64,000 nucleotides of DNA, taken from positions 62,001 to 126,000 of the forward strand of contig JAFXXN010000179.1 in the NCBI GenBank assembly GCA_017542245.1. The letters run 5' to 3'. The position numbers were made by a program, and so were the translations under genes. The notes under the pieces are model-generated. The model was given only the letters and a program-made list of their open reading frames with translations. It had not been told where the DNA came from and searched no databases. Source of the DNA: Lachnospiraceae bacterium (lineage in GTDB: Bacteria; Bacillota; Clostridia; Lachnospirales; Lachnospiraceae). Of the stretch, positions 1 through 64,000 are shown in pieces (position 1 is the first letter of the stretch; the number at the start of each line of letters is the position of its first letter).

Positions 1-210
1 AGCAGTATAGGATTGATTTTCGACAGGTTCTACCGTGTGGATAAGATGAGAGCAAGAAAAACCGGTGGTACAGGTCTTGGACTAAGCATAACACGAAGCG
101 TTATACTTATGCATAACGGTAATATTAAGGTTGAGAGTACTGAAGGAGAAGGAACCACATTTACGGTAAGAGTTCCGCTCTCCTTTGTTGAAAAAAACAC
201 AGAGGGATGA
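1..210 (+). CDS. sensor histidine kinase, C-terminal end (5' truncated by window)
   Basis: The open frame enters at base 1 and ends at a TGA at 208-210. The visible 69 residues are the end of a HATPase_c domain: an F-box-like stretch IFDRFYRVD is followed by the G2 box GTGLGLSI and a final strand GTTFTVRVPL. This places it with membrane sensor kinases of two-component systems, which autophosphorylate on a histidine using ATP. The sensor, HAMP and dimerisation parts lie upstream of the window. The next gene, a lipoprotein, begins 10 bases downstream and is probably in the same transcript. The internal TTG at 13 is not a start; the frame runs through it. Confidence 0.9.
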   Translation, partial: SSIGLIFDRFYRVDKMRARKTGGTGLGLSITRSVILMHNGNIKVESTEGEGTTFTVRVPLSFVEKNTEG

Positions 211-219
211 TATAAACAT

Positions 220-1209
220 ATGAAAAAATTTTCGGACAGGTTAAAAAAAATACTCATTGTGGCGCTGAATATTTTTTGCGCCTTGGTTTTTGTTGCCTGC
301 TCGGAAGAGAAAGTAAAACAGATAGTAGATCCTGAACCGCTCCCGGGACAGGTCAAGGTGTACTGTTTAAACTCTACAGCCGATTCTCTGCAGTGGGAGA
401 ATATATACCTTGAGAAAAAAGAATTGAATAAAAAAATAGATGAACTTTGCACTCTTTTAAAATCAGCGCCTAAAGAACAAACATATATAAGTGCTATACC
501 GGAGAATGTCAAGATAAATTCCTTTGAAATAGGTGATGACGGTCAGCTTATCCTTAACTTTTCCAATGAATATCTTAATATGGACAGTATAACAGAAGTT
601 CTTTGCAGAGCATCTGTTGTAAAGACATTGTCCCAGCTTGAAGAGATAGAATATATTGAGTTTAATATCGGTGAAGAACCTTTAATATTAAGAGATATGC
701 CTATTGGACTGATGACGGATGAGGATTTTATAGATAATTCAGGAAACGGAACAGGTCTTAATCAGAGTATAAAGGTTACTGTATATTTGACGGATGAAAA
801 CGGAAAGATGCTTAAGGAATCCTCTTCAAAAGTTACTATAGACGGTACCAAAAACATGGAAGAGACGGTTCTTAACACTTTGATTTCAGGTCCTATGACC
901 AACCAGAATAATTTAAGGGCAACTGTAAATCCCAAAACAGTGATAAATAAGGTAAGATCCTATGACGGTATCTGTTATGTGGATTTAGATGAGAACTTTT
1001 TATCAAAACCGGAAAATGTTTCAGACGTAGTAGCGGTATATAGTGTTGTTAATACTTTATGTGAACTTCCGGGTATAACAAAAGTAAGGATTACTGTTAA
1101 CGGAAGTGACAGAAAGAGTCTTGGAAAAATCCCGATAAATGACTTTATGTCCCTGCGTCCTGAACTTATAGAGACTGAAAAGGCAGGTGAATCTACTGGA
1201 AAGAGTTAA
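220..1209 (+). CDS. GerMN-domain lipoprotein
   Basis: A 329-residue lipoprotein. The N-terminus is positively charged, then hydrophobic to about residue 26, and ends in a lipobox (VFVAC) with the lipidated cysteine at position 27. Two copies of a GerMN-like module follow. Each has a segment in which a small set of predicted strands precedes a motif such as LILNFSNEYLN or ICYVDLDENFL (roughly residues 45-165 and 185-310). GerMN modules occur in spore germination protein GerM and in lipoproteins beside sensor kinases such as LpqB; the biochemical role is not settled. It follows the histidine kinase closely, so it may sense or modulate an envelope signal. It overlaps the start of comEC by 23 bases. 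Confidence 0.8.
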   Translation: MKKFSDRLKKILIVALNIFCALVFVACSEEKVKQIVDPEPLPGQVKVYCLNSTADSLQWENIYLEKKELNKKIDELCTLLKSAPKEQTYISAIPENVKINSFEIGDDGQLILNFSNEYLNMDSITEVLCRASVVKTLSQLEEIEYIEFNIGEEPLILRDMPIGLMTDEDFIDNSGNGTGLNQSIKVTVYLTDENGKMLKESSSKVTIDGTKNMEETVLNTLISGPMTNQNNLRATVNPKTVINKVRSYDGICYVDLDENFLSKPENVSDVVAVYSVVNTLCELPGITKVRITVNGSDRKSLGKIPINDFMSLRPELIETEKAGESTGKS

Positions 1210-3682
1210 GGAATTATTTGCAAGACCTATTGTCTTGTGGGCTGTAGCCTTATCCGCAAGAATAATTGCAGGAAAATATGAGATCGGCCTAATATATGTA
1301 TTTTTAGCGATTTCTGTTATAACCGGAATAACGGTATCAGTCAGATGCTGGGATAAAGCTATCCGGGACAGAAGAGTCTTGATTTTATTTGTTTTTATAC
1401 TTTCTTTCTTTTTAGGTATTATTCAGGTACATGACAGAATATATAAAGAAGAGAAAAATTATGTGCCTGAAAGTGTTTTGAAAAACACGGAAATATGTGG
1501 AACAGTAACTGATATATCCCAATCTCAGGAAAAATATTTATTCGTTATAGAAAATCCCAAAATAAACTTAAAAAAAGAATATGATGATGGTGATACTCTT
1601 GAGTCAGATGCAAGCATGCTTCTTTATTCCGATTATCTGAATGATATATGTATTGGTGATAAGATAATGGCTAAAGGAAGTTTATACCCATTTAGTGAAG
1701 CAACCAATTACGGACAGTTTGATCAGAGAGAATACTATTATGCAAAAGATATAAATATGAAATTATATGCTGACAGCATTGAAGGCATAGATAAGGCTGA
1801 TGACCTCATTTATAAAATCCGTAACACACTTTTTGAAATTTCCGTAAATTTCCAAAATGGACTTAATGTCATTTTCAATTCAGGAGAAAAGGGTATTCTG
1901 TCTGCTATGCTTACAGGCAACCGGTCTGAACTTGATGAAAGTACGAAAGATATATATAAGCGAATTGGGATTGCGCATGTTTTAAGCATTTCCGGACTTC
2001 ATATATCTTTACTGGGACTGGGATTATTTAATCTTTTATTAAAAATCACCAAAAGATTAAAAATAAGTATTTTCCTCTCACTGACAATTATATTTTTGTA
2101 TGGTACTCTTACCGGTTTCTCTGTTTCAACAGAAAGAGCCGTGATAATGCTTTTCTGTATGCTTGTAGGAAGACTGCTCGGAATGGCATATGACGGCCAG
2201 AGTGCTGCAGGATTTGCTGCAATAATTATTCTTGTTTTTAATCCTACCGAATTGTTTGAATCAGGTTTTCAATTATCTTTTTTTGCTGTTTTCGGAATAT
2301 TTGCCGGTAATGAAATTAGTACGAATCTGAAAATAAAAAATCCGATTTTGAAATATATCTTTCCGGGAATTTATGCCCAACTCGCAACCTTTCCAATTAT
2401 TTTAAGGTCATATTATTCTTTCTCACCATATTCATTTATTGCCAATCCAATACTGCTCCCGTTTATGTCTGTAATTGTTATGTCAGGGTTGCTTGCCGGT
2501 ATATTCGGTACCGTATACTGTTTTTCAGGGACCGCAATATTTTATATGCTTGGCAGTATCATGGGCGGGCCGGCACATTTCTGTCTTGAACTTTATGATA
2601 AGGTTGCCGAAATACTTCTTTCTATGCCATTTTCCGATATCATTTGTGGGTGTCCGACTATAACAGGTTGTATTATATATTATGTTATCTTTTTCATCCC
2701 GGTTATAATAAGCGGTTATATATATGAAAAGAAGTGTAAATTAGACAATTTTGTTGATGTGCCTAAAGTTAAATATATATATGATAATAAATTGGAACGG
2801 TATATATTCGATAGTCACTATGCGGCTATAAGAAATTTCGTTACAACGGTCTCCGTTATTTTGTATTTCTGTATCATAGGTCTGACTGTTTTATACAGAC
2901 CGGATAATGATGTTTTTTATACAAGCTTTATTGACGTTGGTCAGGGCCTTTCAGTGTATGTAGAGGCCGAGGGCATATCTCTGCTGGCAGACGGCGGGAG
3001 CAGCAATGTCAAAAATATCGGGAAATACAGGATAGAACCGTTTTTATTGTGGAAGGGATGTTCTAAGCTTAACTATATCCTTATCAGTCATACCGATTCG
3101 GATCATATAAACGGTATAAGTGAACTTATAGAAAACGGTAGGATTAAAATAGAAAAGCTGGTTATCGGTACCAATTATGACGATGATGAGAAAATAATAG
3201 CTTTGGCAAAGAAACATGGGATTGAGATAGTATATGTTAATGCCGGAGACAGGTTTACCGAAGAAAACGGATTTACTATAGATATTCTTGCTCCGGACAG
3301 AGAATTCATTTATGAAGATAAAAATCAGGCATCGTTGGTGGCAAAGATAAAAGAAGATAACTTTTGCTTTCTTTTTACAGGGGATTCCGATATTTATTCC
3401 GAAAGTGAATACTGCCGATATTTTGATTACGGTGAGTCGATAGATGTACTTCAATGTGCTCATCACGGATCTAAATATGCGACATCCGAACTGCTTCTTG
3501 AAAAGATAAAACCAAAAGTGACAGTTATATCCTGCAGTAAAAACAATTCATACGGACATCCTTCTTCGGAGACATTAAAAAGACTTGAAGAAGCAGGATC
3601 GGATACATATATTACTGCAGAAAGCGGCTTGATAACCATCATATACGATAAAAAAGGAAAGTTTAAAGTGTCAACTTATTAA
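1187..3682 (+). CDS. comEC: ComEC/Rec2 family DNA uptake channel
   Basis: An 831-residue polytopic membrane protein with the three ComEC parts in order. These are an N-terminal region with two helices and an OB-like periplasmic domain (to about residue 215), a Competence transmembrane domain (about 235-510, containing AHVLSISGLHISLLG), and a C-terminal metallo-beta-lactamase-like domain. That last domain contains DVGQG near 585, HTDSDH at 635-640, GDSD and AHHGS. In naturally competent bacteria ComEC forms the channel that admits single-stranded DNA across the inner membrane. The start is a GTG inside the end of the lipoprotein gene; no ATG with a better ribosome site is visible. The presence of comEC does not by itself show competence, since many Firmicutes keep it. 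Confidence 0.92.
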   Translation: MNLLERVKELFARPIVLWAVALSARIIAGKYEIGLIYVFLAISVITGITVSVRCWDKAIRDRRVLILFVFILSFFLGIIQVHDRIYKEEKNYVPESVLKNTEICGTVTDISQSQEKYLFVIENPKINLKKEYDDGDTLESDASMLLYSDYLNDICIGDKIMAKGSLYPFSEATNYGQFDQREYYYAKDINMKLYADSIEGIDKADDLIYKIRNTLFEISVNFQNGLNVIFNSGEKGILSAMLTGNRSELDESTKDIYKRIGIAHVLSISGLHISLLGLGLFNLLLKITKRLKISIFLSLTIIFLYGTLTGFSVSTERAVIMLFCMLVGRLLGMAYDGQSAAGFAAIIILVFNPTELFESGFQLSFFAVFGIFAGNEISTNLKIKNPILKYIFPGIYAQLATFPIILRSYYSFSPYSFIANPILLPFMSVIVMSGLLAGIFGTVYCFSGTAIFYMLGSIMGGPAHFCLELYDKVAEILLSMPFSDIICGCPTITGCIIYYVIFFIPVIISGYIYEKKCKLDNFVDVPKVKYIYDNKLERYIFDSHYAAIRNFVTTVSVILYFCIIGLTVLYRPDNDVFYTSFIDVGQGLSVYVEAEGISLLADGGSSNVKNIGKYRIEPFLLWKGCSKLNYILISHTDSDHINGISELIENGRIKIEKLVIGTNYDDDEKIIALAKKHGIEIVYVNAGDRFTEENGFTIDILAPDREFIYEDKNQASLVAKIKEDNFCFLFTGDSDIYSESEYCRYFDYGESIDVLQCAHHGSKYATSELLLEKIKPKVTVISCSKNNSYGHPSSETLKRLEEAGSDTYITAESGLITIIYDKKGKFKVSTY

Positions 3683-3700
3683 AAAAATATAAAATTTTAT

Positions 3701-3729
3701 TTGACACGTATAAACATAAAGTATATACT
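3701..3729 (+). promoter_or_regulatory. promoter of the pssA leader
   Basis: A perfect TTGACA (3701-3706) and a TATACT (3724-3729) are separated by exactly 17 bp in an AT-rich region, with a predicted start near 3736. This is one of the strongest-looking promoters in the window. It sits about 165 bp before the pssA start, leaving a long untranslated leader. Confidence 0.8.
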
Positions 3730-3735
3730 AGATTT

Positions 3736-3898
3736 TCGGATTGAAGGGAAGTAGGAAAATACCGTACTGATTTAAGACAAGTCTAAAAAGCCTCTCTACT
3801 CTGTTTAAAAAGGTGGCATTGACTGGATTTAGTAGGTTCAGGATACATGTGGGAAGCAGCAGGTATCCCGGGAGCACATGCTTTAAGGGTAAAAGGGA
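3736..3898 (+). promoter_or_regulatory. structured 5' leader of pssA, unassigned
   Basis: About 160 nt lie between the promoter and the pssA start, with no reading frame of note. Visible pairings include CATGTG at 3846-3851 with CACATG at 3875-3880, enclosing a purine-rich interior, and a CTACT near 3796 that could pair with AGTAG on either its 5' or its 3' side. The latter would allow two alternative folds. The stretch AGGTGGCATTGAC (3811-3823) recurs in near-identical form before psd and before the GGDEF gene. I cannot match the leader to a riboswitch, T-box or 6S consensus from memory. It could also be an independent small RNA. Confidence 0.4.
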
Positions 3899-4540
3899 AT
3901 GGTAGGATTTTATAATTACACGGTTGTTATAACATATCTTAGTCTTGTATCTGCAAGTCTGGGTATGCTGTTTTCATCACAGGGAAAATTTAAGGCTGCA
4001 CTGGTATGCCTTCTGGTTTCCGGACTTTGCGACATGATAGACGGACCTGTTGCAAGAACAAGAAAGAGAACGGAACAGGAAAAAAAGTTTGGTATACAGA
4101 TCGATTCATTATGTGATCTGATCAGTTTCGGTATCCAGCCCGGTGTAATGGTTTACTTTATTGCTGTATATTTTTCTGAAAATGAAATAATTGAATATAT
4201 AGGACTTGCTGTTGCCATAATCTTTGGACTTTGTGCAGTAATAAGACTTGCATATTTCAATGTTACAGAAGAAGAAAGACAGGATAAAGAGGGAAGCAAG
4301 AAAAGAACGGGATATCAGGGACTGCCTGTTACGAATGCGGCACTTATCATTCCGGGACTCTACAATGCAAGATATTTTGCTGACAAAAGTGCTTTTGCGA
4401 TAATCATGATAGCTGGACTTGCTATAACAGCTTTCTTATTTGTATTTAACTTCAAAATGTTCAAATTAAACGGAAAGAAACTTATTCCTGTAGCCATTTT
4501 CGGTGTATTGATTCTTGTAGGATGTTTCTTCACACCTTAA
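3899..4540 (+). CDS. pssA: CDP-diacylglycerol--serine O-phosphatidyltransferase
   Basis: A 213-residue membrane enzyme of the CDP-alcohol phosphatidyltransferase family, making phosphatidylserine from CDP-diacylglycerol and L-serine. The family signature is complete: D45, D48, G49, A52, R53, G65, D69 and D73. The N-terminus (GFYNYTVVITYLS) is typical for the short Firmicutes PssA, and several hydrophobic segments follow. AAGGG about nine bases upstream serves as ribosome site. It lies directly before psd, so the two encode the two-step route to phosphatidylethanolamine. The pair sits between comEC and holA, which are commonly adjacent in related genomes. Confidence 0.9.
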   Translation: MVGFYNYTVVITYLSLVSASLGMLFSSQGKFKAALVCLLVSGLCDMIDGPVARTRKRTEQEKKFGIQIDSLCDLISFGIQPGVMVYFIAVYFSENEIIEYIGLAVAIIFGLCAVIRLAYFNVTEEERQDKEGSKKRTGYQGLPVTNAALIIPGLYNARYFADKSAFAIIMIAGLAITAFLFVFNFKMFKLNGKKLIPVAIFGVLILVGCFFTP

Positions 4541-4627
4541 AACACATATAGTTAAGTGAGCGTTGTTTTGTTACCAAGGAAACGCGGAAGACGTTTTCGA
4601 TGTGGCATTGACTTTTTTGGAGAATGT

Positions 4628-5497
4628 ATGAATTATAAAGACAGAACCGGTAAAGAGATAATTAATACAACAGGACAGGATAAATTCTTAAAGTTCCTTT
4701 ACACTAACCGTATCGGACGAAGCTTTTTAAAATTTATGATCTCTGATAAAGTGACCCGTGCCATAGAGATTTATATGAATTCAAGGCTGTCCACATTAAA
4801 AATTGACGGTTTTATAAAGAAAAATCATATAAACATAAATGATTACAAAAAAAGGTACTTTAAGAGCTATAATGAATTCTTTACAAGAAAAATAAGAGCT
4901 TCAAAGCGGCCAATAGACAGAGAAAATGGAGCGTTTATTTCTCCGTCGGATGGAAAGGTTACGGTATATCCGATATCTGAGAATCTTGTAGTAAACATAA
5001 AAAACATAGATTATTCAGTAAAATCGCTTTTGCTTGACAGGGAACTGGCTGAAGAATTCTATGGGGGCTGGCTGTATGTAATAAGGCTTACCGTAGATAA
5101 TTATCACAGATACTGTTACCCTGACAGTGGATATCAGTATGAGAATTATTATATCCGGGGAGTATTTCATACGGTTAATCCCGTCGCTTTAGAGAATACA
5201 AGCGTATTTGCACAGAATTCAAGAGCATATACAATGATCGATACTGACAATTTCGGAAGGATTGTTCAGATGGAAGTTGGAGCAATGGGTGTCGGAAGGA
5301 TCGTTAATCATCTTGAAAACGAATTTGTTGAAAAAGGGCAGGAGAAAGGATATTTCGAATTCGGAGGATCTACAATCTGTCTTTTTGTTCAAAAAGGAAA
5401 TGTTATACCTGATGCGGATATTATAAAAAATACTGTGGATGGTTATGAGACCCTGGTAAAAATGGGTGAAAAGATCGGGTCCGGTACAGCATTTTAG
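4628..5497 (+). CDS. psd: phosphatidylserine decarboxylase proenzyme
   Basis: A 289-residue proenzyme that converts phosphatidylserine to phosphatidylethanolamine after self-cleavage creates a pyruvoyl cofactor. The cleavage motif is GGST at 246-249, so cleavage would fall between G247 and S248 and release a small alpha chain of about 42 residues. SPSDGKV (105-111) and VDNYHR (156-161) match catalytic regions of the family. The open frame extends upstream to 4556, but the ATG at 4628 is preferred because TGGAG lies just before it and the extra N-terminal residues are unlike the family. GTGGCATTGAC at 4602-4612 just upstream repeats a motif seen in the pssA leader. Confidence 0.9.
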   Translation: MNYKDRTGKEIINTTGQDKFLKFLYTNRIGRSFLKFMISDKVTRAIEIYMNSRLSTLKIDGFIKKNHININDYKKRYFKSYNEFFTRKIRASKRPIDRENGAFISPSDGKVTVYPISENLVVNIKNIDYSVKSLLLDRELAEEFYGGWLYVIRLTVDNYHRYCYPDSGYQYENYYIRGVFHTVNPVALENTSVFAQNSRAYTMIDTDNFGRIVQMEVGAMGVGRIVNHLENEFVEKGQEKGYFEFGGSTICLFVQKGNVIPDADIIKNTVDGYETLVKMGEKIGSGTAF

Positions 5498-5517
5498 GGA
5501 AGGATATTGAGGCCGGT

Positions 5518-6501
5518 ATGCAGAAACAAAAAGCAGACTTGGATATTGAAAGCGGAAAATTTGAAAAAATATACCTGATAACGGGAAATGAACCGTATCT
5601 CTTAAGTCTTTACAGGGATAAACTGAAAAAAGCCATAATACCGGAACAGGAAAGTCTGAATTTTGCATACTTCGATAATATTCAGGATAATCTGGAGAAA
5701 ATAAAGGATTTTGCAGACACGATGCCGTTTTTCGGAGACAGAAGACTGGTGATCATTGAAAAAGCATCAGCTTTTAAGAAGGATACCGGGCTTGCCGATT
5801 ATGTACCGACAATACCTGAATCGACTACTATAATTATCGTGGACGATGAAACAGACAAGAGAAGCAGGTTATATAAGGCAATACAGAAAACCGGTGCGGT
5901 TATGGAGCTTAATAAGCTTAGCATGCAGGATCTGAAGATTTTTGTTGTAAGCCGTATGAAGAAAGTTTCTAAAGGAATAACTGAAAAAGACTGTGAATAC
6001 TTGATAGAAAGTGTCGGGGACGATCTTAATACTATCGTGAACGAAGTGGACAAATGTATTGCTTATGCCGGAGATGGCAATGCAGTAAACAGGAACATTA
6101 TCGATACAGTCTGTTCCATGCAGGTGGAAAATAAAATTTTTGATATGGTTGACGCCATACTTCAGCATAAGGGTGATGTGGCTTACAGGCTTTATACAGA
6201 CTTGCTTACGCTGAGGGAAAACTCATTTGCGATAATGGCGGTAATAAGAAACAACTATAACAGATTACTTCTGATAAGGGAACTGACGGATCAAGGATAT
6301 TCTGCAGGAGAAATAGCCGGCAGAGCAAAGATGGCTGACTGGCTTGTTAAAAAACAGATTCAGAAGATAAGAAATTATGATTCCGACAGGCTAAAAAAAG
6401 CACTGGAGGTTATTGTAAATACAGAATTTTCAATAAAAACAGGAAATATAGGTGAGCAGATGGGTATTGAAATAATGCTTGCAAATCTGCTTCGCCTGTA
6501 G
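5518..6501 (+). CDS. holA: DNA polymerase III subunit delta
   Basis: A 327-residue protein of the HolA family, the clamp-loader subunit that opens the beta sliding clamp. The N-terminus (EKIYLITGNEPYLL) and the region TMPFFGDRRLVIIEKA are characteristic. The C-terminal helical collar domain contains FDMVDAILQ and the ending GNIGEQMGIEIMLANLL. Length is normal for the family. An AGGGAAGG about 12 bases before the ATG is the ribosome site. The 3' end of the gene contains the -35 box of the following tRNA promoter. Confidence 0.9.
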   Translation: MQKQKADLDIESGKFEKIYLITGNEPYLLSLYRDKLKKAIIPEQESLNFAYFDNIQDNLEKIKDFADTMPFFGDRRLVIIEKASAFKKDTGLADYVPTIPESTTIIIVDDETDKRSRLYKAIQKTGAVMELNKLSMQDLKIFVVSRMKKVSKGITEKDCEYLIESVGDDLNTIVNEVDKCIAYAGDGNAVNRNIIDTVCSMQVENKIFDMVDAILQHKGDVAYRLYTDLLTLRENSFAIMAVIRNNYNRLLLIRELTDQGYSAGEIAGRAKMADWLVKKQIQKIRNYDSDRLKKALEVIVNTEFSIKTGNIGEQMGIEIMLANLLRL

Positions 6502-6507
6502 TATAAT
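6479..6507 (+). promoter_or_regulatory. promoter of tRNA-Ser
   Basis: TTGCAA (6479-6484) and a perfect TATAAT (6502-6507) are separated by 17 bp. The -35 box lies inside the last codons of holA. The predicted start is a few bases before the mature tRNA 5' end at 6518. Confidence 0.7.
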
Positions 6508-6517
6508 TACTATGTTT

Positions 6518-6603
6518 GGAGTGGTATCGAAGTGGTCATAACGGCCCTGACTCGAAATCAGGTAGCCCGCAAGGGCTCGTGGGTTCGAATCCCACCCACT
6601 CCG
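6518..6603 (+). tRNA. tRNA-Ser (anticodon CGA)
   Basis: A class II tRNA of 86 nt. The acceptor stem is GGAGTGG paired with CCACTCC and followed by discriminator G. The anticodon stem is CCTGA/TCAGG around loop CTCGAAA, giving anticodon CGA at 6553-6555. A long variable arm (AGCCCGCAAGGGCT) and a T arm with GGTTCGAATCC are present. The 3' CCA is not encoded. Confidence 0.95.
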
Positions 6604-6618
6604 CGATGAGAAAAAGCT

Positions 6619-6649
6619 AAGCCGTCACTATTGTAGGTAGTGGCGGCTT
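6619..6649 (+). terminator. hairpin downstream of the tRNA
   Basis: A 12-bp stem (AAGCCGTCACTA with TAGTGGCGGCTT, one G-T pair) and a 7-nt loop start 15 bases after the tRNA. No T run follows directly, only a looser TTTTTT 20 bases on, so it may act as a processing or stabilising hairpin rather than an efficient terminator. Confidence 0.45.
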
Positions 6650-6706
6650 GACTTACGATTGCAATATTTTTTCATAAAAAAGTAAAACAATCGGAATGGA
6701 GGCTTT

Positions 6707-7045
6707 ATGAGATTCTTTGTTACCGAAGATGAGAGAAAAAGTATCGGAAGCACAGCTTTTATTGAATTCCAGAAAGGTGAATATGACGGAAACTGCTGGC
6801 ATATTGATTCAATCTGTATGGATGATGATGTTTTCGGAGAATTGCATTTAAGACGATTCTTTTCTATGGTTCTGCCACAGTTTGATTATTATGGTATTAC
6901 ACAGGTGTCTAAATTGGAGTTTGAAAAGCTGAAAGAGACCGCTGTTAATTTTTCAAACGATGTTTGTGAATGCATTAAAGAACTTGAAGGATGGATAGGA
7001 GAGAACGGAGATAAGGATATTCTGTTTACAATATGCGGGATGTAA
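6707..7045 (+). CDS. conserved-looking acidic hypothetical protein
   Basis: A 112-residue, acidic, soluble protein of no family I recognise. It has no signal peptide or membrane segment. Residues 30-38 (NCWHIDSIC) and the Cys pair in NDVCEC are the only striking local features. A good ribosome site (GGAGG, about 6 bases before the ATG) supports it as a real gene. It lies 48 bases before the lipoprotein at 7094 in the same direction, so the two may be co-transcribed. A partner role for that lipoprotein is possible but unsupported by homology I can see. Confidence 0.65.
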   Translation: MRFFVTEDERKSIGSTAFIEFQKGEYDGNCWHIDSICMDDDVFGELHLRRFFSMVLPQFDYYGITQVSKLEFEKLKETAVNFSNDVCECIKELEGWIGENGDKDILFTICGM

Positions 7046-7093
7046 TACGCTTTAGTCTTAACGAAGCTGTATTCGTAATTACGGAGGAATAAG

Positions 7094-7810
7094 ATGAAAA
7101 GATATTTAAAATACTTACTCTTGCTCACAGTTTGTATTGCCGTTCTTGCCGGCTGTACTGAAAAGTCGAAGCAAGATGCAGACAAACTTACAAGCGATAT
7201 TGTTGATTATAGTCAAAGTAAAGTTGATGAGGCGACTGAATCGTTGTCGCAGGGAATCCAGGAATATTATGATTCCACAAAAGAATACATCGAAGAACAG
7301 GCGGGAGATTTTTCAGAGAAATTAGTTGATGGCCTTAGAGATGCCGCAATAGATGTTAAAAATGAGGCAGAAGACTTAGCGGGAGCCGTAAAGGACGATC
7401 TGACAAATAATATCAGCCAGGTTGTGGAGGATGTAAAAGATTCACTGTCGGGGAAAGATCCCACACCCACACCGGTGGTTATAGATGAAACACCTACTCC
7501 TGAGCCTACAGCTACTGATGATAATTCTGACTCCAAATATGTAGAATACCGTTTCAGAAGTAAAAAACTTCTCGACCAGCATTTCGAGAAGCATGGTAAG
7601 GAAATGGGATTTAGCTCAAGCCAGGAGTACGAAAAGGCAGCTTCGGATGTAATAAACAATCCCAAAGCTTTATCAAAGATTGAAAAAGAAGACGGTGATT
7701 TTGTTTATTATGTAGAGGAGACAAATGAGTTTGTTATCCTTTCTACAGACGGCTATATTCGTACATATTTCCTGCCCAGTCAGGGTAAAAAATATTATGA
7801 CAGGCAGTAA
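7094..7810 (+). CDS. lipoprotein with coiled-coil and possible BECR-type nuclease-like C-terminus
   Basis: A 238-residue lipoprotein. The signal peptide ends in the lipobox VLAGC, with the lipid-bearing Cys at about 21. Residues 25-120 are a long amphipathic, heptad-like helix rich in Asp, Glu, Lys and Ser, as in apolipophorin-like or DUF883-like stalks. A Pro-Thr linker (about 123-143) leads to a C-terminal domain of about 85 residues containing DQHFEKHGKEMG, VYYVEETNEFVILS and GYIRTYFLP. That pattern resembles the BECR (barnase/EndoU/colicin/RelE-like) domains found at toxin C-termini, with conserved His, Lys and Arg. The match is from memory of the fold family and could be wrong; a non-catalytic binding domain is an alternative. 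Confidence 0.6.
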   Translation: MKRYLKYLLLLTVCIAVLAGCTEKSKQDADKLTSDIVDYSQSKVDEATESLSQGIQEYYDSTKEYIEEQAGDFSEKLVDGLRDAAIDVKNEAEDLAGAVKDDLTNNISQVVEDVKDSLSGKDPTPTPVVIDETPTPEPTATDDNSDSKYVEYRFRSKKLLDQHFEKHGKEMGFSSSQEYEKAASDVINNPKALSKIEKEDGDFVYYVEETNEFVILSTDGYIRTYFLPSQGKKYYDRQ

Positions 7811-7855
7811 TAAATATGAAAATTAAAAAAAACAGAACTTAAACAGGAGTAATTC

Positions 7856-10800
7856 ATGCTGATAAATGATCACACTGAAAACCGTAATGAACTGTTGTTC
7901 AACTCAGGTTGGGAGTTTTGCGTAATCAAGGAAGGAGAGTCTCTTAATGAAGAGGCTTTCCTTCCTGTTGTTTTACCTCATGACTGGCTGATATATGATT
8001 GTAAAAATCTTTATGCTGACGGAATAGGTTATTACAGAAAGAAGTTTTTGCTTGAGAAAAAGTCCGGCAAGAAGTACTATATAAATTTTGACGGTGTATA
8101 TATGGATTCAACTGTTTATGTGAATAGTATTGAAGCCGGAATAAACAGATATGGCTATTCACCGTTTGAATTCGATATAACCGAACCGGTAAAGAACGGA
8201 GAGAATGAGATCAGAGTAGAAATAAGGCATTTCTCACCTAATTCCCGATGGTACAGCGGTGCAGGCATATACAGAAATGTTGTATTTAAAGAAGTAAACG
8301 ATCTGCATATAAAAAATGATGGGGTTTATATATACACAAGACCACTAAATACAGGAAATACTGAAAAAGACACCGGCGTTACTGCCAATAATGATACTTT
8401 ACAAGAAATATCAGAAAATCCATGGAGAGTTACTGCGGATATAGAATTTGACGGTATTCCCAATGAAAACATCAGTTTTCTTTACAGACTAAAGGTATTA
8501 TCTGCAAAACCGGAAAATTCAATATGTATAATGAGAGGAGTCAGTTTTAAGGATATCCCCGAATACTTAAGAGGAAACAATAATGGCTTACAGGAATCCC
8601 AATCTGATGATGCCATAATCGCACCTGAAGAATTCTGGAAAATATCTGACAGCGTTTACAGACTTAAATTTATAATACCCAATGCACATATTTGGGATAT
8701 AACATCTCCTGATCTTTATGAGATAGAGATTTTTGCCTTAGAATCCGGAAAATGCTTTGACGAATATAAATCACGTTTTGGATTAAGAACAATAAAGTAT
8801 ACAACCGATAACGGATTTTTCTTAAACGGCAGACATGTAAAGATAAACGGAGTATGCGAACATCATGATCTTGGTCTTTTTGGAGCGGCTTTTAACAAAG
8901 ACGCCATGAGACGTAAATTTGTAACCTTAAAACAGATGGGTGTAAATGCCGTCAGGACTTCTCATAACATGCCGGCATCGGAACTTCTTGAACTGGCGGA
9001 TGAAATGGGTATTCTTATAGATGCCGAAGGCTTTGATATGTGGAGAAGATCCAAAACAGAGTTTGATTACGCCCGCTTCTTTGAAGAAAACTATGAAAAA
9101 GATATAAAAAACTGGGTAAGACGTGACAGAAACCATCCATCCGTAATAATGTGGAGCATAGGAAATGAAATATATGACTGCCATGCCGATGCAAATGCTC
9201 CGGAATTAACTCTTGATATGAAACTCAATGTCGAGAAATATGACTATGCATATAATGCGATAGTTACTCACGGATCTAACTTTATGGCATGGGAAGGGGC
9301 AAGAAGATGTACGCAGATACTGAAACTTGCCGGATATAATTATGGGGAAAGACTCTACGATAAACAGCATAAAGACCATCCGGATTGGATGATCTACGGA
9401 AGCGAAACAGGTTCAACCGTTCAAAGCAGAGGAATATACCATTTCCCTTTATCCGTTTCGATTTTGGCTGATGACGATGAACAATGTTCTTCACTTGGAA
9501 ACTGTTCAACCAGTTGGGGAGCCCCGAATACAGAATATGTTATTACTATGGACAGGGACAGAGAATTCAGTGCCGGGCAGTTTATCTGGACAGGATTCGA
9601 CTATATAGGAGAACCTACACCTTATCATACCAAGAATTCCTATTTCGGACAGATTGACACTGCCGGATTTCCTAAGGACAGTTTCTACATACTTAAAGGT
9701 ACATGGACTGATCCCGAGACTGCTCCCTTTGTACATATTTTCCCATATTGGGATTTTAATGACGGACAGATAATAGATGTAAGAACAGCCACAAACTGCG
9801 ACAAAATCGAGCTGTTTTTTAATGACAGACTGATCGGAAGCGCTGACATCGACCATAAAACAGGATATGAACTTGTCCCTACATTTAGAATTCCATATGA
9901 AAAAGGAAAAATAAAGGCAATTGCATATCTGAATGGTATAAAAAAAGCAGAAACCGAACAAACATCCTTTGGAGATCCTGTCGCTTTATCAATAAAGGAA
10001 AATTACAGAGGTGAAAAAATCGTATTTCTTGAAATAAACGCAAAAGATAAGGACGGTATAACAGTCGAAAATGCTGCATCAAGAATATACATTAATGTTA
10101 AGAACGGAGTGCTTTTAGGTTTGGATAACGGTGACAGCACCGATGAAGAGGATTATAAGTGCAATTCAAGAAGACTCTTCTCCGGAAAACTGATAGCTGC
10201 AGTAGCAACTCAAGGCAATAATGACAAAATAACGGTAATTGCTGAATCCGAAGGGTTAGAAGAAGCCAAAATAATATTAAAAGATATAGGAAAAGAATAC
10301 GGATCTAAAGAAAACATTGAAATTGCCGGAAATGCTTTCAGCGTTCGCATGGAAGAAAAATATTCAAAAGAAATCCCTGTAAGAAATATAATCCTGAAAA
10401 CAGACGGTTCAAATGAATTTAATCCTGAAAAGAGAGAAATGACTATCAGGGCAGAAATTCTTCCTGCAAATGCGACTTATAATGATATCAAATGGGTGGC
10501 GGTAAATGAAAAAGCAGTACCGACCAACATAGTAAAAGTCGAACCGTTTAATGATGAAAACGGGCATTTCTGCAGACTGACTGCTTTAGGAGACGGAGAA
10601 TTCCGTCTCAGGGCTTTATGCTACAATGGCGGAAGAGTAGCAAAAGTGATATCTTCCCTTGAGTTTAAAATAAGCGGCATAGGCCATGCTTTTATCGATC
10701 CCTACAACTTCGTATACGGATCACTGTATACAGACCATAAAGGAGAAATCGGAAACGGAAACGAGAAAGGAATCTCTACTCCTAGAGGAGAAGAAAGCTA

Positions 10801-11449
10801 TTTTGGATTTGAAAACGTTGATTTCGGAGATATCGGATCTGATGAGATTACAATACCTATCTTCACACTAAATGATGCTGATTACCATGTCGGCATTTGG
10901 GAAGGAAAACCCAATGAACCCGGAAGCATCCTTCTTTGTGACGGAAAATACTGCAAGAAAAGCATCTGGAATGTATATCAGCCCGAAACATATAAGCTGA
11001 GCAAACGATTAAAAGGAATTACAAATCTGTATTTTACTGCAGATGATAAATATCATTTTAAAGGATTTGAATTCAAGAAAACTCAAAAAGCCTTTGAACA
11101 GCTTTATATGGATCAGAGAAGCCGTATATACGGAGACACATTTACTATAGACAAAGAGGCAATACTCGGTATAGGAAACAATGTAACTATAGAGTTTGAT
11201 GATATGGATTTTGGTGACAGACCGGCAAAGCAAATAGTAATATGCGGCAAGTCCGTTCTGGAAAACAACTCGATACATCTGAAATTTGAAGGAACTCAGG
11301 GCATAAGTACCCAATTACTGGAATTTTCAGGTTCCGACGAATATGTTGAAAGAACATTTGACATCCAGGGAGCTTGCGGAGTAAACAAAGTCGGTTTTGT
11401 ATTCCTACCAGGATGCGACTTCGATTTCAAATACTTCAGATTTGTTTAG
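7856..11449 (+). CDS. glycoside hydrolase family 2 enzyme (beta-galactosidase-like)
   Basis: A 1197-residue retaining glycosidase of family GH2. In order: a jelly-roll sugar-binding domain (about 1-160, with PHDW near 40), an Ig-like beta-sandwich, and a TIM barrel starting near KINGVCEHHDLG. The barrel carries acid/base E438 in SIGNE and nucleophile E517 in YGSETGS. A DUF4982-like domain, a Big-like Ig domain (about 840-930) and C-terminal beta-rich modules follow. There is no signal peptide, so it acts on imported oligosaccharides in the cytoplasm. Exact substrate (beta-galactoside, beta-glucuronide or arabinopyranoside) cannot be read from sequence. A large insertion in the second domain (about 160-270) contains low-complexity Asn/Glu-rich segments. 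The ATG follows AGGAG by about 7 bases. Confidence 0.88.
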   Translation: MLINDHTENRNELLFNSGWEFCVIKEGESLNEEAFLPVVLPHDWLIYDCKNLYADGIGYYRKKFLLEKKSGKKYYINFDGVYMDSTVYVNSIEAGINRYGYSPFEFDITEPVKNGENEIRVEIRHFSPNSRWYSGAGIYRNVVFKEVNDLHIKNDGVYIYTRPLNTGNTEKDTGVTANNDTLQEISENPWRVTADIEFDGIPNENISFLYRLKVLSAKPENSICIMRGVSFKDIPEYLRGNNNGLQESQSDDAIIAPEEFWKISDSVYRLKFIIPNAHIWDITSPDLYEIEIFALESGKCFDEYKSRFGLRTIKYTTDNGFFLNGRHVKINGVCEHHDLGLFGAAFNKDAMRRKFVTLKQMGVNAVRTSHNMPASELLELADEMGILIDAEGFDMWRRSKTEFDYARFFEENYEKDIKNWVRRDRNHPSVIMWSIGNEIYDCHADANAPELTLDMKLNVEKYDYAYNAIVTHGSNFMAWEGARRCTQILKLAGYNYGERLYDKQHKDHPDWMIYGSETGSTVQSRGIYHFPLSVSILADDDEQCSSLGNCSTSWGAPNTEYVITMDRDREFSAGQFIWTGFDYIGEPTPYHTKNSYFGQIDTAGFPKDSFYILKGTWTDPETAPFVHIFPYWDFNDGQIIDVRTATNCDKIELFFNDRLIGSADIDHKTGYELVPTFRIPYEKGKIKAIAYLNGIKKAETEQTSFGDPVALSIKENYRGEKIVFLEINAKDKDGITVENAASRIYINVKNGVLLGLDNGDSTDEEDYKCNSRRLFSGKLIAAVATQGNNDKITVIAESEGLEEAKIILKDIGKEYGSKENIEIAGNAFSVRMEEKYSKEIPVRNIILKTDGSNEFNPEKREMTIRAEILPANATYNDIKWVAVNEKAVPTNIVKVEPFNDENGHFCRLTALGDGEFRLRALCYNGGRVAKVISSLEFKISGIGHAFIDPYNFVYGSLYTDHKGEIGNGNEKGISTPRGEESYFGFENVDFGDIGSDEITIPIFTLNDADYHVGIWEGKPNEPGSILLCDGKYCKKSIWNVYQPETYKLSKRLKGITNLYFTADDKYHFKGFEFKKTQKAFEQLYMDQRSRIYGDTFTIDKEAILGIGNNVTIEFDDMDFGDRPAKQIVICGKSVLENNSIHLKFEGTQGISTQLLEFSGSDEYVERTFDIQGACGVNKVGFVFLPGCDFDFKYFRFV

Positions 11450-11472
11450 TGCAGAACCAAATTGCAACAACC

Positions 11473-11543
11473 GGACGGAGAATCAAAAAATCCCTCTTGG
11501 CAGGCCCCAAAGCCGTGCAGAGGAATTTTTTGATTCTCCGTCC
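11473..11543. repeat. long palindrome 1 with shared 31-nt core (core on + orientation)
   Basis: A 71-nt inverted repeat. The outer arms (GGACGGAGAATC with GATTCTCCGTCC, continued by A/T runs) pair almost perfectly to the edge of a 31-nt centre at 11493-11523. That centre begins CCTCTTGGCAGGC and ends GCCGTGCAGAGG. The same centre recurs, inverted, in the next two palindromes, while the arms differ. Confidence 0.9.
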
Positions 11544-11615
11544 TTGACCCTACCAATTTAAAGCTTTTTTGTTGCTTGGCATTTGTGTTTTTCGAATTCA
11601 AGTAGGAAACTGCCG

Positions 11616-11690
11616 CGGAGATTGAGATACAGAGTTCCCTCTGCACGGCTTTTGGGCCTGCCAAGAGGGAACTCTGTATCTCAATCTCTG
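11616..11690. repeat. long palindrome 2 with shared 31-nt core (core inverted)
   Basis: About 75 nt. The arms run from CGGAGATTGAGATAC to GTATCTCAATCTCTG and are perfectly paired apart from an outer G-T. The centre at 11638-11668 is the reverse complement of the palindrome 1 centre with a single difference. The arm sequence has no similarity to that of palindrome 1. Confidence 0.9.
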
Positions 11691-11745
11691 CATAGAGCAT
11701 AGTTTTCATTACTTTGATGCCTGCTAAATTAATGCAGAAAGAGCA

Positions 11746-11818
11746 GGGAAAGGGGTTCATGAGTCCCCTCTGCATGGCTTTGGTGCCTGCCAAGAGGGGA
11801 CTCATGAACCCCTTCCCC
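11746..11818. repeat. long palindrome 3 with shared 31-nt core (core inverted)
   Basis: About 73 nt. The arms contain GGGGTTCATGAGTCCCC paired with GGGGACTCATGAACCCC. The centre at 11767-11797 is the same 31-nt core in the orientation of palindrome 2, with two differences from palindrome 1. Between palindromes 2 and 3, CTTTGATGCCTGCTAA (11712-11727) looks like a decayed fourth core. The region separates two convergent genes and could terminate both, but no standard terminator T run follows. Confidence 0.9.
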
Positions 11819-11840
11819 GTATAGAATTCCTAGTCTAAAA

Positions 11841-13016
11841 TTATGCTTTCTTCCGAAGTTTCAGCTGGCGGAGCTTCACCCCGGTATTGTAGAAATCTTT
11901 GGTCGAGCATCCGGCTCTTCCGCCACCTGCACATGCACAAGCGCATGCACATGCGCATGAACCGTGAGCATATGTTCCCGAATGTCTTGTAGGAACATAA
12001 ACATGAGATACATGAACTCTCATAAATGTATTTGGAATGGAAGCAAAAGGATGAAGCCCTTCATTATTTTTCTGAGATTTAAGGCTGCTGTCAAGTTCCT
12101 TAATTTCTTTTTCTTCCAGAACTTCCTCGCTTTGAATCATGCTTCTTCCACAATATTCACAGTTTTCCTTACCTTCAACTCTCGGAGCGCTGCATGAAGG
12201 ACATGAAGGATAATAAACAACCTTTGTTCTTTTGATTTTTTTCTTTGTTGTTCCTGCCATATTTGCGGTACTTTTGTATTTGTTTACGGCAGAACTTATG
12301 GATGCCATTACTAGAGCAAGTGCAGCAATCAGAATAGCTAAAGGTACTGTAAGAGCATCGTCATTACTATTGGTAATAGTCTTTTCTGAGTCAAAATTGA
12401 AAGCACTGTTCGGATAAGTAAGCGAAATATTGAATTTTGCTTTTTTATTCAGCTTTGTTGTCCAGGTAAGATATCCGTCTGCTTCTAAATGACATGCAGG
12501 AGAATAACTGTCAACTTTATCATTGTTCCATTTTAAGGTTAAAAGTTCAACGTTTATATCATCAAACCAGCCGGGAGTAAACTGATATACAGTTTTTCCT
12601 TCTTCATTTTTGTTCATCTCATAAATATAATCCTGAACAATCTCAAATTCAAATTCTACGATTTCACCGGCATTATATTTCTTCTTAAAATCGATTTTGA
12701 TGAAGCTTCCGCCATCAGAATAATATTTTATGCTTTTGATATTTGTGGTCAGACCTCTGATATTTGATACATGTTTGTTAGCGATACCGATTTTTACCCA
12801 TTCCAGCGGACCTTCAGAAGTTGAATCAAGAACTTCCCATACGATATGATATCTCATATTGACGGTACCGTTAGATAAAACATTTGCGGTTATATCGTAT
12901 TCATGGATTTTATCGAGATCTTTAGCTTGTACTTTGTTTGAAAATATTGGACTGATCAGTATTGCGGCAAGTACAATGCAGCAATAAAATGCCATTCTTT
13001 TTGTAATTTTTTTCAT
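11841..13016 (-). CDS. membrane protein with zinc ribbon and alternating Cys-Ala tail, candidate radical SAM substrate
   Basis: A 391-residue protein. Residues 1-31 form a signal peptide, and 32-220 an extracytoplasmic beta-rich domain reminiscent of DUF2207. One membrane helix spans about 223-245, and a short zinc ribbon (C272xxC275, C286xxC289) follows. After a linker comes a tail in which Cys at 354, 356, 358, 360 and 362 alternate with Ala, then GGGRAGC with Cys370, then 21 polar residues. With an exported N-terminus the tail would face the cytoplasm. The gene starts 29 bases after the end of a SPASM radical SAM gene on the same strand, with AAAGGTGAT as ribosome site, so co-transcription is likely. 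I infer that the tail is the modified substrate. An alternative is direct metal or iron-sulfur binding. I recall no named family for it. Confidence 0.75.
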   Translation of the reverse strand: MKKITKRMAFYCCIVLAAILISPIFSNKVQAKDLDKIHEYDITANVLSNGTVNMRYHIVWEVLDSTSEGPLEWVKIGIANKHVSNIRGLTTNIKSIKYYSDGGSFIKIDFKKKYNAGEIVEFEFEIVQDYIYEMNKNEEGKTVYQFTPGWFDDINVELLTLKWNNDKVDSYSPACHLEADGYLTWTTKLNKKAKFNISLTYPNSAFNFDSEKTITNSNDDALTVPLAILIAALALVMASISSAVNKYKSTANMAGTTKKKIKRTKVVYYPSCPSCSAPRVEGKENCEYCGRSMIQSEEVLEEKEIKELDSSLKSQKNNEGLHPFASIPNTFMRVHVSHVYVPTRHSGTYAHGSCACACACACAGGGRAGCSTKDFYNTGVKLRQLKLRKKA

Positions 13017-13045
13017 TTATATCACCTTTTTCTTTATATGTGTTT

Positions 13046-14428
13046 TCAGCAGGATCTGCCGCCTTTTAATATCCTTAACGGACATTCACCGCGCATCTTT
13101 GCTGAAAACTTCCTGCGTTCCTTACAAATTTCATTTTCCCAGATGTCTTCCCATTTATCTTTTAGAATATTGCCGAGAGGTTTATCTGAAAGCCAGCTTT
13201 GGCAGGGAACAACATTACCGCCGGGAGTTATTGCCATATTGCTTAAGCATGCACCGCAGTTCGGAGTACTGATACCGAGCTCCGTACAGAAGCTGCTGTC
13301 CATCCACCCGGGAGATGTAAAACTGATCTCCATATTATTGGAGTAGCAGTAATTGACCGCCTCTTTAACAATTTCCCTTACTTCGGCATTAGTAAGCTGA
13401 AGGTTTTCGGATTCTTTTTTTGTGGCGTTTCCGGTAGTAATAAGTCCGGAGCAGGTAACATATTTAACACCTTTCTCATGAAGAAATTTTAATGTTGAGA
13501 GATAATCTCTGTTAAGTGTACATAAAGGAGTGTTAATGCTTATGTTAAGCCCGGCTTCCAAAGCATTTTCAATACCTGAAACGGTATCTTTGTATCTTTC
13601 TGCACCGACAAGTCTGTTATGTATTTCTTCTTTATCGGAATAAAATGTAATCTGCATGCTGTCAAGTGAAGCAGCTCTTAACTGGTTACAGAAATCTTTT
13701 GTAAGTTTAATACCGTTTGTATTCAGCCTTGTGATGAACCATTTTGCATGATCTATCAGTTCAACAAGATCATCTCTCATGGTAGGTTCGCCGCCGGTGA
13801 AAGTTAACTGAGGAATCTTGGCCTCACGGCATTTATCTATTATAAGTTTCCAGGATTCGGTATCAAATTCATCTTCGGATGAGTTTTCCTGACCGGCTGC
13901 ATAGCAGTGTACACATTTCTGGTTACAGTGCCATTTACCGTCTTTTGTCATTGCACTGACCATAAGATCCATTCTGTGCGGTGCAGTCATCATATCTGCG
14001 TAATCACCTATACTCATATATCCGATAGCTTCATCAACTTCTTCACCATAAGCAATCTGCTTAAAAGATTCCATGATTCTTATGATATCTTTTTTAAATC
14101 TGCTTTTAAATATCAGTGGATATACTTTTTTTACAATCTGACATGTATTATCGATTATGGTCTGTACATCTTCGTCGGAAACATTTTTACCGCTGAATTT
14201 GTTGACTTCTTCTATAAAAGCTGTAAGTAATATGCTCCATGAAACATTTATGGGTACAATATCCTGACCATTGATGATCGCAACGCTTGCTTCAATATTT
14301 TCCCTGCTGTACTTAGGTGGGATAAGATGTATTCTGACAACACCCGGTCCTTCGGGATCGATAGTTGTATGATGTACTTCATTATAATATTTCTCAGCAA
14401 ATAAGTATTCCCTTTTTGATGGATACAT
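13046..14428 (-). CDS. radical SAM/SPASM enzyme, putative maturase
   Basis: A 460-residue enzyme. The N-terminal 150 residues are a helical region of unknown role. The radical SAM cluster motif is C168xxxC172xxC175 (CNQKCVHC), followed by the SAM-binding FTGGEPTMR near 210. A C-terminal SPASM-like domain contains C381, C391, C394, C409, C435, C449 and C460, enough for auxiliary iron-sulfur clusters. Such enzymes install thioether or other crosslinks in peptides (sactipeptide and ranthipeptide maturases) or modify proteins (anSME type). The gene has its own promoter and a strong ribosome site (AAGGAGGAAACG). The downstream gene encodes a Cys-Ala repeat tail, the obvious candidate substrate. 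The specific reaction is unknown. Confidence 0.85.
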   Translation of the reverse strand: MYPSKREYLFAEKYYNEVHHTTIDPEGPGVVRIHLIPPKYSRENIEASVAIINGQDIVPINVSWSILLTAFIEEVNKFSGKNVSDEDVQTIIDNTCQIVKKVYPLIFKSRFKKDIIRIMESFKQIAYGEEVDEAIGYMSIGDYADMMTAPHRMDLMVSAMTKDGKWHCNQKCVHCYAAGQENSSEDEFDTESWKLIIDKCREAKIPQLTFTGGEPTMRDDLVELIDHAKWFITRLNTNGIKLTKDFCNQLRAASLDSMQITFYSDKEEIHNRLVGAERYKDTVSGIENALEAGLNISINTPLCTLNRDYLSTLKFLHEKGVKYVTCSGLITTGNATKKESENLQLTNAEVREIVKEAVNYCYSNNMEISFTSPGWMDSSFCTELGISTPNCGACLSNMAITPGGNVVPCQSWLSDKPLGNILKDKWEDIWENEICKERRKFSAKMRGECPLRILKGGRSC

Positions 14429-14472
14429 TTTTCGTTTCCTCCTTATGTTACTCTAAATTGCTTTATGTCATA

Positions 14473-14501
14473 ATTATATTTATTGGTTTTGATATTTTCA
14501 A
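14473..14501 (-). promoter_or_regulatory. promoter of the radical SAM operon
   Basis: On the minus strand TTGAAA (complement of 14496-14501) and TATAAT (complement of 14473-14478) are 17 bp apart, about 45 bp before the radical SAM start codon. It is back to back with the GH95 promoter. Confidence 0.65.
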
Positions 14502-14601
14502 TACTAATCGTAAAAAAAATATTATGGTTTAATTGCAGCAGCGTCTGCAAATCAGACCGTATAATTTGCTCAAAAGAATTAAACAATATTTAAATATATA
14601 G

Positions 14602-14630
14602 TTGTATTGTAAGAGAAGAAATTGTATAAT
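14602..14630 (+). promoter_or_regulatory. promoter of the GH95 gene
   Basis: TTGTAT (14602-14607) and TATAAT (14625-14630) are separated by 17 bp. The predicted start near 14637 lies downstream of the longest possible start codon of the GH95 frame (14622), which argues for the internal ATG at 14802. Confidence 0.6.
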
Positions 14631-14638
14631 GATGCAAA

Positions 14639-14737
14639 GGACAAAAGTCTAAAAGCCGTTCAAGCTTGCTTGAAAAGGCTTTTAAGACTTTTGTCCGCCC
14701 AAACACCGAGAAGAAACGATTTTCGAAAGAAAATCGT
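14639..14737 (+). promoter_or_regulatory. two stem-loops in the GH95 leader
   Basis: The first stem-loop spans 14639-14696. GGACAAAAGTCT pairs with AGACTTTTGTCC, then AAAAGCC with GGCTTTT, then TTCAAG with CTTGAA around a small loop. It begins at or within a couple of bases of the predicted transcription start. The second (14716-14737) is ACGATTTTC-GAAA-GAAAATCGT, a GAAA-capped hairpin. Together they fill much of a 165-nt untranslated leader. They may protect the mRNA 5' end or bind a regulator. Confidence 0.55.
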
Positions 14738-14801
14738 GAGATTCGAGGAGTTTGAAGTATTGCGAGAGTTACTTGAAAAGGCGTTGAGAAAGGAAAAAAA
14801 T

Positions 14802-17186
14802 ATGCACGACAGATTATTTTATACTAAACCAGCAGGAAGATGGGAGGAAGCTCTGCCTTTAGGTAATGGCAAAATCGGTGCCATGGCTCATGGACAGGTC
14901 GGATTTGAGTATTTTCAACTTAACGAGGACAGTTGCTGGTTCGGAGGATTCAGGGACAGAAACAACCCCGATGCAAAAAAAGCTTTGCCTGTTATTAGAG
15001 AATATTTAAAGAATGGACAGATAGCTAAAGCCGAAGAACTGATGTTGGCATCACTTTCCGGAGTACCTAAGAGTGAACATCCTTATCAGACTCTCGGTGA
15101 TTTAAGAATATATATGAAACATTCCTGGGAGGCATCGGAATACAGAAGAGAACTTAATATAGCTAATGCCGTATATAGCTGTTCGTACAGGATAAATGAT
15201 ACGGTTTATAAAAGAGAAGCCTTTATAAGTGCTGTTGATGACTGTCTTGTGATTAAGATTTCTTCATGTTCTGCTGAAGATAATACTGAAAATAAAAATA
15301 ACGAAATTTCGGAAGAAAAGAATAAAAGGTCGCATGCAAAAATAAGCTTTGACTGTGATATTTCAAGGGAGCCCTATGAGACAATTATAAAGAAAACCGG
15401 GAATGATTCTCTTTCGGAACAAAAAAATGGCGATATATCAGCGCCTTCCGGATGGACATTTACAGATGAAAAGGAACAGAAAAGCCGCGGACTTATATGT
15501 CTTGGCAATACCGGTGGAGACGGAGTTGATTACGGATTTGAACTAAGAGCTTATGCAAAAAACGGTGAAGTTAAGATTATTGGTGCATCCCTTGGCGTAA
15601 GAGATGCTGATGAAGTTGTACTGCTTCTTACGGCAGGGACATCTTTCCGTATGAAGGATATTGAAAAGGAATGCGGACAGATATTAGATAATGCATTTAA
15701 GTTTTCTTATGATGAGCTTAAGGAGAGACATATTGCTGATTACAGAAAATATTACGATAGAGTATCACTTGAGATTGAAGGCTCTGACAGGTATGAGGAT
15801 ATTCCGACAGATGAAAGGCTTATATCATTAAAAAATAGAATAGAAAATAAGGAAAATTGTGAAGATGCATATGATAAAGGACTTGATATTTTATATTATA
15901 ATTTCGGAAGATATCTTATGATATCCGGCAGCCGTCCGGGTACATTGCCCTTAAATCTTCAGGGAATCTGGTGCAAAGACTATCAGTCGGCTTGGGGAAG
16001 CAAATTCACTATCAACATAAATACTGAGATGAACTATTGGCCTGCTGAAAGCTGCAACCTGTCCGAACTGCATATGCCGTTGTTTGATCATATTGAGAGA
16101 ATGTTTCCAAACGGAAAAATCACAGCAGAAAAAATGTACGGATGCAGGGGATTCGTAGCACATCATAATACCGATATCTGGGGAGACTGTGCAGTGCAGG
16201 ATCAATGGATACCTGGATCATACTGGGTAATGGGTGCAGCATGGTTATGTACTCATCAGTGGAAACATTTTCTTTATACAAAAGACATGGAATTCCTGAA
16301 AAAATGTTTCCCGATTATGAGGGAGTCGGCTTTATTTTTCCTTGACTTTTTGATTGAACATGACGGATATCTGGTAACCTGTCCTTCAGTTTCACCGGAA
16401 AATACTTATATTTTGCCAAACGGTGAAAGAGGAGCAAACGGTATAGGCGTAACCATGGATAACCAGATACTGAGGGATCTGTTTTCACAGTGCATAAAGG
16501 CAGCGGAAATCTTAGGTGTGGATGATGAACTGAACGCCAGGATTAAAACCGCTCTGTCAAAAATAAAGCCGGACCGTATCGGAAAATACGGTCAGATTAT
16601 GGAATGGATAGAGGATTATGATGAAGCGGAGCCGGGACACAGACATATATCCCATCTGTATGGTTTACATCCATCAGATCAGATAACGCCTGACGGAACA
16701 CCAGAATTGGCAGAGGCTGCTTCGAAAACACTTGAAAGACGTCTTTCCAACGGAGGAGGACATACAGGCTGGAGCAGGGCTTGGATCATAAACAACTATG
16801 CAAAACTTTGGAATGCAGAGAAAGCTTATGAAAATCTTGAACAGCTTCTGGTGAAGTCTACATTACCCAATCTCTTTGATAATCACCCGCCTTTCCAGAT
16901 AGACGGAAATTTTGGCGGATGCGCAGGAATAGCAGAGATGTTGGTACAGAGTAATGAAAAAAGGACTGTTCTTTTGCCGGCATTACCCAGGGAGTGGAGA
17001 TCGGGCAGGGTAAACGGCCTTTGCATAATAGGCGGGGCCGAACTTAGTATGGAATGGGAAGATGGAAAGTTGGCAAAATTTAATGTTTTAGCCGTGAAAG
17101 CAGATATTAAAACAATATTTGTATATGATGGAAAATCCTATGATTTATGTATTTCAAAGGGGAAATGCGAGGAAATATTACTTTGA
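14802..17186 (+). CDS. GH95-family alpha-L-fucosidase-like enzyme
   Basis: A 794-residue inverting glycosidase of family GH95, whose members remove alpha-1,2-L-fucose or alpha-L-galactose from plant and host glycans. The N-terminal domain begins FYTKPAGRWEEALPLGNGK, as expected. In the (alpha/alpha)6 barrel, N405 and N407 (ININTEMNYW), E533 (SPEN) and D701 (QIDGNFG) match the catalytic Asn, Glu and Asp residues known from bifidobacterial AfcA. No signal peptide is seen, so it is cytoplasmic. The frame is open to 14622, but 14802 is preferred: AAAGGA lies just upstream, family similarity starts there, and the upstream part encodes hairpins. A charged insertion of about 40 residues (about 155-210) is low complexity. 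Confidence 0.87.
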   Translation: MHDRLFYTKPAGRWEEALPLGNGKIGAMAHGQVGFEYFQLNEDSCWFGGFRDRNNPDAKKALPVIREYLKNGQIAKAEELMLASLSGVPKSEHPYQTLGDLRIYMKHSWEASEYRRELNIANAVYSCSYRINDTVYKREAFISAVDDCLVIKISSCSAEDNTENKNNEISEEKNKRSHAKISFDCDISREPYETIIKKTGNDSLSEQKNGDISAPSGWTFTDEKEQKSRGLICLGNTGGDGVDYGFELRAYAKNGEVKIIGASLGVRDADEVVLLLTAGTSFRMKDIEKECGQILDNAFKFSYDELKERHIADYRKYYDRVSLEIEGSDRYEDIPTDERLISLKNRIENKENCEDAYDKGLDILYYNFGRYLMISGSRPGTLPLNLQGIWCKDYQSAWGSKFTININTEMNYWPAESCNLSELHMPLFDHIERMFPNGKITAEKMYGCRGFVAHHNTDIWGDCAVQDQWIPGSYWVMGAAWLCTHQWKHFLYTKDMEFLKKCFPIMRESALFFLDFLIEHDGYLVTCPSVSPENTYILPNGERGANGIGVTMDNQILRDLFSQCIKAAEILGVDDELNARIKTALSKIKPDRIGKYGQIMEWIEDYDEAEPGHRHISHLYGLHPSDQITPDGTPELAEAASKTLERRLSNGGGHTGWSRAWIINNYAKLWNAEKAYENLEQLLVKSTLPNLFDNHPPFQIDGNFGGCAGIAEMLVQSNEKRTVLLPALPREWRSGRVNGLCIIGGAELSMEWEDGKLAKFNVLAVKADIKTIFVYDGKSYDLCISKGKCEEILL

Positions 17187-17310
17187 ATGAGATATTCGTT
17201 TAAGACGATGGTTGAGCCGCACCCGAAAAGAGATGCGGAGCATCATGTTGTTAACGGGGAAATTATGAAGGCGTTTTAGAGGTGACATTGACGAAAGGAC
17301 GAAGAATATT

Positions 17311-18654
17311 ATGAAAAAAGAAGGTATTTCACTGAGTAAGTTAAATATTTTTGCTTTGATCGTTACTGTAATAATATCTATCGGCTTGATAATCGCAATG
17401 AATAAAACCAGAGGTATTTTTGGTGATACAAATGATTTTACGGAGCAGTTTTTAGAGTGGAGAAAATGCTCTTATGAACTTCAGGCAGCCTCGGATTATC
17501 TGACTGATCAGATGCAGAATTTTACCGTTACCGGAGACAGGACTTACCTTGACAATTATTTTACTGAAGCAAAAATTACAAAAAGACGTGAAAATGCCCT
17601 TACAGTTTTGGGACAGGGTCGTGCAAGATCTTCGGCATATCATGATTTAAGTGCTGCAATGGAAGAATCGGTAAAACTGATGGACAAAGAATATTATGCG
17701 GCAAGGCTTGTTGTCATGGCCTTTGGCTATGATATTTCGGAGTATCCGGAAGAAATAAAAAATGTTGTGATCGATCCTTCGGATGCAGAACTTCCGCCTG
17801 AGCAGATGAAAGAAAAAGCAAGAACCATCATGCATGGCGAAGAATACCAACAAAGTAAGCAGGTTATTTCAAATAATATGGAGAAATGTCTTCAGGAACT
17901 CGATAAGGAAATGGATGAAAATCAAAGTGATTATTCTGCAAAACTCAGCAGACAGATTCTTTTTGAGCATATTTTGACAGTTCTCATCATAATTATGCTG
18001 CTGTTAATGGTATTGTATACGTACAGACTTGTTATTCTGCCTCTAAAAAATTCTGTAAATCTTATTCGGGATGATGAAGACCTGCCGGTCAGCGGGGCTT
18101 ATGAGATCAGATATTTGGCTGATACATATAATATAATGCATCACACACCTTTAAAGAAAAATGATAAAATTTCTTTTGAAGATTCTCATGATAAGCTTAC
18201 AGGACTTTATAATAAAGCCGGATATGAACATATTATGGAGAACATGGTTGCGGAAACTACTGTGCTCATGCTGGTTGATATCAATAAGTTTAATCTGATA
18301 AATGAAATTTACGGGCATGAAGTAGGAGACAGAGTGCTGGTAAGGGTTTCTGATACATTATATGCTCATTTCAGATCACATGGCTATGTCTGTAGGATAG
18401 CCGGTGATGTAATGGCAGTGATTCTTATAAAAAAGGATTCTTTCATATCTGAATATATAGAAGAGAAAATTGAGGAGATCAACAGAGCTCTGGGGATTAA
18501 ATATGACGAAGATCCTGTCGTTACGATAAGTACCGGTGTGGCATACGGAGAAACAGGAACAAAAGCTGAAGATTTATATGCGGATGCGCAGAAGAAACTT
18601 AATGAAAATAAAGAAAATAAAGAAAAGAAGAAAAGCGATAAAGAAAATAATTAA
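17311..18654 (+). CDS. membrane protein with degenerate GGDEF domain
   Basis: A 447-residue protein with membrane helices at about 11-31 and 219-241, enclosing a helical extracellular sensor of about 185 residues, then a C-terminal GGDEF-type domain from about 292. The domain start (DKLTGLYNKAGYE) and the Mg-binding region (MLVDINKFNLINE) are conserved. The signature loop reads AGDVM at 364-368 instead of GGDEF, lacking the catalytic Glu. It is therefore probably not an active diguanylate cyclase and may instead sense a ligand or bind a partner. The C-terminus is a highly charged Lys/Glu/Asn tail. GAAAGGACGAAG precedes the ATG. The leader contains GGTGACATTGAC (17281-17292), also seen before pssA and psd. 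Confidence 0.82.
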   Translation: MKKEGISLSKLNIFALIVTVIISIGLIIAMNKTRGIFGDTNDFTEQFLEWRKCSYELQAASDYLTDQMQNFTVTGDRTYLDNYFTEAKITKRRENALTVLGQGRARSSAYHDLSAAMEESVKLMDKEYYAARLVVMAFGYDISEYPEEIKNVVIDPSDAELPPEQMKEKARTIMHGEEYQQSKQVISNNMEKCLQELDKEMDENQSDYSAKLSRQILFEHILTVLIIIMLLLMVLYTYRLVILPLKNSVNLIRDDEDLPVSGAYEIRYLADTYNIMHHTPLKKNDKISFEDSHDKLTGLYNKAGYEHIMENMVAETTVLMLVDINKFNLINEIYGHEVGDRVLVRVSDTLYAHFRSHGYVCRIAGDVMAVILIKKDSFISEYIEEKIEEINRALGIKYDEDPVVTISTGVAYGETGTKAEDLYADAQKKLNENKENKEKKKSDKENN

Positions 18655-18705
18655 TCAAAAATAATGATTCTGCAAAGGCTTTTTAAAAAAATAATTTGTA
18701 TAATT

Positions 18706-18748
18706 AAAACAGCCCTTGCCGGTATGACTGCTGGCAAGGGCTGTTTTT
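18706..18748 (+). terminator. rho-independent terminator between convergent genes
   Basis: AAAACAGCCCTTGCC pairs with GGCAAGGGCTGTTTT around a 12-nt loop and ends in T5. The flanking A run makes it usable from the other strand too, so it probably ends both the GGDEF gene and the convergent secreted-protein gene. Confidence 0.85.
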
Positions 18749-18778
18749 ACAAATAGAGAACAATCCTGTGATCGAAAA

Positions 18779-19837
18779 TCACGGATAGTAGATTTCATGA
18801 AGCTCAGCAATAACACTGGTGTGCTTACCAGTCTTCTTGTTATATTTTTCAAAGATAGTGAAGGTAGTGCCGGGATAAATATATATACCTAACTGATCTG
18901 CAAGATCTTTATTTGTTAATAAAGAAAGATATACATCTGCGGTTATTTCGCATCCGTTAGGATACATTTCTCTGTCAAAATATGCAGGATAAACTTTTGT
19001 GTTTTTATTAATCTTAAGCTTAACCTGAGCGGGATATGTATATCCGAGCTTTACATAGCAATCGGGTGCATACTCATAATCATCATATGCGATGAACAAT
19101 CCGCCGTCTCTGGAGATAAGGCCGAAGGTCTGATTCTGGGGATCTTCACGATAATCCTCAGATTCGGGATAGAATTCTTTCCAATCTTTTACCTGACATA
19201 CGATACCGCGGCATGCATCGCTGAAAGAGGTTATAGGAACCGGATCATAATTATCATCTATAGCGAACATAGAAATGATGGTAGTATCTTTTCCGTTAAA
19301 TGATAAGGTATCGCCGACTTTAAGACCGACAAGTTCATCATAGGTCTTGTTGTAAGGTGTCTCATAGTCAACGGTGACGGTATAATAACCTTTCTTATTG
19401 GGCTTTGAGGAAATCTTGGTGATTGTTGCTTCTTTTGCACTGTTAGCACTTGCAGGAAGTATGTTCTTTATTTTAATAGTAGAAGCATACTTTTTCCCAT
19501 CTGTTGTGGTAAGCCTAACAGAATATGTTCCGTTAACATTAACGTAGAAGTAACCGATAGTTGATCCGTCATCATCAGAATAGAAATCTACAGCCTCGGT
19601 GTTTTTCCACTTCTTGTTTGAAGTCTTGGTGACTTTTCCGTACTGCATCTCAATTTTAGCAATTTTATCAGCTTCAATCGGAGAAGAAACACTTACATAT
19701 ACATATGTGTAGGTGGCCTGTTTTGTTGACGGAGTAAGAATAACGTTTTGGCTTGCTGCATCAGCAGGAATGCTTCCTACGAGGAAGATACCGAGCAGGA
19801 ATGCAAAAAAGCCGGAAAGAATGAATTTTAGTTTCAT
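18779..19837 (-). CDS. secreted protein of unknown function
   Basis: A 352-residue protein with a clear signal peptide (hydrophobic to about 24, cleavage after ADA near 27). The mature part is beta-rich and looks like one or two Ig-like or bacterial Ig domains (about 30-125). A region of unknown fold with many Tyr and Asp residues follows. There is no sortase motif, lipobox or membrane anchor, so it is probably released or loosely attached. The start is supported by AGGAGGAAAAGATC. I recognise no family. It is separated from its neighbours by a terminator and its own promoter, so it forms a single-gene unit. Confidence 0.7.
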   Translation of the reverse strand: MKLKFILSGFFAFLLGIFLVGSIPADAASQNVILTPSTKQATYTYVYVSVSSPIEADKIAKIEMQYGKVTKTSNKKWKNTEAVDFYSDDDGSTIGYFYVNVNGTYSVRLTTTDGKKYASTIKIKNILPASANSAKEATITKISSKPNKKGYYTVTVDYETPYNKTYDELVGLKVGDTLSFNGKDTTIISMFAIDDNYDPVPITSFSDACRGIVCQVKDWKEFYPESEDYREDPQNQTFGLISRDGGLFIAYDDYEYAPDCYVKLGYTYPAQVKLKINKNTKVYPAYFDREMYPNGCEITADVYLSLLTNKDLADQLGIYIYPGTTFTIFEKYNKKTGKHTSVIAELHEIYYP

Positions 19838-19873
19838 GATCTTTTCCTCCTGAAAAAAATTTTGATGGAATAT

Positions 19874-19902
19874 ATTATAATATAAAATATAAATAAATGC
19901 AA
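19874..19902 (-). promoter_or_regulatory. promoter of the secreted-protein gene
   Basis: On the minus strand TTGCAT (complement of 19897-19902) and TATAAT (complement of 19874-19879) are 17 bp apart, about 35 bp before the start codon. Confidence 0.65.
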
Positions 19903-19922
19903 TTTATATCAGCAAAAAAGTA

Positions 19923-19951
19923 TTGCAATTTTTAAAAAGTAATGTTAGAAT
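19923..19951 (+). promoter_or_regulatory. promoter of the pyruvate:ferredoxin oxidoreductase gene
   Basis: TTGCAA (19923-19928) and TAGAAT (19946-19951) are 17 bp apart. The predicted start near 19958 coincides with the beginning of a stem-loop. Confidence 0.65.
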
Positions 19952-19959
19952 GTTACTAA

Positions 19960-20016
19960 TTGGGCGGTCAAGGGATTATTATGCCTAAAAATATTCGGCT
20001 CCCTGATAAACGCCCC
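19960..20016 (+). promoter_or_regulatory. 5'-terminal stem-loop in the oxidoreductase leader
   Basis: GGGCG near 19962 pairs with CGCCC near 20010. Inside it TCA and GGGA (with one bulged A) pair with TCCCTGA, leaving an AU-rich loop. The structure occupies nearly the whole leader before the AAAGGAGG ribosome site. It most likely stabilises a highly expressed mRNA; I cannot assign it to a riboswitch class. Confidence 0.5.
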
Positions 20017-20037
20017 TAAATTCAAAGGAGGTCTCAT

Positions 20038-23000
20038 ATGTCCAAAAGAGCAAAATTATCTATGGACGGTAATACAGCTGCAGCTCACGTTGCGTATGCG
20101 TTTACAGATGTTGCCGCTATTTACCCCATCACACCTTCCAGCCCTATGGCAGACCAGGTTGACCAGTGGTCAGCAGCAGGTCGTAAGAATGTATTCGGCA
20201 ACCAGGTAAAGGTTGTTGAGATGCAGTCAGAGGCAGGAGCAGCAGGTACCGTACACGGTTCACTTGCAGCAGGTGCAATCACTACTACATTTACAGCATC
20301 ACAGGGTCTTCTTCTTATGATCCCTAATATGTACAAGATAGCCGGAGAGCAGCTTCCCTGCGTATTCGACGTATCAGCTCGTACAGTAGCTACACAGTCA
20401 CTTAACATCTTTGGTGATCACAGCGACGTTTACGCTTGCCGTCAAACAGGTTTCGCTATGCTCGCTGAGACAAATCCTCAGGAAGTTATGGATCTTTCAG
20501 CAGTAGCTCATCTTTCAGCTATTGAAGGCAAAGTTCCTTTCCTTAATTTCTTCGATGGTTTCCGTACATCACATGAAATCCAGAAGATCGAGACATGGGA
20601 TTATGCAGACCTTAAGGATATGCTGAATATGGAAGCAGTAGAAGCTTTCAGAGCACATGCACTTAATCCTGAGAAGCCCGCTATGCGTGGTTCACATGAA
20701 AACGGTGACGTATTCTTCCAGCATCGTGAGGCATGTAACCCTGTATACGAGGCACTTCCCGCAGTAGTATCAAAGTACATGAAGATGGTAAATAAGAAGC
20801 TTGGTACAAAGTATGACCTCTTCAATTACTATGGTGCTCCTGATGCAGACAGAGTAATCGTAGCTATGGGTTCTATCTGCGACGTAGCAGAAGAAGTAAT
20901 CGATTACTTAACAGCAAAGAAGCAGAAAGTCGGCCTTATCAAGGTTAGACTTTACAGACCTTGGGTATCTAAGGCATTCTTAAAGGTTCTTCCTAAGACC
21001 GTTAAGAAGATCGCAGTACTTGACAGAACAAAAGAGCCCGGTTCACTCGGTGAGCCCCTTTACCTTGACGTTGCTACTACACTCCTCGAGGCTGGTCTTT
21101 CAGACATCACCCTTGCAGGCGGTCGTTACGGACTTGGTTCAAAGGATACTCCTCCTTCGTCAGTATTTGCTATTTACAAGGAGTTAAAGAAGGCAAATCC
21201 TAAGAAGAGATTCACTATCGGTATCGTAGATGACGTTACCAACCTTTCACTTCCTGAGGAGAAGCCCGCACCTATCACATCTGCTAAGGGTACCGTTGAG
21301 TGTAAGTTCTGGGGTATCGGCGGTGACGGTACTGTTGGTGCAAACAAGGATTCGACAAAAATCATCGGTGACCATACCGATAAATATATACAGGCATACT
21401 TCCAGTATGACTCAAAGAAGACAGGCGGTATCACAATTTCTCACTTAAGATTTGGTGACAAGCCTATCAAGAGCCCTTACTACATCAACCAGGCAGACCT
21501 TGTAGCTTGCCATAACCAGAGCTACATCGTTAAGGGTTATAAGATGGTTCAGGACGTTAAGCCCGGTGGAATCTTCCTTATTAACTGCCAGTGGGATGAT
21601 AAGGAGTTAGGCGAGAAGCTTAATGCAGAAGCAAAGAAGTATATCGCTGAAAACAATATTAAGGTTTATACAGTTGACGCTGTTGATATCGCAGGCAAGA
21701 TCGGTCTTGGCAAGCGTACTTCTACAGTTCTTCAGTCAGCATTCTTCACACTTGCAAACGTACTTCCTGCTGATGAAGCAATTAAGTACATGAAGGAGAA
21801 GGTTGTTGCTAAGTTCTCTAAGAAGGGCCAGGATATCGTTGACATGAACTGCAAGGCTATCGATGCAGGTAAGGATGCCCTTCATCTTGTTAAGGTTCCT
21901 GCAGGCTGGGCTAAGCCTAAGGCAGATCCTAAGGCTAAGAAGCTTACAGGCCGTCCTGAGACTGTAGAGATGGTAGAGAAGCTCATGAATCCTATCGCTC
22001 TTATGGATGGTGATAACCTTCCTGTATCAGCATTCGCTGACAGAGCTGACGGACAGTTCGAGCTTGGTGCTGCTGCTTACGAGAAGCGAGGAACAGCAGT
22101 TATGGTTCCTGAATGGGATCCTGCTAAGTGTATCCAGTGTAACAACTGTGCATTTGTATGTTCACATGCAACCATTCGTCCTTACATGCTTGATGAGAAG
22201 GAAGTTAAGGCTGCTCCTAAGAACATTAAACTTGCTGATACAAAGCCTAAGGCAGGCAAGTATAAGTTCACTATGAGCGTATCTCCTCTTGATTGTATGG
22301 GATGCGGTGAGTGCGTTACCGTTTGTCCTGATAAGGTTCAGGCTATTAAGATGGTTCCTCAGGAGAGCCAGCTTGATGAGCAGCCTGTATGGGATTACCT
22401 TGTAGCTAACGTAGGACGTAAGGATGAGGCTCCTGCTGAGAACACTGTTAAGGGTTCACAGTTCAATCAGCCGCTTCTTGAATTCTCAGGATCATGCGCA
22501 GGCTGTGCTGAGACTTCATACGCTAGACTTATTACACAGCTCTTCGGTGAGCAGATGTTCATCTCGAATGCTACCGGATGTTCTTCAATCTGGGGCGGTC
22601 CTGCTGCAACATCACCTTTCACTGTAAACAAGGACAGCAAGCAAGGTCCTGCATGGGCTAACTCACTGTTCGAGGATAACGCTGAGCATGGTCTTGGTAT
22701 GTACTTAGGACAGAAGGTTCTTCGTGACCAGGCTATTGCTAAGTTAAATGAACTTGCCGGCAAGGAAAAGGCTACTAAGGCTCTTAAGGATGCTATTGCT
22801 AAGTTCTTAGAGACCAAGGACAGCACAAAGGAGAATCCTGCTGCAGCTAAGGCCCTTGTTAAAGAACTTGAAAAGGCTGAGAAGGCCGGATGCGAACTCT
22901 CTAAGGAAATCCTTGAGAAGAAGCAGTATCTGTCAAAGAAGTCTGTATGGATCTTCGGTGGTGACGGATGGGCATATGATATCGGCTTCGGCGGACTTGA

Positions 23001-23592
23001 TCATGTACTTGCATCAGGCGAGAATGTAAATGTATTCGTATTCGATACAGAAATGTATTCAAATACAGGTGGACAGGCTTCTAAGGCTTCCAACATCGGT
23101 GAGGTTTGCCAGTTCGCAGCAGCAGGTAAGGAAATCGGCAAGAAATCACTTGCTGAGATCGCTATGAGCTATGGCTATGTATATGTAGCACAGATCGCTC
23201 TGGGCGCTAACCCTGCACAGGCTGTTAAGGTTCTTACCGAGGCTGAGGCTTACAACGGACCTTCACTTATCATTGGTTACGCACCTTGTGAGCTCCACGG
23301 AGTTAAGGGCGGCATGAACCATTGCCAGGATGAGATGAAGAAGGCTGTTGCTGCCGGCTACTGGAATCTGTTCAGCTTCAATCCTGCACTTAAGGCAGAA
23401 GGCAAGAATCCTTTCACTCTTACTTCTAAAGAGGGTGACGGAACATACCAGGGCTTCCTTAACAACGAGACCAGATATACTTCACTTAAGGTTAAGTTCC
23501 CTGAGAGAGCAGAGAAGCTCTTCGCTGAGTCTGAAGATGCAGCTAAGGCTCGTTATGAGCACCTTATGAAGCTCGTTGAACTTTATAAATAA
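20038..23592 (+). CDS. nifJ: pyruvate:ferredoxin (flavodoxin) oxidoreductase
   Basis: A 1184-residue single-chain enzyme that oxidises pyruvate and CoA to acetyl-CoA and CO2, passing electrons to ferredoxin or flavodoxin. All expected domains are present in order: the pyrimidine-binding domain (AYAFTDVAAIYPITPSSPMA), a gamma domain, a ferredoxin-like domain with two 4Fe-4S motifs (CIQCNNCAFVC from C698, and CMGCGECVTVC), and a C-terminal thiamine diphosphate domain (GDGWAYDIGFGGLDH, MYSNTGGQ). Length fits the family. An optimal AAAGGAGG lies 7 bases before the ATG. Codon use is visibly more biased (CTT, GGT, AAG, GCT) than in the neighbours, as expected for a very highly expressed gene. It is monocistronic. 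Confidence 0.97.
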   Translation: MSKRAKLSMDGNTAAAHVAYAFTDVAAIYPITPSSPMADQVDQWSAAGRKNVFGNQVKVVEMQSEAGAAGTVHGSLAAGAITTTFTASQGLLLMIPNMYKIAGEQLPCVFDVSARTVATQSLNIFGDHSDVYACRQTGFAMLAETNPQEVMDLSAVAHLSAIEGKVPFLNFFDGFRTSHEIQKIETWDYADLKDMLNMEAVEAFRAHALNPEKPAMRGSHENGDVFFQHREACNPVYEALPAVVSKYMKMVNKKLGTKYDLFNYYGAPDADRVIVAMGSICDVAEEVIDYLTAKKQKVGLIKVRLYRPWVSKAFLKVLPKTVKKIAVLDRTKEPGSLGEPLYLDVATTLLEAGLSDITLAGGRYGLGSKDTPPSSVFAIYKELKKANPKKRFTIGIVDDVTNLSLPEEKPAPITSAKGTVECKFWGIGGDGTVGANKDSTKIIGDHTDKYIQAYFQYDSKKTGGITISHLRFGDKPIKSPYYINQADLVACHNQSYIVKGYKMVQDVKPGGIFLINCQWDDKELGEKLNAEAKKYIAENNIKVYTVDAVDIAGKIGLGKRTSTVLQSAFFTLANVLPADEAIKYMKEKVVAKFSKKGQDIVDMNCKAIDAGKDALHLVKVPAGWAKPKADPKAKKLTGRPETVEMVEKLMNPIALMDGDNLPVSAFADRADGQFELGAAAYEKRGTAVMVPEWDPAKCIQCNNCAFVCSHATIRPYMLDEKEVKAAPKNIKLADTKPKAGKYKFTMSVSPLDCMGCGECVTVCPDKVQAIKMVPQESQLDEQPVWDYLVANVGRKDEAPAENTVKGSQFNQPLLEFSGSCAGCAETSYARLITQLFGEQMFISNATGCSSIWGGPAATSPFTVNKDSKQGPAWANSLFEDNAEHGLGMYLGQKVLRDQAIAKLNELAGKEKATKALKDAIAKFLETKDSTKENPAAAKALVKELEKAEKAGCELSKEILEKKQYLSKKSVWIFGGDGWAYDIGFGGLDHVLASGENVNVFVFDTEMYSNTGGQASKASNIGEVCQFAAAGKEIGKKSLAEIAMSYGYVYVAQIALGANPAQAVKVLTEAEAYNGPSLIIGYAPCELHGVKGGMNHCQDEMKKAVAAGYWNLFSFNPALKAEGKNPFTLTSKEGDGTYQGFLNNETRYTSLKVKFPERAEKLFAESEDAAKARYEHLMKLVELYK

Positions 23593-23649
23593 GTTCAGTA
23601 ATGTGCTTTTGCATAAAATTTAAATAGTTTTATTGTATAAAACTTACAA

Positions 23650-23689
23650 AATTTCCGTGCTATGGATAATGGCACGGAAATTTTTTTTG
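23650..23689 (+). terminator. terminator of the oxidoreductase gene
   Basis: AATTTCCGTGC pairs perfectly with GCACGGAAATT around an 11-nt loop and is followed by T8. Confidence 0.93.
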
Positions 23690-23719
23690 TAAAAAATTAA
23701 CAATTTCTATTGTAATTTT

Positions 23720-23748
23720 TTGTGTAATTTGATATATTATAATATACT
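23720..23748 (+). promoter_or_regulatory. promoter of the DAHP synthase gene
   Basis: TTGTGT (23720-23725) and TATACT (23743-23748) are 17 bp apart. An overlapping TATAAT at 23738-23743 has no matching -35 box. The start would be about 12 bases before the coding start, giving a very short leader. Confidence 0.45.
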
Positions 23749-23767
23749 AGAAATATGGGGAAAAATT

Positions 23768-24793
23768 ATGAACGTTGAATTTGAAAAAAAGCTTACCATT
23801 CCCATGGATGTTAAGAAGATGTTTCCACTTGATGAAGCCGTAAGGATCGTTATCGAAAACAAAAGAAACCGGATAAAAGACATTATCTCGGGAAGAGATA
23901 AAAGGCTGCTGCTTATCATCGGACCGTGTTCAGCTGATAATGAAGATAGTGTGATTGATTATCTTTTGAGATTAAGGGATATACAGGAAAAGGTGGAAGA
24001 GAAGATTTTTATTGTTCCCAGGGTTTTTACAAATAAACCCAGAACTACAGGGGATGGCTATAAAGGTCTTCTGCATCAGCCGGATCCTTCGGAAAAACCC
24101 GATGTGTTTAAAGGTATCATAGCCACACGTGAAATGCATATGAAAGCTGTTAAGGAATCCGGATTTGCATGTGCCGATGAAATGCTTTATCCCGAAAATT
24201 ACAGATATCTGGATGATATTTTAGGCTATACGACGATCGGGGCCAGATCGGTGGAAAATCAGCAGCACAGGCTTACTGCGAGTGGAGTTGAAGTTCCGGT
24301 AGGCATGAAAAATCCTACCAGCGGCGACCTTTCTGTTATGATGAATGCAATTAATGCCGCACAGCATAAACATTCATTTATTTACAGAGGCTGGGCGGTA
24401 CATTCATATGGCAATCCGTATGCTCATGCGGTACTTCGCGGATATACTAACAGCAAGGGGAGGACAAGACCGAATTACCATTTTGAAGATATAGAAACGG
24501 TTCTTAATCTTTACAATGAGAGCAGTCTTGAAAATCCTGCGGTTATTATTGACACAAATCATGCAAATTCCGGTAAGAATCCATTCCAGCAGCCGAGGAT
24601 TATCGATGAAGTGATGAACAACCGCAAAAATAATCCTGAGATAGCTTCTCTGGTTAAAGGATTCCTTGTTGAAAGCTATATCGAAGACGGAGCTCAGAAG
24701 ATCGGAGACGGCGTCTATGGCAAATCGATTACGGATGCATGTCTTGGGTGGGAGAAGACCGAGAAATTGATCCTAAATCTTGCTGAATATTGA
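23768..24793 (+). CDS. aroF: 3-deoxy-7-phosphoheptulonate synthase (DAHP synthase, class I)
   Basis: A 341-residue class I DAHP synthase that joins phosphoenolpyruvate and erythrose 4-phosphate as the first step of aromatic amino acid synthesis. Characteristic stretches are LLIIGPCSADNEDSV, VPRVFTNKPRTTGDGYKG, IGARSVENQQHR, GMKNPTSGDLSVMMNA and IIDTNHANSGKNPFQQ, covering substrate and metal sites. Length is typical of the AroF/AroG/AroH type. The start at 23768 is preferred over an in-frame upstream codon at 23720, which lies inside the promoter. The feedback amino acid cannot be told from sequence, so the symbol is by family only. Confidence 0.9.
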   Translation: MNVEFEKKLTIPMDVKKMFPLDEAVRIVIENKRNRIKDIISGRDKRLLLIIGPCSADNEDSVIDYLLRLRDIQEKVEEKIFIVPRVFTNKPRTTGDGYKGLLHQPDPSEKPDVFKGIIATREMHMKAVKESGFACADEMLYPENYRYLDDILGYTTIGARSVENQQHRLTASGVEVPVGMKNPTSGDLSVMMNAINAAQHKHSFIYRGWAVHSYGNPYAHAVLRGYTNSKGRTRPNYHFEDIETVLNLYNESSLENPAVIIDTNHANSGKNPFQQPRIIDEVMNNRKNNPEIASLVKGFLVESYIEDGAQKIGDGVYGKSITDACLGWEKTEKLILNLAEY

Positions 24794-24901
24794 TTTTTTT
24801 AAAGTATAGCAATCATAGTATAAAGATAAGCAATTTTAGGCAAGAATGATAAAAAGATATTTATTATTATTAGTTTTATAGTAAAAAATACAACAAAATT
24901 G

Positions 24902-24930
24902 TTTACAAATTGTGAAAATTGTTGTATACT
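24902..24930 (+). promoter_or_regulatory. promoter of the carbohydrate import cluster
   Basis: TTTACA (24902-24907) and TATACT (24925-24930) are 17 bp apart, 48 bp before the first gene of the cluster. Confidence 0.65.
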
Positions 24931-24977
24931 TATGTGAAGAAATTATAAAATCATATTTCTATTTTTAAGAGGTTACT

Positions 24978-27900
24978 ATGAAAAAGAAGAAGTCGAACAA
25001 CACCAGAAACAAAAAAATTATCATTGCAGTAGCCGTTATTGTAGCAATTATTGCTGTATTAGTGCTTCTGTCTTTGAGACCGGTTAAGAATTACTCCGAA
25101 AAGTATGCCGGAGCAAATCTTGATGTTGACGTTGAAGGAATGGAGAGAAGCGGAACATACAAAGAGTATGTCATGAACCATCAGGGTGCCGCTAAGCCTT
25201 CCAAGACTGTGGATGTTAATCTTACAAATTATACTTCAGAAGGATCCGTATCAGCTTACTCGGGTGAAAAAGCTGTAGCCGGGTCTTTACTCACAGATAT
25301 AAATTCTAAGGTAACATTTACGGCTAACGTTCAGGAAGCAGGCTTCTATAATATTTATATCGAGTATCTCGTACCCAAGTCTCACGGCGTACCTGCAGAA
25401 AGATCAGTAACCATTAATAATGAAGTTCCTTTCCTTGATGCACAGAATCTTTCTTTCTCAAGAATCTGGATGGATGACGGAGAGAAGAAGATAGATAATC
25501 AGGGCAACGAAATAAGACCCAGCCAGATAGAATATTTTGATTGGCAGAAGACATATCTTCAGGATGACAGAGGATATGAAGCAGAGCCTTATATGTTCTA
25601 TTTTAAGGCAGGAGAAAATATTATAACTTTAGGCGGCGAAAATGAACCGCTCGTTATCAGGAAGATAAGCCTTACTCCTGTACAGAATCTTCCTTCATAT
25701 GATGAGTATTATGCTCAGTGTTACAACACACATAATCCTAACAGTACAACCGATACTGCAAAGAATTATGTTCAGCAGGTACAGGGAGAAGATTCAAGTT
25801 ATCGTTCAGAATCTTCACTTTATGCAAAATATGACAGATCATCACCGAGCACACAGCCCAGCAGCGTAACAAATACCGTGCTGAACTACACCGGTGGTGA
25901 AGCCTGGAACCTTAACGGACAGTGGATAGAGTGGCCTTTCACTGTTCCGGATGATGGTTTCTATAACATAACGATTAAAGGCCGTCAGAACTATTCCAGA
26001 GGTAACGTATCAAACCGTAAGGTTTATATTGACGGAGAAGTTCCTTTCAAAGAACTTGAACAGATTTCATTCAGCTATGATAATAACTGGGATCTTAAGA
26101 CTCTTGGCAAGGATGATGAAAATCCCTATTATTTCTGGCTTGAGGCAGGAGAGCACACTTTAAGGCTTGAAGCTACCATGGGTGACCTTGGTGAGATTCT
26201 TCAGCAGATTGAGGATTCTACATTCAGACTTAACCAGATGTACAGAAGAATCCTTGTTTACACAGGTGTAAGCCCTGACCAATATCGTGATTATCACATT
26301 GACACCACTTATCCCGAAGTAATGGACGCTATGGAACTTGAAATGAAGCGTCTCTACAAGATCGTTGATGATTATGTAGCTTATTCGGGACAGAAGGCAG
26401 AAAACATTGCTCCTGCACAGACCCTTGCACAGCAGCTTGAACGTTTCATTGAAAAGCCTCAGAAGATAACCACAGAGTTCACTACTTTCAAGGATAATAT
26501 TACTGCATTAGGTACTTCAACACTTAACCTTACCACTACAAGACTTGATGTAGACTATGTAGTTGTAAACGGTATCAATACAGAGCCTGACAGTGACGGA
26601 GAGAACATTTTCTCTAAGATCTGGCATGAAGTTAAATCATTCGTTGCTTCATTCTTCGTTGATTACAATTCAGTCGGCAACGTCTATGATGACGGTGAAA
26701 TTCTTAAGGTTTGGGTAACAACAGGTCGTGATCAGGGTACAATTTTAAAGACCATGATCGACGATACATTTACTCCTCAGACCAACATACCGGTTAACGT
26801 TGAAATCGTTTTGGCAGGTTCACTGCTGAACGCCGTTATGGCAAACCGTGGTCCTAACGTAGTTCTTACAGTTGGTTCCGATCAGCCTGTTAACTATGCA
26901 CTCCGTGGTGCCGCAGAAGATATTACGCAGTTCCCGGATTGGCAGAAAGTACTTGATCCCGAAACATTTACAGAAAGTTCATATGAACAGTTCAAACTTG
27001 TAGATGCAGATGGACATACCGGTATTTACGGACTTCCTGAGACACAGACATTTAACGTAATGTTCTATCGTAAAGACGTTCTACAGGAACTTGGTTTCGT
27101 TGATGAGAACGGAGAGGCTAAGCCTCCTAAGACATGGAAGGAAGTTATAGAGATGCTTCCTACCATTCAGGGACACAACCTTTCAGTAGGTATTCCTTCA
27201 GCAGCAGGTTCAAGTTCGACAGGTACTGCTTCAACAGCTATCATGTCTACATATCCTGACCTTTCACTTTACTTCACATTGCTTTATCAGCATGGTGGTG
27301 ATATGTACAATGAGGCAGGAACCAAAACTACTGTAAACGATGAAGCAGGTATGGCTGCATTTGATGAGTATGTAAGATTCTTCAATGATTATGGTCTTCC
27401 TACCATCTATGATGCAACAACCCGTTTCCGTCAGGGCGAAATGCCTATCATTGTTTCACCTTATTCACTGTATAACACACTTATGGTTTCAGCTCCCGAA
27501 ATTCGTGGACTTTGGGATTTCACCCTTGTTCCCGGAACAGAAAGAGTTGATGAAAACGGAAATACGTATATTGATTACTCGGCATTTATTGCAGGTTCAG
27601 CAACCATGATGATCTCTACAGACGACGAAAAGATCAAGGCTGATGGCTGGGAGTTCATGAAGTGGTGGATAAGCGAAGAAACCCAGACACGTTTCGGTCG
27701 TGAAATAGAGGCTCTGCTTGGTGCTTCTGCAAGATATGCAACAGCAAACAAGAAAGCATTCAAGAATCTTTCCTGGAGTGCTGAGAATATCAGAGTACTT
27801 GATGAACAGTGGTCACATACAGTCGGAATCCGTGAAGTTCCCGGTGGATATTTCACAGGACGTCATATCTCGAACGCAATCCGTAAAGTCCTTAATGACA

Positions 27901-28001
27901 GAGATGATACACGAGAGACTATTATCGACTACTCAAGACTTATTGATGACGAGATTGTTAAGAAACGAAGAGAGTTCGGTCTACCGATTGATGATGACTG
28001 A
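24978..28001 (+). CDS. membrane-anchored carbohydrate-binding ABC solute-binding protein
   Basis: A 1007-residue protein anchored by an N-terminal helix (13-33). Two related beta-sandwich modules follow (about 80-235 and 300-430). Each has a GFYNI segment, a VPF segment and an AGE.....L segment, and they look like an internal duplication of a carbohydrate-binding fold. A helical linker (about 440-510) leads to a type 1 sugar solute-binding domain (about 575-1000), with YGLPETQTFNVMFYRKDVL and FMKWWISEETQTRFGREIE as typical motifs. The fusion with carbohydrate-binding modules suggests capture of a polymer or large oligosaccharide. It heads the operon with the permeases at 28051 and 28991. AAGAGG before the ATG is the ribosome site. 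Confidence 0.85.
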   Translation: MKKKKSNNTRNKKIIIAVAVIVAIIAVLVLLSLRPVKNYSEKYAGANLDVDVEGMERSGTYKEYVMNHQGAAKPSKTVDVNLTNYTSEGSVSAYSGEKAVAGSLLTDINSKVTFTANVQEAGFYNIYIEYLVPKSHGVPAERSVTINNEVPFLDAQNLSFSRIWMDDGEKKIDNQGNEIRPSQIEYFDWQKTYLQDDRGYEAEPYMFYFKAGENIITLGGENEPLVIRKISLTPVQNLPSYDEYYAQCYNTHNPNSTTDTAKNYVQQVQGEDSSYRSESSLYAKYDRSSPSTQPSSVTNTVLNYTGGEAWNLNGQWIEWPFTVPDDGFYNITIKGRQNYSRGNVSNRKVYIDGEVPFKELEQISFSYDNNWDLKTLGKDDENPYYFWLEAGEHTLRLEATMGDLGEILQQIEDSTFRLNQMYRRILVYTGVSPDQYRDYHIDTTYPEVMDAMELEMKRLYKIVDDYVAYSGQKAENIAPAQTLAQQLERFIEKPQKITTEFTTFKDNITALGTSTLNLTTTRLDVDYVVVNGINTEPDSDGENIFSKIWHEVKSFVASFFVDYNSVGNVYDDGEILKVWVTTGRDQGTILKTMIDDTFTPQTNIPVNVEIVLAGSLLNAVMANRGPNVVLTVGSDQPVNYALRGAAEDITQFPDWQKVLDPETFTESSYEQFKLVDADGHTGIYGLPETQTFNVMFYRKDVLQELGFVDENGEAKPPKTWKEVIEMLPTIQGHNLSVGIPSAAGSSSTGTASTAIMSTYPDLSLYFTLLYQHGGDMYNEAGTKTTVNDEAGMAAFDEYVRFFNDYGLPTIYDATTRFRQGEMPIIVSPYSLYNTLMVSAPEIRGLWDFTLVPGTERVDENGNTYIDYSAFIAGSATMMISTDDEKIKADGWEFMKWWISEETQTRFGREIEALLGASARYATANKKAFKNLSWSAENIRVLDEQWSHTVGIREVPGGYFTGRHISNAIRKVLNDRDDTRETIIDYSRLIDDEIVKKRREFGLPIDDD

Positions 28002-28050
28002 TGTTAAACCCAATAAAAAATGTAATTAAGAATATATAAGGGAGAGTTTT

Positions 28051-28989
28051 ATGGGCGAGTATCTGAAGAAGTATTTTACGTTAAGAAAACATAACGTAAG
28101 CACAGCATGGAAAAAAGCTAAACTTTCAAAGAACTGCTATTTATTCCTGCTGCCATATGCCATTATTTTCTGTATGTTTTACGTATATCCTGTTGTAGCT
28201 TCAATCTATTACAGCTTTACGTATTACAACATTCTTGAATCACCGAGATTCTTAGGATTTGCAAATTATATCAGTCTTATTCTTGAAGACGATATATTCC
28301 TTATCGGTTTAAAGAACACATTGGTAATTGCTATTATCACCGGTCCTCTGGGCTACCTGTTATCATTCCTTTTCGCATGGCTGATTAACGAACTTCCCAG
28401 AGCCGTACGAAGCGTTGCGGTTATAGTATTCTATGCTCCTTCTATAGCAGGTACCTGTTATACGATTTTCTCCATCTTCTTCAGAGGAGATGCCTACGGA
28501 TACGTAAATTCAATCCTTATGGATATGGGTATTATCGATACACCTATCCTTTGGTTCATAAATCCTCAGTACATGCTTCCAATCTGTATGGGTGTTATCC
28601 TATGGATGAGTCTTGGTACCGGATTCCTTTCATTCGTTGCCGGACTTCAGGGTGTTGACAGATCACAGTTTGAAGCAGGTATGGTTGACGGTGTTAAGAA
28701 CAGATGGCAGGAACTGTGGTACATAACCCTTCCGAACATGAAGCCCATGCTTATATTCGGTGCCGTTATGGCAATCACTCAGTCCTTCTCGGTACATGAT
28801 GTAACTGCTGCACTTTGCGGTTTCCCGAGTACAGACTACGCAGCACATACAATCGTTTCTTGTCTGATGGACTTCGGTTTCCAGAGATTTGAAATGGGTT
28901 ATGCCTGCGCAATTGCAACAGTATTATTCCTGTTAATGATCTTATGTAACAAGGCAATTCAAAGTCTATTAAGGAGAGTAGGAACCTGA
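28051..28989 (+). CDS. sugar ABC transporter permease (MalF-like)
   Basis: A 312-residue integral membrane protein with about six helices and the cytoplasmic coupling motif EAGMVDGVKNRWQELWYITLPNMKP near residue 210, through which the ATPase acts. It belongs to the MalF/UgpA-type permeases of carbohydrate ABC importers. It ends two bases before the start of its partner permease, so the two are translated together. No ATPase gene is present in this cluster; a shared MsmX-like ATPase elsewhere is the usual arrangement. Confidence 0.92.
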   Translation: MGEYLKKYFTLRKHNVSTAWKKAKLSKNCYLFLLPYAIIFCMFYVYPVVASIYYSFTYYNILESPRFLGFANYISLILEDDIFLIGLKNTLVIAIITGPLGYLLSFLFAWLINELPRAVRSVAVIVFYAPSIAGTCYTIFSIFFRGDAYGYVNSILMDMGIIDTPILWFINPQYMLPICMGVILWMSLGTGFLSFVAGLQGVDRSQFEAGMVDGVKNRWQELWYITLPNMKPMLIFGAVMAITQSFSVHDVTAALCGFPSTDYAAHTIVSCLMDFGFQRFEMGYACAIATVLFLLMILCNKAIQSLLRRVGT

Positions 28990-28990
28990 T

Positions 28991-29905
28991 ATGAGTAAAA
29001 AAGCTAAAGCAAAAGCAAAAGAAGTAAATTATTACAAGCCCTATCATAAGCCCCTTATTAGAAGAAGACGTCCTAACAGATCAGTAGGCGGCGATGTAGG
29101 CTTGTACATTTTCTTAGGATTAATGGCTATCATCATGGTATTCCCGCTTGTTTATGCGGTTGCCAACGCATTAAAGCCATTGGATGAGCTGTTCAGGTTC
29201 CCTCCGAAGATTTTTGCTCAGAACCCGACGCTCGATAATTTCTCAGACCTGTTTGTAACTCTTGGTAAATCATGGGTTACATTCACCAGATACCTTTTCA
29301 ATACTATATTCATTACTTTCGCCGGAACAGCAGGCCATCTGCTTATAGCATCCATGGGTGCATTCGTTCTTGCAAAGTATGATTTCCCTGGTGGAAAAGG
29401 ATTCTTCAAAATCGTTACCGTAGCTATCATGTTCGTTCCTCAGGTTACACAGGTTCCTAACTACATCCTGCTTTCAAAACTTGGCTGGATCGATACATAT
29501 TGGTCAATCATTATTCCTGCATTTGCTTCTCCTATGGGTATGTTCCTTATGAAGCAGTTCATGGAAGGTCTTCCTACTTCACTTGTTGAAGCAGCAAAGA
29601 TCGACGGTGCTACGGAGTGGAAAGTATTTACAGGAATCGTTATGCCTAATGTTAAGCCTGCATGGATGACTCTTATCATCTTCCAGGTACAGGCTCTTTG
29701 GAATAACAACGGTGGTATGTATATCTTCTCAGAGCAGAAGAAGACCCTTCCTTACGCAATGGGCCAGATTCAGGGCGGTGGTATTGCAAGAACAGGTCAG
29801 GGCGCAGCTGTTACGGTTGTTCTTATGATAGTTCCTATAGCAATATTCATTTTCTCAGAGAGCCAGATTCTTGAAACAATGGCAAGCTCAGGTATGAAGG
29901 ATTGA
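28991..29905 (+). CDS. sugar ABC transporter permease (MalG-like)
   Basis: A 304-residue partner permease. It has a basic N-terminus, about six helices and the coupling motif EAAKIDGATEWKVFTGIVMPNVKP near 200. MalG/UgpE-type permeases pair with a MalF-type subunit to form the membrane channel. The ATG follows the stop of the upstream permease by one base and uses the AAGGAG inside that gene's end. The NHL-repeat protein follows after 13 bases. Confidence 0.92.
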   Translation: MSKKAKAKAKEVNYYKPYHKPLIRRRRPNRSVGGDVGLYIFLGLMAIIMVFPLVYAVANALKPLDELFRFPPKIFAQNPTLDNFSDLFVTLGKSWVTFTRYLFNTIFITFAGTAGHLLIASMGAFVLAKYDFPGGKGFFKIVTVAIMFVPQVTQVPNYILLSKLGWIDTYWSIIIPAFASPMGMFLMKQFMEGLPTSLVEAAKIDGATEWKVFTGIVMPNVKPAWMTLIIFQVQALWNNNGGMYIFSEQKKTLPYAMGQIQGGGIARTGQGAAVTVVLMIVPIAIFIFSESQILETMASSGMKD

Positions 29906-29918
29906 TGCAGGGAGGTAT

Positions 29919-31424
29919 ATGATGAAGAAAGTTATTATAAGAATTGCTGCACTTGCAATGTGTACGATGTTTATGCTTCTTATTCCGGCTAGTGTAAGTG
30001 CACATGCAGACAGCAGTTATACGTACAATTATGATTACTGGGGTGAGTTTACTGATTCACCGGATGTTTACTCTGTATCAACTGTTATAACATCAAAAAT
30101 GCTTGGACTTGAGCCGGAGATGAAATCTCCCCAGAGCGTTACAGTAGCAGGAAAGCTTATTTATATAACTGATACCATGAACAACAGAATCGTTGTTATT
30201 ACTGAAAAGAACAAGTCGGAATTTGTTCTGGTTGAAGTTCATGACAGCTTTAACGGTGGTTCGGTAAATACATTTAATCAGCCTACAGACGTAGCTATTT
30301 CCGAGGATGGAAATATCTTCATTGCTGATAAAATGAACGAAAGAATTGTAAAGCTTGATAAAAACTGGAATTACGTTATGGAATTCAGAATGCCTAACGA
30401 TCCATCAATAGCAGACAATACTTCGTTCAATCCTTCTAAGATAGTTGTTGATACTGCAGAACGTGTTTACTGTGTAGCAGATAATATTAACAAAGGTCTT
30501 ATCAAGTATGAAGCAGACGGTACATTCTCAGGATTTATCGGAGCTACCCCTGTTACATATAATTTCTGGGATTGGTTATGGAAGCATTTCGCTTCACAGG
30601 AACAGAGAGAGAAGATGGTAAACTTTGTTCCTACTCAGTATGATAATCTTTACATGGATAAGGAAGGTTTCATTTATGTAGTAACATCTAAGCCTTCTGA
30701 AGAAGATATCAAATCCGAAGCATCTAATGTTGTAAGAAAGTTAAACCTTTTGGGAAGCGACATTCTTGTAAGAAACGGTAGTTATCCTATTTACGGTGAT
30801 CTGTATATGGGATCAGGAGGAAAGAAATCAGGTCCTTCAAGATTTGCAGATATCACTACACTTGATAATGATATTTATATCTGTATGGACAGAAACCGTG
30901 GCAGACTTTTCGTATATGACGATCAGGGACATCTTGTATGTGCATTCGGCGGAACCGGTAACATGGACGGATATTTCAACTCCGCAATAAGTCTTGATCA
31001 TTACGGGAAAGATCTACTGGTACTTGATGAAAGAGATGCTGCTATTACATTCTTTACAACTACAGAATACGGTGATCTGATTTATGATGCTGTTGATCAG
31101 TTTGACTTAGGAGAATACGATGCTTCCGAAGCAAGCTGGAGAAAGGTTATGGATCTTAACGGAAATTATGACCTTGCTTATATCGGTATCGGACGTTCAC
31201 TCTTAAGACAGAAGAAATACAAAGAAGCAATGGATTTCTTTGAACTAAAGCATGATGCAAAGAACTATTCAAAAGCCTTCAAGCAATATCGTAAGCAGTG
31301 GGTTGAAGATCATATTGTTCTTATAGTAATTATTGTTCTTGCATTATTCCTTATCCCGTTAGGAATAGGAAAGCTGAAGAATATAAAGCACGAGATCGAT
31401 ACTGCTGATATATTTCAATTATAA
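29919..31424 (+). CDS. NHL-repeat/TPR membrane protein of the transport cluster
   Basis: A 501-residue protein with a signal peptide (cleavage after VSAHA near 30). An NHL-type beta-propeller covers about residues 65-390, with repeated units such as PQSVTVAGKLIYITDTMNNRI and PTDVAISEDGNIFIADKMNERI. A TPR-like helical segment (about 395-455) and a C-terminal membrane helix (about 468-488) follow. Most of it lies outside the membrane. Propellers of this kind bind proteins or glycans, and its fixed place between permease genes suggests a scaffold or substrate-handling role. No catalytic motif is visible. The ribosome site GGGAGG precedes two adjacent ATGs. Confidence 0.8.
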   Translation: MMKKVIIRIAALAMCTMFMLLIPASVSAHADSSYTYNYDYWGEFTDSPDVYSVSTVITSKMLGLEPEMKSPQSVTVAGKLIYITDTMNNRIVVITEKNKSEFVLVEVHDSFNGGSVNTFNQPTDVAISEDGNIFIADKMNERIVKLDKNWNYVMEFRMPNDPSIADNTSFNPSKIVVDTAERVYCVADNINKGLIKYEADGTFSGFIGATPVTYNFWDWLWKHFASQEQREKMVNFVPTQYDNLYMDKEGFIYVVTSKPSEEDIKSEASNVVRKLNLLGSDILVRNGSYPIYGDLYMGSGGKKSGPSRFADITTLDNDIYICMDRNRGRLFVYDDQGHLVCAFGGTGNMDGYFNSAISLDHYGKDLLVLDERDAAITFFTTTEYGDLIYDAVDQFDLGEYDASEASWRKVMDLNGNYDLAYIGIGRSLLRQKKYKEAMDFFELKHDAKNYSKAFKQYRKQWVEDHIVLIVIIVLALFLIPLGIGKLKNIKHEIDTADIFQL

Positions 31425-31443
31425 TGGATGGAGATAGGATGAT

Positions 31444-32103
31444 ATGGCATCAAAAAGATCGCTAAGAAGAAAAAAATTTAATAAATACAAAGATTCGCTA
31501 AAATTTGCGTTCTATTGTATTACTCACCCGATTGACGGCTACTGGGATCTTACACATGAAAAGCGTGGAACTATGGCTGTAGCAAATACCATCTTATTCG
31601 CGACTGTATTCATGCGTATATTCAGCTTGAAGTATACCAGCTTCATATTTGTAGATATAAACTGGGAAGAAACAAACATTCTGTTATACATCGGGACCAT
31701 TTTGTTCCCCCTTGCTTTGTGGGTAGTCGGAAACTGGGCACTAACAACGCTTGCAGATGGAAAAGGACGATTGGGTCAAGTCTATATGGCAACATGTTAT
31801 GCTATGCTGCCATACCCTATAGTTGAACTGTTCCTTATGATATTCAGTAATGTAGTAACTGTTGATGAAGCAGGATTCTATACAACTGTTGGAACTATAA
31901 CGCTTATTTATTGCGCAATACTGATTATTGTAGCTATGGGTCAGATTCATGAATACCGTGCAGGTAAGAATTTGTTATTTACATTATTCTCATTATTTGC
32001 TGTACTGGTTGAGATTTTCATTCTTTTATTATTCTTCAGTATGATATCGCAAGGTGTTGCTTATATCGTATCGCTGGTAAAAGAAATACTGTTCAGACTA
32101 TAA
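31444..32103 (+). CDS. YIP1-family membrane protein
   Basis: A 219-residue protein with a basic cytoplasmic N-terminus and about five membrane helices, typical of the YIP1 domain: HPIDGYWDLTHEKRGTM before helix 1, and helices around 45-60, 75-100, 120-140, 150-170 and 180-205. YIP1 proteins have no assigned biochemical function in bacteria. In this family they often sit beside sugar ABC transporters with NHL and DUF5696 proteins, which supports a shared but unknown role. It starts 19 bases after the NHL gene. Confidence 0.78.
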   Translation: MASKRSLRRKKFNKYKDSLKFAFYCITHPIDGYWDLTHEKRGTMAVANTILFATVFMRIFSLKYTSFIFVDINWEETNILLYIGTILFPLALWVVGNWALTTLADGKGRLGQVYMATCYAMLPYPIVELFLMIFSNVVTVDEAGFYTTVGTITLIYCAILIIVAMGQIHEYRAGKNLLFTLFSLFAVLVEIFILLLFFSMISQGVAYIVSLVKEILFRL

Positions 32104-32158
32104 AGGTTTGATAGACGATTATACGATATCAAATGATTATAATATTTGAGGAGCTACG

Positions 32159-34783
32159 ATGAAGAAAAAAGTAAATCAGGAATTAAAAAATGAAAAAAAT
32201 TCAAAAATCAAGCAATTCCTGCTTGATATGATTGCACCTGTGGTATTGCTGGGTATAACTATAGCACTTTTTGTATACGGTAACAGTAAGAAACCTGTAA
32301 CAAATACTATTCCTATGCCCGATATGTATTCATATGAAGGCTCAGAGGATCCTATAACTCTTGAAAGCGGAGATTATAAATTATATGTTGATCCTTTAAC
32401 AACATATATTACTGTCGAGAATAAGAAATCCGGTAAGACCTGGACATCCAATCCTGAAGAGATTCTTACAGCTGATTTAACTGATGAAATTGCAAACAAG
32501 TTGAAATCAACTTTGATCCTGGAATACTCAAACAGTGTTGGTGCAACAATCGATCCTTATTATAACTATAAGTACAGTATTGAAAAGAGCATTTATGACA
32601 TTCAGAAAAATGGGGATGTTATAACAGTAAATTATTCAATAGGTGATGTTGCTAAAACATATATCTGTCCTCCGGTCTGCTTGGCAACTGAATTTGAAGA
32701 TTATCTTAAAAAGATAGAAGCTTCTGAGTCCGGCGGAACCAAGATAATGCGTGATGTAAAAGGTAATTACAAGAAGTGGGATAAAGATAAAGTTGGTAAG
32801 TATGATGTTGACCAGTTTGAAATAATCAAAGAAAGATATCCCAAGGTACTTGAAGAGCCTATTTACGTACTTCGTGATGGACTTGGCAAGACCACAATGG
32901 AGAAAACAGAAAGAGCTTTTGTTGGTATAGGTTATTCTGAAGAAGATTATAAGAAAGATAAAGAACTTGATAATCAGGAAGCAAGCTCCAACAAGCCTAT
33001 ATTCAATGTAACAATTCAATACAAACTCGAAGGTAACAAACTTACTGTAACAGTTCCTTTTGATAAGATTGAATGCCCTGCAGATTATCCTGCTATCGGT
33101 CTTAGCATTCTTCCTTACTTTGATGCAGCCGGAAAAGATACAACAGGATTTATGGTTGTTCCGGAAGGCGGCGGTTCTGTTATCAACTTTAACAACGGTA
33201 AGACCGCTATGGAAGCTTATGCTTCAAAGATTTACGGACGTGATCTTTGTTTGACTAAGGATTCTCTTGTACACGATCCTATATCTACATTCGGTGTTAT
33301 TGGTTCATCGAGAGGGGATCATTCATATATCTGTATTCCGGATGGATGTTCATCATATGCAACAATTTATGCAGATATTTACAGACAGAAGAGTCCTTGT
33401 AACAATATATATTTAAAGTATGATCTTTTCCAGCGTGAAATGTATGATATGGGTTCGCAGGTTTCAACTGCAATCTATAAATATATAGATGAGCTTCCGC
33501 AGGATGAAAAGATTACACAGACCTATGTATTCCTTGATAAAGGAAATTACGTAGACATGGCTGAGGCATACAGAGAGCATCTGCTTAAAGAATACGGTTC
33601 TTATATGAGCAAGAATAGCGACAGCTCTACTCCTGTAAATGTAGAAATCATTGGCGCTGCTGATAAGACCGAGCAGATACTTGGTATCCCGGTTAACAGA
33701 CCTCTTGAACTTACCAATTTTGATGAGGCTTCAGAGATAGCTAATGATCTTAAAAACAGTGTAGGAATGAAAAATGTTAATCTTAAGCTCGTTGGCTGGT
33801 GTAACGGTGGTGTTAAACAAACAGTCCTTAGCAGTGCAAGTCCTGTTTCAAAGCTTGGTGGAAAGAGCGGACTTAAGTCTTTCATAGAGACAGCAAAAGG
33901 ACTTGGATATAACGTATCACTTAACGGTATTGTAATGTATGCTATAGACAGCGATCTGTTTGACGGATTCTTCTCATTTACTGATGCTGCAAAGACTATT
34001 CCTCAGGAAAGAATGGAGATATTCAAATACAGTGCTGTAACATTTGCATTAAGAGAAGGTACTGAACCTTATTATCTGTTACATACAGATCTTATATTTA
34101 AGTATGCTGACAATCTTGTTGAAACAGCAGATAATTACGGCGTTGGCGTAAGCTTTGATGATTTCGGAAAAGATCTTGCAGCCGACTATTATGATGATAA
34201 GTTCTACTCCAGAGAAAAGGTTAAATCCTTGCAATCTGATCTGTTTAAGAAATTAAGAGACGGCGGAAAATATGTTGTAATCAATTCAGGAAATGAATAT
34301 GCTATTCCTTATGTTGATATGATAACAAATATGGATCTTAAGGGAAGCGATTATTCAATCCTTGACGAAAACATTCCTTTCCTTGAGTTTGCAATTCACG
34401 GATATGTAAATTATACAGGCGAATCTCTTAATATCAGCGGAGATATGTCAGAAGAGCTTCTGTATTCAGCAGCATACGGTGCAGGATTAAGCTTTACCTA
34501 CATGAAAGAGTCACCTTTTACTCTTCAGGATACACTCTATACACATTATTACGGTTGTGATTATGATGCATGGAAATCCTATATGGTTGATATTTACTCA
34601 AGATATGAAAAAGAACTTGGTCATATATTCAACCAGAAGATGACAAACCATGAATATATCAGCGAAGGTGTATCATGTACTACTTACGAAGACGGTACAA
34701 AAGTATACGTTAATTTCAATTTTGTTCCTTATAATGGTGGCGGAGTAAGTATTCCTGCCAGAGATTATATAGTGAAAAGATAA
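32159..34783 (+). CDS. DUF5696-domain membrane-anchored protein
   Basis: An 874-residue protein with an N-terminal helix (about 20-40) and a very large outer part. The central and C-terminal regions match my recollection of DUF5696, seen beside carbohydrate transporters in Lachnospiraceae and Paenibacillaceae. Motifs such as GLGYNVSLNGIVMYA, GVGVSFDDFGKDL and EYAIPYVDMITNMDL suggest a TIM-barrel-like glycosidase fold, with conserved Asp residues that could be catalytic. No established activity is known to me. It may process captured polysaccharide at the cell surface before transport. Ribosome site GAGGAG lies 5 bases before the ATG. Confidence 0.78.
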   Translation: MKKKVNQELKNEKNSKIKQFLLDMIAPVVLLGITIALFVYGNSKKPVTNTIPMPDMYSYEGSEDPITLESGDYKLYVDPLTTYITVENKKSGKTWTSNPEEILTADLTDEIANKLKSTLILEYSNSVGATIDPYYNYKYSIEKSIYDIQKNGDVITVNYSIGDVAKTYICPPVCLATEFEDYLKKIEASESGGTKIMRDVKGNYKKWDKDKVGKYDVDQFEIIKERYPKVLEEPIYVLRDGLGKTTMEKTERAFVGIGYSEEDYKKDKELDNQEASSNKPIFNVTIQYKLEGNKLTVTVPFDKIECPADYPAIGLSILPYFDAAGKDTTGFMVVPEGGGSVINFNNGKTAMEAYASKIYGRDLCLTKDSLVHDPISTFGVIGSSRGDHSYICIPDGCSSYATIYADIYRQKSPCNNIYLKYDLFQREMYDMGSQVSTAIYKYIDELPQDEKITQTYVFLDKGNYVDMAEAYREHLLKEYGSYMSKNSDSSTPVNVEIIGAADKTEQILGIPVNRPLELTNFDEASEIANDLKNSVGMKNVNLKLVGWCNGGVKQTVLSSASPVSKLGGKSGLKSFIETAKGLGYNVSLNGIVMYAIDSDLFDGFFSFTDAAKTIPQERMEIFKYSAVTFALREGTEPYYLLHTDLIFKYADNLVETADNYGVGVSFDDFGKDLAADYYDDKFYSREKVKSLQSDLFKKLRDGGKYVVINSGNEYAIPYVDMITNMDLKGSDYSILDENIPFLEFAIHGYVNYTGESLNISGDMSEELLYSAAYGAGLSFTYMKESPFTLQDTLYTHYYGCDYDAWKSYMVDIYSRYEKELGHIFNQKMTNHEYISEGVSCTTYEDGTKVYVNFNFVPYNGGGVSIPARDYIVKR

Positions 34784-34808
34784 TTGACAGGAAAGGGTAA
34801 GAGTAGCT

Positions 34809-35717
34809 ATGAAGAAACAAAAAAAGTTGGCAGGACTTGAAAAACGCAAGTCAATATCAGGGTATATATTTATAGCTCCGTTTATACTCGGTTTTTTACT
34901 GTTCATGTTTAAACCGTTGATCGACTCTTTGGTTATGAGTTTCCAGAACGTAGAATTAAATGGTACTATAGGTTCTACAAGAACATTTATAGGTTTTGAA
35001 AACTACAGAAACGCATTAAGAGTCGACCCGGATTTTAACAGACTTCTTACTGAGGAATTTATAAGACTTGTAGTCTACACATTAGCAATTATAGTTTTCT
35101 CATTCTTTATATCTCTGGTACTTAACCAGAAATTTAAAGGCAGAAGCTTGGTAAGAGCAGTATTCTTCCTCCCGGTTATACTTTCTTCCGGTGTTATATT
35201 AGGACTTGAAAGTAATAACCAGTATATGGCAGCTATGAAGGATACAGTAGAAACTACTGTTTCTGGAATAAGCGTCAGTGCCGCGGTGGAATCCATTCTG
35301 AAGACTATGGATGTCGGTGGTGCTGTATTTGATAAGGTTTTCGAAGTTATTGATAACATTTATGATGTTGCTATGGCTTCAGGTATGCAGATCATTATCT
35401 TCCTTTCAGGTCTGCAGACTATATCATCAAGTATGTATGAAGCAGCAAGTATTGATGGATGTACAAAGTGGGAGAGCTTATGGAAGATTACTTTCCCTAT
35501 GATATCTTCTCTGTTCCTTGTAAACTGGATCTACACTATAGTAGATTTCTGTATGAGATCTGATAACCAGGTAATAGATAAGATAACTACAGTTATGACT
35601 TCTAAGTTGCAGTATGGTCCTGCATCCGCTATGTCGTGGTTGTATTTCCTCTTCATAATAGCGTTTGTCGGCATTACATCATTCTTCATATCAAAGGTGG
35701 TTTATTACAATGACTAA
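34809..35717 (+). CDS. sugar ABC transporter permease, second pair (MalF-like)
   Basis: A 302-residue permease with about six helices. The coupling motif is YEAASIDGCTKWESLWKITFPMI near 215. Between helices 2 and 3 it has an external insertion (about 135-185) with many Val, Thr and Ser residues that the first permease pair lacks. It resembles the LplB/YtcP group of permeases for larger oligosaccharides. Its stop overlaps the start of the next permease by 8 bases, implying coupled translation. Confidence 0.9.
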   Translation: MKKQKKLAGLEKRKSISGYIFIAPFILGFLLFMFKPLIDSLVMSFQNVELNGTIGSTRTFIGFENYRNALRVDPDFNRLLTEEFIRLVVYTLAIIVFSFFISLVLNQKFKGRSLVRAVFFLPVILSSGVILGLESNNQYMAAMKDTVETTVSGISVSAAVESILKTMDVGGAVFDKVFEVIDNIYDVAMASGMQIIIFLSGLQTISSSMYEAASIDGCTKWESLWKITFPMISSLFLVNWIYTIVDFCMRSDNQVIDKITTVMTSKLQYGPASAMSWLYFLFIIAFVGITSFFISKVVYYND

Positions 35718-36717
35718 AAAGAAAGCTGGATTTAATTTTTGGGAGAGAAACAGATTATCAAACGGATATCTGTTGAGAAAGAAAGCAACAAAAGTTAGTG
35801 TAAGTATATTACGAGCTATACTTCTGTTCGGATTATGTTTCCTTATCTTACAGCCTGTTCTTAACAAGATTTCTGTTAGTTTCATGGATGAGAAGGATCT
35901 GTATAATCCTATAGTAGTATCGATACCACAGAATTTTACCACAGCTAACTATAGACTTGCTGCAGATGCTGAAATCATGGATTACAGCAACAGTTTAAGG
36001 AATTCTATAATTATAGCAACTACAATTGCACTCCTTCAGATTGCAATGTGTACTCTTGTTGGATATGGTTTTGCAAGATTTAAGTTCCCGTTTAAAAAGT
36101 TCTGGTTCGCTATGGTAATTCTGGTAATTATCATACCTCCGCAGACAATATCAAGTTCTTTGTATCTGCATTTCCAGTTCTTTGATATATTTGGAATTAT
36201 TGAGGGAATAAGCGGAGAACCATTGAACTTAAGAGGTTCGTTTGTCCCGTATTACTTGATAAGTGCAGGATGTATGGGACTAAAGAACGGACTGTATATT
36301 TACATGGTTCGTCAGTATTTCAGAAATATTCCTATAGACTTGGAAGAAGCTGCTTATATAGATGGATGCGGAACATTAAAGACATTCGTAAGGATTATGC
36401 TTCCTCAGGCAAAGCCCATCATCACTTCTTGTTTCCTTTTCGCATTTGTATGGCAGTGGACTGACGGCTTCTATGCTAAGCTGTTCTTCCAGGGCGTAAA
36501 GCTTGTCAGCAGACAGCTTGCTAACATTGTTGCGAGTCTGGGTGTATTTATCGGCCGTGTACAGGGTAGTGACGGACCGGCAACTATTACTACAGCAAGA
36601 TCAAACCAAATACTTTCTACAGGTACTCTGATGATCGTATTCCCGGTTATCTTCTTATATCTGTTTGCACAGCGTCAGTTCGTTGAAAGCTTATCAAGCA
36701 CAGGTATTAAAATGTAA
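35710..36717 (+). CDS. sugar ABC transporter permease, second pair (MalG-like)
   Basis: A 335-residue permease with about six helices and the coupling motif LEEAAYIDGCGTLKTFVRIMLPQ near 220. The frame is open to 35665, but the ATG at 35710 is chosen because AAAGGTGG lies 8 bases before it and the upstream residues are not permease-like. The gene overlaps its partner by 8 bases. The next gene, a solute-binding lipoprotein, has its own promoter, as is common when binding protein is needed in excess. Confidence 0.9.
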   Translation: MTKKKAGFNFWERNRLSNGYLLRKKATKVSVSILRAILLFGLCFLILQPVLNKISVSFMDEKDLYNPIVVSIPQNFTTANYRLAADAEIMDYSNSLRNSIIIATTIALLQIAMCTLVGYGFARFKFPFKKFWFAMVILVIIIPPQTISSSLYLHFQFFDIFGIIEGISGEPLNLRGSFVPYYLISAGCMGLKNGLYIYMVRQYFRNIPIDLEEAAYIDGCGTLKTFVRIMLPQAKPIITSCFLFAFVWQWTDGFYAKLFFQGVKLVSRQLANIVASLGVFIGRVQGSDGPATITTARSNQILSTGTLMIVFPVIFLYLFAQRQFVESLSSTGIKM

Positions 36718-36747
36718 TAAAAAAATTATAATAAAATCAAGAAATTG

Positions 36748-36776
36748 TTGCATAATTTTTAAGTATGTGTTATAAT
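36748..36776 (+). promoter_or_regulatory. internal promoter before the second solute-binding protein
   Basis: TTGCAT (36748-36753) and TATAAT (36771-36776) are 17 bp apart. This gives the binding-protein gene its own transcript within the cluster. Confidence 0.7.
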
Positions 36777-36789
36777 ATCTTCATTGTAT

Positions 36790-36854
36790 GTAAACTGCAT
36801 AGATTGAGGGATACCCGGAAGACTAATAATATCTCTCATTTGAGCAGTTTAGAT
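36790..36854 (+). promoter_or_regulatory. stem-loop in the leader of the second solute-binding protein
   Basis: TAAACTGC near 36790 pairs with GCAGTTTA near 36845. Within it TGAGGGATA pairs with TATCTCTCA through one wobble. The stem starts about 8 nt after the predicted transcription start. It may protect the 5' end and raise mRNA abundance. Confidence 0.5.
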
Positions 36855-36906
36855 AATAAATTAGCTGTAATAATATTACGCTAGTTCCTATGAGAAGGAG
36901 GAAAAA

Positions 36907-38427
36907 ATGAAAAAAAGAAATTTGCAGAGAATTTTTGCAGCATTCATGGCAACAGCTATGGTTGTAGGTGGAACAGCTTGTTCAAAGGAAGAGAAGAAGC
37001 CTGATACTACTCCTACTCCTACCCAGGACGCTGGTACTACAACTACTACACCTGAGCCTACAAAGGATGAAGGCGGAAGCGGCTCAACAGAAACCACTCC
37101 CGAGCCTACTCAGGAAGTAACCACTCCCGAGCCTACTCAGGTTGTAGAGGATGATAAGTGGGCAGACGTTGACCTCGGCGGAATGGAAATTATCGTTCGT
37201 GACTGGTGGTCACCTGAAGATCCCGGTGAGCCTAAGAATGACTACGAAGAAGCTCAGCGTAATTATCAGCAGGAAATGATGGAGAAATACCACTTCAAGA
37301 TCAGATCATTAGCTATTTCTGATTGGGGTTCGGCTCCTCAGGATTTCGTTGACTATGTAACAAACAAGGGCGACGAGAACAACTATGTATTCGTTCTTCG
37401 TAACGATCCTGCTATCGTTAGTGCTATGGCTAACGGCCTTATGTATGACCTTTCTACTCTTGACTGTCTTGATTTCACAGAAGAGAAGTTCGCAGCTAAC
37501 CGTACACATGAGATGTACTCATACGGTAGCAGCATCTACTGCTGCTTTGCTGGCCCTTCAGAGCCTCGTGATGGTCTGTTCTTCAATCCTGACTTACTTA
37601 AAGCTGCAGGTATCGAGCCTAACAGCATTTATGATATGCAGGCAAACGGAACATGGACTTGGGAAGCATTTGAGGATATGTTAAGCAAAGTTCAGAGAGA
37701 TACTGACGGTGATGGCGTTGATGATGTATTCGGTCTTTGCTGTAACAATGGTGTTTGTGTTACTACAGCTGTTATCTCTAACGGCGGTGAGTATGTTGGT
37801 AAGAAGGATGGCAAGTTCACTTACAGACTTGAAGATCCTGAGACAACAGAAGCTCTTCAGTGGATCACTGACATCTTCACAAAGTATAATAACCATGATC
37901 CCGAGGGTGCTGAGTGGAACTACTACATGTCTGACTTCAGAGATGGACATACAGCATTCATGATGGATCAGGAATATCAGGTTGGCGCTAACGGCGTATT
38001 CTGGGGTGACAATGCTCCTAACTTCACACCTGGTTTCGTAATGTTCCCTAAGGGACCCAAGGCTTCTACATACATTAACCTTTGGGATAACAACCCTCAT
38101 GCAATTCCTGCTTGCTACGATGCAGACAGAGCTTGGAAGATTGCATTTGCTTGGAACCTTTACACAAATCCTGTTCCCGATTATGAGGACTACAACGGAT
38201 ATGTTGTAACAGCACAGAACTCTATCGTTGATGAAAGAGCACAGGACGAGACAATTCCTATGATGTCAGAGCCTGAGCATGGTACAGTTACATATCATGC
38301 AATCATTCCTGATATGCAGGCTGGTCCTGAGTTTATCTGGTCTATTGGACCTAACGCTGACGTTGCAGCTGCTCAGGAAGCAATCAGAGATACTTGGAAA
38401 GCATATATTGACGCTGCTAACAAGTAA
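36907..38427 (+). CDS. sugar ABC transporter solute-binding lipoprotein
   Basis: A 506-residue lipoprotein. The lipobox ends at C25 (VGGTAC). A Pro/Thr/Glu-rich linker with repeated TTPEPTQ units (about 33-78) leads to a type 1 sugar-binding domain of about 420 residues. NGTWTWEAFEDML is a classical motif of this family. DTDGDGVDD near 275 is a calcium-loop motif that is common in this subgroup. It ends in a helical AIRDTWKAYIDAANK. Codon use is strongly biased, in keeping with its own promoter and high expression. It probably serves the permease pair at 34809 and 35710. Confidence 0.9.
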   Translation: MKKRNLQRIFAAFMATAMVVGGTACSKEEKKPDTTPTPTQDAGTTTTTPEPTKDEGGSGSTETTPEPTQEVTTPEPTQVVEDDKWADVDLGGMEIIVRDWWSPEDPGEPKNDYEEAQRNYQQEMMEKYHFKIRSLAISDWGSAPQDFVDYVTNKGDENNYVFVLRNDPAIVSAMANGLMYDLSTLDCLDFTEEKFAANRTHEMYSYGSSIYCCFAGPSEPRDGLFFNPDLLKAAGIEPNSIYDMQANGTWTWEAFEDMLSKVQRDTDGDGVDDVFGLCCNNGVCVTTAVISNGGEYVGKKDGKFTYRLEDPETTEALQWITDIFTKYNNHDPEGAEWNYYMSDFRDGHTAFMMDQEYQVGANGVFWGDNAPNFTPGFVMFPKGPKASTYINLWDNNPHAIPACYDADRAWKIAFAWNLYTNPVPDYEDYNGYVVTAQNSIVDERAQDETIPMMSEPEHGTVTYHAIIPDMQAGPEFIWSIGPNADVAAAQEAIRDTWKAYIDAANK

Positions 38428-38466
38428 TTAATTTCATTGACATTCAGTTACAATATTTAATTAATT

Positions 38467-38502
38467 AGGGACGGTGTTTTCCGGGCACTGTCCCTTATTT
38501 TA
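38467..38502 (+). terminator. terminator of the transport cluster
   Basis: AGGGACGGTG pairs with CACTGTCCCT (one G-T) and is followed by TATTTTAT. The GGGACGGT/ACTGTCC pattern is also seen in the hairpin at 51191, so it may be a recurring genomic element used as a terminator. Confidence 0.75.
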
Positions 38503-38625
38503 TGATATTTGCTTAATAAGATAGAAAAGAAAGTTAGTTATTTATCTTTTATATCTTATTAAGCTTTAGTATCATTTTATATAATTAAAAATCGTTACTA
38601 AAAAATATATTAAAAGGAGTTCAAA

Positions 38626-40224
38626 ATGCCAGTTTTAGCCCATAATCCTATCTTACCCGGATTTTATCCTGATCCTTCGGCGTGCGCGATAGGTGATGAT
38701 TTTTATATAGTAAATTCCAGTTTTGCATATTTCCCCGGTTTACCTATAATGCACAGTAATGATCTTGCACACTGGGATCAGATAGGCAATGTTCTTACAT
38801 CCGAGACGCAGTTACCACTTAAAAATGCTGAAGTTTCCAGAGGGCTTTTCGCTCCAACAATAAGATATAACAAAGGAACTTTTTATGTTATCTGTACAAA
38901 TGTTTCATTTGGCGGAAACTTTATCGTAACATCAAATAAAGCGGAAGGTCCCTATTCAGAGCCACATTATCTTGAAGGAGCCGATGGTATAGACCCCAGC
39001 CTTTTCTTTGATGATGACGGCAAATGTTATTATATTGGTACGCATCCAAACCCTGAGGGCTGTAAATATGATGGAGACTGGTATATCTATATTCAAGAGA
39101 TAGATATAAAGAATTTTAAGCTTGTCGGCGAGAAACATAACGTATGGAACGGTGCCATGCGCGGTGTACACTGGCCTGAAGGTCCTCATCTTTATAAAAA
39201 GGACGGATTTTATTATCTGCTTCATGCTGAAGGAGGTACTGGCCCGGAGCATGCGGTATCAGTTGCAAGAAGTAAAGAAGTGTTTGGTCCTTACGAAGGC
39301 AACTTTAAAAATCCTATAATTACACATCGTCATTTAGGAAAGAATTTCCCTATACAATATGTTGGTCATGCTGACATGTTTGAAACTTCAAAAGGTGACT
39401 GGTATATGGTCATGCTTGCGGTAAGACCGTTAAAAGGCTATACCACTATGGGACGTGAAACATTTATGGCAAGAGTAATCTGGGAAGATGGATGGCCCGT
39501 AGTAAATCCTAATGTCGGAATGCTCACTATGTCATTAAAAATCGATCTTGACCCGATAGAGAATGAACTTATATCAAATACAGAGCCCGGTGGAGATAAA
39601 ACATATGATTTTAGGACTATAAAAGAATTTGGTCCTGAAATACTGTTTTTAAGGAATCCTGAAAAGGATATGTATGAGATTGTTGAAAAACGTGGCTTAA
39701 AGCTTAAATGTTCAAAGTCACTTATAACAAGCCTTGGAGATGTTTCTTTTATTGGTTTACGTCAGGATTGTCACGCATTTGAGATAGGCTGTGTAATTAA
39801 TACCGAAAATCTCTGCAGAGGTGCATCTGCCGGACTGATCATATATCAGAACAATAAATACAATGTCCGTTTTGAAATTTCAAACTGGATAGGATACGTA
39901 ATTGTTACTAAAGACGGAGTTGAAGAAAAAATAGAAACATGTCCTTTAGGAAACATTGCCACAACTATCATGATCCGTGTCCTTGGACTAAAAGCATTTT
40001 TCTTCATTATGACTGAAAAAGGTCCTTTGCCTATTGCCGGTAACCTTGATATTTCTTCACTTTCTACCGAAGTGGCCGGTGGCTTTGTAGGATGTACATG
40101 CGGCTTATATGCACACGATTATGATGAAAAACGTGAGGATGACATATATGCCGGCTTCCAAAAGCTGTATTATAAGAGGTTTAGAACTCAGATGGAAAAA
40201 GATCAGCAGGAAGAGGAAGTCTGA
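38626..40224 (+). CDS. glycoside hydrolase family 43 enzyme (beta-xylosidase/arabinofuranosidase)
   Basis: A 532-residue inverting enzyme of family GH43, with a five-bladed propeller (about 5-310) and a C-terminal beta-sandwich typical of xylosidases (GH43_C2, about 340-525). The three catalytic carboxylates are visible: D16 (general base, YPDPSAC), D123 (GIDPSLF) and E185 (WPEGPHLY). Members release xylose or arabinose from xylo-oligosaccharides. No signal peptide is present, so it is cytoplasmic and likely processes what the preceding ABC cluster imports. Ribosome site AAAGGAG precedes the ATG. Confidence 0.9.
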   Translation: MPVLAHNPILPGFYPDPSACAIGDDFYIVNSSFAYFPGLPIMHSNDLAHWDQIGNVLTSETQLPLKNAEVSRGLFAPTIRYNKGTFYVICTNVSFGGNFIVTSNKAEGPYSEPHYLEGADGIDPSLFFDDDGKCYYIGTHPNPEGCKYDGDWYIYIQEIDIKNFKLVGEKHNVWNGAMRGVHWPEGPHLYKKDGFYYLLHAEGGTGPEHAVSVARSKEVFGPYEGNFKNPIITHRHLGKNFPIQYVGHADMFETSKGDWYMVMLAVRPLKGYTTMGRETFMARVIWEDGWPVVNPNVGMLTMSLKIDLDPIENELISNTEPGGDKTYDFRTIKEFGPEILFLRNPEKDMYEIVEKRGLKLKCSKSLITSLGDVSFIGLRQDCHAFEIGCVINTENLCRGASAGLIIYQNNKYNVRFEISNWIGYVIVTKDGVEEKIETCPLGNIATTIMIRVLGLKAFFFIMTEKGPLPIAGNLDISSLSTEVAGGFVGCTCGLYAHDYDEKREDDIYAGFQKLYYKRFRTQMEKDQQEEEV

Positions 40225-40261
40225 TCATCTTTAATATCAAAAAATAAGAGGATTTAAAGAA

Positions 40262-41248
40262 ATGAGAAAAAGTACAAAAAGTAAAAAAATTACTCTGCCG
40301 GCAAGATTTCATCTTCCGGGATTAAGATTTAATTATCCGCTGAATATGTACTGGGTAAGCTTATTAAAGACTCATCCCGAGCTTTTCAGGGAAGGGGTTG
40401 AAATAGGTTCTTTCTTTGGATGTTTCCCTGTTGCACTTTGGAACGGCGGAAGGCTTATAGCGCATGATCAGTGTGATTCCACATTTATAAAGAATGTAAT
40501 AAAAAGTATAAACAATGAAGGAATTCCCGTAAGATATACATTTACAAATCCGTTGCTGACAGAAGAAGATCTTGACGATCCGTATTGCAATTTCTGTATG
40601 CAGGCCGCAGATAACGGCATGAACGAAGTAATGGTATTTTCACCCATACTTGAAAAATATATCAGGGAAAAGTATCCTTCATTCTCGGTAAACAGTTCAA
40701 CATGCAAAGAAATCAAAGATATAGACGAACTGAATGCAGAGCTTGAAAAAGACTATAAATATGTCGTTCTCGATTACAATCTTAACAATCAGTGGGAACT
40801 TGTTGAAGGCCTTAGCAAACCCGAAAAACTTGAAGTTCTGATAAATACTTTATGTACTCCCGCATGTCCGAGACGTGGTGAACACTACCGGTATATCGCA
40901 CAAAAACAGAGAGCCATTTTAGAAAACAGAAAGCTTCCTCCGGAAGAAAGAAAAGAAATAGTTGATGATTGGAAATGCGAATACGGAGAGTACAATTATC
41001 TTTATAAGATAATGGATTATCCCACATTTATCAGTAACGATATGATCTGGAACGATTATATTCCGAGAGGCATAAACAACTTTAAGATTGAAGGACGTAC
41101 TGCAAATCTTTTTTCACTTATCGAAACATACTGCTATTACATGATTAAACCTGAATGTGTAGGTGAAGCAAGAATGCTCATGATCTCGAATCTTATGGAT
41201 TCACGTATTATAACCGTTAATAAACCCAGACCTTCCCATTGGCCGTAA
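40262..41248 (+). CDS. U32 peptidase-like protein, paralogue 1
   Basis: A 328-residue soluble protein. Features are a VEIGSFFGCFPVALWNGG segment near 45, PYCNFCMQAADNGMNEV near 105-125, and CTPACPRRGEHYR near 200. The alternating alpha/beta pattern and the last motif recall U32-family proteins (TrhP, UbiU, YegQ type), in which cysteines can hold a 4Fe-4S cluster. The similarity is partial, so I assign only a resemblance. It has an insertion around 220-240 that its neighbour lacks. It begins 37 bases after the GH43 gene. The two paralogues together suggest a heteromeric or divergent pair. Function unknown. Confidence 0.6.
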   Translation: MRKSTKSKKITLPARFHLPGLRFNYPLNMYWVSLLKTHPELFREGVEIGSFFGCFPVALWNGGRLIAHDQCDSTFIKNVIKSINNEGIPVRYTFTNPLLTEEDLDDPYCNFCMQAADNGMNEVMVFSPILEKYIREKYPSFSVNSSTCKEIKDIDELNAELEKDYKYVVLDYNLNNQWELVEGLSKPEKLEVLINTLCTPACPRRGEHYRYIAQKQRAILENRKLPPEERKEIVDDWKCEYGEYNYLYKIMDYPTFISNDMIWNDYIPRGINNFKIEGRTANLFSLIETYCYYMIKPECVGEARMLMISNLMDSRIITVNKPRPSHWP

Positions 41249-41289
41249 AACATTTGGGTAAAAAACAAATTTTATCGAGAGGTATTTCC

Positions 41290-42201
41290 ATGGCAAACGA
41301 AACAATATACTGGCATATACCCGGTATCTGCTACTTTGGTATGATTAATCATGTACTGCTTGATACAATGAAGAAATTCCCCAGCAGGTTCTATGAAAAC
41401 TATAAAATTGCATCCTGTTACGGAACCATTCCCGGAGCAATTTGGAACGGTGGAAGAAATATTATCAAAGGATTCACATATAAGGACGAAGTAGAGCAGG
41501 TAATCAGTTCATATAATCAGAGAAAGATACCTGTAAGATTTACATGGACCAACGTTCTGCTTGAAGAAAAGCATATATATGATACTTATTGCAATATGAT
41601 CATGAAAGTCGGCGATAACGGCATGAATCAGGTACTCGCAAATCGTCCAGTGCTTGAAGAATATATAAGAAAAGAGTATCCCAGATATAAGATAATTTCT
41701 TCAACTACCAAAAGAATACTTAATCTTGATGAATTATTAAAAGAATTTGAAAAGGACTATTTCCTTGTCGTTCTCGACTATGATCTAAATCATAATCAAA
41801 AAGTTATAGAAAGGCTGATTCCGGTTGCAAATAAGGTTGAAATCCTTGTAAACGAAACCTGCATTCCCGGATGCCCTAAGAGAGTTGAGCATTATCGCGA
41901 AATCTCAAAATATCAGCTTGAATATGATACAAGAATTAAATTCCCTTGCTGTAATCCGGATCCGGATAAAAATACCTTCGCTGCAATGCAGAGAAGACCA
42001 CAGTTCATGTCGCATGAAGACATTGAACGCTATGCAGAAATGGGATATAGGAACTTTAAAATCGTTGGCCGTGGCGGTCCAAAGATGATGCTCATAGATT
42101 CTTATGTTTACTATTTTGTAAAAGAAGACAGCCGTGATTTTATCAAAAACTATATAGTAAGTACTGTAATGAAAATGACAGGCGGACAGCCTATAAGATA
42201 A
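41290..42201 (+). CDS. U32 peptidase-like protein, paralogue 2
   Basis: A 303-residue paralogue of the preceding gene. Shared motifs include SCYGTIPGAIWNGG, IPVRFTWTN, YCNMIMKVGDNGMNQV, LVVLDYDLNHNQ, ETCIPGCPKRVEHYR and YRNFKIVGRGG. The CxxxCP....EHYR motif is kept, while several other cysteines differ. The frame is open from 41239, inside the previous gene, but the ATG at 41290 follows GAGAGG and matches the start of similarity. It ends 9 bases before pepF, suggesting one transcript. Function is unknown; a TIM-barrel iron-sulfur protein is a reasonable guess. Confidence 0.6.
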   Translation: MANETIYWHIPGICYFGMINHVLLDTMKKFPSRFYENYKIASCYGTIPGAIWNGGRNIIKGFTYKDEVEQVISSYNQRKIPVRFTWTNVLLEEKHIYDTYCNMIMKVGDNGMNQVLANRPVLEEYIRKEYPRYKIISSTTKRILNLDELLKEFEKDYFLVVLDYDLNHNQKVIERLIPVANKVEILVNETCIPGCPKRVEHYREISKYQLEYDTRIKFPCCNPDPDKNTFAAMQRRPQFMSHEDIERYAEMGYRNFKIVGRGGPKMMLIDSYVYYFVKEDSRDFIKNYIVSTVMKMTGGQPIR

Positions 42202-42210
42202 GGAGAAAAA

Positions 42211-44010
42211 ATGGCTAAGGAATTACCGGAAAGAAGTGCAGTAAAAGTTGAAGATACATGGGATTTATCCTGCATGTATGAAAATAAAGAAGCATGGGAA
42301 AAAGATATTGATAAAATCTTTCAACTGGTAGATGAATTAAAAAAATATGAGGGGATTGTTTGTGAAAATGCAAAGAATCTTCTTGTATGTGGAAAACTGA
42401 ATGATGAAATAGATATGCATATTCAAAGAGCATATAACTATGCTGCACAGCTTTACGACCAGGATACTGCAGATTCGGAACATCTCGCCATGGTATCAAA
42501 GATTAAGACAAAATATAATGAAGTTATGTCAAAGATATCCTTCCTGGCATCAGAGATATCAGAAGGTGACGAAGAAGAAATTTATTCATGGATGGATTCA
42601 GATTCGGAACTCAATCTGTACAGAAGGGATATCAGCCTTTTATTCAGAGATAAGCCCCATAGACTGTCAAAAGAAATAGAGGAAATACTTGCCACATCGT
42701 ACGACTGTACAGATGTTGCCGATGAAGTATACTCCGTACTTGATAATGCCGATATGGAATTCGGCGAGATCAAAGATCAGGACGGCGAACTGGTAAGAAT
42801 AACACAGGGACGTTATATTTCACTTGTAAGTTCTTCTGACAGAAGAGTCAGGGAAGATGCATATAAAAGTTATTATGCATCATATCAAAAATATAAGAAT
42901 ACATATGCAGGACTCTACTACGGACATCTTAAGAGCTTGAAATTTTATGCCAATACAAGAAAATACGACTCAACCCTGCATGCTGCGCTGTTTGGAAATG
43001 AGATTCCGGTAAGCGTATATGAAAACCTCATATCAGCTGTAAACAACAATCTGGACAAGCTTCACAGATATGTTGACCTGAGAAAGAAATGTCTTGGAGT
43101 TGACACCTTTAAGATGTATGATATATATCCTCCTATGGTAAAGGATGTAAAGGTTCAGTACTCATATGAAGAAGCAAAAGCTTTAGCACTTGAAGCACTT
43201 AAACCCTTAGGAGAAGACTATATCAGTCACGTAAAAGAAGCTTTTGAAAATCGCTGGTTTGACGTTTACGAAAACAAAAATAAGCGCAGCGGAGCATATT
43301 CCTCTACGACTTACGGCGTTCATCCATATATGCTTCTTAATTACAGCGGAAAGCTTGATGATGTGTTTACCCTCGTCCATGAAATGGGACATTCTATGCA
43401 TTCATATTATTCAAATGCAAAGCAGCCATATGTATATTCATCATACAAAATCTTTGTTGCAGAAGTAGCTTCAACATGTAATGAAATTCTGCTTCTTAAA
43501 TACATGCTGACTCACAAAGAGGATATAAATGAACGCGCGTATCTGCTCAACCATTATATGGACATGTTTAAAGGTACCTTGTTCCGTCAGACACAGTTCG
43601 CTGAATTTGAACTTGAGACAAACCGCTTAGTAGAAAATGGAGAAGCTCTGACAGCCGATGTCCTTTGTAAGATGTACTTTGATATAAATAAAAAGTACTA
43701 TGGAGAAAACGTTGAATATGATGATTCTATCTCATACGAGTGGGAAAGAATACCTCATTTCTACTATAATTACTATGTTTATCAGTATTCAACAAGCTTC
43801 TGCGCATCAGTATCTATAGCAGAAAAGCTGCTTAATGATCCCGCTTATGTAGGAAAGTACATAGATTTCCTTTCAAGCGGCTGCAGCGATACAGCCATAA
43901 ATCTGTTAAAGAAAGTTGATATTGATATGGAATCATCCGAGCCCATCAATACAGCATTAAACGTAATGAACAGCGTAATGGATGAATTTGAGAAATTGAG
44001 AGGCTTTTGA
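42211..44010 (+). CDS. pepF: oligoendopeptidase F
   Basis: A 599-residue zinc metallopeptidase of family M3B that cuts oligopeptides of roughly 7-20 residues in the cytoplasm. The zinc motif HEMGH is at 390-394. The downstream Glu ligand is most likely in FVAEVASTCNE, about 25 residues later. The N-terminal helical region (WDLSCMYENKEAWEKD) and length are typical. Ribosome site AAGGAG is close to the ATG. It closes a probable operon with the two U32-like genes and GH43. Confidence 0.93.
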   Translation: MAKELPERSAVKVEDTWDLSCMYENKEAWEKDIDKIFQLVDELKKYEGIVCENAKNLLVCGKLNDEIDMHIQRAYNYAAQLYDQDTADSEHLAMVSKIKTKYNEVMSKISFLASEISEGDEEEIYSWMDSDSELNLYRRDISLLFRDKPHRLSKEIEEILATSYDCTDVADEVYSVLDNADMEFGEIKDQDGELVRITQGRYISLVSSSDRRVREDAYKSYYASYQKYKNTYAGLYYGHLKSLKFYANTRKYDSTLHAALFGNEIPVSVYENLISAVNNNLDKLHRYVDLRKKCLGVDTFKMYDIYPPMVKDVKVQYSYEEAKALALEALKPLGEDYISHVKEAFENRWFDVYENKNKRSGAYSSTTYGVHPYMLLNYSGKLDDVFTLVHEMGHSMHSYYSNAKQPYVYSSYKIFVAEVASTCNEILLLKYMLTHKEDINERAYLLNHYMDMFKGTLFRQTQFAEFELETNRLVENGEALTADVLCKMYFDINKKYYGENVEYDDSISYEWERIPHFYYNYYVYQYSTSFCASVSIAEKLLNDPAYVGKYIDFLSSGCSDTAINLLKKVDIDMESSEPINTALNVMNSVMDEFEKLRGF

Positions 44011-44012
44011 TT

Positions 44013-44106
44013 TAAGCCTTCCCCTTAAGGGGATTATCTCTACCACGAAGTGGTTGAGATGCCTCACTGGTGAAGTGAAGGCTTAAGAAGTAGCCGGATG
44101 AGGTGT
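44013..44106 (+). repeat. interspersed repeat, copy 1 (full)
   Basis: Begins AAGCCTTCCCCTTAAGG, contains CTACCACGAAGTGGTTGAGA with an internal CCAC/GTGG palindrome, and ends TAGCCGGATGAGGTG. A near-identical copy is at 61179-61272 and a degenerate one at 52127-52183. Elements ending in CCGGATGAGGTG are, from memory, common short interspersed repeats in gut and rumen Firmicutes. Confidence 0.85.
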
Positions 44107-44189
44107 AATCCATTTCATTGTAGATAGCCACATTTATAGATAATAAGCACAGAAAGATAAAAAAGTAGAAAATAAGGAGTTGATAAAAT

Positions 44190-45110
44190 ATGCCTATAAA
44201 GGTACAGAATGATTTACCTGCAAAGAAAATAATGGAAGAGGAAAACATATTTATGATGGACGAAAACAGAGCCATATCACAGGATATCAGACCTCTTGAA
44301 ATAGGTATATTAAATCTCATGCCACTGAAAGAGGCAACTGAGGTTCAGCTGCTCAGATCTCTTTCAAACACACCCTTACAGGTTAATATTACATTCCTTA
44401 CCACATCTACATATGTTGGAAAAAACACTGCCAAGAGCCATCTTGATCAGTTCTATCTTACATTTGAAGATGTAAAAAACAAAAAACTTGACGGACTTAT
44501 AATCACCGGTGCACCTGTTGAAATGATGGAATTTGAAGAGGTAGCATATTGGGATGAACTCTGCAGTATAATGGAATGGTCAAAGACCCATGTCACTTCG
44601 ACACTTCATATTTGTTGGGGAGCACAGGCAGGGCTTTACTATCATTATGGTGTAAAAAAGATCCTACTTCCTCAGAAAATGTTCGGAGTATTTAAACATA
44701 ATGTACATCATCGGAAAGAACCGTTTGTAAGAGGATTTGATGATATATTCTATATTCCTCACAGCCGTCATACAACGATAGATCCGGAAGAAGTAAAAGC
44801 AAATCCTAACCTGACCGTACTTGCGGATTCTCCTGAAGCCGGAATATGTATGGTACTTGCTAAAGAAGGAAGACAGGTTTTCGTATTCGGACATCCCGAA
44901 TATGACAGAATGACACTTGATCAGGAATATAAACGAGACCTTGAAAAAGGACTTGATATACAAATCCCGCAGAATTATTATCTTAATGACGATCCAAACG
45001 AAAAACCGCTTCTTACCTGGAGAGCCCACGCAAATACCATGTACACTAACTGGTTAAATTATTATGTATACCAGGCAACTCCGTACGATGTAGAATCCAT
45101 TGGTTTGTAA
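44190..45110 (+). CDS. metA: homoserine O-acyltransferase, MetA type (predicted acetyltransferase)
   Basis: A 306-residue enzyme that acylates homoserine in methionine synthesis. C142 (ICWGAQAGLY) is the expected nucleophile, and FGHPEYD at 232-238 supplies His and Glu. Residue 111 is Glu. In studied MetA enzymes Glu111 goes with acetyl-CoA use and Gly111 with succinyl-CoA, so O-acetylhomoserine is the likely product despite the common database name. Ribosome site AAGGAG lies 8 bases before the ATG. It stands alone between a repeat element and a terminator, and I see no SAM riboswitch in front of it. Confidence 0.92.
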   Translation: MPIKVQNDLPAKKIMEEENIFMMDENRAISQDIRPLEIGILNLMPLKEATEVQLLRSLSNTPLQVNITFLTTSTYVGKNTAKSHLDQFYLTFEDVKNKKLDGLIITGAPVEMMEFEEVAYWDELCSIMEWSKTHVTSTLHICWGAQAGLYYHYGVKKILLPQKMFGVFKHNVHHRKEPFVRGFDDIFYIPHSRHTTIDPEEVKANPNLTVLADSPEAGICMVLAKEGRQVFVFGHPEYDRMTLDQEYKRDLEKGLDIQIPQNYYLNDDPNEKPLLTWRAHANTMYTNWLNYYVYQATPYDVESIGL

Positions 45111-45191
45111 ATTCAATATGATGTGAAATTTATTTCTTTAGTAAATTTCATATGAATTGGAATAAAATTTTTTGCAAAAGATATAGAAATG

Positions 45192-45229
45192 AAAAATGAC
45201 AAAGGATATAAAGCTTTTGTCATTTTTTT
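45192..45229 (+). terminator. terminator after metA
   Basis: AAAAATGACAAA pairs with TTTGTCATTTTT, interrupted by AG/CT next to an AT loop, and ends in T7. Confidence 0.8.
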
Positions 45230-45248
45230 ACAAAAAAGATGAAAAACA

Positions 45249-45278
45249 GGGGTCAGACTCCCAGCGGGGTCTGACCCC
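45249..45278. repeat. GGGGTCAGAC palindrome
   Basis: GGGGTCAGAC pairs perfectly with GTCTGACCCC around a 10-nt loop. Such GGGGTCAGAC/GTCTGACCCC palindromes are seen in many bacterial genomes as REP-like elements. It lies 24 bases before the pseudouridine synthase start, so it falls within its leader. Confidence 0.75.
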
Positions 45279-45301
45279 GAGGCAAAAAGAAAGCGAAGAA
45301 T

Positions 45302-46075
45302 ATGAAAACGAAAAAAGAAATGTTTGATAACAGAACACCGGAGAAAATTAGCTCCGGTATAAGAGTAAACAAATATCTTGCAGATGCCGGTGTATGTTCA
45401 AGACGTGAAGCAGATAGAGCCGTAGCTGAAGGAAAAGTACAGATAGATGGGGAATTAGCCGTTATGGGAAGCAAGGTACTCCCTGGACAAAAAGTAACTT
45501 TTAACGGCAAGTTAGTAACTAAAAAAGAAGATCTGGTACTTATAGCGCTAAATAAACCAAAGGGAATCATTAGTACAACCGACAGAAGAGAAAAGGATAA
45601 CATAATCGACTTCTTAAATTTCCCTGAGAGAATATTCCCGATAGGCAGGCTCGATAAGGACTCGGAAGGCCTAATATTACTGACTAATGACGGAGATATA
45701 GTAAATAAGATTTTAAGGGCCGGAAACTATCATGAAAAGGAATATATCGTAACAGTAAACAAGGATATTACTGAAGAATTCTTAAAAGCCATGGCAGGCG
45801 GTGTTCCGATACTTGACACTGTTACAAGACCCTGCAAAATAGAAAGAATCGAAAGAAATGTATTCAGAATTATATTAACTCAAGGACTTAACCGCCAGAT
45901 CCGAAGAATGTGTGAAGCCTTGGGATACAGGGTAAGATCACTTACAAGAGTCAGGATAATGAATATAAAACTTGGAAGATTATTGAGTGGAACATACAGA
46001 AATCTTACGCCCAAGGAACTTGAAGAATTAAAAGAAATGATAGCAGACTCAAGCAGCGAACCAATAAAATATTAA
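45302..46075 (+). CDS. rluF: 23S rRNA pseudouridine synthase, RluF type
   Basis: A 257-residue enzyme of the RsuA/RluB/E/F family. An S4 RNA-binding domain (about 20-65, VNKYLADAGVCSRREADRAVAEGKVQID) precedes the catalytic domain with GRLDKDSEGL, whose first Asp is the nucleophile. The stretches GNYHEKEYIVTVNKDITEEF, GVPIL and LTQGLNRQIRRMCE resemble RluF (U2604 of 23S rRNA in E. coli) more than RluB. The exact target base in this organism is inferred. The ribosome site is weak (AAAGCGAAG), and a GC-rich palindrome lies just upstream. Confidence 0.85.
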   Translation: MKTKKEMFDNRTPEKISSGIRVNKYLADAGVCSRREADRAVAEGKVQIDGELAVMGSKVLPGQKVTFNGKLVTKKEDLVLIALNKPKGIISTTDRREKDNIIDFLNFPERIFPIGRLDKDSEGLILLTNDGDIVNKILRAGNYHEKEYIVTVNKDITEEFLKAMAGGVPILDTVTRPCKIERIERNVFRIILTQGLNRQIRRMCEALGYRVRSLTRVRIMNIKLGRLLSGTYRNLTPKELEELKEMIADSSSEPIKY

Positions 46076-46152
46076 AACTATTATTTTGTAACTTAGAAAA
46101 CGCAGAAAGTGTTATTGAGAAGACATTTACTTAATAAATGTGGGGAAGGAAT

Positions 46153-48225
46153 ATGGACAGTAATATAGATAGCAATATTGATAATAATAATGAAAATAAT
46201 ATATTTATTAACGATAAAAACAAAAGCATACAAGATTCAGTAAACAATGTCAAATTTGATAGAATAAAAGAACTTGTACAGGTTTTAAATGAAGCTTCCG
46301 ATGCATATTATAATGACCGTGATGAAATAATGAGCAACTTTGAGTGGGACAAACTCTTTGATGAGCTGGTTGCACTTGAAGCAGAAACAGGATTTGTTCT
46401 TCCGGACAGTCCTACTGTAAAAACCGGTGCAGAAGAGAACATATCCTCAGGCAACCGCGAAGTTCATGAATTTCCTGCACTGTCACTTGCCAAATCAAAA
46501 GATCCTGAAGTGATAAAAAAATGGGCAGGAGAAAGGCCTATCTGGCTCTCATGGAAATTGGACGGACTTACGCTTATACTTACATATGATGAAGGCAACC
46601 TTACAAAGATAATGACTCGTGGCAACGGAACGACCGGAACTAACATAACATATTTGAAGGAATATATCAAAGGCTATCCCTTAAAAATTTCATATAAGGG
46701 ACACATGGTTGTCCGCGGCGAAGCTGTTATATCTTACTATGATTTTAATACGATAAACAGCATGATAGAAAATCCGGATGAACAATATGCAAATCCCCGG
46801 AACCTTGTTTCGGGAACCTTGGGACTTGATATCAGCCGGGCAAATGAAGTAAAAGAAAGATGCGTTTCATTTAATGCCTTTACTCTGGTACATATAGATG
46901 AAGAAATAAAATCCTGGGGAGACAGGATGAACTATCTGAATGAACTGGGATTTACAGTTGTGGATAGGGAACTTACAAGTGCCGAAAAGCTTGTGGAAAC
47001 AATAGAAAAATGGACAGAAATCGTAAGAAACGGGAAAATGGATTTCCCTGTGGACGGTTTGGTAGTTACATTCGACGACACCGATTATGCAGCGACCGGT
47101 TCTGTTACCGGACATCATGCCACAAATGCCGGAATGGCATTTAAATGGCAGGATACCGAAGCTGAAACAACACTCGATCATATTGAATGGAGCTGCGCGG
47201 CCTTTGCAATTTCTCCCGTAGCAGTTTTTGATCCCGTGTCTTTGGAAGGAACCACAGTATCGCGTGCGAGCCTTTGTAACATCAGCGAAATGAAGAGGCT
47301 CGGTATTGGAGAGAATAGGAAAACATCACTTACAGTAATAAAAAGTAACATGATCATACCCAAATGTATAAAAGCCGACAGTCACGGAACAAACTTCATA
47401 ATACCTGACAAATGTCCGGTATGTAATGCTCCGACAGAGATTGTTATAAGCGAAAAAACGGGTACCGAAACTCTTCATTGTACCAATCCTGACTGCAATG
47501 CGAAGCATATTCAGAAGTATACCCGTTTTGTAAGCAAGTCAGGTATGGATATCGACGGACTTTCAATAAAAACCCTTATGAGATTCATAAATGAAGGCTA
47601 TATTAGTGATTTCGCAGACATTTATAATATCACTTCATTTAAAGACAGAATAATAGAACTTGACGGTTTCGGAGAAAAGTCATACGGGAATCTAATTTCA
47701 TCAATTGAGAAGAGCAGAAAAAGACATCCGGTAAATTTCATTTATGCACTCTGTATCCCGATGATCGGACTTGACGCTGCAAAAAGACTTATATCATTTT
47801 ATGGAACAAAAGGATTTTTTGACAGACTGAATAACAAAGAAAGTTTTGAAGAAGTTGACGGTATCGGAATAGAAAGATCAAATGCCATATTGAAATGGAT
47901 TGAAAATGAGAAAAATTCCGCACTTCTCAGTAAACTTATGAAGACCGTTATACTTGATGATATAGAACCCGCAGGAGAAAAAACCGGAAGTTGCAAAGGA
48001 CTGACATTTGTTATCACCGGCGACGTTCATATCTTTAAAAACAGAGATGAATTTAAAGCATATGTTGAAGCCGCGGGCGGTCATGTAGCCGGTTCCGTTT
48101 CAGGAAAGACATCATTTCTTGTAAATAATGATATAGAATCAACCAGCTCTAAAAATACCAAAGCCAAAAGCCTTGGCATAGAAATTATCACAGAAGATAC
48201 CTTTGTGGAGAGATTCGGAAAATAA
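46153..48225 (+). CDS. ligA: NAD-dependent DNA ligase, divergent LigA
   Basis: A 690-residue ligase with the usual order. The N-terminal Ia domain contains EASDAYYNDRDEIMSNFEWDKL. The adenylation domain has the AMP-lysine motif K135-L-D137-G138. An OB fold, a four-Cys zinc finger (CPVCNAP ... CTNPDC), helix-hairpin-helix repeats and a C-terminal BRCT domain (about 613-690) follow. The motif reads SWKLDGLTL where most LigA have EPKIDG, and the first 30 residues are Asn/Asp-rich. It may be a second, specialised ligase. The ATG at 46153 is preferred over 46138 because GGGGAAGG lies between them. Confidence 0.85.
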   Translation: MDSNIDSNIDNNNENNIFINDKNKSIQDSVNNVKFDRIKELVQVLNEASDAYYNDRDEIMSNFEWDKLFDELVALEAETGFVLPDSPTVKTGAEENISSGNREVHEFPALSLAKSKDPEVIKKWAGERPIWLSWKLDGLTLILTYDEGNLTKIMTRGNGTTGTNITYLKEYIKGYPLKISYKGHMVVRGEAVISYYDFNTINSMIENPDEQYANPRNLVSGTLGLDISRANEVKERCVSFNAFTLVHIDEEIKSWGDRMNYLNELGFTVVDRELTSAEKLVETIEKWTEIVRNGKMDFPVDGLVVTFDDTDYAATGSVTGHHATNAGMAFKWQDTEAETTLDHIEWSCAAFAISPVAVFDPVSLEGTTVSRASLCNISEMKRLGIGENRKTSLTVIKSNMIIPKCIKADSHGTNFIIPDKCPVCNAPTEIVISEKTGTETLHCTNPDCNAKHIQKYTRFVSKSGMDIDGLSIKTLMRFINEGYISDFADIYNITSFKDRIIELDGFGEKSYGNLISSIEKSRKRHPVNFIYALCIPMIGLDAAKRLISFYGTKGFFDRLNNKESFEEVDGIGIERSNAILKWIENEKNSALLSKLMKTVILDDIEPAGEKTGSCKGLTFVITGDVHIFKNRDEFKAYVEAAGGHVAGSVSGKTSFLVNNDIESTSSKNTKAKSLGIEIITEDTFVERFGK

Positions 48226-48302
48226 GATATAATAAAATGAAAATATTTGATAAATGATCTTAGAAAAAGAATTAAGTGACTTTAATTTGATTTTATTTCG
48301 GA

Positions 48303-48331
48303 TTGACACTTATAAATAAATACGATAAAAT
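48303..48331 (+). promoter_or_regulatory. promoter of the tldD/tldE-like pair
   Basis: A perfect TTGACA (48303-48308) and TAAAAT (48326-48331) are 17 bp apart. The following leader of about 90 nt has a small hairpin (TTGCTT-ACATC-GAAGCAA) near 48339-48357 and a second weak one (TTGGA with TTCCAA). Confidence 0.7.
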
Positions 48332-48427
48332 GTATATAGTTGCTTACATCGAAGCAATCCGTATCATAAGTTGGAGGTAAAACTAGGTTTTAATTCCAAC
48401 ATCATAACAAAAATATGGAGGTTATAT

Positions 48428-49813
48428 ATGCTTAAAGACATTTTAAGTTCTAAAACGGGATTATTTGCTGACGGTGTTCAGACGATTCTTCGCGGACACG
48501 AAAACAGAAACCGTCGTGTAGTAATCCTGAAAGGAAACATGGTACAGAATTCACGCAGTGCTTCGAACGGAATCAGTGCTAGAGTTAACAAAAACGGAAC
48601 ATATGGATTCGCATCAACTGCAGACTATACTGCGGAAGGTGCCGAAAGAGTATTGAAAGCAGCAACAGAGAATGCTCTTTTCTTATCAAAACATTCAAGC
48701 AGAAACATCGAACTTCCCGCATCCTTTGGCAAAGGCTCGGTTCCGCTTAATGCCGAAATAGTTGATACCGAGCAGAAAGTGATCATTGAGGCATGCCAGA
48801 CAATTGATGCATACATTCAGAAGAAATATCCCGATCTTTTAAGCCGTACTGTTGTATATACTGAAGATTCACAGGACAGAATCGTATATACATCAGACGC
48901 ATTTAACGGCCATCTGGTAACTCCCAGAAGCTATATCTACGTTATGATGAGTACTGAATCAAAGGACGGAACTCCTGTTGAACTGTTTAAAGCCTTTGGC
49001 GGCTTCGGAAGTTTTTATGACAATTTCAGTAAGTTAGACGAGATTTATGAAGGAATTGACCTTCTTTATAAGAGAATAATGGATAAAAAAGAAGGTGTAT
49101 ATGCTGAAGCAGGATACAAGACAGTTGTCCTTTCAGGTTTTATGGGCGGTATGCTTGCTCATGAGGCAGTAGGTCATACTGTAGAAGCAGATCTTGTATT
49201 AGGCGGAAGCGTAGCAGGTCCTTCACTCAATAAACGCGTTGCTTCCGATCTGGTAAACCTTGTAGATTTTGCCAATACCTATAACGGAAAAATGGCTCCT
49301 CTTCCTGTTTACCTTGACGATGAAGGTATTGTTGCAAGCGATGCTGAACTTATCAAAGACGGTATACTTGTCGGATACATGAACGACAGAGAAACCGCTA
49401 AACATTTTGGCATGGATCCTAAAGGAAATGCAAGAGGGTGGGGATTCGCAGATGAACCTATTATCCGTATGAGAAATACATGTATCCTTCCCGGAAAGAA
49501 TACTGTAGAAGAGCTTATTGAATCGGTAGAGGACGGATATTATCTTATAGATTCCGGAAACGGCCAGGCCGATCTTACCGGTGAATTTATGTTCGGCGTA
49601 ACCTGCGGTTATGAAATAAAGAACGGAAAGATCGGAAAAGCACTTCTTGATACGACAGTTTCAGGTGTGGCATTTGAAATGCTTAAGACAGTTGATATGG
49701 TATCAAATGAAGTAGAATGGACCTCAAGCGGTTTTTGTGGCAAGAAACAGCCCATGGCAGTAGGAATGGGTGGACCTCATATGCGTTGTAAGATAATGAT
49801 AGGTGGACGTTAA
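48428..49813 (+). CDS. tldD: TldD-like metalloprotease
   Basis: A 461-residue protein of the TldD/PmbA family. H245-E246-xxx-H250 (HEAVGH) is the HExxxH zinc motif of the TldD subunit, located within a highly conserved GGMLAHEAVGHTVEADLVLGG-type region. TldD/TldE complexes degrade unfolded peptides and mature some peptide natural products such as microcin B17. The frame is open to 48371, but TGGAGG six bases before 48428 fixes the start. The TldE-like partner follows 32 bases downstream. It is worth noting that the genome also has a radical SAM candidate peptide-modification locus, but no link is visible here. Confidence 0.88.
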   Translation: MLKDILSSKTGLFADGVQTILRGHENRNRRVVILKGNMVQNSRSASNGISARVNKNGTYGFASTADYTAEGAERVLKAATENALFLSKHSSRNIELPASFGKGSVPLNAEIVDTEQKVIIEACQTIDAYIQKKYPDLLSRTVVYTEDSQDRIVYTSDAFNGHLVTPRSYIYVMMSTESKDGTPVELFKAFGGFGSFYDNFSKLDEIYEGIDLLYKRIMDKKEGVYAEAGYKTVVLSGFMGGMLAHEAVGHTVEADLVLGGSVAGPSLNKRVASDLVNLVDFANTYNGKMAPLPVYLDDEGIVASDAELIKDGILVGYMNDRETAKHFGMDPKGNARGWGFADEPIIRMRNTCILPGKNTVEELIESVEDGYYLIDSGNGQADLTGEFMFGVTCGYEIKNGKIGKALLDTTVSGVAFEMLKTVDMVSNEVEWTSSGFCGKKQPMAVGMGGPHMRCKIMIGGR

Positions 49814-49845
49814 ACAATTATTGAATAAAAGATAGGAGTTTACAT

Positions 49846-51144
49846 ATGTCAAAAATAAGAGAAACAGCCGATACTTTTGATAAAATAATCAAAGACAAAG
49901 GCATAGAAAAATATAAATATACATTAACAGAGTCTGAGAAACGCGAGCTCAATCTCGAAAACGGAGATTTCAAGCTTTTCCGTACCGTATTTTCAAATTC
50001 GGGTTCTATAAAAGTATTTAAAGATAACAAAATCGGTTCAGCAAGCGGAAACGATCTTTTGGAAGAAGCACTTGAAGGCTTCGCTGCAGATGCTTTAACT
50101 GCTGCTGAGTCATCACCTGAAGATCCGGCACATGATATCGGACCCAAGGTTGATCCTCATGTATTTAAACAGGGTGTATTAGAGCCTGATATTGACAAAT
50201 TCCTTGACAGGATAAAAGAGTTCCTTGCTACAGTTGAAAAGGAATATCCTTTAGTTAAGATCATCCAGTCTACAGGTTCATATGACAGATGGAACTGGCT
50301 CTCCAGAAATTCCAACGGAACCGAATTTGAAGGCTTCGGAGGACAATATGGATTCTCAATCGAAATCTGTGCAAGTGATGGAACAAATACCACAGGTTTT
50401 GACTATACGGGCATCGGAGTAAGTGATCTTGATACACCTTTTATAGAATTAGGAACCGTCCGCAGACATATAGTTGACATTCAGAACAGTCTTAAACCTC
50501 AGACTGTTGATGGCAAGTTTGAAGGAACAGTTATCTTAACACCCGAAATCGCAGCTGAATTTATCGGTATGGTACTTGGTAATTACTGCGGTGAAGGCGT
50601 AGTTATCGAAGGAACTGCTCAGTGGCTTGATAAAGTCGGTGAGAAAGTAGCAGACGAGAAGCTTACCGTAAGATTCGATCCTTATGATGAAAGAATCAGT
50701 ATGGGTGAGCGTGCTACAGCAAACGGATTCTTATCGGAGCCTTACACCGTAATTGAGAAAGGTGTATTAAAGACATTACAGTTAAGCCTTTACGGAGCAA
50801 ATAAGACCGGACGTCCGTTAGTTAAGAATACCGGTTGGGATCTTATCATCGAACCCGGTGATACAAGTTATGATGACATGCTTAAATCCGTTAAGAAGGG
50901 TATTATCCTTGGCAGATTCTCAGGCGGATCACCCGGAGCAAACGGAGAATTCTCAGGAGTTGCAAAGAACAGCTTCTTAGTAGAAGACGGCCAGGTTAAA
51001 TGTGCTCTTTCTGAAGCAATGATAAGCGGTAATTTGGGAGAAGTAGTTAAAAACATACGTTCAATCTCAAAAGAACTTATCTGCGACGGCGGCAGTGTAG
51101 TACCTTACATAGCTGTAGACGGAATCACAATTTCCGGAAAATAA
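49846..51144 (+). CDS. tldE: TldE/PmbA-like protein
   Basis: A 432-residue member of the same family that lacks the HExxxH motif, as expected for the non-catalytic TldE/PmbA partner which lines the cavity of the heterodimer. Recognisable parts are SGSIKVFKDNKIGSASGND near 50, a central GFDYTGIGVSDLD, and a C-terminal GRFSGGSPGANGEFSGVAKNS. The ribosome site is AGGAG, 8 bases before the ATG. It is certainly co-transcribed with the upstream gene. Confidence 0.88.
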   Translation: MSKIRETADTFDKIIKDKGIEKYKYTLTESEKRELNLENGDFKLFRTVFSNSGSIKVFKDNKIGSASGNDLLEEALEGFAADALTAAESSPEDPAHDIGPKVDPHVFKQGVLEPDIDKFLDRIKEFLATVEKEYPLVKIIQSTGSYDRWNWLSRNSNGTEFEGFGGQYGFSIEICASDGTNTTGFDYTGIGVSDLDTPFIELGTVRRHIVDIQNSLKPQTVDGKFEGTVILTPEIAAEFIGMVLGNYCGEGVVIEGTAQWLDKVGEKVADEKLTVRFDPYDERISMGERATANGFLSEPYTVIEKGVLKTLQLSLYGANKTGRPLVKNTGWDLIIEPGDTSYDDMLKSVKKGIILGRFSGGSPGANGEFSGVAKNSFLVEDGQVKCALSEAMISGNLGEVVKNIRSISKELICDGGSVVPYIAVDGITISGK

Positions 51145-51156
51145 TGGAGATAGGGG

Positions 51157-51229
51157 ACGTATTGTGTCGCTAAATTCCAAAGGAGATTTGGGACGGTTCT
51201 GTGATTATTACAGAACTGTCCTCTTTTTG
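51157..51229 (+). terminator. REP-like element with terminator hairpin
   Basis: GGACGGTTCTGT (51191-51202) pairs with ACAGAACTGTCC (51210-51221, one G-T) and is followed by a TCTTTTT run, so it can terminate the tldE transcript. The stretch before it (GGGGACGTATTGTGTCGC) together with GGGACGGTTCTGTG resembles REP-type repeats widespread in clostridia. Confidence 0.7.
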
Positions 51230-51321
51230 TGCGATAAACGAATGCCCTCAGTGCAAACTCGCATGCAAACTGAGAGCTGAGTGAAATCAATAAACTAATA
51301 AAACTGGGGGTGACTAAGAGA

Positions 51322-51786
51322 ATGACAGATTATGATCTATTATCACGGCAGGCAGAAGAGTTTGCCAATGGATGCAATTGGGATATTACGCTTTATGCAA
51401 ATATTTCAGCTCTTTTATATGGAACACTTGAAAATATAAATTGGGCCGGATTTTATCTTATGCGAGACGGAGAGCTGGTTTTAGGACCGTTCCAGGGGAA
51501 GACAGCGTGTATGCGTATCCCGGTTGGGAAAGGCGTTTGCGGAACGGCAGTACAGGAATCAAGAGTTATCCGCGTAGAAGATGTGCATTTGTTTAAAGGA
51601 CATATCGCATGTGATGATGCTTCGGAATCGGAGATAGTTATTCCCATCTGTTGCAGAGATGAAATAATCGGAGTACTTGATATAGACAGTCCTATAAAAA
51701 ATCGTTTTTCAAAAGAAGACGAAGGAGGACTGCTAAAGATTAAGAAAGTTATAGAAGACTTTAAAACAAACTTGAAAAATCAATAA
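51322..51786 (+). CDS. msrC: free methionine-(R)-sulfoxide reductase (GAF domain)
   Basis: A 154-residue GAF-domain enzyme that reduces free methionine-R-sulfoxide. The three functional cysteines are at 63, 73 and 97, with the same spacing as Cys84, Cys94 and Cys118 of E. coli MsrC. GKTACMRIPVGKGVCG, VHLFKGHIACDD and SEIVIPI are characteristic. A GTG at 51310 is possible, but the ATG at 51322 lies at the better distance from the GGGGGTGA ribosome site. The 3' end overlaps the convergent azlD gene by 26 bases. Confidence 0.92.
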   Translation: MTDYDLLSRQAEEFANGCNWDITLYANISALLYGTLENINWAGFYLMRDGELVLGPFQGKTACMRIPVGKGVCGTAVQESRVIRVEDVHLFKGHIACDDASESEIVIPICCRDEIIGVLDIDSPIKNRFSKEDEGGLLKIKKVIEDFKTNLKNQ

Positions 51787-52075
51787 ATGAGAAAATAAAA
51801 ACAGTTAAGCTTGCTGCAAGGGCAACCGTAACGAGTCCCCGACCTTTTAAGGCAAGAAGAATAGCTATAAGAACTCCTGCAATCAGACCGACAACATTAT
51901 CCGAACTGTAAAAAACTGCGGGAATAGTCATAGCTGTTAAGCAGGCATAGGGAACATAGTACAGAAAAGATTTGATATATCTGTTTTTTATTTTTCCTCT
52001 GATAAGGGTAAGGGGTAACATTCTTATAAGATATGTTACGACAGCCATTACAAGAATATAAATATATACATTCAT
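51761..52075 (-). CDS. azlD: AzlD-family branched-chain amino acid transport subunit
   Basis: A 104-residue protein with about four membrane helices (VYIYILVMAVVTYLIRMLPLTLI is the typical first segment). AzlD is the small subunit that works with AzlC to export branched-chain amino acids. The ATG is preceded by GAGG at a spacing of 10. It lies 103 bases downstream of azlC, the gap being filled by a degenerate copy of the interspersed repeat. Its end overlaps msrC. Confidence 0.88.
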   Translation of the reverse strand: MNVYIYILVMAVVTYLIRMLPLTLIRGKIKNRYIKSFLYYVPYACLTAMTIPAVFYSSDNVVGLIAGVLIAILLALKGRGLVTVALAASLTVFIFSFIDFSSLF

Positions 52076-52126
52076 TTTTACGGATCCTCAAAAATTGATT
52101 TTATTAAATTATCATCTTTTTCTCTT

Positions 52127-52183
52127 AAGCCTTCAGCTTGAAGTGATTATCTTTGACACGAAATGGTTGAGATGTCTCTTAAG
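52127..52183 (+). repeat. interspersed repeat, degenerate copy 3
   Basis: AAGCCTTCAGCTTGAAG, GATTATCTTTGACACGAAATGGTTGAGATG and TCTCTTAAG align with the first two thirds of the copies at 44013 and 61179 at reduced identity. It lacks the CCGGATGAGGTG end. It covers the azlC stop codon, which suggests insertion at or near the gene end. Confidence 0.65.
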
Positions 52184-52922
52184 TTTTCTTTAACGCATTA
52201 TCAGTTGAATTTTCTTTGGCATTTGTAACCGGTTCTTTCTGTGGGAAGAATATTGCACCAAGACCTGCTGCAAGAACAGTGCAGATACTTATCGCAATTC
52301 CTTCTGAAACTTCATTAAGAAAAGGAACATATCTAAAAAGACAGCTGAATGCTATAGCCATACAGACTACTAAAAGTATGGGTCTGGATTTTTTTGTGGC
52401 AGGGACGACTATGGCTATGAACATACCGTATAGCATTACATTCATAGCGATACTGACGCGTTCAGGCATCAGATTACCTGCAACGGCTCCGAGTAAGGTT
52501 CCGAGAGTCCAGCCGAATATAGGTAAGAGCTGAAGACCGGCCATGAAAGAGAAAGTAAGACTTTTCTGATGGCTCATGGCAACTGCAAATATCTCATCGG
52601 TATTTCCGAAAGCAATGATCAGTTTTTTCCAAAAGCTCATATTTTCTTCAAGCTTTTGTGACAGACTAAGGCTCATGAGCGAATATCTTAAATTTATGAT
52701 AATCTGTGTTAAAACCATTTCAGCAAGTGTACCGCCGACAGCAATAACTCTTATACCGGCAAATTCACCTGCACTGGTGAGATTGGAAAGACTCATGACA
52801 GTCCCCTCTACAGCACTTATGCCGGATGAAATCATGGTTATTCCAAGACTGAAGCTGACGGCAAAATACCCGAGGGCAATAGGCAGACCGCTTTTTATTC
52901 CAAGTTTGAAATCTTTATTCAA
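52179..52922 (-). CDS. azlC: AzlC-family branched-chain amino acid exporter
   Basis: A 247-residue protein with about seven to eight membrane helices. The N-terminal GIKSGLPIALGYFAVSFSLGI is typical of AzlC, the large subunit of branched-chain amino acid (and analogue) exporters. The frame opens with a TTG at 52943, but the TTG at 52922 is preferred: AAGAAGG lies 8 bases before it and the protein then begins at the usual family position. A non-ATG start suggests modest expression. Next to azlD and the divergent ilvE, it points to control of branched-chain amino acid pools. Confidence 0.87.
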   Translation of the reverse strand: MNKDFKLGIKSGLPIALGYFAVSFSLGITMISSGISAVEGTVMSLSNLTSAGEFAGIRVIAVGGTLAEMVLTQIIINLRYSLMSLSLSQKLEENMSFWKKLIIAFGNTDEIFAVAMSHQKSLTFSFMAGLQLLPIFGWTLGTLLGAVAGNLMPERVSIAMNVMLYGMFIAIVVPATKKSRPILLVVCMAIAFSCLFRYVPFLNEVSEGIAISICTVLAAGLGAIFFPQKEPVTNAKENSTDNALKKT

Positions 52923-52948
52923 TGTTAAAACCTTCTTTATCAAGATAT

Positions 52949-53022
52949 GTGAATCAAAAGAAAATGTATATTTATAATTTGATTCACCTTGCTACTTTAG
53001 CATATTTATTGGGATTTTGCAA
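52949..53022 (-). promoter_or_regulatory. azlC promoter and 5'-terminal stem-loop
   Basis: On the minus strand TTGCAA (complement of 53017-53022) and TAAAGT (complement of 52994-52999) are 17 bp apart. The predicted start falls at a perfect 10-bp stem (GTGAATCAAA with TTTGATTCAC, 52949-52958 and 52978-52987) with a 19-nt AU-rich loop, so the mRNA would begin with this hairpin. At the DNA level it could equally be an operator. Confidence 0.5.
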
Positions 53023-53128
53023 TTAGATTTATTGACCTATAAAACATAATTTGTTCTAATCAAGTTTATATACATAACAATTTTTTCTACCATGTGGGGG
53101 AAGATCAAGAAGAAGTGAAAAATAATAC

Positions 53129-53157
53129 TTGAATCTTTTATGCAATTGTGGTATAAA
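53129..53157 (+). promoter_or_regulatory. promoter of ilvE
   Basis: TTGAAT (53129-53134) and TATAAA (53152-53157) are 17 bp apart, 32 bp before the ATG. Confidence 0.6.
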
Positions 53158-53189
53158 TAAAGTTAATTTTATTAGATGGAGGCGATATT

Positions 53190-54215
53190 ATGGCAAAGAA
53201 AGATATTGACTGGGGCAGTCTGGGATTCGGATATATCAAGACCGATTACAGATATGTTTCAAATTATAAGGACGGAGCATGGGATAACGGAACCATGTCT
53301 ACAGACGGAGATGTAGTACTTAGCGAGTGTGCAGGTGTTATCCAGTACGCTCAGACAGTTTTTGAGGGCTTAAAGGCATATGAGACAGAAGATGGCCGTA
53401 TAGTTACATTCCGTCCCGACTTAAACGCAGAAAGAATCGAGCAGTCAGCTAAACGTCTTGAAATTCCTGTTTTCCCTAAAGACAGATTTATTGACGCTGT
53501 TAAGCAGGTTGTTAAAATGAATGCAGATTATGTTCCTCCTTACGGATCGGGAGCAACATTCTATCTTCGTCCCGTACTTTTCGGAACCAACCCTGTTATC
53601 GGTGTTAAGCCCGCTAACGAGTATCAGTTCAGAATATTCGGAACACCCGTTGGACCTTACTTCAAAGGCGGCGTAAAGCCTCTTACAATAAAGGTAAGTG
53701 ATTTTGACCGTGCAGCACCTAACGGAACAGGAAACATCAAGGCAGGTCTTAACTACGCTATGTCATTACATGCAATCGTTACCGCTCATGCTGAAGGATT
53801 TGATGAGAACATGTATCTTGATCCAAAGACCAGAACAAATGTTGAAGAGACCGGTGGAGCAAACTTCTTGTTCGTTACAAAGGACGGCAAGGTTGTAACA
53901 CCTAAGTCAGACAGTATCCTTCCTTCAATCACCAGACGTTCACTCGTTTACGTAGCTCAGCACTACTTAGGACTTGAAGCAGAAGAAAGAGTTATTCCTT
54001 TCGAAGAAGTAAAGGATATGGCAGAATGCGGACTTTGCGGAACTGCAGCAGTAATCTCACCTGTAGGAAAAATCGTTGATCACGGCAAGGAAATCTGCTT
54101 ACCCAGCGGCATGACCGAAATGGGACCTATTACTAAGAAACTTTACGATACATTAACCGGTATCCAGATGGGCCGCATCGAAGCACCCGAAGGATGGATT
54201 TACGAAATCAAATAA
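53190..54215 (+). CDS. ilvE: branched-chain amino acid aminotransferase
   Basis: A 341-residue fold-type IV PLP enzyme that interconverts Leu, Ile and Val with their 2-oxo acids using glutamate. K184 (GNIKAGLNYA) is the Schiff-base lysine. Other family stretches are QTVFEGLKAY near 55, FYLRPVLFGTNP, and VEETGGANFLFV near 220, with Glu positioned for the pyridine nitrogen. The C-terminal ECGLCGTAAVISPVGKI closes the cofactor pocket. Length matches the IlvE type II group. Ribosome site GGAGG precedes the ATG. It is monocistronic, with its own promoter and terminator. Confidence 0.95.
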   Translation: MAKKDIDWGSLGFGYIKTDYRYVSNYKDGAWDNGTMSTDGDVVLSECAGVIQYAQTVFEGLKAYETEDGRIVTFRPDLNAERIEQSAKRLEIPVFPKDRFIDAVKQVVKMNADYVPPYGSGATFYLRPVLFGTNPVIGVKPANEYQFRIFGTPVGPYFKGGVKPLTIKVSDFDRAAPNGTGNIKAGLNYAMSLHAIVTAHAEGFDENMYLDPKTRTNVEETGGANFLFVTKDGKVVTPKSDSILPSITRRSLVYVAQHYLGLEAEERVIPFEEVKDMAECGLCGTAAVISPVGKIVDHGKEICLPSGMTEMGPITKKLYDTLTGIQMGRIEAPEGWIYEIK

Positions 54216-54226
54216 AAAAAATATTG

Positions 54227-54252
54227 GCCTGCCGTTTTGGCAGGCTTTTTTT
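54227..54252 (+). terminator. terminator of ilvE
   Basis: GCCTGCC pairs with GGCAGGC around a GTTTT loop and is followed by T7. Confidence 0.93.
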
Positions 54253-54297
54253 ATTAAAAACATAGCAATAATTGAATATAAAATAAATATAATTCAA

Positions 54298-54326
54298 TTG
54301 AAAAAAATACAGGGATATAGTACACT
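54298..54326 (+). promoter_or_regulatory. promoter of the SGNH hydrolase operon
   Basis: TTGAAA (54298-54303) and TACACT (54321-54326) are 17 bp apart. The -10 box is weak, so confidence is limited. Confidence 0.4.
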
Positions 54327-54392
54327 TATCATGTATTAGACTATATTGAGAGCCTGATGTTTGAAAGAAAAAATTTCAAAGGGGGATATGGA

Positions 54393-56267
54393 ATGAAAGG
54401 ACCAGTTGCACCGAAAGATCCGGTTAAGAAGAGACCGGCGATATATCTTATGTATGACAAGCAGATTTTTGCAAATCCGTTTAAGGACGGAACCGGAGTC
54501 TGCTTCCTTTATATGGATGACGGCAGAATGCCTGCTTTGGCAAAAATGGTAGGTGGAGTTGAAGATGAAGATATTCTGAAAATGCTTGCAAAGACTGAGG
54601 AATTCAGGAAGCTTGTATACGGAATCGGTGTTTCAATGATAAATGAAAAAGGAGTAGAAGGTGAATTTGTACTCCAGATGTATGGAAAAACCGATCTGTA
54701 TAACAGCGGAACAACCTTGAAAATCGGGCTTACCCCTGACGGAACCGAATATCTCATCCCTCTGAATGAAGTAGAATGGGGAAATGATGATGACCGTATC
54801 GGCCAGATCCGTTTCCATTTTGATAAGCCTGAGTTCCCGGCAACTGTTATGGTAAAATTATATCTGAATGACGGATATACGGTACCTGATTTTGTTCCCT
54901 CAGATCCGGTAGATGTAAATTCTGACAGATATAAGGAACTTATCGCCCAGTCACTTGTTTCAATGGGAAATTTTGAAAGATTAAAGAAAGCAATAGATAA
55001 GGCAAAGTCCGGGGAGTCAGTTAAGATGGCATTTATCGGCGGCTCTATCACACAGGGCGCCGGCGCAACGCCTATAAATGCAGAGTGCTATGCATTTAAG
55101 ACCTATAAGGCATTCGACGAGCTTTTTGCCAAGAACCATAATACCGAATATGTAAAAGCGGGCGTTGGCGGAACGCCTTCAGAGTTCGGTATAGTAAGAT
55201 TCGACAGGGATATTTTAAGGGAAGGATATTTCTTAAATGGTGAAAAGTCCTCTGATCCCAGCAGAAATCCTGATATAGCAGTAGTAGAATTTGCCGTAAA
55301 CGATGAAGGCGATGAAACTAAGGGCAAATGCTTTGAAGGTTTGATCAGACGTTTCTTGGAAATGAAGAATATGCCTGCAGTAGTTGTAATATTTAGCGTA
55401 TTCATTGATGATTACAATCTTCAGGAAAGACTGTCACCCATCGGATTCCACTATGAAATCCCCATGGTCAGTGCAAAGAATGCCGTTACCGATCAGTTCT
55501 ATATGTCAAAGGAACAGGGCAGGATAATCACCAAAGACCAGTATTTCTATGACAGATATCATCCGACCAATCTCGGACATACTATAATGTCAGACTGCAT
55601 CATTAACCTTTTCAAGAAAGTTGCTGATTCGGATGATTTAGATAAGATAGTTAATGATGATACAGCCGATGCAGGAAAGGACAAGAACCTTTTTGGAAAG
55701 ATTTCCAAAGAAGTGGTTCTGAACGGAAAAAAGGAATATAAATTGCCTGAAAGTCCTAAGATGTCAGATGCCTTTGAGTATATAAGCCTTGTAACCATAG
55801 GCGAAAATTCAAAAGAGCTTGCAGGCGGCAAATATGTAGGGAATGAAGCTAACGGTGAAGATGGTTTAGGGAATACCTGGTCCATAAGTAATTTCGACCT
55901 TGGTGACTTTACCGATAAAGATGATGCATCCCAATATGCAGAACGCGACTTTGACCTTTTCGGAACAATGCAGTTCCCCGATAACAGAAGACATGTATCC
56001 GGTACAAAGCCATTAAGTTTTGACACTGAGTGCAAACTGCTAATGGTAGTTACCAAAGACACCGCCGCACCAGATGAAGGAAATGCAGATATTTTCGTTG
56101 ACGGAGAGCTTGTAAAGACTGTAGATCCCAGAGAAATCGGTTGGACACACTGTAATGCCATGATCATATTTAATAATGAGACTAAAAATAAGCATAATGT
56201 GAAGATATCCATGCATCCCGGGGATGAGGACAAGAAATTTACAATTCTTTGTTTTGGTATTAGATAA
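54393..56267 (+). CDS. SGNH/GDSL hydrolase with extra N- and C-terminal domains
   Basis: A 624-residue protein. The N-terminal domain of about 200 residues is beta-rich and of unknown type. A central SGNH hydrolase (about 210-420) has FIGGSITQG (catalytic Ser), a conserved Gly in AGVGGTPSEFG, VVEFAVND (block III Asn) and DRYHPTNLGH (Asp-x-x-His). A C-terminal beta-sandwich of about 170 residues may bind carbohydrate. Enzymes of this kind remove acetyl or feruloyl groups from plant polysaccharides, which fits the GH3 gene downstream, but the substrate is inferred. No signal peptide is present. The start at 54393 is favoured over 54357 by AAAGGGGG eight bases before it. Confidence 0.8.
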   Translation: MKGPVAPKDPVKKRPAIYLMYDKQIFANPFKDGTGVCFLYMDDGRMPALAKMVGGVEDEDILKMLAKTEEFRKLVYGIGVSMINEKGVEGEFVLQMYGKTDLYNSGTTLKIGLTPDGTEYLIPLNEVEWGNDDDRIGQIRFHFDKPEFPATVMVKLYLNDGYTVPDFVPSDPVDVNSDRYKELIAQSLVSMGNFERLKKAIDKAKSGESVKMAFIGGSITQGAGATPINAECYAFKTYKAFDELFAKNHNTEYVKAGVGGTPSEFGIVRFDRDILREGYFLNGEKSSDPSRNPDIAVVEFAVNDEGDETKGKCFEGLIRRFLEMKNMPAVVVIFSVFIDDYNLQERLSPIGFHYEIPMVSAKNAVTDQFYMSKEQGRIITKDQYFYDRYHPTNLGHTIMSDCIINLFKKVADSDDLDKIVNDDTADAGKDKNLFGKISKEVVLNGKKEYKLPESPKMSDAFEYISLVTIGENSKELAGGKYVGNEANGEDGLGNTWSISNFDLGDFTDKDDASQYAERDFDLFGTMQFPDNRRHVSGTKPLSFDTECKLLMVVTKDTAAPDEGNADIFVDGELVKTVDPREIGWTHCNAMIIFNNETKNKHNVKISMHPGDEDKKFTILCFGIR

Positions 56268-56551
56268 TGAACACACACGATGATTGGTCCAGGACAAAAA
56301 ACGAACTCGTAACATCAATATATTCTCTTGGGTTTCCAAAAGAACTCGGAGAGGCTGTGGCAAGACAGCTTGGCGGAATCAAGGCTATGGAGCGTATGAT
56401 AGCATATTTAAGATATGTTAAACCTAAGAGCGCCGAACTGATTGTTGACGAGATGCTTGCCATCAACAGTGATATAGATGTCTGGCGGAAAAAGAAAGAG
56501 TCCGAAGAAGCTAATATGGCATACAACGAGATGCTTGATGAAGGATTATAA
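56267..56551 (+). CDS. small conserved-looking hypothetical protein
   Basis: A 94-residue, mostly helical soluble protein. Its ATG shares a base with the TAA of the SGNH gene (TAATG), so translation is coupled. Residues 16-45 (VTSIYSLGFPKELGEAVARQLGGIKAMERM) look like a UBA- or helix-turn-helix-sized bundle, and the C-terminus is charged. I recognise no family. The gene is real by spacing: it ends two bases before the DUF523 gene. Confidence 0.65.
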   Translation: MNTHDDWSRTKNELVTSIYSLGFPKELGEAVARQLGGIKAMERMIAYLRYVKPKSAELIVDEMLAINSDIDVWRKKKESEEANMAYNEMLDEGL

Positions 56552-56553
56552 AC

Positions 56554-56970
56554 ATGATTATAGCTGTAAGCGCATGCCTGCTCGGGGAAAACTGCAAGTA
56601 TAACGGTAAAAACAATAAAAGCGAAAAAGTTCTTAAGTTTATCGAAGGACATGAAGTTATACCGGTCTGCCCGGAAGTTTTGGGAGGATTACCCATTCCT
56701 CGCGAACCGGCAGAAATTGTAAACGGTGTTGTTTGTCACAAAGACGGAAGCAGTGTTGATAAAGAATTTAGAGACGGAGCAAGTATTGCTTACGAAATAA
56801 TTGTTAAAAAGAACGTAGAATGTGTTATTTTACAGTCTAGGAGCCCTTCCTGCGGAGTAAATCAGATATATGACGGCACATTCTCAGGAAAACTTATATC
56901 CGGAGAAGGCTTATTTGCCAAAATGCTGAAAGACAATGGGATTAAAGTTGTTGACTTAGAAGATTTGTGA
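56554..56970 (+). CDS. DUF523 family protein
   Basis: A 138-residue protein of the DUF523 family. Conserved elements are SACLLGENCKYNG at the N-terminus, VCPEVLGGLPIPREPAEI near 38-55, and SRSPSCG near 95. The Cys in CLLG and SPSCG are family-invariant. No biochemical role is established to my knowledge; a sulfur or redox function is often supposed. Its 3' end has been partly duplicated in the gap before the next gene. Confidence 0.85.
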   Translation: MIIAVSACLLGENCKYNGKNNKSEKVLKFIEGHEVIPVCPEVLGGLPIPREPAEIVNGVVCHKDGSSVDKEFRDGASIAYEIIVKKNVECVILQSRSPSCGVNQIYDGTFSGKLISGEGLFAKMLKDNGIKVVDLEDL

Positions 56971-57046
56971 TTATATTTATTCTCAAAAATGATGAAAGAC
57001 AACTTAATTAAAGTTCTTAATAAAGAGGATTTATGATTATATTAAT
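56920..57046 (+). repeat. 66-bp-period tandem duplication of a gene end
   Basis: Bases 56920-56980 (last 17 codons of the DUF523 gene, its stop and 10 bases beyond) align with 56986-57046 at about 79 percent by eye, offset 66 bases. Shared blocks include TGAAAGACAA, ATTAAAGTT, GATTT and TGATTATATT. The stop region TTTGTGATTATA of copy 1 corresponds to TTTATGATTATA in copy 2, and this ATG is the start of the kinase gene. Confidence 0.8.
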
Positions 57047-57566
57047 AGGTGGAAGTTCTCATGTAGGCAAGACATTACTTGCTCAGAAGCTGCTTGAAAA
57101 ACTAAAAATGCCGTATCTGTCTCTTGATCATCTGAAAATGATGTTCATCCGAGGCCATCTTACAGACCTGACAGTTGAGGATGATTATGAGATGCGGTAC
57201 TATCTGTGGCCTTATGCTGCTGAACTAATTAAAACAGCCATTGAAAACAACCAGAATATGATTGTCGAAGGCTGCTATATACCCTCTGAATGGGGAGAAC
57301 AGTTTGATGACACATATTTAAAAGACATCAAATGCTTCTTTATAACTATGTCCGAAGAATACTTAAGAAAAAATTCTGATAGTGTTCTGAAGTACGGTAA
57401 TGTTATCGAAAGAAGACTCGAGGATGAGATAGACCTGGACCGTCTGATAAACTGCAGTAAGGAATTTAAAGAAGAGGCTGAGAAATTCAATATCCCTGTT
57501 ATCGAAATAACGGACAGATATGATATTGAGGAAATAGTTGATAAAGCACTGGAAATAATAAAATAA
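57033..57566 (+). CDS. P-loop kinase-like protein
   Basis: A 177-residue P-loop NTPase. The Walker A motif GGSSHVGKT is at 6-14. A DH pair in LSLDHLKMM (about 30-38) and MIVEGCYIP near 75 resemble small-molecule kinases such as 2-phosphoglycerate or zeta-toxin-like kinases. An Arg-rich lid helix (VIERRLEDEIDLDR) follows near 122-137. The substrate is unknown. The start codon lies inside the second copy of a duplicated segment derived from the previous gene's end, and a weak AGAGG lies 6 bases upstream. Confidence 0.75.
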   Translation: MIILIGGSSHVGKTLLAQKLLEKLKMPYLSLDHLKMMFIRGHLTDLTVEDDYEMRYYLWPYAAELIKTAIENNQNMIVEGCYIPSEWGEQFDDTYLKDIKCFFITMSEEYLRKNSDSVLKYGNVIERRLEDEIDLDRLINCSKEFKEEAEKFNIPVIEITDRYDIEEIVDKALEIIK

Positions 57567-57600
57567 AAAAAGAATTAATAGGAAGAAGAAAGAGGTTAAA

Positions 57601-59838
57601 ATGAATAAAACCAGAGAGGCAGAATGCCGCAAAAAAGCAAAAGACCTTGTATCAAAGATGACACTGACGGAGAAGGTGTACCAGCTTCGTCATACTGCAC
57701 CCGCAATACCCAGATTAGGGCTTGGAGCATATAATTATTGGAACGAAGCACTTCACGGAGTAGCACGTGCCGGAGAAGCTACAGTATTTCCGCAGGCAAT
57801 CGGTATGGCAGCTGCATTTGACGAAGAACTGATAGGACTTGTTGCCGATGTAATATCCACAGAAGGCAGGGCAAAGTTTAATGTTCAGAACAAATATGGA
57901 GATAACGGAATTTATAAAGGACTCACATTCTGGGCTCCCAATATCAATATTTTCAGGGATCCCCGCTGGGGCAGAGGACATGAGACATACGGCGAAGACC
58001 CGTATCTTACCTCACGTCTTGGAGTAAGCTTTGTTAACGGTATCCAGGGGAACGATGAAAATTACATGAAGGCTGCAGCCTGCGCAAAGCATTTCGCAGT
58101 TCATTCAGGACCCGAAAGTATCCGTCACAGTTTTAATGCAGAGTGTTCAAAACAGGATCTTCGTGAGACATATCTGCCCGCATTTAAGGCTCTCGTTACA
58201 GAGGCAAAAGTTGAAGCTGTCATGGGCGCATACAACAGGACAAACGGTGAAGCATGCTGTGCATCAAAGACCTTGCTTAAAGATATTTTAAGAGATGAAT
58301 GGGGATTTGAAGGTCATGTAACTTCTGACTGCTGGGCAATACGTGATATTAACGAAGGACACGGGATTACATCTTCACCCTCAGAATCTGTAGGTCTCGC
58401 TATGACCAACGGATGTGATATCAACTGCGGTAATCTCTACGAATACCTTCTTCAGGCAGTAGGAATGGGATATACCACCGAGGAAAGAATAGATGAGGCT
58501 CTGACAAATGTCCTTACTACCAGATTCAAGCTCGGTATACTTGATACAGATGATAACGGAAACATCATCCCTTACAGCATGGAAAACAGTGATGATCCTT
58601 ATGCATCTATCGATTACAGCCATGTTGATTCATTTACTTCCAAAGAAATAAACTTGAAAATAGCAGAAGAAAGCATAGTTCTTCTTAAAAATGAAGGAAA
58701 TCTTCTTCCTATAGACAAAAACGAAATTACAAAGATAGGCGTTATAGGTCCCAATGCAGACAGCCGTAAGGCTCTTGTCGGAAACTATGAAGGAACATCT
58801 TCGGAATATGTTACAGTACTCGAAGGAATACGCAGGGAAGTTGAAAACAGCGGCACCAGAGTATTTGCATCAGTAGGCTGTGATCTTTATAGACCTAAGG
58901 TTGAACCTTTAGGAGAGCAGTCTGACAGACTTGCGGAAGTTAAGGCAGTATGTGATGTTTCCGATGTGATAATTGCCGTAATGGGACTTGATGCATCATT
59001 AGAAGGCGAAGAAGGAGATACCGGAAACGCATACGGAAGCGGTGATAAGCCTAACCTGCTTCTTCCCGGACTTCAGCAGGAAGTATTGGACACAATAGCA
59101 GCATCAGGCAAGCCTGCAGTTCTCGTAGTTCTTTCGGGAAGTGCACTTGCACTTGACAAAGCTTCTTCAGAATTTAAAGCAGTCATTCAGGGATGGTATC
59201 CAGGTGCTCAGGGCGGAAATGCCATTGCACATGTATTATTTGGAAGAAAGAATCCTGAAGGACATTTACCTGTAACCTTCTACAGTGAGAAGAATACTCT
59301 TCCTGAATTCACGGATTATGCCATGAAGGGCAGAACCTACAGATACATGACAGAAGAGCCTCTGTATCCGTTCGGTTTCGGCTTAAGCTACACTGATTTT
59401 GATGAGAAGATATCAGATGTTTCGGTTAACGGCAGCGCAGTTCACTTTAAAGCAGAAGAAGGAATCTCAGACGGAAAAGTTACCGAATGTAGTGATGCAG
59501 TTGCATTTAAACAGGGCTATAAGCTGGATATTACCGTAAAGGTAAGTAATAAAGGCAATAAAGCTGGTACCGCTACTGTACAGGCTTATGTTGAATCAGG
59601 TATTTCAGGAGCTCCCTTAAGACAGCTTAAAGGACTGAAGAAAGTAAGCCTTGAAGCAGGTGAAGAAAAGGATGTCATTATTTCTCTTGACGAAAACGCT
59701 TTTGGACTTTTTGATGAGAATGGTGAATGGAAGCTCAATTCAGGCAACTATAATGTCTTCATTGGAAATGCACAGCCTGATAAAAGAAGTGCCGAACTGA
59801 CAGGAAAGAAATGTGAGAAGATTTCTGTAAAAATATGA
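57601..59838 (+). CDS. glycoside hydrolase family 3 enzyme (beta-glucosidase/beta-xylosidase)
   Basis: A 745-residue retaining glycosidase of family GH3. The N-terminal barrel has the substrate-binding KHF region (CAKHFAVHSG) and the nucleophile D243 in HVTSDCWAI. The alpha/beta sandwich domain supplies a likely acid/base Glu in EGEEGD near 480. A C-terminal fibronectin III-like domain (about 610-735) completes the classic three-domain architecture. YNYWNEALHGVARAG and FPQAIGMAAAFD are typical of the xylosidase-leaning branch, so beta-xylosidase is a good guess. It has no signal peptide and is cytoplasmic. Its TGA overlaps the ATG of the reverse transcriptase gene. Confidence 0.92.
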   Translation: MNKTREAECRKKAKDLVSKMTLTEKVYQLRHTAPAIPRLGLGAYNYWNEALHGVARAGEATVFPQAIGMAAAFDEELIGLVADVISTEGRAKFNVQNKYGDNGIYKGLTFWAPNINIFRDPRWGRGHETYGEDPYLTSRLGVSFVNGIQGNDENYMKAAACAKHFAVHSGPESIRHSFNAECSKQDLRETYLPAFKALVTEAKVEAVMGAYNRTNGEACCASKTLLKDILRDEWGFEGHVTSDCWAIRDINEGHGITSSPSESVGLAMTNGCDINCGNLYEYLLQAVGMGYTTEERIDEALTNVLTTRFKLGILDTDDNGNIIPYSMENSDDPYASIDYSHVDSFTSKEINLKIAEESIVLLKNEGNLLPIDKNEITKIGVIGPNADSRKALVGNYEGTSSEYVTVLEGIRREVENSGTRVFASVGCDLYRPKVEPLGEQSDRLAEVKAVCDVSDVIIAVMGLDASLEGEEGDTGNAYGSGDKPNLLLPGLQQEVLDTIAASGKPAVLVVLSGSALALDKASSEFKAVIQGWYPGAQGGNAIAHVLFGRKNPEGHLPVTFYSEKNTLPEFTDYAMKGRTYRYMTEEPLYPFGFGLSYTDFDEKISDVSVNGSAVHFKAEEGISDGKVTECSDAVAFKQGYKLDITVKVSNKGNKAGTATVQAYVESGISGAPLRQLKGLKKVSLEAGEEKDVIISLDENAFGLFDENGEWKLNSGNYNVFIGNAQPDKRSAELTGKKCEKISVKI

Positions 59839-61124
59839 TATGTTTATATGAATATGCATTTGAACCCGAAAAATGGCAAGCATTTTATGAGGACTACGCC
59901 TCGAATGAACATGCTTATAAAGCAGATATAAACAGCTTAAAGCTCTATATAGAAAATGAAAAATATCTCGAAGTATTAAAAAACTACGAGGATTCAGGGC
60001 AGTTTCCGATACCAAGACTGATCATGCTTAACAAAAAGGGAACAGGAAAGAAAAGAGCTGTATTCTCATTTGAAGAAAATGCTTCATGGCTTTTAAAATT
60101 TTTCGGGTATTATCTGCATATATATGATAATATTTTCAGTGACAATCTGTATTCTTTCAGAAAAGAAAGAAGCGCAAAAAACGCAGTAACAAAGCTTCTT
60201 AAGCAAAAAAATCTCACTGCCATGTACGGAGTGAAACTGGATATTCATGACTATTTTAATTCCGCAGATACTGACATTATATTGGAGAAACTAAAGGATA
60301 CTCTTGATAAAAACGACAGACTGTATGATCTGTTTGAGAATATCCTGAAAAATCCATATGTTTATTATGAATTAGGGAAAACGGATAAGGAAGATTTGGA
60401 ACTGGAAGAAATCTATGAGGTAGATCATGGCAAGATAGATTCAGATGAGGTAGATTCTGAGAAATTAATCTCATCCGTTCATAAAGGTATGATGGCCGGT
60501 AGTCCGCTGTCACCGTTTCTTGCAAATCTGTATCTGAACGATTTGGATGAACATTTAGGCACCACATTAGTTTTTTATGCCAGATACTCCGACGATATGA
60601 TACTGTTCTCAGAAAATGCAGAAACCATAAAAAGAGAGACGGAATATATTGTCAGATATTTAAAAGAAAACGGTCTTGAATTAAACCCCGATAAGATTAT
60701 GTTTATTAATCCGGGAGATACTTTTGAATTCTTAGGATTCTCTTTTGAGCAGGGGAATGTCGATGTAGCGGAAGCTTCTTATGAAAAAATCAAAAAGAAG
60801 CTTCGTAGGAAATCAAGGGCAATACTCAGATGGCGTCTGAAAAAGAATATAGATGCCGAAAAAGCAGCAAGGGTTTACATAAGATACTTTAACCGTAAGT
60901 TTTTCGAAAATCCGATAAAATCAGAGTTAACTTGGTGCAGATGGTACTTTCCGATAATCACTACTGATGAAAAACTAAAAGAAATAGATCATTACATGCA
61001 GGAATGTATCCGCTTCATTTTTACCGGAAAACATACGAAACGAAATTACAATATCCGCTATGAACAGATAAAAGAACTCGGATATAGGTCTTTGGTAAAC
61101 GAATTCCATAAATTTGCGAACTGA
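59835..61124 (+). CDS. stand-alone reverse transcriptase
   Basis: A 429-residue protein with a complete-looking reverse transcriptase core. Motif 1 (IPRLIMLNKKGTGKKRAVFSF) comes first. Motif A (VKLDIHDYF) carries D136, and the GMMAGSPLSPFLANLYL block follows. The catalytic YSDD box is at 251-254, and FEFLGFSF is next. The C-terminus is a helical, thumb-like region. An acidic insertion (about 185-212) separates the palm motifs. There is no maturase X/En domain of full length and no retron VTG motif, so it is neither a normal group II intron protein nor a clear retron. It may belong to the domesticated or defence-type lineages. Its ATG overlaps the GH3 stop (ATGA), so it is translated with a sugar hydrolase. 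Base composition looks native. Confidence 0.85.
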   Translation: MICLYEYAFEPEKWQAFYEDYASNEHAYKADINSLKLYIENEKYLEVLKNYEDSGQFPIPRLIMLNKKGTGKKRAVFSFEENASWLLKFFGYYLHIYDNIFSDNLYSFRKERSAKNAVTKLLKQKNLTAMYGVKLDIHDYFNSADTDIILEKLKDTLDKNDRLYDLFENILKNPYVYYELGKTDKEDLELEEIYEVDHGKIDSDEVDSEKLISSVHKGMMAGSPLSPFLANLYLNDLDEHLGTTLVFYARYSDDMILFSENAETIKRETEYIVRYLKENGLELNPDKIMFINPGDTFEFLGFSFEQGNVDVAEASYEKIKKKLRRKSRAILRWRLKKNIDAEKAARVYIRYFNRKFFENPIKSELTWCRWYFPIITTDEKLKEIDHYMQECIRFIFTGKHTKRNYNIRYEQIKELGYRSLVNEFHKFAN

Positions 61125-61178
61125 AACATATTATGAACTTTAAAAATTTTTATATCATTAACGTAGATTTTTCTTTTT

Positions 61179-61272
61179 AAGCCTTCCCTTTCAGGGGATT
61201 ATCTCTACCACGAAGTGGTTGAGATGCCTCATTGGCGAAGTGAAAGTGGCTGCAAAGTAGCCGGATGAGGTG
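61179..61272 (+). repeat. interspersed repeat, copy 2 (full)
   Basis: Matches the copy at 44013 over its full length: AAGCCTTCCCTTT, CTACCACGAAGTGGTTGAGA, then a variable hairpin segment and TAGCCGGATGAGGTGG. It lies just after the reverse transcriptase gene. Most differences fall in the GTGGCTGCAAAGTAGCC part. Confidence 0.85.
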
Positions 61273-61305
61273 GATTAAATCGAACGTCTTATCTTGAAAT
61301 ATTTC

Positions 61306-61334
61306 TTGACGAAAATTCGGTATTGAAATATAAT
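61306..61334 (+). promoter_or_regulatory. promoter of the gene at 61440
   Basis: TTGACG (61306-61311) and TATAAT (61329-61334) are 17 bp apart. A leader of about 100 nt without evident strong structure leads to the GAGGAGG ribosome site. Confidence 0.75.
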
Positions 61335-61439
61335 CATATAAGATGCAACGAAGCAATACATGGCATCAATTTGGGGCAAAGCAGAGATTTGACCAACATA
61401 AAATATTTTGGGGACAAAACAGGTTAGAGGAGGTATAAT

Positions 61440-62045
61440 ATGGGGTTATTTGATTCGTTCTTAAAACAGGTTAAAAGAGAAGTAGAACGTGATGTTACAA
61501 GAAATGCTGCAGATGCAGTAGCTTCTTCAATTTCAAATGCTTTTAACCAGAAAGTAAATGATGCTGTCAGCCAGCAGAACACACACGTTAACGGTGTTCA
61601 GGCACCTTCAAATGACAGGTACCAGGGATTTGTTGTACCGAATAATACACAAAACGGAGGATATACTCCTACAGAACCGGTATATGAAGAAGATGGTCCC
61701 GTTATAATTGACGGCATAGACTACGCTCAGATATATAACTGCGATCTTAATCATTTCAGAACTATACTTAAGGAAAGCTTCCCGGAGATGACCCTTCGCG
61801 AAGATGTACCGCTTAGAGATATTATTCCCGGAATCAGTGGTGCATACATGTCTGTATCCTTCCTGCTTTGTGACGGAAATACTCCTAAAGTTGCTATCCA
61901 GATCAGGTATCGTGGACAGGCAACACGCCAAGGTTCAAGACGTCAGTGCCTGCAGCATGGTATAGGATATATAAGCCTTTGGACAAATTATAAGAACCAG
62001 AAGGAATATATTGAAAAACGTGTTAAGGAAGCATTGTGGAATTAA
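61440..62045 (+). CDS. hypothetical protein with possible restriction-endonuclease-like C-terminus
   Basis: A 201-residue soluble protein. Residues 1-45 are an amphipathic helix (FDSFLKQVKREVERDVTRNAA), 46-85 a flexible Asn/Gln/Thr-rich linker, and 90-201 a compact alpha/beta domain. In that domain, a strand (SVSFLLCDG), a second strand with Lys (PKVAIQIRYRG) and a following helix give a pattern that could be a PD-(D/E)xK-like fold, but I see no convincing catalytic pair. It has its own strong promoter and ribosome site, so it is expressed independently of the reverse transcriptase. I recognise no family. Confidence 0.65.
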   Translation: MGLFDSFLKQVKREVERDVTRNAADAVASSISNAFNQKVNDAVSQQNTHVNGVQAPSNDRYQGFVVPNNTQNGGYTPTEPVYEEDGPVIIDGIDYAQIYNCDLNHFRTILKESFPEMTLREDVPLRDIIPGISGAYMSVSFLLCDGNTPKVAIQIRYRGQATRQGSRRQCLQHGIGYISLWTNYKNQKEYIEKRVKEALWN

Positions 62046-62101
62046 TGTAATAAATGGCTAAAATCAGATATTTATAAAGACACCCTTGCATAAGGGAATA
62101 A

Positions 62102-62256
62102 AACAATAAAAAAAGAAGAACGCGTATCTTACGCACCTGTATAGGGTGCAGCATGCTCCAACATTCCTTATAGGGGTTGTGCAGGTAGCCGGAGCATGTA
62201 TCACCCGGTAATCAGAGCATTTGCTCTGATTTTAAGTATTTCTTCTTTTTATATGG
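62102..62256 (+). ncRNA. structured non-coding RNA, 6S-like architecture
   Basis: About 150 nt without a reading frame. The A-rich 5' end (62108-62120) pairs with TTCTTCTTTTT (62240-62250) as a closing stem. Inside are a small hairpin GCGT-ATCTT-ACGC (62122-62134) and a long arm in which GGGTG and CATGCTCC pair with GGAGCATG and CACCC. A third hairpin follows, ATCAGAGC with GCTCTGAT (62211-62230). A closing stem, a central open region with a 3' hairpin and one long arm recall Firmicutes 6S RNA, which binds sigma-A RNA polymerase. The length is short for 6S and I cannot confirm the consensus. A riboswitch-like leader or an RNA partner of the nearby reverse transcriptase are alternatives. Confidence 0.45.
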
Positions 62257-62286
62257 GCTTCAGTTTTCTGAAGCCTAATTTTTTTT
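62256..62286 (+). terminator. terminator after the structured RNA
   Basis: GGCTTCAG pairs with CTGAAGCC around TTTT, followed after AA by T8. It directly follows the closing stem of the structured RNA, consistent with a short independent transcript. Confidence 0.85.
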
Positions 62287-62317
62287 AAAAGTAACTTTTG
62301 GTGAGTTGCTTTTTTTT
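62287..62317 (+). terminator. second tandem terminator-like hairpin
   Basis: AAAAGTAACT pairs with AGTTGCTTTT (one G-T) around a 7-nt loop and runs into a T tract. It stands directly behind the first terminator, a tandem arrangement that would block read-through. Confidence 0.65.
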
Positions 62318-62437
62318 ATAAAATCTGTTATCCTATCTCATTGTTACAGGAATTGAGCGGTTTGAAGCAGAAAAAATCACCTTTGAACCCTTGAAAATCC
62401 TAAGAAAGAAACATGAAAAAAAGTGAGGTAGAAAAAA

Positions 62438-63613
62438 GTGAAAAAGTTATTTGCATGTATTTTGGTTATCGCAATGATTGCGTCTCTTGCAGCCTGCGGT
62501 AAAAAAGAAGACACCCCTTCGGGTGGAAGCACTGAGCCGACCAAAGCGGCAGAGGCTACAAAGCCTGCTGAAACAACGCCGGAACCCACAGCAACACCCG
62601 AACCTACGGCTACACCTGAGCCTACAGCTACACCGACACCTACTCCCGAGCCTGAAATTGATACAAGCCTTGGAGAACTTGTTGGTACATGGAGCGAGAT
62701 TAACAATCTGTTCTCAAGAACACTTATCGTAAATGAAGACGGTTCTATGGAGATCAGATTCCAGGGTGGCGGTGCAGTATATGGATCAGTTTCCGTTCAG
62801 GCAAAGGACGGCAGTGCATATTATGTATTCTCAGATCCGGAAGGAAATCCTATAGCAGAATTCCCCAAGAATATTTCTGGCGATACATTTGTTCTTAAGA
62901 CTGCCGAGGATGGAGACATTACTTTCCAGCGTAATGATAATGCAGTCCTTACAGTAGACCTTGAAGCAATAAAAGGTGTGTGGGTTGAAGAAGAATATGA
63001 GACAGGTTGGGATTTTGAAATCCACAGCGACGGTTCATGGGTATCATACAGGAGCGAAGAGGAATGCTCAGGAGATATAGTTATCAAACCTTACGGAATG
63101 GCAGGCATACCTTATGTTATAGAACTTCGTGAATTTACAGGTGATGTTTGGACAACTATCAGCTGGGATTGGAGCACCGGCACAGTAGAGCGTCTGAATG
63201 CAATGGACCTTGGAGATAACGGAAAATGGTACGTTCGCTACGGCGGTTTTGAAGGATTCTCTGAGGGTACTTTCGGAGATGAATACTGCGGAACTTACCA
63301 GGCCGAAAGAGCTGTTATGCAAGTAGACCTTGAAGGAGATAACGCATTTATCTTTACAATCAAATGGGCACAAAATGATACGGAGTGGACTGAATGGCAA
63401 TACTGGACAAACTATGATGTAAACAGTAATTCATTCCATTCAAATGGCGGAAACATGAAGTGGTTATGCACATATGATTCATCGGGCGAAGAACAAAGAG
63501 AAGTAATCTCAACTAATGAAGAAGCTGATTTCTCACCTAGCGGAAACCTTATGTTCTGGATCGACCAGACAGGAGATATCGAAGGCGAGATGCAGTTCGA
63601 AAGAGTTCCGTAA
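62438..63613 (+). CDS. lipoprotein with Pro-Thr-Glu linker, unknown function
   Basis: A 391-residue lipoprotein. The signal peptide ends in SLAAC with C20. A linker (about 24-74) contains three TATPEP-like repeats. The mature part has two or three related beta-rich modules that each begin with a short GTW or GVWVEEE segment (near 85 and 180) and an HSDGSW or NEDGSM strand. This is a lipocalin- or DUF5640-like pattern found in Lachnospiraceae lipoproteins. Function unknown; a surface binding protein is likely. The start is a GTG preceded by GAGGTAG. It forms a single-gene unit with its own terminator. Confidence 0.75.
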   Translation: MKKLFACILVIAMIASLAACGKKEDTPSGGSTEPTKAAEATKPAETTPEPTATPEPTATPEPTATPTPTPEPEIDTSLGELVGTWSEINNLFSRTLIVNEDGSMEIRFQGGGAVYGSVSVQAKDGSAYYVFSDPEGNPIAEFPKNISGDTFVLKTAEDGDITFQRNDNAVLTVDLEAIKGVWVEEEYETGWDFEIHSDGSWVSYRSEEECSGDIVIKPYGMAGIPYVIELREFTGDVWTTISWDWSTGTVERLNAMDLGDNGKWYVRYGGFEGFSEGTFGDEYCGTYQAERAVMQVDLEGDNAFIFTIKWAQNDTEWTEWQYWTNYDVNSNSFHSNGGNMKWLCTYDSSGEEQREVISTNEEADFSPSGNLMFWIDQTGDIEGEMQFERVP

Positions 63614-63634
63614 AGAATATTTTTACATATGCAC

Positions 63635-63673
63635 CCCGGTTAAGTTATAATAACTTGACCGGGACCTTTTTTA
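63635..63673 (+). terminator. terminator of the lipoprotein gene
   Basis: CCCGGTTAAGTTAT pairs with ATAACTTGACCGGG (one G-T) with a very small loop, followed by ACC and T6. Confidence 0.88.
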
Positions 63674-63684
63674 TTTTTTCCTTC

Positions 63685-63713
63685 TTGCCTAAAGTGAAAA
63701 AAATTGATATAAT
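63685..63713 (+). promoter_or_regulatory. promoter of the last gene
   Basis: TTGCCT (63685-63690) and TATAAT (63708-63713) are 17 bp apart, about 50 bp before the start codon. Confidence 0.6.
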
Positions 63714-63761
63714 GATAAGATGCAGTATTATTGTATTGATTTTTGAAATGAGGAATCTTTA

Positions 63762-64000
63762 ATGGATAAAAATGTAAAAAAAGGTTTTTCCGAAATTATA
63801 GCAACATCTGTCAAGGTGCTTATGGGAGTTTTACTTACCTTTAACATCTTTGTTCTTATATATTTCGGAATAATAGACAGAGCGGACGTTTGGGAAAACG
63901 AACCCATAAGCTTTATTGAAAACTGGATCGTTACAGACAGCAAGGGAAATCAATTTACCACAGGCCGAAATTTCGTATCAGATGAAGAAATTCATGAAGA
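63762..64000 (+). CDS. membrane protein, N-terminal part only (cut by window end)
   Basis: The frame opens with an ATG behind GAGG and stays open to the window end (79 complete codons visible). Residues 1-14 are basic, about 16-38 form a membrane helix (VLMGVLLTFNIFVLIYFGI), and the following residues (ADVWENEPISFIENW) look extracytoplasmic. This topology fits a membrane signalling protein such as a GGDEF, HD-GYP or histidine kinase protein, but the diagnostic domains would lie beyond the window. It has its own promoter. Confidence 0.7.
   Translation, partial: MDKNVKKGFSEIIATSVKVLMGVLLTFNIFVLIYFGIIDRADVWENEPISFIENWIVTDSKGNQFTTGRNFVSDEEIHE

Follow-up and report, generated by a model that had tools for sequence, protein, structure and literature searches.

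Gene organization of the locus

The window analysed here, a stretch of 64,000 nucleotides from a Lachnospiraceae bacterium, carries on its minus strand a radical SAM/SPASM enzyme gene followed, after an intergenic gap of 29 bases, by the gene of a membrane protein with a tail of alternating Cys and Ala residues. Such a two-gene unit, its second product having a signal peptide and one membrane helix, had been proposed in a preliminary description and is borne out by the open reading frames, Pfam matches and hydropathy. The features are listed below.

14473..14501, minus strand: promoter-like site TTGAAA-17-TATAAT, 5' of the unit (11/12 matches)
13046..14428, minus strand: radical SAM/SPASM enzyme gene, first of the unit (open reading frame, 460 aa; Pfam)
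13904..13927, minus strand: CxxxCxxC (C168, C172, C175), the [4Fe-4S]/SAM binding motif (invariant in 58/58)
13082..13258, minus strand: SPASM region, residues 391-449 (Pfam range and conservation)
11841..13016, minus strand: membrane protein gene with Cys-Ala tail, second of the unit (open reading frame, 391 aa)
12924..13016, minus strand: signal peptide, about residues 1-31 (hydrophobic windows starting at 3-13 after a K/R-rich start; cleavage site placed by eye)
12354..12923, minus strand: predicted extracellular domain, DUF2207-like, below the Pfam cut-off (PF09972, 18.7 bits against 24.4)
12282..12353, minus strand: transmembrane helix at about residues 222-245 with a K/R-rich stretch behind it (hydropathy)
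12150..12203, minus strand: C4 zinc-ribbon-like motif CPSC...CEYC (C272, C275, C286, C289; each Cys in 58/59)
11889..11957, minus strand: tail C354ACACACACAGGGRAGCSTKDFY376, proposed modification site (alignment of 59)

As to the unit's own promoter, the listed site is close to consensus, but the upstream region holds one promoter-like site against a shuffle mean of 2.0, which is not above shuffles. Among 60 distinct enzyme/tail-protein pairs the two genes always share a strand (60/60), and in 24/60 they overlap by 4 bases; the gap is -4 in locus L073 and 14 in L080. The unit is carried by a set of bacteria from gut and rumen.

The radical SAM enzyme

By its CxxxCxxC core and by Pfam cut-offs, passed for both PF04055 (Radical_SAM, 71.8 bits against 29.5) and PF13186 (SPASM, 34.6 against 21.5), the window enzyme is a member of the radical SAM/SPASM superfamily. 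Its relatives align with a mean column identity of 64% (n=58 sequences; this alignment, A2, leaves out loci without a pickable start, proteins of <431 residues and identical proteins), and the CxxxCxxC motif is also invariant in a 17-row alignment that includes remote enzymes. Two further residues outside this motif and the SPASM region, Cys303 and Cys326, are invariant in 58/58.

A complete SPASM Cys set consists of CX9-15GX4C, CX2CX5CX3C and a further C, and serves two auxiliary clusters. The seven C-terminal Cys residues noted in the preliminary description are indeed present from C381 on (381, 391, 394, 409, 435, 449 and 460), and C391, C394, C409, C435 and C449 are kept in 56-58 of 58 relatives, but they do not make up the full two-cluster set. 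In the 17-row alignment, CX2CX5CX3C is missing from the window's enzyme clade, and it is present in the remote enzymes L136, L141, L144 and L168-L171. The window's clade thus seems likely to hold ligands for one auxiliary cluster only, in a twitch-like manner, and for this reason the label "SPASM" needs qualifying (for the distinction between SPASM and twitch, see the excerpt of PMC9012708).

The closest solved structure by profile is that of the sactisynthase SkfB (6efn; E 3.4e-17 with A2 and 5.7e-26 with alignment A3). None of the 25 NCBIfam families listed, out of 56 matched, reached its cut-off with the window enzyme; for example, NirJ2 scored 112.5 bits against a required 500, StsB 61.4 against 625 and SkfB 59.2 against 300. 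An RRE recognition domain is usual among peptide-modifying radical SAM enzymes. In the window's clade an RRE (PqqD-like) was undetectable, with an hhalign probability of 0.1-0.2%; the probability was 2-11% for an alignment mixing window and remote enzymes, and 18.5%, 48% and 75.5% for the remote L168-L171 with three template sets, the last two of which were refined after the first.

The membrane protein and its Cys-Ala tail

The tail protein measures 319-460 aa across 59 aligned sequences. This alignment (A1) comprises distinct sequences, identical proteins being left out, and also excludes L018, L019, L107 and L113, which are cut by contig ends, and L080, whose frame extends well past the tail. 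After the signal peptide the only other hydrophobic stretch in the window protein is that of the helix (19-residue windows starting at 218-228), and residues 246-275 behind it contain 8 K/R and no D/E. Net charge goes up across the helix in 58/59 aligned proteins, and in three genomes a C-terminal TPM domain follows the tail; both observations speak for a cytoplasmic tail, as had been predicted. The tail itself is moderately hydrophobic, with a peak of 2.11 in L140, L142 and L143, and given this property its direct contact with the membrane is conceivable.

Domain searches, for which the tail protein minus its first residue was the query in the Pfam and NCBIfam scans and in the homologue search, gave no match above cut-off for the window protein, nor for eight remote tail proteins except the TPM domain of L142. 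PF09972 (DUF2207) stayed below cut-off in the remote L122-L124 too (14.3-15.0 bits), and the window's whole genome holds no PF09972 match at E <= 0.001. The zinc ribbon of the earlier proposal exists in the window protein, but it is not universal: all 11 of the 11 remote tail proteins examined are without one, and it was rejected as an essential part.

The window protein ends in CACACACACAGGGRAGCSTKDFY, within which the tail stretch reads ...GSCACACACACAGGGRAGCSTKDFYNTG..., so that the open reading frame translation confirms the alternating Cys-Ala residues followed by GGGRAGC. Of the 31 alignment columns invariant in 59/59, 19 lie in the tail (C356-C370 and K373-Y376). The 19 codons of CACACAGGGRAGCxxKDFY occur in 72 loci, some of which represent the same genome twice, as 59 distinct DNA sequences; third positions vary in 19/19 codons, first positions in 3 and second positions in 2. 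A chance or DNA-repeat origin of the tail was rejected, since third codon positions are free while the residues are fixed. Within C-x-C the middle residue is Ala in 372/375 instances, counted as sequences and not as independent events (284/285 in the 59 aligned tails and 88/90 in 18 remote tails); in the second copy of L123, Tyr replaces one repeat Cys. The KDFY motif behind the tail, although all 59 aligned proteins keep it, was rejected as an indispensable acceptor, since it is replaced in L126, L127, L135-L137 and L140-L144 and absent from L168-L171. What the members share is thus (CA)n, then 4-6 residues rich in Gly, then a single Cys.

Association of enzyme and tail across genomes

The tail is present in 56/56 homologous loci from named genomes (genome_contigs), and in all 54 loci whose contig extends far enough the enzyme gene immediately precedes that of the tail protein on one strand, L107 and L113 being left out of this count as they start at a contig end. 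Tabulated in this way, as the preliminary description had suggested, the enzyme gene is found wherever the sequence reaches; tails mostly without an adjacent radical SAM gene, which would have spoken against the proposal, were looked for and did not occur. Among 99 genomes of relatives both genes occupy an identical set of 19, a first tail-protein tally of 22 having included G003, G006 and G019, which match over the zinc ribbon only, in proteins without the tail. In a class-level draw of 391 genomes the two profiles match the identical 11 genomes, and in a phylum-level draw of 398 genomes the tail-protein profile matches 11 and the enzyme profile 15, namely those 11 and four others. The tail is not visible in L125 and L146 (contig end in the Gly run), L139 (masked Ns) and L129 (contig end), and in L138 the contig is cut within it.

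Control loci with weaker radical SAM matches (L050-L060) contain a (CA)3 frame of >=40 aa in 0/11 cases, and outside this tail context no (CA)4 was found in 7168 frames of >=60 aa across the loci examined. Enzyme and tail-protein distances are correlated (r = 0.85, 52 pairs, Mantel p = 0.001). The pairing of the two proteins is therefore very tight, near absolute; taken alone, it fits the tail protein as a substrate or as a partner.

The four extra enzymes of the phylum draw (L168-L171) stand beside another kind of membrane protein, which is longer (frames of 491-506 residues), escaped the tail-protein profile and ends in (CA)5SSGGCT in three cases and (CA)5GGGGCT in one; here the tail gene comes first and the enzyme second. 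The tail is thus found on at least two scaffolds next to the same enzyme family. In L140, L142 and L143 a single frame runs from the tail via a further hydrophobic stretch to a TPM domain, which makes the tail internal. Pfam identifies a TPM domain or gene after the tail in L140, L142, L143 and L152, and a LemA gene in L152 and L155.

Third gene families reach at most 16/56 loci (469 open reading frames of >=90 aa, with flanks extending to 5 kb at most; families were defined by comparison with each other). A generally shared third gene was rejected, the largest third cluster being found in 16/56 loci at scattered positions, and neither a leader protease nor an exporter is a generally conserved member across the 56 loci. 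In 11 loci a glycosidase-like gene, judged by eye, lies immediately 3' of the unit. Spread by plasmids was considered and rejected, as the sole match was one Paenibacillus record (31.8% over 61% of the enzyme), and viral contigs searched with a back-translated tail pattern gave no match.

Proposed function and alternative explanations

We consider it probable, at about 0.7, that the locus is a self-contained two-gene protein-modification unit in which the Cys-Ala tail is modified by a dedicated enzyme while the membrane protein that bears it is not set free as a peptide. For the earlier claim that the tail is the enzyme's dedicated target, the association has survived and the modification itself stays inferred. 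Judging by the gene layout, enzyme and partner would be produced together, after which the partner is predicted to insert into the membrane with its outer domain outside and its tail in the cytoplasm. The enzyme, as its association with the tail suggests, would then recognise the latter and act on the repeated Cys-Ala units and on the Gly-rich turn that closes with a single Cys, by means of a SAM-derived 5'-deoxyadenosyl radical. Thioethers joining the sulphur of Cys to a carbon of the backbone or of a side chain are the most likely product, at about even odds against all others; Ala is the likely acceptor, given that within C-x-C hardly any other residue takes its place. The modified tail would stay attached and work as a stiff arm, active in redox or metal chemistry, on an envelope protein with ties to the DUF2207/TPM/LemA neighbourhood; there it would probably report or buffer envelope or redox stress.

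An unmodified tail would instead act as a metallothionein-like thiolate ligand of metal or Fe-S, with the enzyme acting elsewhere or receiving electrons for its clusters from the tail. Metal-thiolate proteins typically show CxC and CxxC spacing, and SPASM enzymes require delivered electrons; yet metal-binding CxC motifs tolerate many middle residues, and the near-fixed Ala speaks against the tail being a thiol ligand and nothing else. Its occurrence on two or more scaffolds, each time next to a member of one enzyme family, also fits a substrate better, which leaves this explanation rather improbable. A Cys-rich C-terminal core beside a SPASM enzyme, in some members preceded by a Gly-rich stretch, could also be read as a RiPP in disguise, with the membrane protein serving as an extended leader from which the tail is cleaved and released as a signal or bacteriocin. 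This is less probable still, as the tail is predicted to be cytoplasmic, is internal to a longer protein in three loci and is accompanied by no protease or transporter family in more than 16/56 loci, a count with which a transporter in a minority is compatible. That a low-complexity tail and an unrelated enzyme should be neighbours by accident has a negligible probability in view of the association counts, the two gene orders, the two scaffold types and the lack of a generally shared third gene.

A modification without crosslinks, by which every second residue is inverted or altered (e.g. D-residues at Ala or Cys) to give a rigid thiol-lined helix, deserves more weight, and we regard it as unlikely rather than remote. 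The two-residue period of the tail is present in all clades, and PoyD epimerises at every 1,3-position according to the excerpt of PMC8326336; the same excerpt states that epimerases use a critical Cys, for which the invariant Cys303 and Cys326 would be candidates. On the other hand, the period is interrupted by CVSC, CAHSSC or CVHSSC in many tails. That proteusin epimerases have the radical SAM cluster only is a weak objection, because EpeE carries two clusters (both from the excerpt of PMC8326336).

Comparison with known systems

The ACGX system (TIGR04340, rSAM_ACGX) likewise combines a SPASM enzyme with a partner named after a repeat containing Cys, but the window enzyme reaches 51.4 bits against a TIGR04340 cut-off of 400, and the repeat differs by name. 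Sactipeptide and ranthipeptide maturases (SkfB, CteB, AlbA, StsB, PapB) share the radical SAM and SPASM domains and a Cys-rich partner within the unit; their partners are short free precursor peptides with leader and core, whereas the window partner is a membrane protein of 391 aa. For PapB, see the abstract of PMC9413430. DUF2207/TPM/LemA envelope proteins resemble the tail protein in their layout of an outer domain and one helix, and TPM and LemA follow the tail in remote members, but the window protein lies under the DUF2207 cut-off.

A unit of radical SAM enzyme and Cys-Ala membrane tail is not described in the titles and abstract openings of the literature matches listed. The nearest printed analogue found, in the excerpt of PMC12452194, is that of TIGR04222 membrane proteins with MNIO enzymes, in which a candidate modifying enzyme is likewise encoded next to a membrane protein whose outer domain is large and whose C-terminal tail is of low complexity and contains Cys. 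This enzyme is an MNIO and not a radical SAM protein, and the TIGR04222 tail is Ser/Gly-rich and predicted to be periplasmic, whereas that of the window is Cys-Ala and predicted to be cytoplasmic (excerpt of PMC12452194). MNIO genes are absent from 490/1372 genomes with TIGR04222 in the same excerpt, a loose association in contrast to the near absolute one of the window unit, and the TIGR04222 domain has no match in the window tail protein or in 8 remote tail proteins.

Implications

The unit suggests that a protein remaining in the membrane undergoes an enzymatic modification of an undescribed kind. A bolder and more doubtful version, which we put forward tentatively, is a whole undescribed modification class in Bacillota, in which a dedicated radical SAM enzyme would turn cytoplasmic (Cys-Ala)n-Gly-rich-Cys tails on at least two envelope scaffolds into a periodic structure. 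This structure, either a thioether ladder or a strand with alternating D/L residues, would remain attached throughout and serve as a rigid redox or metal-relay arm linking envelope to cytoplasm. The known SPASM peptide maturases mostly yield cofactors or short peptides that are set free. If the tail of a permanent membrane protein is the target here, radical SAM post-translational modification would be extended to membrane-protein architecture. The two-gene unit offers a test system that is compact, can be cloned and has a target that hardly varies, and it may provide a handle on the role of DUF2207, TPM and LemA envelope proteins.

Organization of the unit in the window

The unit consists of a radical SAM/SPASM enzyme gene and a gene for a membrane protein with a C-terminal Cys-Ala tail (the tail protein):

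13046-14428, minus strand, ORF for the radical SAM/SPASM protein of 460 residues
11841-13016, minus strand, ORF for the tail protein of 391 residues, 29 bases after the enzyme gene

The start of the tail protein resembles a signal peptide and hydropathy reveals a single additional hydrophobic segment with a K/R-rich stretch behind it; its outer domain bears a weak likeness to DUF2207 (Pfam, 18.7 bits against a cut-off of 24.4), a CxxC...CxxC ribbon is present, and the tail reads GSCACACACACAGGGRAGCSTKDFYNTG. A promoter-like site with 11 of 12 matches lies upstream of the enzyme gene, such sites being no more numerous than in shuffles. The neighbouring genes, GH2-type and GH95-type glycosidases on the opposite strand, show no sign in the window of belonging to the unit. 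In 11 of the 56 loci described below (e.g. L065:6197-7477), the unit is directly followed by a gene that, judged by eye, is glycosidase-like.

Several further features of the window were also observed. An Rfam Clostridiales-1 RNA (69.3 bits, window 14630-14786) is located just upstream of the GH95 domains and inside a called TTG-start ORF (14622-17186), and the true start of the GH95-type gene is probably downstream of this RNA. Downstream of the tail gene (window 11473-11818) are three hairpins, each with its own stem of 25-28 bp and with a nearly identical loop and stem top, CTGCACGGCTTTTGGGCCTGCCAAGAGG, which gives three matches at up to three mismatches against none in 100 shuffles; they resemble a small family of extragenic repeats. 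An Rfam RT-5 RNA (77.5 bits) is found at window 62131-62242.

Linkage of enzyme and tail

A full or contig-cut tail protein was detected in 19 of 99 related genomes, the window's own included, and the enzyme exceeds 590 bits in exactly those 19, the next among the matches listed scoring 87 bits; in three further related genomes the tail protein is matched through its zinc ribbon only, and no tail is present. A peptide-pattern scan of 84,980 species genomes yielded 56 loci, 35 of them Lachnospiraceae by record name and the remainder mostly Clostridia or Bacillota, including Lachnospiraceae bacterium YSD2013, apparently a cultured isolate, and three loci named Eggerthellaceae, Atopobiaceae and Coriobacteriaceae that may represent transfer or mis-binning. 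The tail occurs in all 56 loci, a presence partly ascertained by the use of tail-derived peptide patterns in finding them, which does not apply to the adjacent enzyme. The preliminary description had proposed tabulating how often a SPASM enzyme adjoins homologous tails, and the outcome favours its pairing: in 54 of 56 loci the enzyme gene immediately precedes the tail gene on the same strand, and the two with no visible enzyme (L107, L113) both start at a contig end. The two sources (related genomes and species-genome collection, certain loci being the same genome) together give 60 distinct pairs; the two genes share four bases in 24 of these and are spaced -29 to +15 bases apart in 51. Enzyme and partner distances are correlated (r = 0.85, 52 pairs, Mantel p = 0.001), which is weak evidence by itself because it is expected of linked genes.

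In a class draw of 391 genomes, searches with the tail-protein profile at E <= 1e-10 and with the enzyme profile at E <= 1e-40 match the identical 11 genomes; in one (G330) the tail gene leaves the contig inside a Gly-rich stretch, and in another (G412; L145:6663-9598) the start of the tail-protein gene is separated from its remainder by transposase-like ORFs, one of which matches DDE_Tnp_1. Genome G336 (L148:6767-10075) encodes two tandem tail proteins ahead of one enzyme, with Tyr replacing one repeat Cys in the second copy. In a phylum draw of 398 genomes the tail-protein profile matches 11 (among them L139, where masked bases hide the tail, and L138, which ends inside it), while the enzyme profile matches 15, namely the same 11 and four more (L168-L171). 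In these four the order is tail gene, then enzyme. The membrane protein next to the enzyme is longer, with frames of 491-506 residues that show a signal-like segment and a single strong helix, plus a weak additional segment in one; the tail-protein profile misses it, yet it ends in SSCACACACACASSGGCT (three) or GSCACACACACAGGGGCT (one). The enzyme family is therefore a predictor of the tail even on a scaffold unrecognised by the profile. As a control, 11 more distant radical SAM loci (L050-L060) were inspected, and not even a (CA)3 frame was present in any.

Conservation and predicted topology of the tail

An alignment of 59 distinct tail proteins has 40% mean column identity and 31 invariant columns, 19 of them in the tail (C356-C370 and K373-Y376). 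The tail-coding DNA is not frozen: it has 59 distinct versions and third positions vary at 19/19 codons. Counting sequences, many of them related and not independent events, Ala occupies the middle position of C-x-C in 372 of 375 cases (59 tails and 18 remote ones; exceptions one Gly, one Tyr, one His), and the residue after Cys, last Cys excluded, is Ala in 531 of 565, otherwise Val (31), Gly, Tyr or His (one each). Every clade seen shares the same core of (CA)n, then 4-6 residues rich in Gly, then a single Cys; in the 59 tails, 4-6 CA units stand directly ahead of the turn.

In 58 of the 59 tail proteins the net charge is higher after the helix than before it, and thus the tail should be cytoplasmic, on the enzyme's side of the membrane; the earlier claim that it faces the cytoplasm within the enzyme's reach is in line with this prediction. 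The Cys-Ala run is itself moderately hydrophobic (2.11), which counts against a simple topology picture. In remote loci L140, L142 and L143 the frame runs on beyond the tail, via a further hydrophobic stretch (peak 1.91-2.47), into a TPM domain that scores 30.6-35.8 bits against a cut-off of 22.1; such an internal tail does not fit well with the release of a peptide.

Enzyme affinities and proposed chemistry

By profile, SkfB comes first in both searches among the closest solved structures, which also include cytosylglucuronate decarboxylase, PqqE, a tetraether lipid synthase, MoaA, CteB (5wgg) and SuiB (5v1q). Of 56 NCBIfam families matched by the window enzyme, 25 were listed, and each of these stays below its cut-off. 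Remote enzymes (L136, L141, L144, L168-L171) carry CX2CX5CX3C near the C-terminus, of which the window clade has only the last Cys, plus C391, C394 and C409, with C435 also present; set against the cluster ligands of SPASM anatomy, this pattern points to the loss of one auxiliary cluster, leaving a twitch-like state. L168-L171 may have a PqqD-like recognition domain, for which hhalign gave 18.5%, 48% and 75.5% with three template sets (the later two refined after the first); the signal is weak for a mixed alignment (2-11%), and no such domain was detected for the window clade (0.1-0.2%).

We consider the tail to be the enzyme's substrate with a probability of about 0.8. The main argument for Ala taking part in the chemistry is that the middle residue of C-x-C is held so strictly, which a plain metal-binding tail would hardly do. 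If the tail is the substrate, thioether formation would be the first choice, at roughly even odds, because the enzyme is akin to SkfB-type enzymes; passages of PMC8326336 report that the acceptor residue of the SkfB substrate is replaceable by Ala. Epimerisation of alternate residues ranks second because the tail's two-residue period resembles the 1,3-pattern of PoyD, as outlined in the same passages (PMC8326336), and appears rather unlikely.

By the defining features tested, the unit does not belong among sactipeptide or ranthipeptide clusters, as it has no free precursor and no generally conserved protease or exporter, although it may well work by their chemistry. The nearest printed design found is TIGR04222/MNIO, in which a membrane protein whose tail bears Cys is encoded beside a candidate enzyme; there, however, the enzyme is of another class, the tail is predicted to be periplasmic and the linkage is loose (PMC12452194). 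Literature searches on radical SAM/SPASM enzymes and such tails gave no description of an enzyme and Cys-Ala-tail unit among the titles and abstract openings listed.

Envelope neighbourhood and possible function

Elsewhere among the remote loci, the tail gene is followed by genes for a TPM protein (Pfam match in L152) and a LemA protein (Pfam match in L152 and L155). L152:5436-9616 and L155:4811-8862 each encode in succession the enzyme, the tail protein, a protein of TPM type and a LemA protein; judging from domain matches, this gene row links the unit to a TPM/LemA envelope neighbourhood. PMC12631010 cites work that connects a Streptococcus mutans DUF2207 protein with stress tolerance and LemA proteins with membrane restructuring, and these roles may offer a hint, the only one found, of the function of the unit.
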